Shown here piece after piece: positions 1 through 39,020 of a stretch of DNA of 39,020 bases. The stretch comes from Bernardetia sp. GTDB lineage: Bacteria; Bacteroidota; Bacteroidia; Cytophagales; Bernardetiaceae. The DNA is taken from the NCBI RefSeq assembly GCF_020630935.1, contig NZ_JAHDIG010000048.1, positions 1 to 39,020 of the forward strand, read 5' to 3'. Positions within the stretch are counted from its first letter, which is position 1. Every line of letters begins with the position of its first letter. Both the position numbers and the translations under genes were made by a program. The notes beneath the pieces were generated by a model. The model was not told the origin of the DNA. It saw nothing but the letters and a program-made list of their open reading frames with translations, and did no database searches.

Positions 1-148
1 TTAATTTCACAAAAAAGCAATTTTTGATAGTTTAGATACCCAAGACTGCAAAAGGTTTAGAGTTGGTTTAAATTTTTGTTTTACTAGCGAAATATGGCAA
101 AAGAACTAAGACAAAATATAATCTTAACCTAGAATAATATAGTTTTTG

Positions 149-156
149 TATTTTTG
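149..156 (+). promoter_or_regulatory. candidate -7 promoter box upstream of hutI
   Basis: The octamer TATTTTTG fits the Bacteroidota -7 consensus TAnnTTTG and lies about 40 bases before the ATG at 197. No convincing -33 TTG is seen at the usual spacing, so this is a weak call. It would sit inside the longer reading frame that begins at 146, which favours the start at 197. Confidence 0.35.
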
Positions 157-196
157 TAATAATCATTCACCAAAACACGAAACCATTATTCAGTCC

Positions 197-1474
197 ATGA
201 AAAATATCTTATTCCTAAATATCAAATCATTAGTTCAAGTAGAAGACAAAGAACCCCCTGCTTTTCGTGCAGGAAAAGATATGCAAGACTTGCCAAGCAT
301 AGAAAATGCTTTTTTGTTTGTAGAAAATGGAAAAGTAAAAGAGTTTGGCAGAATGCAAGACCTAAACGATGAGCAAAAATCAGTTTGGTTAGATTCTTCT
401 AGTATTGAAAAAATAGATGCGACAGGAAAATTTATCTTGCCTTCTTTTGTAGATTCGCACACACATATCGTCTATGCAGGCAGCAGAGAAAAGGAATTTG
501 AAGACCGAATAAACGGACTTACTTACGAACAAATCGCTCAAAACGGAGGAGGAATCCTCAATTCTGCCAAAAGATTACAACAAACATCAGAAGACGAACT
601 CTATCACGCTGCAAAAGCAAGATTATTCGAAATGATAGGTTTTGGAACAGGAGCAGCCGAAATAAAAAGTGGCTATGGCTTAACGGTAGAAGACGAGATA
701 AAAATGCTTCGTGTCATCCAAAAGCTCAAAGAAATTTCTCCTATCGAAATAAAATCTACCTTCTTAGGCGCACATGCCTTTCCAAAAGAAATTTCAAGAG
801 AAAAATATATGAGTTTGCTCGTCGATGAAATGATTCCACAAGTAGCTCAAGAAAATTTAGCTGATTATTGCGATGTTTTTTGTGATAGAGGATTTTTCAC
901 AGTAGAAGAAACAGATAAAATCTTGAACGTAGCCACAAAATACGGCTTAAAAGCTAAACTACATGCCAACGAACTAGACACTTCTGGAGGTGTTCAGATA
1001 GGCGTAAAACATGGCGCACGAAGCGTCGACCACTTGGAACACATGGGAGAAAGTGAAATCAACTCACTTTTGAGTTCTGCCAAAGCTGGAAACCTCACAA
1101 TGCCAACCCTTTTGCCTAGTACAGCCTTTTTCTTGCGCTTGGAATATGCACCAGCCAGAAAACTGATTGAAAGTGGCTTGCCTGTTTCTCTTGCCACAGA
1201 CTATAACCCAGGGAGTTCGCCTTCTGGAAATATGCCTTTTGTACTTTCGCTTGCTTGTATTCACATGCAAATGAGTCCAGAAGAAGCTATTAACGCTGCC
1301 ACGCTCAATGCTGCCTATGCCATAGAATTAGAAAAAACACATGGTATAATTCGTAAAAATGCAGATGCTAATTTTATTCTGACTAAAAATATGCCTTCAC
1401 TAGCATTCTTGCCGTATTCTTTTGGAAGTCATCTGATTGAAAGTGTGTTTGTAAGAGGAGAAAAACAAAATTAG
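197..1474 (+). CDS. hutI: imidazolonepropionase
   Basis: Hydrolyses 4-imidazolone-5-propanoate to N-formimino-L-glutamate, the third step of histidine degradation, in the cytoplasm. It is a metal-dependent amidohydrolase. The metal-binding HxH is in DSHTHIVYAG (His88 and His90), followed by the family blocks AAEIKSGYGLT, KLHANELDTSGG, SVDHLEHM and LATDYNPGSSPSGNMP, all of which are HutI signatures. Length from the ATG at 197 is 425 residues, normal for the family (about 400-420). The frame is open from an ATG at 146, but those 17 extra residues look unrelated to the family and would overlap a candidate promoter, so 197 is preferred. No other hut gene is in the window, so it appears to stand alone or to end a group beginning upstream. 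Confidence 0.95.
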   Translation: MKNILFLNIKSLVQVEDKEPPAFRAGKDMQDLPSIENAFLFVENGKVKEFGRMQDLNDEQKSVWLDSSSIEKIDATGKFILPSFVDSHTHIVYAGSREKEFEDRINGLTYEQIAQNGGGILNSAKRLQQTSEDELYHAAKARLFEMIGFGTGAAEIKSGYGLTVEDEIKMLRVIQKLKEISPIEIKSTFLGAHAFPKEISREKYMSLLVDEMIPQVAQENLADYCDVFCDRGFFTVEETDKILNVATKYGLKAKLHANELDTSGGVQIGVKHGARSVDHLEHMGESEINSLLSSAKAGNLTMPTLLPSTAFFLRLEYAPARKLIESGLPVSLATDYNPGSSPSGNMPFVLSLACIHMQMSPEEAINAATLNAAYAIELEKTHGIIRKNADANFILTKNMPSLAFLPYSFGSHLIESVFVRGEKQN

Positions 1475-1542
1475 ATTTAAGAGTTTAGAATTCAGATTTT
1501 CACCTTATTTCTATTCTAAAATCAACACTCTAAATTCATTCA

Positions 1543-2133
1543 ATGGATACGTTCTTAACCATAAAACAACCCTCCGAAGGAGAATACAAAGAAAAAGGAA
1601 GTAAATTTATTGCTCACGCTTTCCAAGTCAAGACGGAAGACGAGGTAAAAGAGCGCTTAGAAGAACTCCGAAAAAAATACTATGACGCTCGCCATCATTG
1701 TTATGCCTACCAACTAGGACAGGATGGAGAACTATGGCGAGCAAACGACGACGGAGAGCCTAACCACTCAGCAGGAACGCCTATTCTCAACCAAATCAAA
1801 TCTTTTAATGTTACGGATGTTTTGGTAGTAGTGATTCGCTACTTTGGAGGAACAAAATTAGGCGTAAGTGGGCTCATAAACGCTTATAAAACAGCCACAC
1901 AAGAAGCCCTAGAAAATGCAGAGATTGAGGAAAAAATTATCACAAAAATTATCTCTTTTTCCTTTGATTATTTGGGAATGAATGATGTTATGAGACTAAT
2001 AAAAGAGTATGATTTGGAAATCGTAGAACAGGAATTTACGAATACTTGCCAGATGAAACTCTCTGTTCGTTTAGCCATTTTAGAAGAAGTTGAAGCAAAG
2101 CTAAACGACATAAAAGAAGTGAAAATGGATTAA
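1543..2133 (+). CDS. yigZ: YigZ/IMPACT family protein
   Basis: A 196-residue protein of the YigZ (UPF0029/IMPACT) family. The N-terminal half carries the family signatures DDGEPNHSAGTPIL and VVIRYFGGTKLGVSGLI; the C-terminal half (about residues 125-196) matches the small domain resembling EF-G domain IV. Eukaryotic IMPACT regulates the kinase GCN2, while the bacterial role is not settled and is thought to involve ribosome or RNA contact. It lies 68 bases after hutI on the same strand with no clear terminator between, so co-transcription is possible but functionally unexplained. Full length and apparently intact. Confidence 0.9.
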   Translation: MDTFLTIKQPSEGEYKEKGSKFIAHAFQVKTEDEVKERLEELRKKYYDARHHCYAYQLGQDGELWRANDDGEPNHSAGTPILNQIKSFNVTDVLVVVIRYFGGTKLGVSGLINAYKTATQEALENAEIEEKIITKIISFSFDYLGMNDVMRLIKEYDLEIVEQEFTNTCQMKLSVRLAILEEVEAKLNDIKEVKMD

Positions 2134-2237
2134 ATCAAAATTATATTCTATTTTTAATAGATTTACTGTAAGTTAATTTGTTATCGCACCAACAATCGAT
2201 TATATTTAATATACTTACACTTATGAAATAGAATTAT

Positions 2238-5200
2238 ATGATTAGATACATTTTTTTAATTGCTCTATTTTTAATTTTTAATCTTGGTTTAGCTCAAAAC
2301 ACATCAACAAATACTCCTTCTTCAAAAACATTAAAAGTAGAAGCAAGAAATATCCAAAATGGTCTATCACAAAGCACAGTCAATGATGTTTTGGAAGATA
2401 GAGATGGTTTTGTGTGGATTGCAACAGACGACGGACTAAATCGTTATGACGGACAAAAATTTACAATTTATAAGCATATTCGTAGCGATTCGACGACCAT
2501 CCCAGATAACGAAATCAAAAAGCTCTATGAAGATTCGACAGGCAAGATTTGGATAGGGACAGTAAGTGGACTCTGTATGTATGACAAAAATACAAATCAG
2601 TTTAAAACCTACCGTAGCCACCCAGAAAAGCCAAATACTCTTGTTCATAATTATATTACTGCTATCAAAGAAGATGGTAATTTTCTTTGGATAGGAACAC
2701 AAAAAGGACTTAGCAAGTTTGACACACAAAAAGGACTATTTACAAACTACATAGCTAAAGCTGAAAATAATTTGTTGTTGGCAAGCAATGAGATTAGTAG
2801 TTTATTAATAGACCATCAAAACCAACTTTGGATAGGAACTTCAAAAGGCTTAAATGTTTGGTCAGCAGATAGAAAACCAAAAAGTTTATATGGTCATGCT
2901 TCACAAAAAAACACCAATACGATTTTAGGAAATAGAATTACTGATATTTTTCAAGATAAAAGTAATAGAATATGGGTAGGTACTCGCAGTTGCACACATC
3001 TTTATAATTTTGAAGAAGATAATTTTCAGCGTTTTTTACTTCCAAACAAAAAACAATATTCAGTTTACAAAATTATTGAAACCGAAGAAGGCGAAATTTG
3101 GGCAGCCTCTAATGAGATTATTTACAGTATTTTTCCTTCATCTAAATACCCTGTGATTCCTTATTATATATCAGTTTCTGAAATAGGCATTGTCCAAACT
3201 ATTTATTCTACTAAAAATGGAACAGTTTGGATAGGAACTAGAGATGCTGGAATTTTGAAATATAACCATTTAGCAAATCGTTTTCAATTATACAAAGCTG
3301 AAAGAGGCAACAAAAACTCCTTAAAAGATAAGAATATATGGTCTGTTCTGAAAGACAAAAAGGGAATGGTTTGGGTAGGTACAGATGAAGCTGTTACAAG
3401 AATAGATAGGCAAGACACTACTGCCAAAAATCAGACTTCTTATTACAATATTTTGGAGGGAAACAAAATCACAGACTATCAAGGCGAAGGAGCTTACTCC
3501 ATTGCACAGACAAAAGGAGGAGAATTATGGTTTGTTGTGGGTTCTATTATCTCAAAAATGAGCGATTTTTCAAAAGAAAAAGGAGCAACATTTATATCTC
3601 TTCTACCCAATGACAAAGATTCTACTTCTGTCCAGACTACACTTTTATATATTCTTCAAGATTCGAAAAATACCCTTTGGATAGCTAGTTTTGAAGGAAT
3701 TTATGAGCTTATTCCTACAACTATTTCCAAAGAAAATCAATTAGGATATACTACAAAGGTCTATTTGAAAGATACTGAAGTGTGGCACATTTTTGAAGAT
3801 TCTGAAAAGACACTTTGGCTAAGTACAAATAAAGGAATAGCCAAAATGACTAGAAATGAAGGCGATACTGATTTTGTTTTTTATACTTCAGACATCACAG
3901 ACACAACTTCCATAAGCAGCAATACTATTCGTTCGATTACAGAAGATTCGAAGGGAAATTTATGGATAGGAACAACCAATGGTCTGAATAAAATGGACAA
4001 AAAAACAGGAAAATTTCTGCATTGGGGAGAACGAAACGAACTAGCCAACTACGCCATCTATGGAATTTTAGCTGATGAAGAGGACAACCTTTGGTTCAGC
4101 ACAAACAGAGGACTTTTTAAATTTCTTAACGATGAAAAAAGTCAAAAGCTGCCTGATGATAGGCGCATAATTGTCTATGATACAAGAGATGGTTTACAAA
4201 GTTTGGAATTTAATACAGGAGCTTTTTATAGAGCAGACGACGGAGAAATGTTTTTTGGAGGCATAGAAGGGTTAAATTCATTTTATCCAAAAGATATTCA
4301 AGCCAATACAGAAAAGCGAAACGTTATCTTGACTGGACTAAAAGTCTTTGGAGAACAAATAAAAGTAAATCAAGAAAAAAATGGACGGGTATTGCTACCT
4401 AAAGCATTACAAAACCTAGATAAATTAAAACTTACTTATGAAGACAAAATTATCACCTTAGAGTTTGTCTCTCCTAATTTTAATAAACCCGAATATGATA
4501 CTTATCTTTATAAACTAGAGGGTTTCGATAAGGCATGGAATAAAACAAAAGAGATTAGACAAGCCACTTATACCAACCTTCCAGCAGGAAATTATACCTT
4601 CAAAGTAAAAGTTATTAATGGAGACAATACAGAAAGCGAAGAAAAAACACTATTATTGAGTGTTTCTCCCCCTTTTTGGAAAACTTGGTGGTTTATTTCG
4701 CTTTGTGCAGTATTAGTATTGGGCGTATCCATAGGTTTTTATAGGCATAGAATGAAGACTGTTCGCATACAAAACGAGAAGTTAGAAAAATTAGTAAACC
4801 AAAGAACAGTTCAACTCAAAGAAAAAAATGAAGAAGTAAATCAGCAAAACGAAGAAATCTTACAACAAAACGAACGCTTAGAAGAACAACAAAGGTTGGT
4901 AAAACGAGCTTACAAAAATGTAAGTCTTTTGAGTGAAGTAGGAAAGCAAATCACATCACACCTTTCAGTAGAAATAATAACAGAAATGGTTTATGAATCT
5001 ATCAATGAACTTTTAGATGCTTCTGTTTTTAGTATTGGTATTCACAATAAAGAAGAAAATACACTAGAATTTGTCAATGCAAAAGAAAAGGGAGAAACCT
5101 TACCTTTTCATACGACCTCTCTGAATGATGAAAATTTGCCTGCTTACTGCTTCAATAAAAAATCTGAAATTAAAATTGATGACTTACAAAAAGAATACAA

Positions 5201-6212
5201 AATATATATTCCCAGTCATGAAATAGAAATTATAGAAGGCGAAATACCAGAATCTTTAATTTATGTTCCCATTATTTATAAGGAAGATACCATAGGCGTT
5301 CTTACGGTTCAGAGCTTTGAAAAGAGTAGTTATAATGAAAATCATTTGCATATTATTCGAAATGTTGCTGTTTATGCAGCTATTGCCTTAGTCAATGCAA
5401 AATCATTCCAACAAATAGAAGAACAAAACAAAGCTATCAGTATTCAAAACCAAAATATTACAGCAAGTATAAATTATGCCAGTCGGATTCAGCGTGCCAT
5501 GCTTCCTCCAATCAGAGATATTAAAAATGCTTTCAATGAGGCATTTGTTTTTTGGCTGCCTCGTGATGTAGTAAGTGGAGATTTTTACTGGTTTACACAA
5601 ATGAAAGGAAAAACCTTTATTGCTGCTGTGGACTGCACTGGACATGGCGTTCCGGGGGCATGTATGTCAATGATTGGTAGCGATATGCTCAATCATGTGG
5701 TGTTGGGAAAAAAAATTACAGACCCTGCCATAATTTTGTTATATATTCATGAACAAGTATCACTAACCTTACGCCAATCTGAAACCCAAAATCAAGATGG
5801 AATGGATATGGCTCTTTGTGTGTATGACCACGACACCAAAATACTATCTTTTGCTGGAGCAAAAAACCCAATGTATTATGTTCAAGACAAAAAAATCAAG
5901 CAAATAGCAGGTGCCAAATCTCCTATTGGAGGACGTTGGAATACCGATGAAAATGACAGGATTTTTGAAACCCACACATTACAAATAGAGCAACCCACAA
6001 CTATTTTCCTTTGTTCTGACGGCTACCAAGACCAATTTGGTGGAAAAAAAGGCAAAAAACTTATGAAGAAGAAAATGAAAAAACTCTTCGTAGAAATAGC
6101 TAACCTAGAAGACATTCAGCAGAAAGGAATGCTAGAAGATTACTTCTTCAACTGGAAAGGAAAAGAAGAACAAGTAGATGATGTGCTTGTAATGGGATTT
6201 AAAGTGGGATAG
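2238..6212 (+). CDS. two-component-regulator-propeller sensor with GAF and SpoIIE phosphatase
   Basis: A 1324-residue membrane sensor phosphatase. Residues 1-20 are a signal peptide ending LGLAQ. Then come about 13-14 propeller blades with the repeated core [IL]W[IV]GT..GL (for example KIWIGTVSGL and NLWIGTTNGL), expected to fold as two seven-bladed periplasmic propellers. A Y_Y_Y domain follows near residues 754-800 (LEGFDKAWNK...NLPAGNYTFKVKV), a membrane helix at about 817-834, a glutamine-rich coiled coil, a GAF-like domain at about 895-1055 and a SpoIIE/PP2C domain at about 1079-1324. The metal-binding acidic motifs are all present: SGDFYW, DCTGHGVPGA, DGMDMA, SDGYQDQFGG and VDDVLVMG. 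There is no histidine kinase or response regulator part, so output is probably dephosphorylation of a STAS-type anti-sigma antagonist. The signal is unknown, although glycans are ligands of some relatives. It converges on the next gene with only 4 bases between stops. Confidence 0.93.
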   Translation: MIRYIFLIALFLIFNLGLAQNTSTNTPSSKTLKVEARNIQNGLSQSTVNDVLEDRDGFVWIATDDGLNRYDGQKFTIYKHIRSDSTTIPDNEIKKLYEDSTGKIWIGTVSGLCMYDKNTNQFKTYRSHPEKPNTLVHNYITAIKEDGNFLWIGTQKGLSKFDTQKGLFTNYIAKAENNLLLASNEISSLLIDHQNQLWIGTSKGLNVWSADRKPKSLYGHASQKNTNTILGNRITDIFQDKSNRIWVGTRSCTHLYNFEEDNFQRFLLPNKKQYSVYKIIETEEGEIWAASNEIIYSIFPSSKYPVIPYYISVSEIGIVQTIYSTKNGTVWIGTRDAGILKYNHLANRFQLYKAERGNKNSLKDKNIWSVLKDKKGMVWVGTDEAVTRIDRQDTTAKNQTSYYNILEGNKITDYQGEGAYSIAQTKGGELWFVVGSIISKMSDFSKEKGATFISLLPNDKDSTSVQTTLLYILQDSKNTLWIASFEGIYELIPTTISKENQLGYTTKVYLKDTEVWHIFEDSEKTLWLSTNKGIAKMTRNEGDTDFVFYTSDITDTTSISSNTIRSITEDSKGNLWIGTTNGLNKMDKKTGKFLHWGERNELANYAIYGILADEEDNLWFSTNRGLFKFLNDEKSQKLPDDRRIIVYDTRDGLQSLEFNTGAFYRADDGEMFFGGIEGLNSFYPKDIQANTEKRNVILTGLKVFGEQIKVNQEKNGRVLLPKALQNLDKLKLTYEDKIITLEFVSPNFNKPEYDTYLYKLEGFDKAWNKTKEIRQATYTNLPAGNYTFKVKVINGDNTESEEKTLLLSVSPPFWKTWWFISLCAVLVLGVSIGFYRHRMKTVRIQNEKLEKLVNQRTVQLKEKNEEVNQQNEEILQQNERLEEQQRLVKRAYKNVSLLSEVGKQITSHLSVEIITEMVYESINELLDASVFSIGIHNKEENTLEFVNAKEKGETLPFHTTSLNDENLPAYCFNKKSEIKIDDLQKEYKIYIPSHEIEIIEGEIPESLIYVPIIYKEDTIGVLTVQSFEKSSYNENHLHIIRNVAVYAAIALVNAKSFQQIEEQNKAISIQNQNITASINYASRIQRAMLPPIRDIKNAFNEAFVFWLPRDVVSGDFYWFTQMKGKTFIAAVDCTGHGVPGACMSMIGSDMLNHVVLGKKITDPAIILLYIHEQVSLTLRQSETQNQDGMDMALCVYDHDTKILSFAGAKNPMYYVQDKKIKQIAGAKSPIGGRWNTDENDRIFETHTLQIEQPTTIFLCSDGYQDQFGGKKGKKLMKKKMKKLFVEIANLEDIQQKGMLEDYFFNWKGKEEQVDDVLVMGFKVG

Positions 6213-6216
6213 TTTT

Positions 6217-6900
6217 TTATTGAAGCTGCATAAAGGCAAACAAAACCAAATTTGCTCCCATCTTTAAAGCTGCTTGTCGTTTTGCCTCTGGGTCGTTATG
6301 AATAGAAGCATCTTCCCAACCGTTTCCTAAATCTGATTCATAGGAATAAAAACACACCAAACGCCCTTCATAAATTAACCCAAAACCTTGCGCTGGTTTT
6401 CCATCGTGTTCGTGAATTTTAGGTAAGCCTTCTGGAAATTTATAGTTGATATTATAGACATCATGAGAATAGGGAAGCTCTATAAACTCTAACTCTGGAA
6501 ATACTTTTTTCATCTCTAAGCGAACGAACTTGTCCAGTCCATAATTATCATCAATGTGTAGAAAACCTCCTCCAATCAGATAATTACGGAGATTTTGGGC
6601 TTCGCTAGCTGAAAAAATAACGTTACCATGTCCAGTCATGTGTACAAAAGGATAACTAAAAAGCTCTGCACTTCCTACTTCTACTACTTCCTCATCTTTT
6701 GCTATTTGTGTCTTTAGATTTTCGTTACAAAACTCTATCAGATTAGGCAATGAGGTTTTGTTGGCATACCAATCTCCACCTCCATTGTATTTTAGTTTGG
6801 CTATTTTATAAGTTGCTGTTGGTTTTGCTATTTTCTTACTTATAAATGAGGATGAAATTACCAAAACACAGAAGAAAAGGAAAGTGATGTATTTTATCAT
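6217..6900 (-). CDS. DUF4159 domain protein
   Basis: A 227-residue exported or membrane-anchored protein with an N-terminal hydrophobic segment (residues 4-19) and a DUF4159 domain over most of the rest. Recognisable parts are KYNGGGDWYAN, LFSYPFVHMTGHG, LRNYLIGGGFLHIDDNYG and GFGLIYEGRLVCFYSYESDLGNGWED, as in Bacteroidota members of the family. DUF4159 proteins have a class I glutamine-amidotransferase-like fold and usually lie near MoxR, vWA and membrane genes, but the biochemical role is unknown. The start codon lies 3 bases after the stop of the PLP-enzyme gene upstream on the same strand, so the two are probably translated from one message. Confidence 0.85.
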   Translation of the reverse strand: MIKYITFLFFCVLVISSSFISKKIAKPTATYKIAKLKYNGGGDWYANKTSLPNLIEFCNENLKTQIAKDEEVVEVGSAELFSYPFVHMTGHGNVIFSASEAQNLRNYLIGGGFLHIDDNYGLDKFVRLEMKKVFPELEFIELPYSHDVYNINYKFPEGLPKIHEHDGKPAQGFGLIYEGRLVCFYSYESDLGNGWEDASIHNDPEAKRQAALKMGANLVLFAFMQLQ

Positions 6901-6903
6901 AAA

Positions 6904-8301
6904 TTATTTATTTTGAAATGAATGAACAAAGTCTAAAAACGTATCTATATCTTTCTGAACAGTTGCAATACCTACCGAAACCCTAACAGCACCTCTCATT
7001 TTGGCAAAGGCTTCCATCGGGTTTTCACTACTCTCTACGCCTTTTATAATATCTTGAGAAGACAGACTACTATTTATCTCATCTAATCCTGGATTACAAA
7101 AACATCCTGTACGAATAGAAATCAAACGCTGATTAGCTAATTGTTCTACTTCCGTAAACGGATAATTGTTGCCATTTTTATCTGAAAAATTCATAATTAA
7201 TGTTCCTCCTTTATGTTCCTTTTGAAGCGAACCAAATAGACGAACCACATTTTTTCCATTTTGATGTTTTATATTTTGCAATTCTTGGATTAGATGTTGG
7301 GTAAGTTCTTCAATTCTTTGAGTAATTCTGTCTATTCCAATTTCTTCTATATAATTTAAGCCTATTTTTATAGCTGGAATATCCAAATAATTTATCGTTC
7401 CATCTTCAAAACGCTCGTGTGCAGTACATAAAGAATGACGATTTTCTAAAACAGAAACTAAACTCACCGTTCCCCCAGCAAACCAAGGCTTATAAAGTTT
7501 ATCAAATTTATCTTTGCGAACAAGCAAACACCCTAAACCAGTTGGATAACCAAAAATTTTATAAAATGACATTGAAACAAAATCTGCTTTTACTTTTTCC
7601 AAGTCCAAACGAGAAGTAGGCGCAAAAGCTGCTGCATCTAACAGCACATCCCAACCTTTTTCTTGTGCCTTTTTTACCCAATCCAAATTATGTTTTATCC
7701 CTGATACGTTTGATTGTGCAGGAAAGCAAAATAGTTTATTGCTTTTTTCTTGGTGTGCTGAAAGAAGTTCATTCAAACTATTTTCATCAGCATTCAAACT
7801 TGGATATTGAATAGGAGCATAAGCTAAACCTCCTCCTCTGCTCTCACAAAAAACTCGTATTCCATTTACCGAATTATGATTATCAGAAAGAAGCAAAAGC
7901 TGTCCGTCTTGAAATGGATAACACTCTCCTATGATTTTCAAACTTGCCGAAGCATTTGCTGTAAAAATGCAGTAATAATCTTTAGCATTAAAAAAGTCAA
8001 TTACTTTCTGGCGAGCCTCTTCTGTCAGAATAGTCGATTTATGAGATGTTGGATTGCTAGAATGAGGATTTCCAAAAACATTTTCTTCTAACAATTCTCT
8101 ATGTTTTTCTAGTTGAGAAATAGCATACAAATTTCCTCCAGTAAAATCTAAATAGGTCTGCTTGCTCTTATCTAATCTAGCATATTCCTTTTTACGTAAA
8201 GCTTCAAAATAAATGTCTAGCTCTGATTTATTAGAAGACATTTTTTCTGTTTTATCTACATTTTTTTTTGTCTTAAACTTGGGAAGTGAAAGGTTGAACA
8301 T
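6904..8301 (-). CDS. class V aminotransferase, molybdenum-cofactor-sulfurase-like, no MOSC domain
   Basis: A 465-residue PLP enzyme. It resembles the N-terminal (NifS-like) half of eukaryotic Moco sulfurase (MOCOS/ABA3) more than bacterial IscS/SufS: YLDFTGGNLYA at the N-terminus, SMSFYKIFGYPTGLG holding the PLP lysine, RFEDGTINYLDIPAIK, and RTGCFCNPG holding the candidate persulfide cysteine. The C-terminal MOSC domain of true Moco sulfurases is missing and no MOSC protein is nearby. Probable activity is cysteine desulfuration or a related lyase reaction; the sulfur acceptor is unknown. The first 30 residues are lysine-rich and poorly conserved, so translation may begin at the Met at residue 21. 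The DUF4159 gene follows after 3 bases. Confidence 0.82.
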   Translation of the reverse strand: MFNLSLPKFKTKKNVDKTEKMSSNKSELDIYFEALRKKEYARLDKSKQTYLDFTGGNLYAISQLEKHRELLEENVFGNPHSSNPTSHKSTILTEEARQKVIDFFNAKDYYCIFTANASASLKIIGECYPFQDGQLLLLSDNHNSVNGIRVFCESRGGGLAYAPIQYPSLNADENSLNELLSAHQEKSNKLFCFPAQSNVSGIKHNLDWVKKAQEKGWDVLLDAAAFAPTSRLDLEKVKADFVSMSFYKIFGYPTGLGCLLVRKDKFDKLYKPWFAGGTVSLVSVLENRHSLCTAHERFEDGTINYLDIPAIKIGLNYIEEIGIDRITQRIEELTQHLIQELQNIKHQNGKNVVRLFGSLQKEHKGGTLIMNFSDKNGNNYPFTEVEQLANQRLISIRTGCFCNPGLDEINSSLSSQDIIKGVESSENPMEAFAKMRGAVRVSVGIATVQKDIDTFLDFVHSFQNK

Positions 8302-8405
8302 AGTTTTTAGTGTTAGGTGTTGGTTATTAAATGTTAATTTTAGTAAATATACAAAAGTACATTGTTAATATAAAACAACCATCCTAAAGCTATTTTTGAC
8401 TAGAT

Positions 8406-9155
8406 TTACTTTCTATTCAAACTATTGAGTGCCATACAAGAATAGAGAGCTGCTGTTTCGGTTCTTAGTCTGTATTCTCCTAAGCTAACACACTCAAAAC
8501 CAGACTGCTGTGCTTGATGTGCTTCTTCTGGAGAAAAACCACCTTCACTTCCTATCAAAACCAAATAGTAGGCATTTTTGGTAGCAGAACTTTCCAATGC
8601 TGCCGTTGTATCAGTGGGGGTGTAGGCAATAAAACGCTGTATTTCTAGCGTCTCCTCACCATGTTTTGTTTGGTTTTTTCTATCAGAATGGTATTTTTTT
8701 ATAAACTCTTTAAATTCTTTAGGAGGATTTATTTTTGGCAATGTAGCACGCAAAGATTGCTTGATAGCTGCAATACTCTTTTTTACCAAACGTTCAGATT
8801 TTAGATGATTGTATTCGCTTCGGCTAGTTTCTATAAACGAAATTTCATCTATGCCTACCTCAATCGCTTTTTCTAAAAACCATTCCATTCTTTCTGAACT
8901 TTTGGTAGCAGCCACAGCAATATGGATATAAAATGGTCTTTTGGGTTCTGTATCAAAAATTTGAGTAATCTCAATCAAAGAATTTTTTACGTTGGGGGAA
9001 ATTACTTTTCCCTTCGCCAGTACGCCCTTTCCATTTACAATATCTATAAAATCGCCTTCTTTTGCTCTAAATATTTTGAGGTGTTTTGCTTCTTCCTCTG
9101 GGAGTGTAATTTTTTGTCCAAGTTCTAAATCAGGATAGAAAAAATAGGTATCCAT
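8406..9155 (-). CDS. rsmE: 16S rRNA (uracil1498-N3)-methyltransferase
   Basis: Methylates N3 of U1498 in 16S rRNA, using S-adenosylmethionine. At 249 residues it is normal for RsmE. An N-terminal PUA-like part (HLKIFRAKEGDFIDIVNGKG) is followed by a SPOUT-class knotted methyltransferase domain with the signatures VAATKSSERMEWFLEKAIEVG, VLIGSEGGFSPEEA and LGEYRLRTETAA, the last forming the SAM-binding knot. It lies on the same strand as and upstream of the PLP-enzyme gene, 104 bases away, and downstream of the JAMM gene. It looks intact. Confidence 0.96.
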   Translation of the reverse strand: MDTYFFYPDLELGQKITLPEEEAKHLKIFRAKEGDFIDIVNGKGVLAKGKVISPNVKNSLIEITQIFDTEPKRPFYIHIAVAATKSSERMEWFLEKAIEVGIDEISFIETSRSEYNHLKSERLVKKSIAAIKQSLRATLPKINPPKEFKEFIKKYHSDRKNQTKHGEETLEIQRFIAYTPTDTTAALESSATKNAYYLVLIGSEGGFSPEEAHQAQQSGFECVSLGEYRLRTETAALYSCMALNSLNRK

Positions 9156-9286
9156 ATAAATCAGTTAGCAGTTTTCAGTAAACAGTTATCAACAAATAAT
9201 ATGATATATTATTTTTGTAAATCAGACTTGAATAGTTAAGATAATCTGTTTTTAATAAAAAATAATTTTTAAAACTATAAAAAAAA

Positions 9287-9877
9287 CTACTCCTTTACAA
9301 TCGCTCCAACACACTCTACGGCTTCATTACCTACAAACGATTTCCAAATTTGCTTGTGTGGATTAAAAATAATAGCAAACTGCCAGTCATTAGAGAAAAA
9401 ACGTTGTTGTGTTCCCATATCTGTTCCCGACATAAAAACAGAAAGATTGTTGGGATGTGTATGATACCAACCAATGATTTGCCATTTTTTCTCTTCGTCT
9501 TTGTCTAAAATCTCATCAAACTCATCTAACATTTCCTTCCAAACTTCGTGATCCATTTCTAAGTAAGCAGAACTTCCTCTTGCCTGCTTTCCTGCTAAGG
9601 CTTCTTCTACAACGCCATACATTAGATTTTTTTTCTCATCAAAAAAAACTTTTCCTAGCAAAACCCCTCCTTGTTCGACCACATTTTCTTTTGTAGTTTC
9701 TCCCCAAGAGATATGCTCAAAAATCTGTTGTATTGCCTTTGGCTTTATATATAACTTTTTGTCCTTTGCATCATTCTTACTCTTTGAGTTGAGAGCAGGC
9801 TCAACAAGAAAGGAAGGTTCTGTCTGATTTTCAGGTTTGTAGGCTTCTGAAACGGTATTTATTTTGAATTTTGACAA
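9287..9877 (-). CDS. JAMM/MPN metalloprotease-like protein
   Basis: A 196-residue cytoplasmic protein with a JAB1/MPN/Mov34 fold. Visible motifs are VVEQGGVLLGKVF, giving the catalytic glutamate Glu68, and GWYHTHPNNLSVFMSGTD, giving zinc ligands His139, His141 and Asp153 plus Ser150. The spacing is HxH-x8-S-x2-D, one residue longer than the usual HxH-x7-S-x2-D of Rpn11, CSN5 and most bacterial JAMM proteins. The first 40 residues are low complexity. Bacterial JAMM proteases usually process ubiquitin-like sulfur carriers or lie in ubiquitin-like conflict operons, but no E1, E2 or ubiquitin-like gene is seen here. The neighbours are rsmE and psd, so the substrate is unknown. Confidence 0.85.
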   Translation of the reverse strand: MSKFKINTVSEAYKPENQTEPSFLVEPALNSKSKNDAKDKKLYIKPKAIQQIFEHISWGETTKENVVEQGGVLLGKVFFDEKKNLMYGVVEEALAGKQARGSSAYLEMDHEVWKEMLDEFDEILDKDEEKKWQIIGWYHTHPNNLSVFMSGTDMGTQQRFFSNDWQFAIIFNPHKQIWKSFVGNEAVECVGAIVKE

Positions 9878-10061
9878 AATTGAAATCGTTTTTGGTCTAT
9901 ACTTATTTTCAGATAAAAAAATAACTTATCTATTTCTATACAGTTAAAAGTAAGCAATTTTATTGAAAATGCCGTATGTTTGTATTAATTTTTTTCAAAT
10001 AAGACTTTAGTTAGTTTCCAAAAATAAACACGTATAAAATTCACTCAAATCTACCTGCAAT

Positions 10062-10733
10062 ATGAAAATTCATAAAGAAGGCTATCCTAGTCTGCTGATT
10101 GTTACTATTTTTGCTGCCATTGTTATTGGTGCAGGCTATTATTTTTCAAGCTCCTTTTCCAATCCTCAACTCATTGAAGCGATTGCTGTCGTGATTGGAG
10201 TTGCTTTTTTTCTGATTGTCCTCCAGTTTTTTAGAAATCCTCATGTAGAAATAGAACGCAATGAAAAGCATATCATTGCCCCTGCTGACGGAAAAGTTGT
10301 TGTTATTGAAGAAGTAGAGGAAACAGAATATTTCAACGACAAGCGTCGTCAGATTTCAATTTTTATGTCGCCTATAAATGTACACGTCAATCGTAACCCT
10401 TTGTCTGGTGTGGTTTCTTATTTCAAATATCACCCAGGGAAATATTTGGTAGCGTGGCATCCGAAAGCAAGTACAGACAACGAACGCACAACTGTTGTGG
10501 TAAAACAGCCAGAAACAAATACAGAAATTTTGTTCCGTCAGATTGCTGGCGCACTTGCTCGTCGTATCTGTTGGTATGTCAAGGAAGGGCAGCCTGTTGT
10601 GCAAGGAAATGAGTTTGGCTTTATTAAGTTTGGCTCTCGTGTAGATATTTTTGTTCCCTTAGATGCTCAAATCAATGTAGATTTAGAGCAAAAAACTAAA
10701 GGAGGAAAAACAGTTATCGCTACTTTGAAATAA
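10062..10733 (+). CDS. psd: phosphatidylserine decarboxylase, short type
   Basis: Decarboxylates phosphatidylserine to phosphatidylethanolamine at the inner membrane. The 223-residue length and two N-terminal membrane helices (about residues 10-28 and 36-54) fit the short Psd type. Conserved parts are IAPADGKVVVIEE, INVHVNRNPLSG with the catalytic-region histidine, ERTTVVVK, and GFIKFGSRVDIFVP, where self-cleavage between Gly and Ser produces the pyruvoyl prosthetic group. No pssA is next to it in this window. A hairpin terminator follows directly. Confidence 0.94.
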   Translation: MKIHKEGYPSLLIVTIFAAIVIGAGYYFSSSFSNPQLIEAIAVVIGVAFFLIVLQFFRNPHVEIERNEKHIIAPADGKVVVIEEVEETEYFNDKRRQISIFMSPINVHVNRNPLSGVVSYFKYHPGKYLVAWHPKASTDNERTTVVVKQPETNTEILFRQIAGALARRICWYVKEGQPVVQGNEFGFIKFGSRVDIFVPLDAQINVDLEQKTKGGKTVIATLK

Positions 10734-10761
10734 TTTTTTTTCTGCCCTTATGAAAAATGGT

Positions 10762-10800
10762 AAAAGCCAACATTATTTATTTTAATGTTTGGCTTTTTTA
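10762..10800. terminator. bidirectional terminator between psd and a convergent small gene
   Basis: AAAAGCCAACATTA and TAATGTTTGGCTTTT form a 14-bp stem with one bulged T and a short AT loop. The run of A before and T after makes it work on both strands, serving psd and the minus-strand gene that ends at 10798. Confidence 0.8.
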
Positions 10801-11100
10801 TTCTACAGAATAAGCTGCTCCCCCAAAATTTTCACCTTCAGTAACTAAAACATTATTTTCTAGTCTGATTTTTCTTCCTAACGAAATACCATTTTTATCT
10901 TTATCAATAATAGAACTTGAATCCAAATCTTCGTATTTCAGGAAAGCATCTTTCATAGCCATAAGATATGCACCTCTTATTCCAGCCCAACCTTTATTGC
11001 CTACCTCTCTATTAAAATCTTTAATTAGCTCCGATAGTGTTTTATTATCAAACTCTTCTAAAAACTCCTTATACATTTTTTCCAAAAACTCACTTGCCAT
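10798..11100 (-). CDS. small hypothetical protein
   Basis: A 100-residue cytoplasmic protein that I do not recognise. It has no signal peptide or membrane helix. The first half is predicted helical and rich in Glu and Lys (EFLEKMYKEFLEEFDNKT); the middle has KGWAGIRGAYLMAMKDAFLK; the C-terminal half looks like short strands. Codon use is like its neighbours and it ends on a good bidirectional terminator, which supports a real gene. It stands alone between two plus-strand genes. An antitoxin, immunity or regulatory role would be a guess only. Confidence 0.65.
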   Translation of the reverse strand: MASEFLEKMYKEFLEEFDNKTLSELIKDFNREVGNKGWAGIRGAYLMAMKDAFLKYEDLDSSSIIDKDKNGISLGRKIRLENNVLVTEGENFGGAAYSVE

Positions 11101-11325
11101 AATAGTATTTTTTTAAAATAAATAAAATAGTTCCATTATTAACTACGTAATTATAATGTAAAAAGTTTATAGAGAGATTTTAATTTATCTATGATAAAAC
11201 TTATGAAGTCACCTTACTTTTAAATATTCTCAAATCAATTTGATAAGAGTTTATTTTTTAAGAATTTTGCACCTTCAATAAAAAATTATTTTTATTCTAA
11301 CAAACACCAATTAAAGGTAATACCA

Positions 11326-11937
11326 ATGAAAAAAATTAAATCTATTTACATATTATTCGTTTTTGCAGCCATTAGTTCTTATGGCTTTTGGGCTTGCACA
11401 GGAACAGGCTCTGAAACAACATCAGAAACAGATGCAACAAAAGTAGAGGAAGTAGAAGAACCTGACACTCGTCCTGCATCTGCTGCCTCAGATACGAGCT
11501 TCTATATCAAAGCTACTATCAATGAAAAGGAATATGTTTTCAATTATACAGGACTTGATAACAAACCAAGTTACAACCTCAAGAAAGATAATCTATTCAG
11601 AATAGAACGTTGTGCTGACGACCACTGCAAGGAAAATCTTTATATTCAAGCTGTTAATTTTGATATGAATCAAGAAGCTCCTTTTACACTTACAGAAACA
11701 AGTGAAGAAGGTAAAGTAAAAGATATTATTTTCAACTTTACTATCACAAACAATAAAGGAAAATATAAAAACCAATGGCAAGATAATGGTGGTTTTGAAA
11801 TGACTATTGAAAAGATTGAGGGAGATATTTATGAAGGCACTTTTAAAGGAAAAGTATTGGAACAAAACACAAAAGGCATATCTGATGTAGTAGGTTCTTT
11901 CCGTATAAAAATGGTGGTTAGAAAGCCTGTTGCATAA
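11326..11937 (+). CDS. putative lipoprotein of unknown function
   Basis: A 203-residue exported protein. A hydrophobic signal segment (residues 7-23) is followed by Cys24 in GFWACTGTG, a plausible though not ideal lipobox, then an acidic Thr/Glu-rich linker (about residues 27-55) and a globular beta-rich domain. Two cysteines in RCADDHCKE could form a disulfide. I do not recognise the domain; the pattern (YIKATINEKEYVFNY... and ...GTFKGKVLE) resembles small Bacteroidota surface or periplasmic lipoproteins. The ompH-like lipoprotein gene follows 181 bases downstream in the same direction. Confidence 0.75.
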   Translation: MKKIKSIYILFVFAAISSYGFWACTGTGSETTSETDATKVEEVEEPDTRPASAASDTSFYIKATINEKEYVFNYTGLDNKPSYNLKKDNLFRIERCADDHCKENLYIQAVNFDMNQEAPFTLTETSEEGKVKDIIFNFTITNNKGKYKNQWQDNGGFEMTIEKIEGDIYEGTFKGKVLEQNTKGISDVVGSFRIKMVVRKPVA

Positions 11938-11998
11938 ACCCAACCTCTTATTTCTACTGAAAAACATAGCTTAGATGGAGTTATCTATAAATTTCTCT

Positions 11999-12006
11999 TA
12001 TCTTTG
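11999..12006 (+). promoter_or_regulatory. candidate -7 promoter box upstream of ompH-like gene
   Basis: TATCTTTG matches the TAnnTTTG -7 consensus of Bacteroidota. It lies 113 bases before the start of the ompH-like gene. No clear -33 element is visible. Confidence 0.4.
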
Positions 12007-12042
12007 TGCCTTTGTTAAAAAAAATAACTTGAAGTTTGACCA

Positions 12043-12072
12043 TAAACGAGGTTTTAGAGCCATAGTTTAGGG
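12043..12072. repeat. dispersed palindrome-like repeat, family 2, copy 1
   Basis: A roughly 30-base element starting TAAACGAGG and ending GTTTAGGG, with TTTTAGAGCCATA between. It closely resembles the sequence at 27897-27925, which starts TAAACGAGG and ends GTTTAGGA around a shared AGCC. The flanks also share ACC before the repeat. It sits in the presumed 5' untranslated region of the ompH-like gene. Confidence 0.6.
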
Positions 12073-12118
12073 AAAACTTCTTAAATAAGTTTTCTCAATC
12101 TTATAATTTCAAAATACA

Positions 12119-12748
12119 ATGAAAAGTAGATTCAATAAAACATTCTACCTTGTTCTTTCACTTATTGTTTCTTTTGTAGCTTTTACTGGATGTCAGCCAC
12201 AGCAGTCTAAAAATGCAAATGCTTCTACAACAACTTCAAACGCTTCTAGTTCTTCTAATGGCGATATTGCCTACATCAATATTGATACACTTACAGTTTA
12301 TTATGATTTTTATATTGATGTAAAAGAACGTACAGAAAGAACTCAAAAAGAAGCTAGCAGACAACTTCAACAACAAGAAATTGCCTTACAAAGCAAAGCA
12401 GAAAGTTTCCAAAAACGTGCTTCTCAAGGTCTTTTATCTGAAAATGCAGCTAAAAAAGAACAGCAAGACCTTCAAACAGAGTATCAAATGTTAGAAAGAC
12501 AAAAAGCCTCTAAATCAGAAGCTCTTATCTTGCAAAACGAAAAAGATATGGACGAAATTTTTGCAAATATTGAAGAGGTATTAGAAGAATATAAAGCAGA
12601 AAAAGGATACAAAGTAGTTTTGGGAACTCAAAAAGGAGCTGCTACTATTCTTTACGCTGACAAAAATTTAGACATTACTAAACCAGTATTAGACCTTTTG
12701 AATGCAAAATACAAGGCTGAAAAAGATAGTGCAGAAACTGCTAACTAA
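12119..12748 (+). CDS. OmpH/Skp-like periplasmic chaperone, predicted lipoprotein
   Basis: A 209-residue protein of the OmpH/Skp family, which holds unfolded outer-membrane proteins in the periplasm. The signal segment ends in AFTGC, so Cys25 is a likely lipidation site; a Ser/Asn/Thr-rich linker follows. The body begins IAYINIDTLTVYYDFYIDVK, the family's first strand and helix, continues as a long Gln/Glu/Lys coiled coil (about residues 75-160, the tentacle), and closes with GYKVVLGTQKGAATILYADK and LDITKPVLDLLNAKY, the usual OmpH end. A lipidated Skp is unlike the soluble E. coli protein but is common in Bacteroidota. A strong terminator follows. Confidence 0.9.
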   Translation: MKSRFNKTFYLVLSLIVSFVAFTGCQPQQSKNANASTTTSNASSSSNGDIAYINIDTLTVYYDFYIDVKERTERTQKEASRQLQQQEIALQSKAESFQKRASQGLLSENAAKKEQQDLQTEYQMLERQKASKSEALILQNEKDMDEIFANIEEVLEEYKAEKGYKVVLGTQKGAATILYADKNLDITKPVLDLLNAKYKAEKDSAETAN

Positions 12749-12775
12749 TTTATAGTTCTTCTTCTAGAAAAACAT

Positions 12776-12812
12776 AAAAAACAGTCTATTGAATTTGATA
12801 GACTGTTTTTTT
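12776..12812. terminator. bidirectional terminator between ompH-like gene and SpoIIE sensor gene
   Basis: ACAGTCTAT (12781-12789) pairs perfectly with ATAGACTGT (12798-12806) around an 8-base loop. Five A before and seven T after extend the stem and give a terminator usable from both sides, where the two genes converge. Confidence 0.88.
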
Positions 12813-12818
12813 ATTGTT

Positions 12819-15800
12819 TTACTCCACCTTCACTCCCACCACTAAAATATCATCCGTCTGTTTCAAATCTCCCTTCCACATCTCTAATGCTGTTTGTAGT
12901 TTTTCCTCTTGCTCTTGGCAGGTCAGATAATGATATTCCAGCAAAAATTCTCTAAAGCGACGACTCATAAACTTCTTGTTTTCTTCTCCTCCAAACTGGT
13001 CTGGAAAACCATCACTATACAAATAAAACATATCGTCTTTTTGATAATGAATGGTGTGCGTTTCAAAGTTTTTTTCTTGAAAAGTTTTTTTCTTAGTTGC
13101 CATATTTCCAATCGGATAACGGCTGGCTTTTATCCTCTGTATCTCATTATTTCTAATCAAACACAAATCTAGCTTTGCAGCAGCATAATTCAATATTTTT
13201 TTCTTTTTATCAACACTAAAAATGCCGATGTCCATTCCGTCTTTCCTTTTCGCATCACCAGCAAAGGTTTCTTCTAGTTTTTTATCTAAAAGCGTCAGTA
13301 TTTCGGCTGGGTCTTCTACTCCACTTTCCCTAACAATTTGATTTAAAATGGAATTTGTCATGACAGTCATAAATGCCCCTGGAACACCGTGTCCAGTACA
13401 ATCAATGGCAGCGAGTGTCAATACTCCTGTATTTTTATTTTTATAAAACCAATAAAAATCCCCACTTACTACATCACGAGGACGATAAAAAACAAAAGCA
13501 TCTTCAAAATTAGATTTTATTGCAATTGGATTTGTCAAGATAGCTTGCTGAATACGGAAAGCATATTGAATGCTATCTGAAAGATGCCCTACTGTCTCTT
13601 GTAGAGCTTCCTTTTGCAGATGTACTTCTCTATATGCCCTTGCTTTTAGAAAAGAAGAAACTGCATGTTCGGTAAAACGCTGCAACTGACGAGATTCTGT
13701 TAAAGAAAAAGAACGCTCTTCATCAAAATCAAAGACCAAAATCGCCTCTGGAAAATTTCCTATCAGAACAGGAATCACTAACGAAAAACGAGGCGTATAG
13801 GGAGAAAGCAAATATTCTCTGTCTGTTGGATAGACTTTATAAAAATAGCGAGCCAACGGAACACCCCATTTAAAATAATTGATAACTCTATCGAAAGAAA
13901 GTTTTTCAGGCAGACGATGCGTATAACCATGTGGAACAGCTACGTGAAAATCATCCTCTTGGTAGTATAAAAAATAGCCTTTTTCAGTTCCTCTAATGAG
14001 CGTTAGGGCTTGCTCTAAAAGCGTATTCAATACATTTTCAAAGGTTACTTGCTGATTGATACTTGCCACAATTCTGTCTATGGCAGCTAGTTCAGAGGCT
14101 TGGCTTTGTGTTTGAGCCGTTTGAAGAAGCAGAGCTTCTGTTCGGCTTTCTACCAACTCTTCTAATCGTCTGTGTTGGTCTTTAATTATTCCTGCTCGCC
14201 ATTTATAGATAAAAAAGGCAATGAGCCCCATCACAACCATAAGTCCTAACCAAAACCATAAAATTTGTGTCAGTTTGGGTTGTATTTTAAAGGCAAAACT
14301 TGTTCCTTCTTCATTCCAGACACCATCGCTATTGGCTGCTTTTACTTGAAAAATATACTCTTTAGGAGGCAAGTCTCCATAGAAAACAGTTCTTTTATCT
14401 GTCAAACGCCATTCCTTGTCATAGCCTTCTAATTTATATTTGTAAAGTGTTTTTTGAGGTGCAACAAAGGTAAGAGCATCAAAATGAATTTCTAAACTGT
14501 TCAGATGAGAAGGAAAAACAACTCTTCCCTTTCGGTCGGTATCTTTGTTTATCCAACTTCGTCCATTTTCATCAAAAATATTTTCTACAATTACGTTTGG
14601 AGATGGCAAAAGACTGTAAAGTGTAGTATAATTGAAAGAAGCAATGCCCTGCGCTGTCGGAATCCATACATGTCCGTTGTTATCTGTTGTTATGGCAGGA
14701 TAAGAGAGAGATGCACAATCACTACTACGCAACCCATCGTTTTCATCATAAGAAATGATATTCAAAACATCTGTTTTTTGAGCTGTCCAATTTCTAAAAT
14801 TCTCATTTGAAACTGTCCAAACACCATCATTGCTCGTAAACCACCATGTCGAACTTACTTTCAAGATAGAATGAATCGCATCACTAGACCAATGGCTAGT
14901 CGATTTGGGTGTGGTTATTTTTCCATTGCTGTAAGTAGAAATTCCGTTTTTAGTTCCGATATACACTACATTATCAAAAGGGTCTTGATAAAGACTCAAA
15001 ACTAAGTTATCAGCTAATCCGTCTTGTGTAGTAAAAGAAAAAAACGAAGGAGGTTCGTTATTCTCCAAATAAGGATTATCGATAAGTAAAATACCATTGT
15101 CTTCTGTTCCTAATAAAATCTGTCCGTTGTGCATTTCCAAAACACATGTCAAATTATCAGAAGCTAATCCGTTTGAGCTCGTATAATTTTTAAATCTGTC
15201 TTTTCCGTTTTTCTGCTCATCTAAAATACTTAATCCTTCTGTGGTAGCAATTAAGAGCTTTTTATCTTGTGCTGTGCTTTTGATTATTGCTCTGACGAAA
15301 TTCCCTACTAGTCCGTTTTTTGTATCAAAAATAGTTATTCCTTTTGTCTGAAGATTGTATGCTGCCATTCCTCCTCCATACGTCCCTATCCAAAATATAG
15401 GCTGATTTGCTTCATTTTTAGTTGCTGTAATGCTTCTAATATGGTTGTGAGGTAATCCATCTTTTATAGACAAATGAGAAAATGTATCATCTTGATTTAA
15501 TATCGAAATCCCATCACTTTGTGTTCCTATCCAAACTTGACTTTCATTTTTTTCATCAGAATATGTAAAAATACAGTTAGTAAGATTGTCGGAAAGTCCT
15601 TCTAAGGTAGAATAAGGTCTGAATTTGCTTTCGTTGAGGCGCAAAAGTCCTCCTCTGTTCATTCCTACCCATAGACTTCCCTCTTTATCTTCAAAAAGTG
15701 CTGTAATGCTGTTGCTGGCAAGTCCTTCCTTGGTTGTGAGAGCTTCAAAGGTTTCCAAACTAGGAATATATCGCAAAAGTCCTCCACTATTTGTTCCTAT

Positions 15801-16748
15801 CCAAAGCGAACCTAATTTGTCTATTAGCAATGTATTTATAGTTGCATTTCGGATAAGTTTGTTTTTATATACATTTTCAAATTCAATAATATCATTAAAG
15901 TTTTGAAGCTGATGAGTTTCTATATTCCAATATAGAAGTCCGTTGGGTGTTCCGATATAAAGATTATTTTTAGCATCTACTTCTAGGGACAAAATTTGTA
16001 AGTCAGGCAACGGAATTGAAATCGGAACTACTTTTCCAGAATCTATATCAAATTTTGCTAATCCTTCGTCTGTTCCTATCCAAAGCGTATTTTGTCCATT
16101 TTTTGTATCTTTTAGCAGCGTATTTATTTTCAGATTTTGCAATCCATCTTTTTTTGTATAGTTTCTAAACACATTGCGACGATAACGGCTAAGTCCTTTG
16201 GGCGTTCCGACCCAAATACTGTTTTCCCATTCTTCTAAACAAAGAATTGTGTTATTGATTAAGTCTTTTTGGGTATCAAAATTTTTGAAGGTAGAAAAAT
16301 TGTAGTTGGAAAGCCCTTCGCCATTTGTACCTATCCAAAGTCCGTCTTTGTCTGTATTTTCTATGATAGAAACAAAATTATCTGGAATGCCTTCATTTTT
16401 GTTTTTTTCTGCATTGGTAGGAGCAGAAAATATTTTAAACTCAATCCCATCAAATTTTACAAGTCCGTTGTGCGTTCCTATCCAAAGATAACCGTCTTCT
16501 GATTGAGTAATGGAAGTAATACTGTTTTGTGGGAGACCATTTTTTTTCTGCCACGTATTTTGACTGTATTGTGTAATTTTTTTTGAGGCAGAAAGAAACG
16601 TTTGAGCTTGAGTAGAAAAACCAGCGAAAAACAAACACGTAATAAGAACAAAAGAAATCAAAACAGACAAACAAAACCCTTTTACAGAAGGTAAAACCTT
16701 TGAAATATAGAACGAATTAGGGTTATCGGTAAAAAATACTTGTTTCAA
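12819..16748 (-). CDS. two-component-regulator-propeller sensor with GAF and SpoIIE phosphatase
   Basis: A 1309-residue protein with the same plan as the one at 2238-6212. A long signal segment ends FSTQAQ near residue 49. About 14 propeller blades follow (for example YLWIGTHNGLVKFDG and TLWIGTDEGLAKFD), then a Y_Y_Y domain near residues 750-810 (LEGYDKEWRLTDKR), a membrane helix at about 833-853, a coiled coil, a GAF-like domain at about 900-1036, and a SpoIIE domain at about 1060-1309. The phosphatase motifs SGDFYW, DCTGHGVPGAFM, DGMDIG, SDGFPDQFGG and TDDILVVG are intact. The periplasmic part presumably binds a ligand and the cytosolic phosphatase acts on a partner-switching protein. No kinase module is present. 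It is divergent from ubiE with a 151-base shared upstream region. Confidence 0.93.
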   Translation of the reverse strand: MKQVFFTDNPNSFYISKVLPSVKGFCLSVLISFVLITCLFFAGFSTQAQTFLSASKKITQYSQNTWQKKNGLPQNSITSITQSEDGYLWIGTHNGLVKFDGIEFKIFSAPTNAEKNKNEGIPDNFVSIIENTDKDGLWIGTNGEGLSNYNFSTFKNFDTQKDLINNTILCLEEWENSIWVGTPKGLSRYRRNVFRNYTKKDGLQNLKINTLLKDTKNGQNTLWIGTDEGLAKFDIDSGKVVPISIPLPDLQILSLEVDAKNNLYIGTPNGLLYWNIETHQLQNFNDIIEFENVYKNKLIRNATINTLLIDKLGSLWIGTNSGGLLRYIPSLETFEALTTKEGLASNSITALFEDKEGSLWVGMNRGGLLRLNESKFRPYSTLEGLSDNLTNCIFTYSDEKNESQVWIGTQSDGISILNQDDTFSHLSIKDGLPHNHIRSITATKNEANQPIFWIGTYGGGMAAYNLQTKGITIFDTKNGLVGNFVRAIIKSTAQDKKLLIATTEGLSILDEQKNGKDRFKNYTSSNGLASDNLTCVLEMHNGQILLGTEDNGILLIDNPYLENNEPPSFFSFTTQDGLADNLVLSLYQDPFDNVVYIGTKNGISTYSNGKITTPKSTSHWSSDAIHSILKVSSTWWFTSNDGVWTVSNENFRNWTAQKTDVLNIISYDENDGLRSSDCASLSYPAITTDNNGHVWIPTAQGIASFNYTTLYSLLPSPNVIVENIFDENGRSWINKDTDRKGRVVFPSHLNSLEIHFDALTFVAPQKTLYKYKLEGYDKEWRLTDKRTVFYGDLPPKEYIFQVKAANSDGVWNEEGTSFAFKIQPKLTQILWFWLGLMVVMGLIAFFIYKWRAGIIKDQHRRLEELVESRTEALLLQTAQTQSQASELAAIDRIVASINQQVTFENVLNTLLEQALTLIRGTEKGYFLYYQEDDFHVAVPHGYTHRLPEKLSFDRVINYFKWGVPLARYFYKVYPTDREYLLSPYTPRFSLVIPVLIGNFPEAILVFDFDEERSFSLTESRQLQRFTEHAVSSFLKARAYREVHLQKEALQETVGHLSDSIQYAFRIQQAILTNPIAIKSNFEDAFVFYRPRDVVSGDFYWFYKNKNTGVLTLAAIDCTGHGVPGAFMTVMTNSILNQIVRESGVEDPAEILTLLDKKLEETFAGDAKRKDGMDIGIFSVDKKKKILNYAAAKLDLCLIRNNEIQRIKASRYPIGNMATKKKTFQEKNFETHTIHYQKDDMFYLYSDGFPDQFGGEENKKFMSRRFREFLLEYHYLTCQEQEEKLQTALEMWKGDLKQTDDILVVGVKVE

Positions 16749-16858
16749 AATGGATAAGTTGGTTGTTAGTTTGTCTAAACTAACACAAAATACTACAAAT
16801 TATTTATAGTTTTCTAATAAATTTAGTTTTGATTCTAGTTTTACGATACCTTAATCGT

Positions 16859-16866
16859 TAATTTTG
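16859..16866 (+). promoter_or_regulatory. candidate -7 promoter box for ubiE-porT
   Basis: TAATTTTG, followed by CA, matches TAnnTTTG and lies 33 bases before the ubiE start, a typical distance. The same TAATTTTGCA string occurs upstream of the thioredoxin-like gene (19933) and efp (33889). The -33 element is not clear. Confidence 0.45.
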
Positions 16867-16899
16867 CAATCATTTTAAAAACAAGATACAACAAAGATT

Positions 16900-17625
16900 A
16901 TGACAGTTATTCCTTATAAAGACCAAACAGCTTCTAAAAAAGACCAAGTAGCACAAATGTTCGACAACATATCGGATAACTACGACCTGCTCAACCGAAT
17001 TTTGAGTGGGGGAATAGATATTATTTGGAGAAAAAAAGCCATTTCCTATCTCAAAGCCGAACGCCCTCAACTGATGTTAGATGTAGCAACAGGAACAGGA
17101 GATTTTGCTATTGAAGCCTACAAAAAGTTAAAGCCTAAAAAAATAGTAGGAGTAGATATTTCGACAGGAATGCTTTCTTTTGGGAGAGAAAAAATTGAAA
17201 AATTAGGGCTGCAAAATACTATTGAACTTAAAGTTGGCGATTCTGAAAAATTGCCTTTTGAAGACAATACTTTCGATGCTGTTACCGTTTCTTTTGGAGT
17301 ACGTAATTTCGAAAACTTAGAAAAAGGACTAGCCGATATTTATAGAGTATTGAAAAAAGGTGGTTCACTTGTTGTACTAGAATTTTCACAACCAGAAGCA
17401 TTTCCTATCAAGCAGTTTTACTCATTTTATTCAGCACAAATACTTCCAAGAATTGGCAAAACCATTTCTAAGGATACATCTGCTTATACATATCTACCAG
17501 AATCTGTTGCTGCTTTTCCTTATGGACAAGATTTTCTAAATATTATGGAAAAGGTAGGTTTTGTGTTTACAAGAGACGAAACGCTTACTTTTGGTATTAG
17601 TTCTATTTATTACGGAAAAAAATAA
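16900..17625 (+). CDS. ubiE: demethylmenaquinone / ubiquinone C-methyltransferase
   Basis: Carries out the SAM-dependent C-methylation that makes menaquinone from demethylmenaquinone, the last step in the usual Bacteroidota respiratory quinone pathway (also named menG). The 241-residue length is normal. Motifs seen are VAQMFDNISDNYDLLNRILS at the N-terminus, LDVATGTGDFAI (SAM motif I), GVDISTGMLSFGREK, DAVTVSFGVRNFENLEKGL and VLEFSQPEAFPIK. It is followed 77 bases later by a porT-like gene, a pairing seen in other Bacteroidota. Confidence 0.96.
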   Translation: MTVIPYKDQTASKKDQVAQMFDNISDNYDLLNRILSGGIDIIWRKKAISYLKAERPQLMLDVATGTGDFAIEAYKKLKPKKIVGVDISTGMLSFGREKIEKLGLQNTIELKVGDSEKLPFEDNTFDAVTVSFGVRNFENLEKGLADIYRVLKKGGSLVVLEFSQPEAFPIKQFYSFYSAQILPRIGKTISKDTSAYTYLPESVAAFPYGQDFLNIMEKVGFVFTRDETLTFGISSIYYGKK

Positions 17626-17702
17626 GAACTAATTGTGAATTATAAATTATAAATTATGAATGTAATACATCAAACTGTATTGCATTCTTCTTTACTTTCA
17701 CT

Positions 17703-18485
17703 ATGAAACTCAAACAAAAAAATATATTCTATGCTGCTTTTGCAGTTTTGTTAGTTACACTTTTTTTCTTTGGCAACATTTCTTCTGTTTCTGCTCAGAA
17801 AACCAATAAGAAAAAGCCTGTCAATCAAGACAAAAAACTAAAGGATAAGAGTTTGAATATGCCTTATTACGATTCTAAGCCTTTACATTATGGTTTTATT
17901 TTGGGAATGCACTATGCCAAACTTAGAATAAACTATTCTGACCATTTTGCCGAAAATGGAGATACGACGGTTGCTCTTTTGCCACAACGTACCTTTAGTA
18001 ATTTTGCTGTTGGAATGATTATAGATTTGCCATTATCAGAACAATGGAATTTTCGCTTTACACCAACAGTAGGTTTGTACGAATACAGTGTTACACACAA
18101 GCTTTTAGAACGTTCGACAGGAAAATACATTGATACAAAAGTTCCTGTAGAAAGTGTGTTTTTTGACTTTCCTATCTTGATGAAATATAAATCACTACGA
18201 AGAAATAACAATCGATTGTATATGGTAGGTGGAATTGTACCAAGTATTAAAGTAGGAGGGCGAAAGCAGCGAAACAACAAAGAAGCCTTTGGAATGGAAG
18301 ATTATAATTTGGAAGTTACCTACGGCTTAGGCTGGGACCATTATTTTAGCTTTTTCAAATTTGCGCCTGAAGTTCGTTTCACACACGGAATTGCTAATAT
18401 GAATCTTCGAAATCAGAGTATTTATTTTAGAAATATAGACCGAATGACAACACATAAAATTTCCCTGCTATTTCACTTTGAATAA
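17703..18485 (+). CDS. porT: PorT-family outer-membrane protein, type IX secretion
   Basis: A 260-residue outer-membrane beta-barrel protein of the PorT/SprT family, required in Porphyromonas and Flavobacterium for type IX secretion and, in gliders, for motility. The signal peptide ends SVSAQ near residue 32, followed by a Lys-rich linker. The barrel has alternating strands such as LHYGFILGMHYAKLRINYS, NFAVGMIIDLPL, NFRFTPTVGLYEYS and FAPEVRFTHGIANM, and ends in the aromatic LLFHFE typical of outer-membrane insertion. Position after ubiE matches the arrangement in other Bacteroidota and raises confidence. No other T9SS gene is in the window. Confidence 0.85.
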   Translation: MKLKQKNIFYAAFAVLLVTLFFFGNISSVSAQKTNKKKPVNQDKKLKDKSLNMPYYDSKPLHYGFILGMHYAKLRINYSDHFAENGDTTVALLPQRTFSNFAVGMIIDLPLSEQWNFRFTPTVGLYEYSVTHKLLERSTGKYIDTKVPVESVFFDFPILMKYKSLRRNNNRLYMVGGIVPSIKVGGRKQRNNKEAFGMEDYNLEVTYGLGWDHYFSFFKFAPEVRFTHGIANMNLRNQSIYFRNIDRMTTHKISLLFHFE

Positions 18486-18590
18486 CCCTATGATGAGAAA
18501 ACAAAATACTAAGACTGAATACTTTGTTTTGTGAGTTGTTATTTATTTTGTTTCTTTGCAAGCTAATTTTATTAAAAAAATATACATTAT

Positions 18591-18947
18591 ATGGTTATGA
18601 CTAAAATAACACGATTTTTTCTATTTGCTTTGGTAAGTTTAGTACTATTCTCTTGCAAAGAAGACGAGGAAGTAGATTTTACCAATGGTATCCCTGTAGC
18701 CGATTTTTCCTACTCTCCTGAATTTCCAAAAGCAGGACAAACTGTAACATTTACTAACAAAAGCGAAAATGCAGATACTTATCAGTGGAAAATCTCTTTT
18801 ACTGCTGGAGTACAGATATTTGCTTCTACTGATAAAGAATTAACCTATGTGTTTGATGAAGCTGAGGACTACACAGTAGATTTAATAGTAACAAATAGTA
18901 GTGGTGCTGTTTCTTCAACTTCTGATGTTATTCATGTAGTTGAATAA
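18591..18947 (+). CDS. small PKD-domain lipoprotein
   Basis: A 118-residue lipoprotein. The hydrophobic signal ends SLVLFSC, so Cys22 is the likely lipidated residue. It is followed by an acidic spacer and one PKD-type beta-sandwich domain (about residues 33-116) with the signatures VADFSYSPEFPKAGQTVTF, NKSENADTYQWK and VFDEAEDYTVDLIVTN. An internal ATG at 18597 could also be the start. Function is unknown; single-PKD lipoproteins are usually cell-surface binding or adhesion modules. The gene at 36889-37260 is a related small lipoprotein. A clear terminator follows. Confidence 0.82.
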   Translation: MVMTKITRFFLFALVSLVLFSCKEDEEVDFTNGIPVADFSYSPEFPKAGQTVTFTNKSENADTYQWKISFTAGVQIFASTDKELTYVFDEAEDYTVDLIVTNSSGAVSSTSDVIHVVE

Positions 18948-18981
18948 CATACTAGGCTAAGTAGCAATACTATTTTAATAG

Positions 18982-19015
18982 ACTCTTTAACCAAAAAAGT
19001 TAAAGAGTTTTTTTT
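18982..19015 (+). terminator. terminator after PKD lipoprotein gene
   Basis: ACTCTTTAAC (18982-18991) pairs exactly with GTTAAAGAGT (18999-19008) around a 7-base loop, followed by a run of T. Confidence 0.88.
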
Positions 19016-19144
19016 GTACCTCCACTTTTTATTATTTAGATTAATTCTATATAAATTAAATTTTGGCAAGATGGTTGCACTATTTGTAGTAACTTTTAGA
19101 TAAAACAAAGTTAGACATTCTACTCACTAAATATTCTATCGATT

Positions 19145-19783
19145 ATGACTACTCTATTTAATTATATTCTATCAGCTTCTTTTGTCATCTCAATTTTTGG
19201 CTGCACAGCATTTTCTCAAAATGAAATGACAAGTAAAAATGAAGGAACATTATTTTCTGTGGCAGAGGCTTCTTCTATTGGAGAGGGAAAAACTATCGAA
19301 ACTGGAAATGTAGATTTTGATAAGTCTGATGAAAAGGTAAATACTACCGATATTGAAGAAGAGAGAAAAGAGTTTGTAAGCTCCATTTTAGATTTAGCAA
19401 CTTCTTTAGAAGGAGTTCCTTATGTATATGCAGGAAAATCTCCAAAAGGTTTTGACTGTTCTGGTTTTGTATATTATGTTTTCAAGAATCATGATATTGC
19501 ACTTCCTGCCTCATCAAGATACTATGATACTGTGGGCGAAACGATTGAACTAGAAAATGCTCAAAAAGGAGATATAATTTGTTTTACAGGTACAGACCCA
19601 AGCATTAATCGTACTGGACACGTTGGCATCGTAGTAGAAAACAAAGCCAATCAGCCTATTAAATTTATCCACGCCACTTCTGGAAAAAAATATTCTGTGG
19701 CTTATAGTACACTTTCAAAAGATGGAACGGGACATTATGCTAAGCGTTTTCGCTCTATTCGTAGAGTTTCTTCAAAAAAATAA
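19145..19783 (+). CDS. NlpC/P60 (C40) peptidoglycan hydrolase lipoprotein
   Basis: A 212-residue cell-envelope peptidase expected to cut the gamma-D-Glu to diamino-acid bond in peptidoglycan stem peptides. The signal ends SIFGC, suggesting lipidation at Cys20; an acidic linker of about 55 residues follows. The catalytic domain (about residues 78-205) has VPYVYAGKSPKGFDCSGFVY with nucleophile Cys105, GHVGIVVE with His159, and KFIHATS with His176 as the third polar residue. All three active-site residues are present. Its close relatives include Spr/MepS-type enzymes. It is a single-gene unit bounded by terminators. Confidence 0.93.
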   Translation: MTTLFNYILSASFVISIFGCTAFSQNEMTSKNEGTLFSVAEASSIGEGKTIETGNVDFDKSDEKVNTTDIEEERKEFVSSILDLATSLEGVPYVYAGKSPKGFDCSGFVYYVFKNHDIALPASSRYYDTVGETIELENAQKGDIICFTGTDPSINRTGHVGIVVENKANQPIKFIHATSGKKYSVAYSTLSKDGTGHYAKRFRSIRRVSSKK

Positions 19784-19800
19784 ACGCTTAATAAAATAAA

Positions 19801-19847
19801 GAAAAGTCAGTTTTGAATGCTTCAGACATCAAAACTGGCTTTTTTTC
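19801..19847 (+). terminator. terminator after NlpC/P60 gene
   Basis: GTCAGTTTTGA (19806-19816) pairs with TCAAAACTGGC (19829-19839), with one G-T pair and a 12-base loop, followed by seven T. Confidence 0.85.
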
Positions 19848-19932
19848 ATGAGGTAACCATAAAATCTTAATAAAAATACTTCTAACGTAACTTATTTGAT
19901 TAAGTTACATTTTTTTAAAGAAACCTAAGCAC

Positions 19933-19940
19933 TAATTTTG
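19933..19940 (+). promoter_or_regulatory. candidate -7 promoter box for thioredoxin-like gene
   Basis: TAATTTTG followed by CA, the same string as upstream of ubiE and efp. It is 143 bases from the start codon, so the leader would be long. The rest of the 300-base gap 19784-20083 holds the preceding terminator and AT-rich sequence in which I see no gene. Confidence 0.35.
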
Positions 19941-20083
19941 CATCTACAATAATTATCATTGCTTTAGAGTAAATTAAAATGTGTTGATGATACTATAATT
20001 TCTATAAATAATTTTAATGAATTCTTGATTTCTCTAAAACTGCTATCTAAAATATCCTTATTCTATTTACACACATAAATAAT

Positions 20084-20605
20084 ATGAAAATCTCCTTATT
20101 CGTCCTTCCCATCATTGCTACAAGTTTATTTCTTGTAGGTTTGTGTGGAAATATATTTTCTCCTTCTGATAAAAAAAATACGCTTACTAACAAGACAACA
20201 CACTTAGAAACTCCATTAGGAGAAACTATCCAATTAGACGACCTTACTAAAAATGCAAAATTGAAAGGAAAATGGATTGTTTTAGATTTTTGGGCTTCTT
20301 GGAACAGTGAAAGTTTGAAAGAAAAAAATCTTTTGAATGATGTTTATTCACAATACAATACTAAAAATTTAGAGATTGTATCAGTTTCTTTAGACAATTC
20401 AAAAGAACGTTGGAAAAATGCAGTCGCTCAAAACAACTCTTCTTGGCTAGAGGTGTCTGACTTAAAAGGATGGGAGAGTGCAGCTTGTAATAAATACAAT
20501 GTTTCTGCATTGCCCTATCGTATATTGCTTAATCCACAAGGCGAAATTGTAAAGAAAACAAACTCTAATCAAGAATTAGTCAAGACTTTAGAAGAAGTTT
20601 TATAA
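20084..20605 (+). CDS. TlpA-like thioredoxin-fold protein lacking the CXXC motif
   Basis: A 173-residue protein with an N-terminal membrane segment (about residues 3-23) and a periplasmic thioredoxin/TlpA fold. The strand and loop KGKWIVLDFWASW are classical, but the redox motif that normally follows (CxxC) reads Asn74-Ser75-Glu76-Ser77. The cis-proline loop is present (SALPYRILLNPQGEIV, Pro144). It therefore cannot act as a dithiol oxidoreductase. A single cysteine, Cys135, remains in the fold and Cys21 lies in the membrane segment. Probable roles are binding or scaffolding, as with other redox-dead thioredoxin folds. It sits alone between a terminator and purE. Confidence 0.85.
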   Translation: MKISLFVLPIIATSLFLVGLCGNIFSPSDKKNTLTNKTTHLETPLGETIQLDDLTKNAKLKGKWIVLDFWASWNSESLKEKNLLNDVYSQYNTKNLEIVSVSLDNSKERWKNAVAQNNSSWLEVSDLKGWESAACNKYNVSALPYRILLNPQGEIVKKTNSNQELVKTLEEVL

Positions 20606-20632
20606 AAACACCCCCTCTCCAAATAACTCAAA

Positions 20633-20668
20633 CCTTGCTTTACTAAACATGTTGAGCAAGGATTTTTT
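20633..20668 (+). terminator. terminator after thioredoxin-like gene
   Basis: CCTTGCT (20633-20639) pairs with AGCAAGG (20655-20661) and is followed by A and six T. The loop is 15 bases. Confidence 0.75.
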
Positions 20669-20761
20669 ATTTGTAAAAGTATCTTGAAATTTCATTTTTC
20701 GTTCTCATTTGCTGTAATTGCATAAAATTTCATTTTAAAAATAAGAACAGAATTAAAAGTT

Positions 20762-21262
20762 ATGGTTTCGATAATAATGGGTAGTCGTTCAGATTTGAGA
20801 GTAATGGGAGCTGCAGCCGAAGTTTTAGAAGAACTTGGCGTAGAGTATTCCTTAACGATTGTCTCGGCACATCGCACTCCTGAAAGATTATTCGACTTTG
20901 CTAAGTCAGCTAGAGAAAAAGGAATAAAAGTAATCATTGCAGGAGCAGGAGGAGCAGCACACTTACCTGGAATGGTGGCATCACTTACTTCGCTGCCTGT
21001 CATTGGTGTACCCGTAAAATCTTCAAACTCTATTGACGGATGGGATTCAGTGTTGTCTATTTTACAAATGCCTTCTGGAGTTCCTGTCGCTACGGTGGCA
21101 TTAGATGGCGCAAAAAATGCTGGTATTTTGGCTGCTCAAATTTTAGGTAGTGCTGACGAAAAATTAGGCTCTCGTTTAGATACATTTAAAGAAAACCTAA
21201 AAGACAAAGTAATAGGTGATGTAGAAAATATCGATAAAAATGGCTGGAAGGAATTGGTATAA
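20762..21262 (+). CDS. purE: 5-(carboxyamino)imidazole ribonucleotide mutase
   Basis: Converts N5-CAIR to CAIR in purine synthesis. It is 166 residues, normal for class I PurE. Visible motifs are IIMGSRSDLRVM at the N-terminus, VSAHRTPERLFDFA with the catalytic histidine, GAGGAAHLPGMVAS, GVPVKS, GWDSVLSILQMPSGVPVATV and KNAGILAAQILG. The partner gene purK is not within the window. It is preceded by a terminator and converges on the acidic repeat gene 45 bases downstream. Confidence 0.96.
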   Translation: MVSIIMGSRSDLRVMGAAAEVLEELGVEYSLTIVSAHRTPERLFDFAKSAREKGIKVIIAGAGGAAHLPGMVASLTSLPVIGVPVKSSNSIDGWDSVLSILQMPSGVPVATVALDGAKNAGILAAQILGSADEKLGSRLDTFKENLKDKVIGDVENIDKNGWKELV

Positions 21263-21307
21263 CCGAATTTTTAGAGGATTCAAGCCATACCTCCAGTTTT
21301 TTTCATT

Positions 21308-22531
21308 TTAGATATCATCGAAGAAGCTACCTCCTTCATCTGATTTTTTAGCTTTATCTTCTCCTTTGCTCTCATCTTCTTTAAATTCGGGGAATGTATA
21401 ACTGTCTAAATCTTTTTGAGCATCTCCAAAAATCTCATCATCAGTTTCTACTTCGTCAAAAAAATTGGCATCTGTGGTTGTAGGAGGAACTTTGGTTTCT
21501 AAAGGCTCGTGTATATCTGATTGCTCTTTAAAAATAGGTTCGTCTGATGTTGGATTCTCTACTTCATCAAAAAAGTTGGCATCTGTAGTTGTAGGGGGAA
21601 CTTTGGTTTCTAAAGGTTCATTTATATCTGATTGCTCTTTAAAAATAGGTTCACTTTGTACTTCACTTTCTATCTCATCTACTTCGTCAAAAAAATTAGA
21701 ATTAGTAGTAGTGGAGGGTACTTCTATTTCTAAAGGTTCATTTATATCCGATTGCTCTTTAAAAATAGGTTCACTTTGCATTTCATTTTCTATCTCATCT
21801 ACTTCGTCAAAAAAGTTAGTATTAGCAGTCTCATTATTTATTGGTAAAGGATTCTTTATGTCAGATTGCTCTTCAAAAATGGGCGTTTGAGCATCTTCTA
21901 CTTCATCAAAGAAACTAACATCAGTATCTCCTGTTGTGCTTTCTACTTTTTCTACCTCGTCATTATTTTCTAAATCATCAAAAAAACTGGATGAATCAGT
22001 TTTGCTTTCTACTTCTTCTTTCACAGTAGTAACTGTATTATCTACCTCATCAAAAAAACTACTATTTGAATTCTCTTCATTTGTTACCTCTTCCAAAGAC
22101 TCTGTCTCTTCTAAAACAACTTCTTGTTTTGTATTTTCTTCTAAATGTATTTCGTCTACTTTTTCCTCAATGATTGTAGTCGTACCGACAAGTTTATCAA
22201 AGGCATTAATAGATTCAGTATTAATATCCAAGTTTTCACTCTTGTGCGTTTCTTCTACCTTTAAGACCTTTTTTCTCGCTTCTGCCTCTTTTTTTTCTTG
22301 TGCCAGCTTTTGTCTATATGTATCGTCTAACCAAGAACGCAACACCTTACGGTCAGCCGAACGAAGGGCAGCCTTTTGTGTATTTTCTTGAACAGGATTC
22401 GACTTTGCTAAAAAAAGTACGGCTGTTTGAAAGTAAGGATACTTTTTTACAATTCTGTCAAAAGTATTCGTATCTGAAGAGCTAATAGAGGAAAAATCTT
22501 CTATAAATTTATTGAAGTTAGATGAATTCAT
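21308..22531 (-). CDS. acidic repeat protein with eight FFD[ED] motifs
   Basis: A 407-residue, strongly acidic, soluble protein without a signal peptide. The N-terminal 100 residues (FDRIVKKYPYFQTAVLFLAK, ADRKVLRSWLDD) match a helical module I recognise only as a widespread Bacteroidota hypothetical family. A Lys/Glu-rich coiled helix follows. The remainder is low complexity and probably disordered, with eight copies of FFD[ED][VLI], several in a 37-40 residue repeat containing EPIFKEQSDI and [DE]PLE, and one copy at the extreme C-terminus (SFFDDI). The regular short motif suggests repeated docking sites for a partner. Function is unknown. Confidence 0.8.
   Translation of the reverse strand: MNSSNFNKFIEDFSSISSSDTNTFDRIVKKYPYFQTAVLFLAKSNPVQENTQKAALRSADRKVLRSWLDDTYRQKLAQEKKEAEARKKVLKVEETHKSENLDINTESINAFDKLVGTTTIIEEKVDEIHLEENTKQEVVLEETESLEEVTNEENSNSSFFDEVDNTVTTVKEEVESKTDSSSFFDDLENNDEVEKVESTTGDTDVSFFDEVEDAQTPIFEEQSDIKNPLPINNETANTNFFDEVDEIENEMQSEPIFKEQSDINEPLEIEVPSTTTNSNFFDEVDEIESEVQSEPIFKEQSDINEPLETKVPPTTTDANFFDEVENPTSDEPIFKEQSDIHEPLETKVPPTTTDANFFDEVETDDEIFGDAQKDLDSYTFPEFKEDESKGEDKAKKSDEGGSFFDDI
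21436..21930 (-). repeat. degenerate tandem repeats in acidic protein gene
   Basis: Four to five imperfect units of 111-120 bases inside the coding region. A shared string reading TTGCTCTT on the plus strand starts at 21521, 21632, 21752 and 21866. Units differ in length by multiples of three, so the frame is kept. They encode FFDEV...EPIFKEQSDI...PLE. Confidence 0.85.
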
Positions 22532-22669
22532 AAATGAAGCTAAATGAAAAATAGTAACGCCTTACAACCAAATAACGCTTAAAGGAAAAGAATTTGGATA
22601 ATCTAATCTGTAATTTTTACATTTTATTTCATATTTCCAAATAAAACACTACAAAATCTTATTTTTAAC

Positions 22670-22919
22670 GTGAACTCGGGATTATACTTATTGACTATCA
22701 ATGAGTTACGACATTCTTTTAATCTTCGGTACTGCCCTTTGGGCTGACCTTAATTAAAAATAGTTCAGCCTCGTTAGAGCCTTTGCTTTAGTAAGAGATA
22801 ATAGAATGTATGAAAATAAATATCAAAATAAAGTTGCATAATCCCTAACATTCAGACCGAAAATAGTTTCTGTAGTATATAGAGAAGCATTTAAGATTGG
22901 TTTTTAATCCTGAGTTCAC
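22670..22919. mobile_element. MITE-like element with 15-bp inverted ends
   Basis: GTGAACTCGGGATTA (22670-22684) is matched at 14 of 15 positions by the reverse complement of TAATCCTGAGTTCAC (22905-22919). The 220 bases between contain no long reading frame. A small hairpin GCCC-TTT-GGGC lies inside. No clear target-site duplication is seen directly at the ends. The form fits a non-autonomous transposon or a worn insertion-sequence remnant. A chance inverted repeat of this length and distance is unlikely but possible. Confidence 0.55.
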
Positions 22920-22967
22920 ATTATTTTTAATAAACGTTATCACGATTAATTTTGTGTGACAGTTTTA

Positions 22968-23050
22968 CAGACTGGTCTGATAAATTCAAAAAATTAAGTT
23001 TCTGACTAAAATAAGGGCTTTTTAATCTTTTTCATCAGACTAAAAGTCTG
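22968..23050. repeat. paired palindromes, REP-like, family 1 (copy D)
   Basis: CAGAC-TG-GTCTG (22968-22979) and CAGACT-AAA-AGTCTG (23036-23050) are two hairpin units 56 bases apart. The first unit and its right flank resemble the unit at 32837-32852 (shared CAGACTGGTCT, then TAAA..TTCAAAAAtT). Confidence 0.5.
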
Positions 23051-23233
23051 ACTTAAATAAACAAACTTTAATCATTTCTCGTGGTGTGTATCTGATTTTA
23101 AATTTTATTATCAGTACAGAATTACAAGAAATAAATGAAGAGAGGTATCTTTGTTGCTTATAGAAACAAGAGAGATATTCATTGCCTTTTGGCGATTATC
23201 TACCTTTATTTATTCATTGTTATCACAATTTTT

Positions 23234-24151
23234 ATGTTAAAAACTTCGACTTTTAGTTTTGTATTAGTGGCTTTTATGGCTCTATTTTTTAGTTTTTCTG
23301 CTTTTGCTCAAATTGAAATGCCACAGCCAAGTCCTCTTGCTATGGTGAAGCAAACAGCAGGACTTACAGATATTACGATAGAATACTCATCTCCTGCTAT
23401 GCGTGGACGTACTATTTTTGGAGAACTTGTTCCTTATGGTGAAGTATGGCGCACAGGTGCAAACAAAGCAACAGCCATTACTTTTTCTGATGATGTTACC
23501 ATTGATGGAACAAAAGTAGAAGCAGGAACTTATGCTCTTTTTACCATTCCAAATAAAGACAAATGGACAATCATTATTAATAAAAATGCAGAGCAGTGGG
23601 GAGCAGGAAAATATAGTGAACAAGAAGATGTCGTTAGAGTTGAGGTAGAATCTTCAACATCGCCAATGGCTTTTGAGCGTATGACCTTTATGATAGAAGC
23701 TGTTGAAGATAAGGCTGCAACAATTTCACTTTTTTGGGCAAATACGAAAGTTTCTTTCACAGCAAATGTCAATTCTGTTGGAAAAGTGATTTCAACTATT
23801 GAAGCTACGCTAAAACAAGCTGATAATCTTTGGTACACGTACGCACAATCAGCTGAATATTATATGGAAAATGACCAAAATTTAGAACAAGCAAGAGAGT
23901 GGATTGATAAGTCACTTGCTTTGAAAGACCATTATTACAACAACTGGGTAAAGGCTCGTGTTTTGGTAGCTCGTAGCAAAACAGGTGGTGTTCCTAGTGG
24001 TGCAGAGGCAGCTGTAAAACTAGCAAAAAAAGCAATGGAACTAGGAGATAAAGAAAACACGAATTTCTACAAGCGTTTGAAGCCAGAAATGGAGCAGTTT
24101 GTAAAAACTTATTCTCAAGGGCTTCCAAAAACAAAAGACAATAAAAAATAG
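23234..24151 (+). CDS. DUF2911 family periplasmic protein
   Basis: A 305-residue exported protein. The signal peptide is MLKTSTFSF...FSAFA, with cleavage near residue 25. The DUF2911 domain (about residues 27-175) is clear from QPSPLAMVKQTAGLTDITIE, YSSPAMRGRTIFGELVPYGE, WRTGANKATAITFS, GTYALFTIPNKDKWTIIIN and ISLFWANTKVSF. The C-terminal third is helical, TPR-like (EQAREWIDKSLALKDHYYN). The reading frame opens at an ATG at 23135, but that would add 33 residues containing a second hydrophobic run; the ATG at 23234 gives a clean signal peptide. Function of DUF2911 is unknown. It is a common secreted family in Bacteroidota. Confidence 0.9.
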   Translation: MLKTSTFSFVLVAFMALFFSFSAFAQIEMPQPSPLAMVKQTAGLTDITIEYSSPAMRGRTIFGELVPYGEVWRTGANKATAITFSDDVTIDGTKVEAGTYALFTIPNKDKWTIIINKNAEQWGAGKYSEQEDVVRVEVESSTSPMAFERMTFMIEAVEDKAATISLFWANTKVSFTANVNSVGKVISTIEATLKQADNLWYTYAQSAEYYMENDQNLEQAREWIDKSLALKDHYYNNWVKARVLVARSKTGGVPSGAEAAVKLAKKAMELGDKENTNFYKRLKPEMEQFVKTYSQGLPKTKDNKK

Positions 24152-24333
24152 TCTTTATTGAAAACACAAAAAGCGTCAAAAATCATAAAGTTATATCCTA
24201 TCATTTTTCAAATCTTATGATTTGTAAATTATAAGTATTTGTAACTTTTTATGAGTTTTTATAAAAATAAATCAGTTCAAAACTCGTAGAATGATTAAAT
24301 TATAGTATAAGGATAGTAACATTTAAGACGTAT

Positions 24334-24377
24334 TTTCTTCATAGCGTTGGTTTTACAAAACCAACGCTATGAAGAAA
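24334..24377. repeat. perfect 21-bp inverted repeat with 2-base loop
   Basis: The left arm (24334-24354) begins TTTCTTCATAGCG and ends TTGGTTTT; the right arm (24357-24377) is its exact reverse complement, and only AC separates them. It lies 180 bases after the DUF2911 gene and 240 before the sensor gene. It could be a REP-like unit or a strong RNA hairpin; the absence of a T run makes an ordinary terminator less likely. Confidence 0.85.
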
Positions 24378-24400
24378 CAAAACAATATTTTGTCAAGAAA

Positions 24401-24416
24401 TAGCTTTGCGAAGCTA
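24401..24416. repeat. short hairpin TAGCTT-TGCG-AAGCTA
   Basis: A perfect 6-bp stem with a TGCG loop, 23 bases after the larger hairpin. The two may be parts of one dispersed element. Confidence 0.5.
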
Positions 24417-24618
24417 CTAAAAATATAACACTAAAAAATTGCCCTTATAACAATGTGGCGAAAGTAATGGTTAAGAACTTGAAATGTAGTTTTATTACGT
24501 TTTTGTGAAATATTCCATAACTTGACTTTCTATCTTATTTTACTTCAACAAAAAATATCCTGCACTTATAAAAATAAAAAACCTTGATTTACGGTAGAGA
24601 CACTCAAAATCAACAAGT

Positions 24619-26550
24619 ATGAAATTTAGAAAAATTGAGTTCATAGTTTTACCTTTTTGTTTTCTTTTAGCAATCGGCTTTACTGCTTACTCTATCAGAA
24701 ATATTATTTTAGATAAAGATAAAGAAACAAGAATTTTGGTTAATGAAACAGCACTAAGTGTGAGTTCATTTGTAAGTAAATACAATTATCAACTGTTGAT
24801 GTTGCAAAGTAGGGCAGAAGAACTAATGTCTGATAATTTTGATACGCAATATATCACAAGCAGATTAGTTGAGGTTGAAGGAAAAGGATGGGAATTACAG
24901 CCTGAAAAAAGTGATACATTAACATCATTTGGTAGGGTTACTGGTACAGGGTCTATAAAGAATTTATCTAATGATAAAATTCAAGAAATTTATATGGCAG
25001 AAACTTTGAATAAGTCTTTTATCAGTACTAGCCGTATTTTGCCTAACTCACCATTTACGTACTACATTTCAAAAGCAAATTTTTTCAATTTAACCCCTAG
25101 ATACACAGAGGATTTTGCTTTTTTTAGTGATGAATATATCACATTTGACTTGTTTACTTCTGGCTTACCTAAAAACAACCCTAGCAAAAGTATATTTTGG
25201 TCAAAACCTTATATAGATACTGGAGGAAAAGGACTTATGACAACAGCAGGAATACCTTTATATCACAAAGGGGAGTTTAAGGGGAATATTTCCATTGACA
25301 TGTTGTTTGTCAATATTGCAGATTACTTAAAAAGTAATACTTTTAAAGACCAGCACATCAGTTTGGTTGATGATTATAATCAATTAGTTTCCAGTACATT
25401 GGAAAACATTGTGACTTCTGATTCAATTCCTACATTATCCCATCTAATTGGTGATTCCAGTCAAATAGAAATATTTGATAAACAAACTTTTTTATGGCAT
25501 AAAAACAAACGAATATTTGTTTCAGACATACCAAATTCCAAATGGAAAATATTCCACTTCGAAACGGCTAAAGAATTTTACGGCTCAATTATCTTCGATA
25601 TTGCATATATTATTTTTGCTAACCTTTTTTTGTTGGTAATAATATACTTACTCTTTAATACAAATAGATTGAGGATTAGAAATAAAGATGCCAAAATTAA
25701 GGCTGAAAATGCTAATCAAAAAATTAAAGAAAGTATAAATTATGCAAGTCGCATACAACAGGCACTTATTCCATCTACACAAGCACTGAAAAATAACTTT
25801 GCTGAACACTTTGTTTTTTGGCGTCCACGAGACGTAGTTAGTGGGGATTATTATTGGGTAAGAGATATTGGAGATGAGGTGGTAGTTGTTGTTGCTGATT
25901 GTACAGGACACGGCATACCTGGAGCTTTTATGAGTATGCTTGGAATTTCATTTCTAAATCAAATGGTAAGTAGTGGCAAAGTTTTGCCAGGGCAAATATT
26001 GGACGAGATGCGTAAAAATGTCAAACGCTCACTTAGGCAGAATTTAGGCTCAAACTCAAATAAAGATGGGATAGATATGGCTTTTTTTACTATTTGTAAA
26101 TCAGATAATCAACTTCGCTTTGCAGGTGCTCATAACCCACTTTATATAGTGAGGAAATACGAACCTAACTGCAACGATGTTGTAGAATTAAAAGAAAACA
26201 AAAGAGTAAGGCTAATAGAATCAGAAGACAAAAAATCATCATTCTATTTGATTGAACTAAAGCCAAATGCACAACCAGTAGGTATTTATCCTAAGGAACA
26301 GCCTTTTCATACACACCATATACAACTAAAAAAAGGAGACTGCTTATATGCTTTTTCAGATGGTTTCTATGACCAAACGGGTGGAGCTAATAAACGCAAA
26401 TTTATGAGTAAAAAATTCAAGCAATTACTCTTACAACTAGCTGATAAGCCTATGAATATCCAAAAAAAGGAATTAGGTACAACGATAGATAATTGGCAGC
26501 AAGACTATCAACAAGTGGATGATATGCTCATACTTGGTATCAGAGTATAA
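24619..26550 (+). CDS. membrane sensor SpoIIE phosphatase (extracellular Cache-like domain)
   Basis: A 643-residue protein with a membrane helix at about residues 8-26, a roughly 290-residue periplasmic sensor region, a second helix at about 322-344, a short coiled coil, and a SpoIIE/PP2C domain from about residue 372 to the end. The sensor region has the layout of a double Cache domain (long first helix, then ...KSIFWSKPYIDTGGKGLMTT, IPLYHKGEFKGNISIDMLF). The phosphatase motifs are intact: RPRDVVSGDYYW, DCTGHGIPGAFM, DGIDMA, SDGFYDQTGG and VDDMLILG. The linker SINYASRIQQALIPS is nearly the same as in the two propeller-type phosphatases of the window, so the catalytic halves are close paralogues. 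No HAMP domain was recognised. The ligand and phosphoprotein partner are unknown. Confidence 0.9.
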   Translation: MKFRKIEFIVLPFCFLLAIGFTAYSIRNIILDKDKETRILVNETALSVSSFVSKYNYQLLMLQSRAEELMSDNFDTQYITSRLVEVEGKGWELQPEKSDTLTSFGRVTGTGSIKNLSNDKIQEIYMAETLNKSFISTSRILPNSPFTYYISKANFFNLTPRYTEDFAFFSDEYITFDLFTSGLPKNNPSKSIFWSKPYIDTGGKGLMTTAGIPLYHKGEFKGNISIDMLFVNIADYLKSNTFKDQHISLVDDYNQLVSSTLENIVTSDSIPTLSHLIGDSSQIEIFDKQTFLWHKNKRIFVSDIPNSKWKIFHFETAKEFYGSIIFDIAYIIFANLFLLVIIYLLFNTNRLRIRNKDAKIKAENANQKIKESINYASRIQQALIPSTQALKNNFAEHFVFWRPRDVVSGDYYWVRDIGDEVVVVVADCTGHGIPGAFMSMLGISFLNQMVSSGKVLPGQILDEMRKNVKRSLRQNLGSNSNKDGIDMAFFTICKSDNQLRFAGAHNPLYIVRKYEPNCNDVVELKENKRVRLIESEDKKSSFYLIELKPNAQPVGIYPKEQPFHTHHIQLKKGDCLYAFSDGFYDQTGGANKRKFMSKKFKQLLLQLADKPMNIQKKELGTTIDNWQQDYQQVDDMLILGIRV

Positions 26551-26552
26551 AA

Positions 26553-26602
26553 CCTTGTTATCTCATAAATTATAAGGAAATACAACATAACAAGGCATTT
26601 TT
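26553..26602 (+). terminator. terminator after sensor phosphatase gene
   Basis: CCTTGTTAT (26553-26561) pairs exactly with ATAACAAGG (26587-26595) around a 25-base loop, followed by CATTTTTATT. The long loop makes this somewhat less certain. Confidence 0.65.
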
Positions 26603-26630
26603 ATTAGTATTCTATGTCATTTTTTAGTTT

Positions 26631-26660
26631 TGAGGTCAAAAACAAGCCCTTTGACCTACA
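26631..26660. repeat. REP-like palindrome, family 1 (copy A)
   Basis: AGGTCAAA (26633-26640) pairs with TTTGACCT (26650-26657). The plus-strand form GTCA...AAGCC...ACCTACA is shared with 30696-30721 and 32941-32964. It lies immediately past the 3' end of the cystathionine synthase-family gene. Confidence 0.65.
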
Positions 26661-26663
26661 CTT

Positions 26664-27833
26664 TTATATTGAAACACTTTTTTTACTTCGGATTTCTATG
26701 GTTTGAATAGCATTTGTAAGGTCTTCAATCAAATCTTCAGCGTCTTCAATTCCAACAGAAAGACGATACAAATTTTCTGTAATTCCCATTTTTTCACGCA
26801 TCTCTACTGGTACTTTTGCGTGTGAGGTAAAAACAGGTTCTGTAATTGTACTCTCTACACCTCCTAAACTCACAGCCTTACAAATCAGTTCTAAATGGCG
26901 AACAAACTTCGCTCTACCTTCTTTATCTGTATCTAACTCAAAAGAAAGCATTGCACCAAATCCTCCTTTCATCTGTTTTTTGGCAATGTCGTGGTCTGGA
27001 TGATTTGGAAGTCCAGGATAAAATACATTTTTAACTTGTGGTAATTTCTGCAACGCTTCTGCTATTCTTTGAGCATTTTTAGCCTGTGTTTTGACACGCA
27101 GTGCAAGCGTTTTGATACTTCTTTCTAAAAGTGATGTAGCCATAGCATCTAAATTTCCACCAAAATTGAAGGCTACATGATGTATTTTTTCTATCAGTTT
27201 TTGAGAGGTTACGACTGCGCCACAAGAGAGGTCGCTGTGTCCTGCCAAATATTTTGTTCCACTATGAATCACCACATCAATTCCTAAGCGCAACGGATTT
27301 TGAAAAATTGGTGTTCCAAATGTATTATCAATAAAAGAAATCAAATTATTTTCCTTCGCAAAACTTGCCATCTCTGCAATATCGACAAGCAAAAGAAGTG
27401 GATTAGAAGGCGTTTCGATGAAAATAGCTTTTGAGTTTGGTTTAATAGCCTTTTTAAAATCTTCTAACGTGCGTCCTTCTACAAAAGTAGATTCTATCCC
27501 TAGTTTTGAAAGCTGCTCACCTACTGCATAATGTGTTCCTCCGTAAATATCATTCTGTAAAATCAAGTGGTCGCCTGCCTGCAATACTCCCAAAAGTGCT
27601 GACATCGTGGCAGCCATTCCAGAAGAAAAGATAAGTCCAGCCTCCCCACGCTCCAAAGTAGCAATTTTTTGAGCCACTACTTCTTGATTTATTGTATTGA
27701 AATAACGAGGATAAGGAATTTGTCCTTCACTATCATACGTATAAGCCGTAGAAGTATAAATAGGCGTATTTACACCACCTGTTTTTTCGTCGAAGTACGT
27801 TCCACTATGGACGCATTGTGTAGATTTTTTCAT
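26664..27833 (-). CDS. cystathionine gamma-synthase / lyase family PLP enzyme
   Basis: A 389-residue trans-sulfuration enzyme of the Cys/Met-metabolism PLP family. Motifs seen are YTYDSEGQIPYPRYFN, LERGEAGLIFSSGMAATMSA, GDHLILQNDIYGGTHY, SLISFIDNTFGTPIFQNP-like strands, and HSGTKYLAGHSDLSCG with the PLP-binding lysine, ending with GGVESTITEP and RLSVGIEDAEDLIEDL. It could act as cystathionine gamma-synthase (metB), beta-lyase or gamma-lyase; sequence reading alone does not separate these. The frame extends to an ATG at 27941, but the extra 36 residues would be encoded by repeat sequence and are not family-like. The ATG at 27833 (MKKSTQCVHSG) is preferred and gives the normal length. Confidence 0.92.
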   Translation of the reverse strand: MKKSTQCVHSGTYFDEKTGGVNTPIYTSTAYTYDSEGQIPYPRYFNTINQEVVAQKIATLERGEAGLIFSSGMAATMSALLGVLQAGDHLILQNDIYGGTHYAVGEQLSKLGIESTFVEGRTLEDFKKAIKPNSKAIFIETPSNPLLLLVDIAEMASFAKENNLISFIDNTFGTPIFQNPLRLGIDVVIHSGTKYLAGHSDLSCGAVVTSQKLIEKIHHVAFNFGGNLDAMATSLLERSIKTLALRVKTQAKNAQRIAEALQKLPQVKNVFYPGLPNHPDHDIAKKQMKGGFGAMLSFELDTDKEGRAKFVRHLELICKAVSLGGVESTITEPVFTSHAKVPVEMREKMGITENLYRLSVGIEDAEDLIEDLTNAIQTIEIRSKKSVSI

Positions 27834-27850
27834 ATATGTGAAAGTTATCA

Positions 27851-27866
27851 TTGGTGGGAACACCAA
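27851..27866. repeat. short hairpin TTGGTG-GGAA-CACCAA
   Basis: A perfect 6-bp stem with a GGAA loop in the leader of the cystathionine synthase-family gene. It is reminiscent of the TTGG...CCAA core in the hairpin at 24334-24377. Confidence 0.5.
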
Positions 27867-27896
27867 CAATGGCAATTTTTTAATAATTAGCAACCG

Positions 27897-27925
27897 TAAA
27901 CGAGGACTAAAGCCGTCGTTTAGGA
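27897..27925. repeat. dispersed palindrome-like repeat, family 2, copy 2
   Basis: TAAACGA (27897-27903) and TCGTTTA (27916-27922) form a 7-bp stem. The whole element, TAAACGAGG...AGCC...GTTTAGGA, matches the one at 12043-12072. It lies between the vWA gene and the cystathionine synthase-family gene. Confidence 0.6.
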
Positions 27926-27951
27926 TATTGAAGTTTCTCAAATTTACAAAA

Positions 27952-30582
27952 TTAGTCTGTAACAGATTCTAAAATACTATTAATAAACTGCTGAATAGTT
28001 TTTTTATAAAATTCTGTCGTTTCTATCTGTTTTAAATGCGTTTCCAATGGCAAAAAATAAGTATTGCCAGCAAAAAATTCATCTGTTCCTACTCCTAAAG
28101 ACGTATCTAAGCAAGCAGGGACATAAATTACAGGAATGGCTATATCACTGCTTTTCAAGACAAACATTCCATCTTTATCACAATAAATAGAACTGCCATC
28201 TGGAAAAACAAATTCGTTTTTAGATTCTGCATGTGCCATAATTTTCTTTGCTGCTCTATAATCGGCTACTTCTAATTTTATAATTTTTCCTGTGTTGAGA
28301 ATAAGTTTATGCTTGGAAATAACCAATTCATTTTCAGAGTTTATATAAACCTGTTTTACGTTCTTTAAGACAGAGTGTAAGTCTAATGCTTTCGGTATTT
28401 TTGATATATTTTTAGAGTATTCGTTGTAAGCATCAATCAAATTTTGAGAAGCTGATTCATTGTGTGTCGTAATTTCTATTTCTCTATCTCCAATAGAATC
28501 CCATTCTATTTCTGAATACTCTATTGGAGATTGAATGTAATAAAAAAGTCCTTTAAAATGTACAAACCGTGAGTAAGAAGACCATTTCCATTGGGGAAAA
28601 CTAATTTTCTTTCTAATAAAATCCTTTCCTACATTTTGTATTGAAATTTCTTTAATGCTTGCATCAAACATTAAAATTATACGTTCTTCAAATTCATCTA
28701 AACCTATTTGCACATCACCACCTTTATACTTCAAATTTTGATTTAGCCTTTCCCAACCTTTCTCCACATAATAACCTTGATGTTTTTTAGATAAAGTAAG
28801 TCGCATTAGACTTTTCTGATTCGTAATCATGTAAAACTCTGTATCTGAAAAATACATTTTTATCTTAGAACTCACCTCTGGAAATAAAATTGGACATTCG
28901 AAGACGGTATTCTTGCTTTCCTTCTCTTCTTCAATAAGCTGCACTACTGCACCAATTTCCTCAAACTCGTCTCTTAATCTATTGGCTTCTTTTAAATAAA
29001 GATTTTTCTTAATCGTTTGAGGAGTATATTCTACTACATCTTTCGCTTTACCTAATGAAACTTCCATTATATCACGGATTTTCTTGATAACCTCTAGTTT
29101 TCTACTTCCTGCATTTTTCAAAATTAAAGAGTAGAGTTGTAGCTCCTGTTTATTTTTCTTTCTTCTGTTCTTTCTAGTAGGCGAATTTGCCCAAAGTCTA
29201 TTCAAATCTAATTTGAGCGTTTGAATATGCGTTTTGCTGTTTTGCTTCTTTTTATAAAGCGTTACTTTGCCTTTATTTTCATAATTTTCAGTTTCTAAAT
29301 CGGTATGAATCCAATACGAAATATATTTTTTGTATTCTTCTAAGGCTGTTTTGGTTTCTGTGTTTTGGATTGCTTCTGTGGAAGAAAGGTAAAATACTTC
29401 CTTGTTTTTTAAATCTAGTTCTTTGATATTTTCATCGAAAAATGTCTCTATTCCCTGTTTTGCTGTGAGGTCTGTACCAAAATGCAGCAAACTTTGAATT
29501 ACATTATGAACTGTATCTAATGCTATTTTTTGATATTTTTTTTCACTCACTAGATAAAAATGACAAACAAAATCACTCTTCGGATGCTCTGCAATCGCAA
29601 TCGCTACAGCAAATGTTAAAATTTTTGGAGTTCCCCAATTTTTAAGCGAAATATCAATTAGAAAAATACGTTCCGAATCATTCTGATGAGGAGGAACTTC
29701 TCTGTTGATAAAAAGAGCTTCGTTGTTGGCAAGACGAGAGAGAAAAATCAAATCATCATTGGCATACTCTGAAATGAGAAGTCTGTCGTAAGAACCTTTG
29801 TTTGTCAAATCTGAAACACCTCCCAACGGCTGTTGGCTCGGTTGTGTATTGTGAAAAGGAATATTCAGACCTGCAAAAAGCGATGGAATAAGCGAGCCAA
29901 TTACAAACGTATCTTTATCTTTTTGAAGTTCTTCTATAAGGTCAGTTTCTTTGGTTTTGCTTGGCTGTTGTTTTTTATCGTCTTCTACCTCTATTTTTTG
30001 GGGTTTGATGCGTGGAATAGATGCTATTTTTTCTAGAATAGACTCTCTTGTGGGGAATTTATCTGCCACCAATCCCATCGGCTTGAAGTCGCTGTTTAAT
30101 GGATAGTAACTCAAAAGCTCTTTATGTGAGTCTATATCCTTCTCTTTTAACTGTTCTATTAAACGTTTAGATTTTTTTACAGAAATAGAATTGTGTGTAT
30201 TCTCAAAAATAGCTTGCAGAACCAAAATGCGTTTTGTTCCTGTCTTGTATTCATTAGGAAGTGTTTTTAAAATTCGCAATAAATTAAATGCTTTATCAAT
30301 ATTTTGTTCCCAGTGTTTTCCTTCCTTTTCATAGGTTTCTGCTGAACGAAAATTTTGTTTTATCGTTTCCAAATCATTCTCCGAAAAACTAACATTCGTA
30401 CCGATAAGTCCTAACAAAATAAGCCCAAAAGACGGCAAAGTCTGTGGTGCTAAAGTTTCCAATACTTCAATCAAATAATTTCGATATGCAATCGTCTGAC
30501 CATTGGGAATAGAAACCACCTCTCCGTTTTCTTCCCACTGCCAAAAATAATTGTCGTAACTCTGAAAATAATGAAATGCCAT
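27952..30582 (-). CDS. vWA protein with L7/L12-like and propeller-like domains (MoxR-vWA-bpX-type system)
   Basis: An 876-residue soluble protein. Residues 1-220 are mostly helical and unrecognised. Residues 255-295 (GGVSDLTNKGSYDRLLISEY, FLSRLANNEALF) are the lead-in typical of vWA proteins in MoxR-vWA-bpX ternary systems. A vWA-like Rossmann domain covers about 300-430, where the metal site reads LIDISLKNWGT (Asp310 and Ser312), lacking the second serine of a full DxSxS. Residues 482-552 strongly resemble the C-terminal domain of ribosomal protein L7/L12 (SRKLEVIKKIRDIMEVSLGK, AKDVVE, EANRLRDEFEEIGAVVQLI). Residues 560-860 are strand-rich with Trp/Tyr repeats, consistent with a beta-propeller (bpX). 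It is the last gene of the cluster with the MoxR ATPase; a palindromic repeat lies in the 220-base gap before it. The role in the cell is not known; these systems are proposed to act in biological conflict. Confidence 0.78.
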   Translation of the reverse strand: MAFHYFQSYDNYFWQWEENGEVVSIPNGQTIAYRNYLIEVLETLAPQTLPSFGLILLGLIGTNVSFSENDLETIKQNFRSAETYEKEGKHWEQNIDKAFNLLRILKTLPNEYKTGTKRILVLQAIFENTHNSISVKKSKRLIEQLKEKDIDSHKELLSYYPLNSDFKPMGLVADKFPTRESILEKIASIPRIKPQKIEVEDDKKQQPSKTKETDLIEELQKDKDTFVIGSLIPSLFAGLNIPFHNTQPSQQPLGGVSDLTNKGSYDRLLISEYANDDLIFLSRLANNEALFINREVPPHQNDSERIFLIDISLKNWGTPKILTFAVAIAIAEHPKSDFVCHFYLVSEKKYQKIALDTVHNVIQSLLHFGTDLTAKQGIETFFDENIKELDLKNKEVFYLSSTEAIQNTETKTALEEYKKYISYWIHTDLETENYENKGKVTLYKKKQNSKTHIQTLKLDLNRLWANSPTRKNRRKKNKQELQLYSLILKNAGSRKLEVIKKIRDIMEVSLGKAKDVVEYTPQTIKKNLYLKEANRLRDEFEEIGAVVQLIEEEKESKNTVFECPILFPEVSSKIKMYFSDTEFYMITNQKSLMRLTLSKKHQGYYVEKGWERLNQNLKYKGGDVQIGLDEFEERIILMFDASIKEISIQNVGKDFIRKKISFPQWKWSSYSRFVHFKGLFYYIQSPIEYSEIEWDSIGDREIEITTHNESASQNLIDAYNEYSKNISKIPKALDLHSVLKNVKQVYINSENELVISKHKLILNTGKIIKLEVADYRAAKKIMAHAESKNEFVFPDGSSIYCDKDGMFVLKSSDIAIPVIYVPACLDTSLGVGTDEFFAGNTYFLPLETHLKQIETTEFYKKTIQQFINSILESVTD

Positions 30583-30601
30583 TTTTTACTTTGTATTTTT
30601 T

Positions 30602-30721
30602 TGAGGTCAAAGGATTTGATTTACAATTATTTCAATAAAAAATCTGTGTTGTATCTGTAAAATCTGTTATATCTGTGTTCTGATTATAAAGTACAGTCAA
30701 AGGCAAGCCATTTGACCTACA
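30602..30721. repeat. paired REP-like palindromes, family 1 (copy B), inside the MoxR-vWA cluster
   Basis: Unit 1 (30602-30625) reads TGAGGTCAAAGGA then TTTGATTTACA; unit 2 (30696-30721) reads GTCAAAGGCAAGCC then ATTTGACCTACA. They are 70 bases apart, and the spacer has four ATCTGT copies. Unit 2 aligns with copy A except for a few bases. The element occupies more than half of the gap between the bpX-like gene and the vWA gene. Confidence 0.65.
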
Positions 30722-30802
30722 CGTTTTTATTTAGTTTTGATTCTAAAATCAATGGTTTGTAAAGAAAAGACATACCTTTTCACTACACATAAAAATCTAA
30801 AT

Positions 30803-31627
30803 TTATCTAAAGCTCATCCTAAACGAACTCCTACTTAGTGGCATAAAATCACTTTTTGGAATCAAAAAAAACTGATTTTCTTCATTCCATACACTATAAA
30901 AACGGTCTTCCAAAAAATCCGCTTCATCATCAAAGATTTGATTAAACTTATTTCCTTCTGTTTTGATAATTGTATTTTCATACCAACTGCTATACGCTGT
31001 ATTTTTTAGCCTTTCCGAAATAGATTCTTGTAACATTGGAAACTGAAAATCGTAGCCTGTCGGAATGAAAAGATTATCCTTTTGCCAAAATGTTTTGATA
31101 GTTGATGAAAGAATTGGTAAAAGTGGTGTTCCCAAAATGAAGGCTTTTGTTTGTGATGAATCAAATTCGTTTTCTAAAATTACCCACTTCAAGTTTTTCA
31201 ACCGAACGGCTGGAGCAGTTTTGATATAATTTTCTAACTCGCTCACAGAAACTAACATTGCCTTAGCTTCTCGTTCTTCTTCTGAAACTATAAGTTTTGG
31301 CTGAACTACATTTACACTTTGAATATCAAAATTATTTTCAAAAACACTTGGTAAATTTATCGGAATAGCTCGTTTTATATCTGTCCAAAGCAGAGAGGGA
31401 ACGTTTCGCTGTGGCAAAAGACTATTTTGCAAATATAGTTTTCCATCTTTTTCATAATAGACAGCTTTTTGTGTCAAGATTTTTATAGTCTTGCTTTCTA
31501 CTTGTTCTTCTGTTAAGTTTTTTATCCATACAGAATCATCATCTATTGCCATTTTGAGATGTTCGTAGTGGCGAATAGCTGCTAGATTTTCTTTTTGTGA
31601 AATGTGTAGTTGCAAGTAGAAGTTCAT
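30803..31627 (-). CDS. probable bpX-type partner protein of the MoxR-vWA system
   Basis: A 274-residue soluble protein with no signal peptide. Its start codon directly follows the MoxR stop codon with no gap, so the two are co-translated. Features such as KILTQKAVYYEKDGKLYLQN, SLLWTDIKRAIPINLPS and AVRLKNLKWVILEN resemble what I recall of the bpX proteins in MoxR-vWA-beta-propeller ternary systems, but I cannot assign the bpX subtype. The 270-residue size is small for a complete propeller; the propeller-like C-terminus of the vWA protein may complete it. It is identified mainly by context, so confidence in the name is moderate. Confidence 0.6.
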   Translation of the reverse strand: MNFYLQLHISQKENLAAIRHYEHLKMAIDDDSVWIKNLTEEQVESKTIKILTQKAVYYEKDGKLYLQNSLLPQRNVPSLLWTDIKRAIPINLPSVFENNFDIQSVNVVQPKLIVSEEEREAKAMLVSVSELENYIKTAPAVRLKNLKWVILENEFDSSQTKAFILGTPLLPILSSTIKTFWQKDNLFIPTGYDFQFPMLQESISERLKNTAYSSWYENTIIKTEGNKFNQIFDDEADFLEDRFYSVWNEENQFFLIPKSDFMPLSRSSFRMSFR

Positions 31628-32812
31628 TTATACCGATTTTAAAATTTTCTGCCACAAATTTTCTATTTCTGTCTGAATATGCGTTTTGTGTTGCGTATTT
31701 TTTATCCAATTCGAACGATTTTGCAAGTAGCGCAACTTATCTTTTATCAAGTTTTTCTGTTCAAAACTTTGGTTTTCCTGCTCCCATTCTTTTTGCAAGC
31801 TCATAATTTCCTTTATCAATTCTTCTGCATTAGGAATGTTGTTAGAAAGAGCTTGTGGATGATTAGTAAGATGATTTTCTGTTTCATTTTGCTTGTCCAA
31901 ATCTTTCTCAATGACAGCATTAATGATTCCCTGCAAGATTTCTACTTGTTCTTCATTGTCCCAAATGTATTTCAAAACCCACAAATCAGACAAAATCGCC
32001 TTCTCACGTCCACACATTACAGCACTTGCAGCTACCAAATTCTGCACTTTTACAGCTCTTCGGTCAGAAACTTTTACACCTGTATTTCTCAAACTATGAA
32101 TCAAATCCAAATACGTCTTCAAAACATCAGACAAATCTACTTGCTTTGAAAGGCTTTGCAGCTCAATAATTTCTTGAGGTGTGATTTTCGGCTGCTCATT
32201 TTCATCAGAACCATTTAATTTACCTTTTTCTAATTTTCTACCAGCCATCAAAACAGCCTGCAAACTATCTGGATGTACATTTTCACACTTTACACGCACC
32301 AAAAAACGGTCTAAAAGTGCGCCTAAAGCCTCGTCTTCTGGCAGTTGATTGCTCGCTCCGACAAACATCAGTGCAGGAAGTTTTTTCGTTTCCTGTCCAC
32401 GCCTAAAAATTCGCTCATTCAGAGCCATCAAAAGACTGTTCAAAATCGCACTATTAGCATTGAAAATTTCATCTAAAAAGACAACAGAAGCCTCTGGAAG
32501 CATTCCTGTTGTATTAGTAATGAGTTCGCCTTCTTTGAGTTTTCGAATATCAAACGCTCCGAAAAGTTCATTTGGTTCGGTAAAGCGAGTGAGCAAATAC
32601 TCAAAATTTTGTCCGTCTTCTACCGAATTAGAGAGCATTCTGACAATAGCACTTTTTGCTGTACCAGGTGCGCCCAAAAGAAAAGCATTCTCTCTTGCAA
32701 TAAGCGCAATACCAAGCAAATCAATAACTTCATCTTTTCCAACAAAAGCATTTTTGATGAAAGAAAGGACTGTATTTAGTTTTTCTAAAGCGTTTTTTTG
32801 TGTGGTTTGCAT
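31628..32812 (-). CDS. MoxR-type AAA+ ATPase
   Basis: A 394-residue AAA+ ATPase of the MoxR/RavA clade, chaperone-like enzymes that work with vWA partners. The Walker A is GAPGTAKS (residues 47-54), followed by FEYLLTRFTEPNELFGAFDI, a MoxR signature; the Walker B is VVFLDE (110-115), then IFNANSAILNSLLMALNER and the sensor-1 stretch ALMFVGASN. The arginine-finger region is ALLDRFLVRV. The C-terminal 120 residues are helical and end in a lysine- and glutamine-rich coil. It is the first gene of the three-gene minus-strand cluster. A palindromic element begins 25 bases upstream of the start codon, in the probable promoter or leader. Confidence 0.92.
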   Translation of the reverse strand: MQTTQKNALEKLNTVLSFIKNAFVGKDEVIDLLGIALIARENAFLLGAPGTAKSAIVRMLSNSVEDGQNFEYLLTRFTEPNELFGAFDIRKLKEGELITNTTGMLPEASVVFLDEIFNANSAILNSLLMALNERIFRRGQETKKLPALMFVGASNQLPEDEALGALLDRFLVRVKCENVHPDSLQAVLMAGRKLEKGKLNGSDENEQPKITPQEIIELQSLSKQVDLSDVLKTYLDLIHSLRNTGVKVSDRRAVKVQNLVAASAVMCGREKAILSDLWVLKYIWDNEEQVEILQGIINAVIEKDLDKQNETENHLTNHPQALSNNIPNAEELIKEIMSLQKEWEQENQSFEQKNLIKDKLRYLQNRSNWIKNTQHKTHIQTEIENLWQKILKSV

Positions 32813-32836
32813 AAATTTGCATTCTTATTTGTACAT

Positions 32837-32964
32837 CAGTCTTCCAGACTGGTCTTTAAAATGATAAAGTTTCAAAAATTGATTTTATCAAAAAATAAAC
32901 TTTGGCTTTTTTTATTTAAATCTACAATTTGTATTCTAAAGTCAGGCTGGAAGCCTAACCTACA
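32837..32964. repeat. paired REP-like palindromes, family 1 (copy C), between moxR and rlmF
   Basis: Unit 1 is CAGTCT-TCC-AGACTG (32837-32851). Unit 2 is 32941-32964, with AGGCT-GGA-AGCCT as stem, beginning GTCAGG and ending AACCTACA. The two cores, CTTCCAG and (as reverse complement) CTTCCAG, point in opposite directions about 90 bases apart, the arrangement of a REP doublet. It fills most of the divergent intergenic region and lies within 25 bases of the moxR start and 41 of the rlmF start. Confidence 0.7.
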
Positions 32965-33005
32965 AAGAAACCAAAAATAAATATTCTCTTTAGAAAACAA
33001 CCATT

Positions 33006-33863
33006 TTGCATCCAAAAAATATCCATAACTCGCCTTATAATTTCAAAATATTGATAGAATGTGTCCCAGCACTAGAAAAATACGTTTTTGAAAATCAGTA
33101 TGGCACTCAAACGATTGACTTTTCAAATCCAGAAGCTGTATTTTACCTTAATAAATCACTTTTAAAATATCATCATCAAGTAGAAAACTGGGCTATTCCA
33201 AAAGGGTATTTGTGTCCGTCTGTGCCGAGCAGAGCAGATTATTTATACTATATCAATGACTTATTGAAAGAAGAAGGCAAAACCAAAAACATAAAAGGGC
33301 TTGACATTGGCACAGGAGCAAACTGTATCTATCCTATCTTGGCAACTCAACTTTTTGATTGGAAAATGGTAGGGACAGATATTGAGGAAATAGCAATTCA
33401 ATCAGCACAGAAAAATATCACAGCTCAAAAAGAATTAAAAAAAAATATTGAAGTTCGCCATCAGAGTTCAAATGCAAATATTTTTGAAGGCATCATACAA
33501 GAAAATGAATACTTTGATTTTACTATCTGTAATCCACCTTTTCATTCCTCAAAAAAAGAAGCTCAAAAAGCAGCTACAAGTAAAACCAAAAACCTAAAAA
33601 CTACTGAAACACTAAACTTTGGAGGACAATCCAACGAACTTTGGTGCAATGGAGGAGAGGCTCTTTTCATAAAGCGAATGATAAAACAAAGCGTAGATTT
33701 TAAAAATCAAGTGGGTTGGTTTACGGTGTTGGTTTCTAAAAAAGAGAATTTGGCTAGAATTTATAGTCTTCTAACCAAGAAAAATGTAGAGTATAAAACC
33801 ATTGATATGGAACACGGAAATAAGAAAACACGTTTTGTAGCATGGCAATTTTTGTCTGAATAA
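33006..33863 (+). CDS. rlmF: 23S rRNA (adenine1618-N6)-methyltransferase
   Basis: Adds a methyl group to N6 of A1618 in 23S rRNA. The 285-residue product begins HPKNIHNSPYNFKILIECVP, the characteristic RlmF N-terminus, has the SAM site LDIGTGANCIYPIL, and the adenine-N6 catalytic motif NPPFHSS. Translation must start at TTG 33006 (or ATT 33003): an in-frame stop lies at 32991-32993 and the next ATG is far inside the conserved region. A TTTTGCA string overlaps the start codon, so the promoter or leader could be very short. It is divergent from moxR. Confidence 0.93.
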   Translation: MHPKNIHNSPYNFKILIECVPALEKYVFENQYGTQTIDFSNPEAVFYLNKSLLKYHHQVENWAIPKGYLCPSVPSRADYLYYINDLLKEEGKTKNIKGLDIGTGANCIYPILATQLFDWKMVGTDIEEIAIQSAQKNITAQKELKKNIEVRHQSSNANIFEGIIQENEYFDFTICNPPFHSSKKEAQKAATSKTKNLKTTETLNFGGQSNELWCNGGEALFIKRMIKQSVDFKNQVGWFTVLVSKKENLARIYSLLTKKNVEYKTIDMEHGNKKTRFVAWQFLSE

Positions 33864-33888
33864 TTATTAAACTCTCAACTACTTTTCT

Positions 33889-33896
33889 TAATTTTG
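33889..33896 (+). promoter_or_regulatory. candidate -7 promoter box for efp
   Basis: TAATTTTG followed by CACTTT, matching TAnnTTTG, 149 bases before the efp start. The remainder of the 181-base gap 33864-34044 is AT-rich, with a repeated TTCGTAATTC near the start codon. Confidence 0.4.
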
Positions 33897-34044
33897 CACT
33901 TTATAAAAAAACTGTAATTATTACGATTTACTTTATAGGTTACTGATTGTTCAATTAGCTTTACATAATTGGCATTGTAGTCTTTTCAATTAACTTCGCT
34001 GAATAATTATTTCGTAATTCATTAATTCGTAATTCTCCAAAATT

Positions 34045-34614
34045 ATGGCAAGTACTTCAGATATAAGAAACGGTCTTTGTATCGAATTTAATAACGGACT
34101 TTATGTAGTAACAGAATTTTTACACGTAAAACCTGGGAAAGGTCCTGCATTCGTACGTACAAAACTAAGAAATGTAGTTACAGGACGTGTAATTGATAAT
34201 ACATTTTCAGCAGGACATAAAATTACACCAGTGCGTGTAGAGCGTCGTCCTTATCAGTATCTTTATCAAGATGAAAATAGCTTTCATTTTATGCACAATG
34301 AAACGTATGAACAAACTTTCGTTCCAGCAGAAATGGTAGAGCGTTCAGAGTTTTTGAAAGAAGGAATGGTGGTAGAAATGATGGTACACGCCGAAACAGA
34401 AGAAATTCTAACGTGTGAAGTACCTGGATATGTTGAGCTTTTGGTTACATACAGCGAACCTGGGGTAAAAGGCGACACAGCAACTAATGCTACTAAGCCT
34501 GCAACTTTAGAGACAGGTGCCGAAATTCAAGTTCCTTTATTTATCAATGAAGGAGATTTAATCAAAATCAATACAACAGAGCGTTCGTATATGGAACGTA
34601 TTCGTAACAAATAA
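34045..34614 (+). CDS. efp: elongation factor P
   Basis: Binds between the P and E sites of stalled ribosomes and promotes peptide bonds at consecutive prolines. The 189-residue length is normal. The three beta-barrel domains are visible: an N-terminal KOW-like domain with HVKPGKGPAF holding the modifiable Lys32 at the tip, a middle OB domain (FMHNETYEQTFVPAEMV, EFLKEGMVVEMMVH), and a C-terminal OB domain (PATLETGAEIQVPLFINEGD, YMERI). No modification gene (epmA/epmB, earP or ymfI-like) is seen nearby. Confidence 0.97.
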   Translation: MASTSDIRNGLCIEFNNGLYVVTEFLHVKPGKGPAFVRTKLRNVVTGRVIDNTFSAGHKITPVRVERRPYQYLYQDENSFHFMHNETYEQTFVPAEMVERSEFLKEGMVVEMMVHAETEEILTCEVPGYVELLVTYSEPGVKGDTATNATKPATLETGAEIQVPLFINEGDLIKINTTERSYMERIRNK

Positions 34615-34636
34615 GAATATCAACCTTCTAACAAAT

Positions 34637-34683
34637 GGTTTTTGAAAGTATTTTAACAGATACTTCTCAAAAACCGTTTTTTA
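34637..34683 (+). terminator. terminator after efp
   Basis: GGTTTTTG (34637-34644) pairs with CAAAAACC (34668-34675), with an inner stem AAGTAT/ATACTT, followed by G and a T run. Confidence 0.8.
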
Positions 34684-34774
34684 TTTCTATTTTTAGGGCA
34701 TTAAATAGAAAATGAGCAAAATAATTTTGCTCTGACCTAACACGATTTTAAACTCACATAAAAAGCCATATTTT

Positions 34775-35287
34775 ATGAGCATGAAACCAAGAGAACTCCA
34801 AGAACTTATCGAATTTATCAACCAAACAGGATTAGAAGAAGTAAAAATAGAAACAGATAAATTTAAAGTTAGTGTAAAAAGAAGTGCAGAAAATAGCATA
34901 GTTGCAGCACAACCTATTCAGCAATATACACAACAAGTAGCTCCTCCAGTACAGCAAGCGACTCCACAACAAACACAAGCTCCAGTTGCTACTCCACAGA
35001 CAGAAACTAAAAAAGAAGAAGCTACACCAGCAGCAGATACAGGAAATTATGTTACTGTAAAGTCTCCAATGATAGGAACTTTCTATCGCTCTGAAAACCC
35101 AGAAGCAGCTCCTTTTGTAAATGTTGGAGATTCTATCAAAGAAGGCGCAACAATTTGTATTATTGAGGCAATGAAATTATTTAATGAAATTGAATCTGAT
35201 GTTTCAGGTAAGATTGTAAAGGTACTCGTAGAAAATGCTACACCAGTAGAATACGACCAACCTTTATTCTTGATTGAACCTAATTAA
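34775..35287 (+). CDS. accB: acetyl-CoA carboxylase biotin carboxyl carrier protein
   Basis: Carries the biotin cofactor of acetyl-CoA carboxylase, the first committed step of fatty-acid synthesis. At 170 residues it has a helical N-terminal part (ELQELIEFINQTGLEEVKIE), a Gln/Pro/Thr-rich flexible linker (about residues 47-85), and a biotinyl domain with the PMIGTFYRS thumb-region segment and the biotinylation site IIEAMKLF (Lys134). It is followed by accC in the usual accB-accC order, 162 bases apart. The first two codons offer Met1 and Met3 as alternative starts. Confidence 0.96.
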   Translation: MSMKPRELQELIEFINQTGLEEVKIETDKFKVSVKRSAENSIVAAQPIQQYTQQVAPPVQQATPQQTQAPVATPQTETKKEEATPAADTGNYVTVKSPMIGTFYRSENPEAAPFVNVGDSIKEGATICIIEAMKLFNEIESDVSGKIVKVLVENATPVEYDQPLFLIEPN

Positions 35288-35372
35288 TGATTAGTGTTCA
35301 ATGATTAGTGATAAATTAGGAATGAAAATAATCTTATCACTATTCTTTAATTTTTTGATTCATAAACTGGTA

Positions 35373-35442
35373 GTTGATTTACTGATTACTGATTACTGAT
35401 TACTGGTAACTGATTATGAGTAACTGATTACTGATAACTGAC
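35373..35442. repeat. heptamer-like tandem repeat between accB and accC
   Basis: A run of GATTACT-like units (for example ACTGATTACTGATTACTG) interrupted by ACTGGTAACTGATTATGAG, continuing to within eight bases of the accC start. Period is about seven bases with point changes. It looks like slippage-generated sequence. Confidence 0.85.
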
Positions 35443-35449
35443 AAAAGGC

Positions 35450-36805
35450 TTGAAACTTTTTAACAAAATATTAATTGCTAATAGAGGAGAAATTGCACTT
35501 CGAATTATCAGAACCTGTAAAGAACTAGGCATAAAGACAGTCGCTGTTTATTCGATTGCTGATAAAGATAGTTTGCATGTTCGTTTTGCTGACGAAGCTG
35601 TTTGTATTGGTGCTGCCCCAAGTAGAGATTCATATCTCAAAATTCCTCATATTATTGCTGCTGCTGAAATTACAAATGCAGATGCTATCCACCCTGGATA
35701 CGGCTTTTTATCTGAAAATGCTGAATTTTCTGCTATCTGTGAAGAACACGATATAAAATTTATTGGTGCAAGTGCAGATATGATAAACCAAATGGGAGAC
35801 AAAGCAACTGCCAAAGCAACTGTAAAAGCTGCTGGCGTTCCAACTGTCCCTGGTTCGGATGGATTATTAGAATCTTTAGAAGAAGGAATAAAAGTAGCCA
35901 AAGAAGTAGGCTACCCAGTCATTATTAAAGCGACGGCTGGTGGTGGTGGTCGTGGAATGCGTATCATCAAAGAAGAAAGTGAATTTGAAAAGGCTTGGAA
36001 ATCTGCCACACAAGAAGCAGAAGCTGCTTTTGGAAATGGTGCGATGTACTTAGAAAAATTTGTAGAAGAACCAAAACACGTAGAAATTCAAGTTTTTGGA
36101 GATGGCAAAGGTGATGCATGTCACTTATCGGAAAGAGATTGTTCTATCCAACGTCGTCATCAAAAATTGGTAGAGGAAACTCCTTCACCTATCATGACAC
36201 AAGAATTGCGTGATGAAATGGGTGAGGCTGCCGTAGCGATTGCGAAAGCTATTAAATACGAAGGTGCAGGAACAGTAGAGTTTTTGGTGGACAAGTATAA
36301 GAAATTCTACTTTATGGAAATGAATACTCGTATTCAAGTAGAGCATCCTATCACAGAAGAGGTTACGAGCTTTGATTTGGTAAAAGAACAAATTAAATTA
36401 GCTGCTGGAATGCCTCTTTCGGGTAGAAATTATTATCCAAAATCATTTAGTATTGAGTGTAGAATCAATGCAGAAGACCCAACAAAAGGCTTCCGTCCTT
36501 CCCCTGGTAAGATTACACATTTGCATATCCCAGGTGGACATGGCATTCGTGTAGATTCGCACGTCTATGCAGGATATAGCATTCCTCCTCACTACGATTC
36601 TATGATTGCCAAACTTATTTCTGTTGGACAGACAAGGGAAGAAGCCATCGTAAGAATGAAGCGAGCTTTGGAAGAATTTGTTATTGAAGGCATCAAAACA
36701 ACGATTCCATTCCATTTAAAACTTATGGATCATCCTAAATTCAAAGAAGGAGATTTTACTACTAAATTCTTAGAAACCTTTGATTTTGATTCTATTGAAG
36801 GATAG
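35450..36805 (+). CDS. accC: acetyl-CoA carboxylase biotin carboxylase subunit
   Basis: ATP-dependent carboxylation of the biotin on AccB. The 451-residue length is normal. The product begins [18 protein letters not shown], has the ATP-grasp glycine-rich loop [11 protein letters not shown], the [20 protein letters not shown] block, [17 protein letters not shown] with metal ligands, and the C-terminal [14 protein letters not shown]. The start codon is TTG at 35450; an in-frame stop at 35435-35437 leaves only a CTG at 35438 as alternative. A strong terminator follows at 36831. The heptamer repeat lies directly before the start and could affect translation. Confidence 0.96.
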
Positions 36806-36830
36806 ATAAAATCTAAAACTCTATTCTATA

Positions 36831-36867
36831 AAAAAGACTTTCATTTTAAGTTAATGAAAGTCTTTTT
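36831..36867. terminator. bidirectional terminator after accC
   Basis: AAAAAGACTTTCATT (36831-36845) pairs exactly with AATGAAAGTCTTTTT (36853-36867) around a 7-base loop. The A and T runs serve both accC and the convergent small lipoprotein gene. Confidence 0.92.
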
Positions 36868-36888
36868 ATTTTCTAATGAAATATTTTT

Positions 36889-37260
36889 TTAGAAATTAAA
36901 GGTTCTCTGACTTTGCCCAAAGCTATTAGAGTTAGAACCAGTAAGTGTAACACGATAAAATCCTACTGATGGAAAAGTAAATTGTATATCCTCATCAGAA
37001 GAGTCTAGTAATAATTCAGTATCAATATCTCCTATAAAATTGACTCCCAAACGTTGTATTGTCCAACGATAAGAGTCTTTATCAGCGTGTTGGCTAGTGT
37101 TTGTAAAAGTAACTACTTCATTAATACTATATCCTTCTGGACTTTCATCAAAGGAAATTACTACATCTGGAGGAAGCTCATTATTTTTCTTACAAGAAGA
37201 AAGTATTAAAGTAGTAAAAATAAGAGCGAAAAAGATTTTGAATGATAGTTTTGATAACAT
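36889..37260 (-). CDS. small PKD-like lipoprotein
   Basis: A 123-residue lipoprotein. The signal ends TLILSSC, a good lipobox with Cys23. The rest is a single PKD-type beta sandwich (about residues 33-123) with YSINEVVTFTNTSQHADKDS, YRWTIQ and FTFPSVGFYRVTLTGSN. It has the same plan and size as the protein at 18591-18947, and the two are probably paralogues. It ends against the accC terminator. Function unknown; likely cell surface. Confidence 0.8.
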   Translation of the reverse strand: MLSKLSFKIFFALIFTTLILSSCKKNNELPPDVVISFDESPEGYSINEVVTFTNTSQHADKDSYRWTIQRLGVNFIGDIDTELLLDSSDEDIQFTFPSVGFYRVTLTGSNSNSFGQSQRTFNF

Positions 37261-37324
37261 ATTTCAAAGATTATTTAGTTGTTTAAAAAAACAAAGGTAA
37301 TGTTTTAAATATTAAAAATAAAAA

Positions 37325-39007
37325 TCATACATTTTCAGTTTCCATTTTATTAAAAAACATTCGTGTCGCCAACATATGCTCACAAGCTCCTTTACGTAAT
37401 TTATTCATATTGTAGAAATTACACTCACAAGTAGCATCGATAATTCGCTCATCGTTGTCTATTCTGACAGTTGTAGGATACGTTGTATTTTTATCTCTAA
37501 CTCTTCCCCTCAACAAAAGTGTTTTGGTTTCTTCTCCGTTTTTGATTTTAAAGTTATTTTCTTCTACCTGTACCTGCACGCCATTATTTTTGATAAAGCT
37601 GGTAGCTTTTTCTTCCTGCTCACTTGCAAAACGTAGCTTTTCCATTGGCAAAGGTTCTTTAGAAAGTTCACGAACACGATAAACACCCATTTTCAAATCA
37701 TAAATTACTCTTCCTGCTTGCGTATAGGCAGCAAGAGCAGCCGAAACCGTTTTGTTATCTAAGTTCAGACGACGAGCCAGCGATGCCGAACTTTCAAACC
37801 AGTTTTGTTTGAGTGCATTAAAAACTGTCTTTTTAGTAAAATCATCTACTTCGCTTCGTGGTGCCATGAGGTCAAAATTTCCTGCCCTTGACCAATCGTT
37901 AGAAGTCCAGCCAGAAAGTCCTAAAGTAAAAGTCATGTCTGCTTCTAATTCGGCAATAAAAAACGAAGGCAAACCAGAACCAAGCAAAACAACTTTAAAA
38001 TTTTTAGCAATAGGAATAAGTCTTTCCAAAATCAAGATGCGTCTGCGTCCCCAAATACGAATTTCTTTGCTTTCATTTCCAGTATATATCGAACGATGAA
38101 AGACCATTTCTTTATTCCAAGGCTCAATAATAATTTTGATAGGCTGATTGGGTTCTAAAACAAAGCGCAACGAACGAGGACTTTTCTTCTCCTTAAATCG
38201 CCTCAAAAACTGACACAAACTAAAAATATCCATAGGGTGCAAATCTAGCGTAGTAGAAGGTAACGTCATTGCCGAACTCACTTGCAAAAATCCACGTACC
38301 CACGTATCAGGCAAATCAATTTTTACTTCCTTGTAGCTGTCTTCATTTGTTGTTTGTACTTCAAAACCACTTGGGTCGATTTTGAAGTCAGTTTCTTTGT
38401 AGTTACGAATTTTTTGAAACTCGTTGTAGAGCGTAGCCGAATAATCTACATTTGTCGTTCCACACTCAAACTCATTGATTTCTTTAAAAACATTGTAGCT
38501 GCAACTTAGCTTCCCATACGTAGATTCATCTTGACTAAAACACTCAAAAAACACCTCATCTGGATGAACTGTAATGACAGGGTCAAGTACAAACCATGCA
38601 TCTCTGTCTTTTTCATAGAGATAACTGAAATATTCTCGTTGTGCTTTATAGTAAGGCTGTAAAATCGTATGTCCTTCTTTATATGCCTCATCTAGTTCTT
38701 TTCTCACTTTGACAATCTTAGCCTTTACTTCCTCAATTTGAAAAGATTCCATGTATTCAGCAAGCCAAATTTGTTCTTGTTTTTCTGCCCACGCTTTGTA
38801 TTCTGTTTTATCTTTAGGCTTAAAGCGCAAATCTGAAACGACCACATGATGAAGTGCAGAAATAGCCTCACGAAAAGGGATTTTTTTATCCAATTTACCC
38901 ACAAAAAAAGTAGGTTCACGAAGCGTATCAGGAGCAAAAGACATCGCTGTTTGCTCTGAATTATTTATGATGTTGGTGTTGCCACCGTATTTATATTCGA
39001 AAAGCAT
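37325..39007 (-). CDS. SWIM zinc-finger protein
   Basis: A 560-residue soluble protein ending in a SWIM domain: IDATCECNF...GACEHM gives Cys527, Cys529, Cys542 and His544 in CxC-x12-CxH spacing. Before it, residues about 405-445 (LARRLNLDNKTVSAALAAYT, QAGRVIYD) look like a winged helix. The first 400 residues are a large alpha/beta region I do not recognise. The ATG at 39007 is preceded by an in-frame TAA at 39014-39016, so the N-terminus is complete within the window. SWIM proteins of this size are often encoded beside MoxR and vWA genes; here the nearest such cluster is 4.5 kb away. DNA or protein binding is likely, but the role is unknown. Confidence 0.85.
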   Translation of the reverse strand: MLFEYKYGGNTNIINNSEQTAMSFAPDTLREPTFFVGKLDKKIPFREAISALHHVVVSDLRFKPKDKTEYKAWAEKQEQIWLAEYMESFQIEEVKAKIVKVRKELDEAYKEGHTILQPYYKAQREYFSYLYEKDRDAWFVLDPVITVHPDEVFFECFSQDESTYGKLSCSYNVFKEINEFECGTTNVDYSATLYNEFQKIRNYKETDFKIDPSGFEVQTTNEDSYKEVKIDLPDTWVRGFLQVSSAMTLPSTTLDLHPMDIFSLCQFLRRFKEKKSPRSLRFVLEPNQPIKIIIEPWNKEMVFHRSIYTGNESKEIRIWGRRRILILERLIPIAKNFKVVLLGSGLPSFFIAELEADMTFTLGLSGWTSNDWSRAGNFDLMAPRSEVDDFTKKTVFNALKQNWFESSASLARRLNLDNKTVSAALAAYTQAGRVIYDLKMGVYRVRELSKEPLPMEKLRFASEQEEKATSFIKNNGVQVQVEENNFKIKNGEETKTLLLRGRVRDKNTTYPTTVRIDNDERIIDATCECNFYNMNKLRKGACEHMLATRMFFNKMETENV

Positions 39008-39020
39008 AGTTTTTTATTTT

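Follow-up and report, generated by a model that had tools for sequence, protein, structure and literature searches.

The window examined here, a stretch of 39,020 nucleotides analysed at its full length, carries three neighbouring minus-strand genes that raise the question of whether they belong to a mobile anti-phage cassette or to a machine with a physiological role on the chromosome. Their initial annotation as a MoxR-vWA-bpX ternary system is supported by Pfam matches far above the cut-offs and by the description of the beta-propeller MoxR-vWA ternary system given by Kaur, Burroughs, Iyer and Aravind (2020, eLife 9:e52696; PMC7159879). The role in biological conflict is put forward in the same paper as an inference, and no experimental test of the beta-propeller MoxR–vWA subsystem was found in the literature. 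The family itself is thus known, and what is unusual here is its organisation, with five normally adjacent genes scattered yet retained. At somewhat less than even probability, the locus is regarded here as the central block of a five-component, ATP-driven chromosomal remodelling machine, a reading favoured over mobile defence.

The first gene in reading direction (31628..32812, minus strand; 394 aa) encodes bpMoxR, a MoxR-clade AAA+ ATPase matching PF20030 with 326 bits (cut-off 27) and 90-91% identical to its relatives in the same genus. Its P-loop, GAPGTAKS, fits the GXXXTAKS pattern, and GxPGTAKS is present in 86/86 MoxR proteins examined, a set that omits the duplicates L064, L066 and L125 and also L051. 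The bpX2 gene follows (30803..31627, minus strand; 274 aa) and, in agreement with the initial annotation of the three reading frames, its start codon directly abuts the bpMoxR stop. The product covers the whole PF19918 model with 240.1 bits (cut-off 23.6). Its predicted structure (pLDDT 87.3) gave no match to PDB folds at E<=0.001, and alignment against PDB sequences gave 0 matches. Between bpX2 and the vWA gene lies a 220-bp gap (30583..30802, unstranded) containing a short interspersed repeat, found by similarity search. At E<=0.001, with 40 candidates scored per genome, this repeat has at least 29 matches in the window genome (one being itself), at least 43 in G001 and at least 3 in G004. 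Neither the gap nor the L12 domain described below was recorded in the initial annotation.

The third gene (27952..30582, minus strand; 876 aa) encodes the vWA component, which is arranged from the N- to the C-terminus, all on the minus strand, as follows: (i) a bpX0 helical domain at aa 28-185 (30028..30501; PF19915, 113.9 bits, cut-off 27); (ii) a vWA-type alpha/beta domain at about aa 304-446 (29245..29673), delineated from the secondary structure of the predicted model; (iii) a ribosomal L7/L12 C-terminal domain at aa 485-549 (28936..29130; PF00542, 58 bits, cut-off 25.9, and 64.2 bits in the genome scan), placed at insertion site A; (iv) a propeller-like all-beta region at about aa 573-787 (28222..28866); (v) a bpX1 domain at aa 788-870 (27973..28221; PF19917, 77.8 bits, cut-off 27, and 82.8 bits in a second profile search). 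The propeller-like region is recognised from its predicted strands and from Foldseek, whose top matches are mostly beta-propellers with E-values of about 1e-4 to 1e-3 and weak TM-scores of 0.09-0.12 on the query.

Profile search returned bpMoxR, bpX0, bpX1 and bpX2, but neither profile nor structure search recovered the vWA domain: no Pfam vWA model matches the 876-aa protein, a search of PDB sequences with the vWA alignment gave 0 matches, and the 50 Foldseek matches listed for the predicted model include no vWA protein. The domain is called vWA because of the predicted alpha/beta order at about aa 304-446, the flanking bpX0 and bpX1 domains and the way in which this subsystem has been described in print. 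The proposed LIDIS metal site is borne out in part. The counts for this site and for the L12 insertion sites refer to 81 complete vWA proteins, three incomplete ones having been dropped from the 84 that remained after removal of L064, L066 and L125 (duplicates of L021, L020 and L014). D310 is kept in 81/81, position 312 is S or T in 81/81 and position 314 is K or R in 77/81, while the fourth strand ends in no conserved aspartate in these 81 proteins. Judged from these residues, the site is half of a canonical MIDAS, with the pattern D-x-S/T-x-K/R. The lead-in GGVSDLTNKG...RLANNEALF, singled out in the initial annotation, is conserved among the relatives.

The features common to the locus and to subsystem 4, as described by Kaur et al. 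(PMC7159879), are the bpMoxR GXXXTAKS motif, a putative, divergent vWA protein that ends in a propeller-like region, an N-terminal helical domain, a C-terminal beta domain, extra conserved proteins and an L12/ClpS insertion, the last already described there at different points in Bacteroidota proteins. The small middle protein and the fused propeller, initially thought to mark a distinct version, are both normal in the relatives. The differences from subsystem 4 concern the window's genus, in which the genes are split over separate chromosomal places, the L12 domain occupies insertion site A, and bpX3, whose hydropathy peaks at 0.72-1.04, has no strongly hydrophobic stretch such as the membrane segment reported in the paper. 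The FtsH-containing MoxR-vWA system (subsystem 3 of the same account, PMC7159879) has the GXXXTAKS P-loop and a divergent, here putative, vWA domain in common with the locus, but no FtsH was identified among the genes of the operon loci.

Of 80 named loci, 79 lie outside the window's genus, and in all of these the order bpX4–MoxR–bpX2–vWA–bpX3 is contiguous, within contig limits, with all five genes at one place in 72 of 79. The named loci were the top 80 among 504 relatives ranked by MoxR similarity, a sample biased towards Chryseobacterium (23) and Flavobacterium and its kin (18). Apparent losses of MoxR in L091 and of bpX2 in L109 arose from the ORF-overlap filter, both genes being found by six-frame search, which also recovered the seemingly lost bpX4 of L128 as two overlapping frames. 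In G066 (locus L025) bpX4 was not detectable, so the five parts are not universal.

The adjacency expected of relatives is thus found in other genera but not in the window's own. All three carriers of this genus (G000, G001 and G004) retain every part, spread over two or three separate places. In the window genome, bpX3 (112.7 bits, with TPR matches) is located on contig C56, 105 nt from a contig end, and does not adjoin the vWA gene, and bpX4 (225 bits), on contig C76, is likewise unlinked here, though linked in G001 and G004. The unlinked bpX3 is a difference of gene order and not a missing part, so membership of the system by its parts stands. The neighbours of bpX4 (FecCD and a phosphoribosyltransferase) are the same genes in all three carriers, and the set therefore predates its splitting. 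In four of the seven congeners (G002, G003, G005 and G006), bpX2, bpX3, bpX4 and a close bpMoxR are all missing. Genes that are unlinked and either all retained or all missing provide a natural test, independent of the operon, of one working unit, and this co-occurrence without linkage supports a single machine. The genus tree, with a node support of 37-45 for the carrier grouping, is too weak to separate gain, loss and transfer.

The same scattering could be the mark of decay, the operon having been broken up and the window genes being leftovers on the way to loss. A transposase between MoxR and bpX2 in G001, an integrase in G004 that precedes bpX2 by 28 nt, the interspersed repeats in the bpX2-vWA gap and the four congeners lacking the system would fit such a history. 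Against it, all five genes are open reading frames in the three carriers, and dN/dS (YN00, or NG86 as fallback) ranges from 0.04 to 0.34 across the five genes and the three species pairs, at dS values of 0.6-1.4 that are near saturation. These ratios point to purifying selection on all five genes in the carriers; on this evidence the decay explanation, considered very improbable, was dropped. That the genes are unlinked yet all kept hints at an everyday job, not at a mobile defence cassette.

A defensive function, as mentioned in the initial annotation and proposed by Kaur et al. (PMC7159879), would involve a complex that is inactive as long as no invader is sensed. MoxR-vWA action would then deploy bpX3 or another part as effector, with phage spread limited by containment or cell death, a scheme that we consider possible but rather doubtful. 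Besides the published proposal, it is consistent with the patchy distribution in most groups (10 of 395 in the phylum sample, with absence from most Bacteroidota, and bpX2 in 10 of 150 species of a Flavobacterium-like genus) and with the faster divergence of the vWA, bpX2, bpX4 and bpX3 genes relative to MoxR and most flanking genes. However, bpX2 is near-core in one genus (136 of 148 species), and the chromosomal sites appear stable, the operon flanks being common to 201 of 253 locus pairs in Chryseobacterium and to 127 of 153 in Flavobacterium and its kin. Mobile carriage is almost nil: phage records yielded no match to the vWA protein and viral contigs none to bpMoxR, and the mobile-element searches found only one plasmid with relatives, at 20-26% identity. 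The set is also kept in pieces in the window's genus, so the linkage that a transferable cassette requires is gone there.

The content of the locus itself argues in the same direction. None of the parts scanned with profiles contains an effector enzyme domain, and the window genes have no PADLOC match except a weak generic AAA match. For 144 flanking proteins (of 150), PADLOC returned 65 families, none with more than two proteins among the 25 listed, and for 128 comparison proteins 12 families, the latter set being partly non-independent as it includes genes beside bpX3 and bpX4 of the window's genus; this is no clear negative for defence genes in the flanks. A dispensable function in physiology or stress, carried on the chromosome, is more probable than a mobile anti-phage cassette. 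The subsystem has been classed as a conflict system by inference, and its near-core status in one genus together with the L12 face makes the choice between defence and physiology or translation a testable one.

The L12 C-terminal domain is present in 38 of the 84 vWA proteins, at four insertion sites, and missing from 46, among them all 23 Chryseobacterium loci; it is therefore dispensable for the core activity. Insertion site A, at the vWA/propeller junction, is used by 3 of the 38, every one in the window's genus. Like the location of bpX3 and bpX4 elsewhere in the genome, this restriction is unusual and invisible in the window itself. The embedded domain belongs to the fold family of the ribosomal bL12 C-terminal domain and has the basic factor-binding face in common with it, but it is part of a large vWA protein and lacks the L12 dimerisation domain. 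At positions 65, 70, 73 and 84 (E. coli numbering), K or R occupies 109 of 151 cells in the embedded domains, compared with only 89 of 264 at seven other ribosomal L12 lysine positions, and the excess has the same direction within each of the four site groups. The equivalents of K65, K70, R73 and K84 are all basic in the window domain, although position 65 is basic in just 20 of the 38 proteins. In the E. coli L7/L12 protein, K65 and K70 have been reported as EF-Tu-binding (PMC10602876). The basic face could alternatively be retained for folding or for another partner. In the predicted structure the domain is poorly modelled, with a pLDDT of about 40-67.

The conserved factor face and the propeller within the vWA protein also bear on an assembly chaperone resembling RavA-ViaA or midasin, in which the MoxR-vWA pair would insert a subunit into a host complex or extract one from it, the complex being possibly linked to the ribosome. 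Midasin acts in ribosome assembly with propeller clients, to which the L12 domain and the propeller of the present protein would form a parallel. RavA-ViaA likewise combines a MoxR-clade ATPase with a vWA protein, and the general MoxR-vWA chemistry, as treated by Kaur et al. (PMC7159879), would suit such a function. Nevertheless, the partners differ from those of RavA-ViaA, and the NCBIfam RavA model aligns with 185.7 bits, far under its cut-off of 681, for which reason a RavA orthologue was rejected. The genome moreover encodes a separate, more RavA-like protein (contig C10, L002), and absence from most Bacteroidota would be odd for a ribosome assembly factor. An assembly chaperone is accordingly held to be quite unlikely.

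In the favoured remodelling machine, the components would be bpX4, bpMoxR, bpX2, the bpX0-vWA-propeller-bpX1 protein and bpX3, which would act as one complex. Known MoxR-vWA pairs suggest, by analogy, that ATP hydrolysis in the MoxR ring would drive a conformational change, transmitted by the vWA protein, and that this would remodel a client, either a protein or a complex, that the vWA and propeller parts hold. The TPR-containing bpX3, together with bpX2 and bpX4, would be obligatory partners. Where present, as in the window protein, the L12 domain may serve as a tether to translation GTPases, EF-Tu and its relatives, docking through the same basic face as ribosomal L12. A narrower version, in which a stable chromosomal machine acts at the translation apparatus and not in defence, with L12 as an interchangeable EF-Tu/EF-G tether, and has been disassembled in this genus without loss of parts, is judged unlikely. 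The same low probability is given, within that version, to the L12 domain having been inserted on four or more separate occasions or shifted among four places in the protein. In one locus, L121, the operon is followed downstream by an L12-like ORF standing alone, a weak match seen once.

The three minus-strand genes at 27952-32812 lie at the positions and on the strand given in the initial annotation, and its MoxR and bpX assignments have been confirmed by Pfam profile search as bpMoxR (326 bits) and bpX2 (240.1 bits). The third product, the vWA protein, carries bpX0 (residues 28-185), ribosomal L12 C-terminal (485-549) and bpX1 (788-870) Pfam domains. The families matched are those created for beta-propeller-containing MoxR-vWA ternary systems; the locus is a real, already known system, with a gene organisation that is unusual in this genus. 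The available text of PMC7159879 describes for this system (i) a vWA protein with a propeller and extra helical and beta domains; (ii) in several Bacteroidetes, L12/ClpS insertions that lie "at different points"; (iii) a variable third component with TPR and propeller; and (iv) a peculiar P-loop form, also found in the MoxR proteins analysed here (GxPGTAKS in 86/86). In the predicted model of the vWA protein (mean pLDDT 80.6, pTM 0.45) the N-terminal part is helical, residues of about 304-446 form an alpha/beta domain and the C-terminal half is mostly beta; the model does not resolve the L12 segment. A Foldseek search with it returned 11 hits in the PDB at E<=0.001, mostly propellers (Nup120, DDB1; query TM about 0.1), and no vWA protein among the 50 matches listed. 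The metal site proposed initially is retained as half a MIDAS only: across 81 vWA proteins D310 (81/81), S/T at 312 (81/81) and K/R at 314 (77/81) are kept, and no conserved aspartate was found at the fourth strand. A protein with a PDC sensor and a SpoIIE phosphatase (24619-26550, opposite strand) adjoins the locus.

In the first loci examined from other genera the gene order is bpX4 - bpMoxR - bpX2 - vWA - bpX3, complete in L018, L019, L020, L021, L023 and L024; L014 is interrupted by a contig end, and no bpX4 was detected beside MoxR in L025 (genome G066). The L025 MoxR ORF (10476-12545, 689 aa) has about 315 additional N-terminal residues. A MoxR-alignment scan of one genome per species yielded 504 relatives, the best 80 of which were retained as named loci. 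All five parts occur in the same order and strand in 70/80, and six-frame search adds L109 and L128 (the latter with bpX4 in two overlapping frames). Seven loci (L056, L061, L068, L072, L087, L091, L125) run off the contig with their visible parts in place, and the sole remaining one, L051, belongs to the window's genus. Median spacings along the operon are 20, -28, -1 and -11 nt, with a single gap above 300 nt in five loci (maximum 3,017 nt). bpX3 appears as two overlapping ORFs in 27/80 loci (Chryseobacterium loci within L098-L130; L084, L090, L111, L127). The adjacency expected from the initial annotation thus holds in other genera, whereas in the window's genus the genes are split across sites.

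Within this genus bpX2 is present in 3/7 genomes: the window's (G000), G001 and G004. G000 carries MoxR, bpX2 and vWA genes on contig C48, bpX4 on C76 and bpX3 on C56. In G001, a single contig, bpX4-MoxR-bpX2-vWA lie together and bpX3 about 340 kb off; a Y1/IS200-type transposase bounded by inverted repeats (L022:8790-9416) separates MoxR from bpX2. In G004 that junction is broken, with bpX4-MoxR on C134, bpX2-vWA on C101 and bpX3 on C13; a phage-type integrase (L026:8405-9556), after a GldM-like protein, ends 28 nt before bpX2. G002, G003, G005 and G006 (84% complete) lack bpX2, bpX3, bpX4 and a close bpMoxR, their best MoxR being 31-32% identical. These four parts, though unlinked, therefore co-vary across the seven genomes, being present or absent jointly. 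Another bpMoxR-model match in G000 (L002, C10:28594-29199, 176 bits) lies in a 511-aa RavA-like protein, a type also found in G001, G002, G003, G005 and G006; the remaining matches are standard MoxR genes.

All three carriers have the same neighbours upstream of bpX4 (a protein of about 180 aa, FecCD, a phosphoribosyltransferase); G001 and G004 additionally have the genes following vWA, and a ComA gene close to bpX3, in common. The five-gene set is therefore older than its splitting. In the four non-carriers the phosphoribosyltransferase is found among other genes, and the genus tree does not decide whether the carriers form one group. Within the 220 bp that precede the vWA gene lies a short repeat; with 40 candidates scored per genome, at least 29 matches to it (one being the repeat itself) occur in G000, at least 43 in G001 and at least 3 in G004. 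Such repeats could plausibly have scattered the genes by recombining with one another; the window's own repeat is at a junction still intact. Upstream of MoxR, at the usual bpX4 junction, 32825-32969 contains a 27-nt imperfect inverted repeat (78%). Purifying selection acts on each of the five genes in this genus, given dN/dS values among the carriers of 0.04-0.07 (MoxR), 0.16-0.17 (bpX2), 0.25-0.34 (vWA), 0.15-0.20 (bpX4) and 0.10-0.19 (bpX3), or 0.04-0.34 overall; two conserved neighbours gave 0.06-0.12 and a third 0.12-0.32.

The L12 domain was identified in 38/84 vWA proteins at four sites: between vWA and propeller (A, n=3, all in the window's genus), before bpX1 (B, n=18, Flavobacterium and kin), inside bpX1 (C, n=2) and later in bpX1 (D, n=15); it is absent from the Chryseobacterium loci (0/23). 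A PF00542 scan found the ribosomal copy in 12/12 genomes and an embedded copy above threshold in five carriers, window included, with none in non-carriers G002, G003 and G005. In an alignment with the 12 ribosomal copies, the embedded domains are basic at positions 65 (20/38), 70 (30/38), 73 (29/38) and 84 (30/37), in total 109/151, compared with 89/264 at seven other ribosomal lysine positions (59, 81, 92, 95, 100, 108, 120), position 59 alone being basic in 29/37. R73 and K84 count among the residues of the factor-binding face of L12. For K65 and K70, the available text of PMC10602876 supports contact with EF-Tu. Because these positions are kept above the other lysines at sites A (12/12 vs 7/21), B (44/71 vs 47/126), C (8/8 vs 3/14) and D (45/60 vs 32/103), the embedded L12 reads as a putative docking domain, whose position within the host protein would matter little. 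In Chryseobacterium locus L121, whose vWA protein is without L12, a 91-aa ORF (10693-10968), 34 nt after bpX3, gave a weak L12-like match; this is one case.

As the best working picture, and a tentative one, the five parts may form a complex remodelling clients using ATP, which in the L12 versions would dock on translation factors. The published conflict role, which the initial annotation cited, is a serious rival, though somewhat less likely. It agrees with a patchy distribution, 10/395 in a phylum sample and 11/118 relatives (window's genome counted in both), and with bpX2 in 10/150 of a Flavobacterium-like genus. Against a mobile cassette, bpX2 occurs in 136/148 species of another genus (one copy broken), whose MoxR is 92-100% identical to loci bearing the name Chryseobacterium, which suggests its genus; operon flanks are shared in 201/253 and 127/153 locus pairs; 50,697 phage records hold no vWA-protein match and viral contigs no bpMoxR match; and one plasmid (Hymenobacter) carries relatives, at 20-26% identity. 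The available text of PMC7159879 also reports an association with multicellularity (44/118 organisms, P 0.0094), the weakest among its four ternary systems. A PADLOC scan of 144 flanking proteins matched 65 families, the 25 listed being mostly type I restriction models with one protein each; 128 comparison proteins matched 12.
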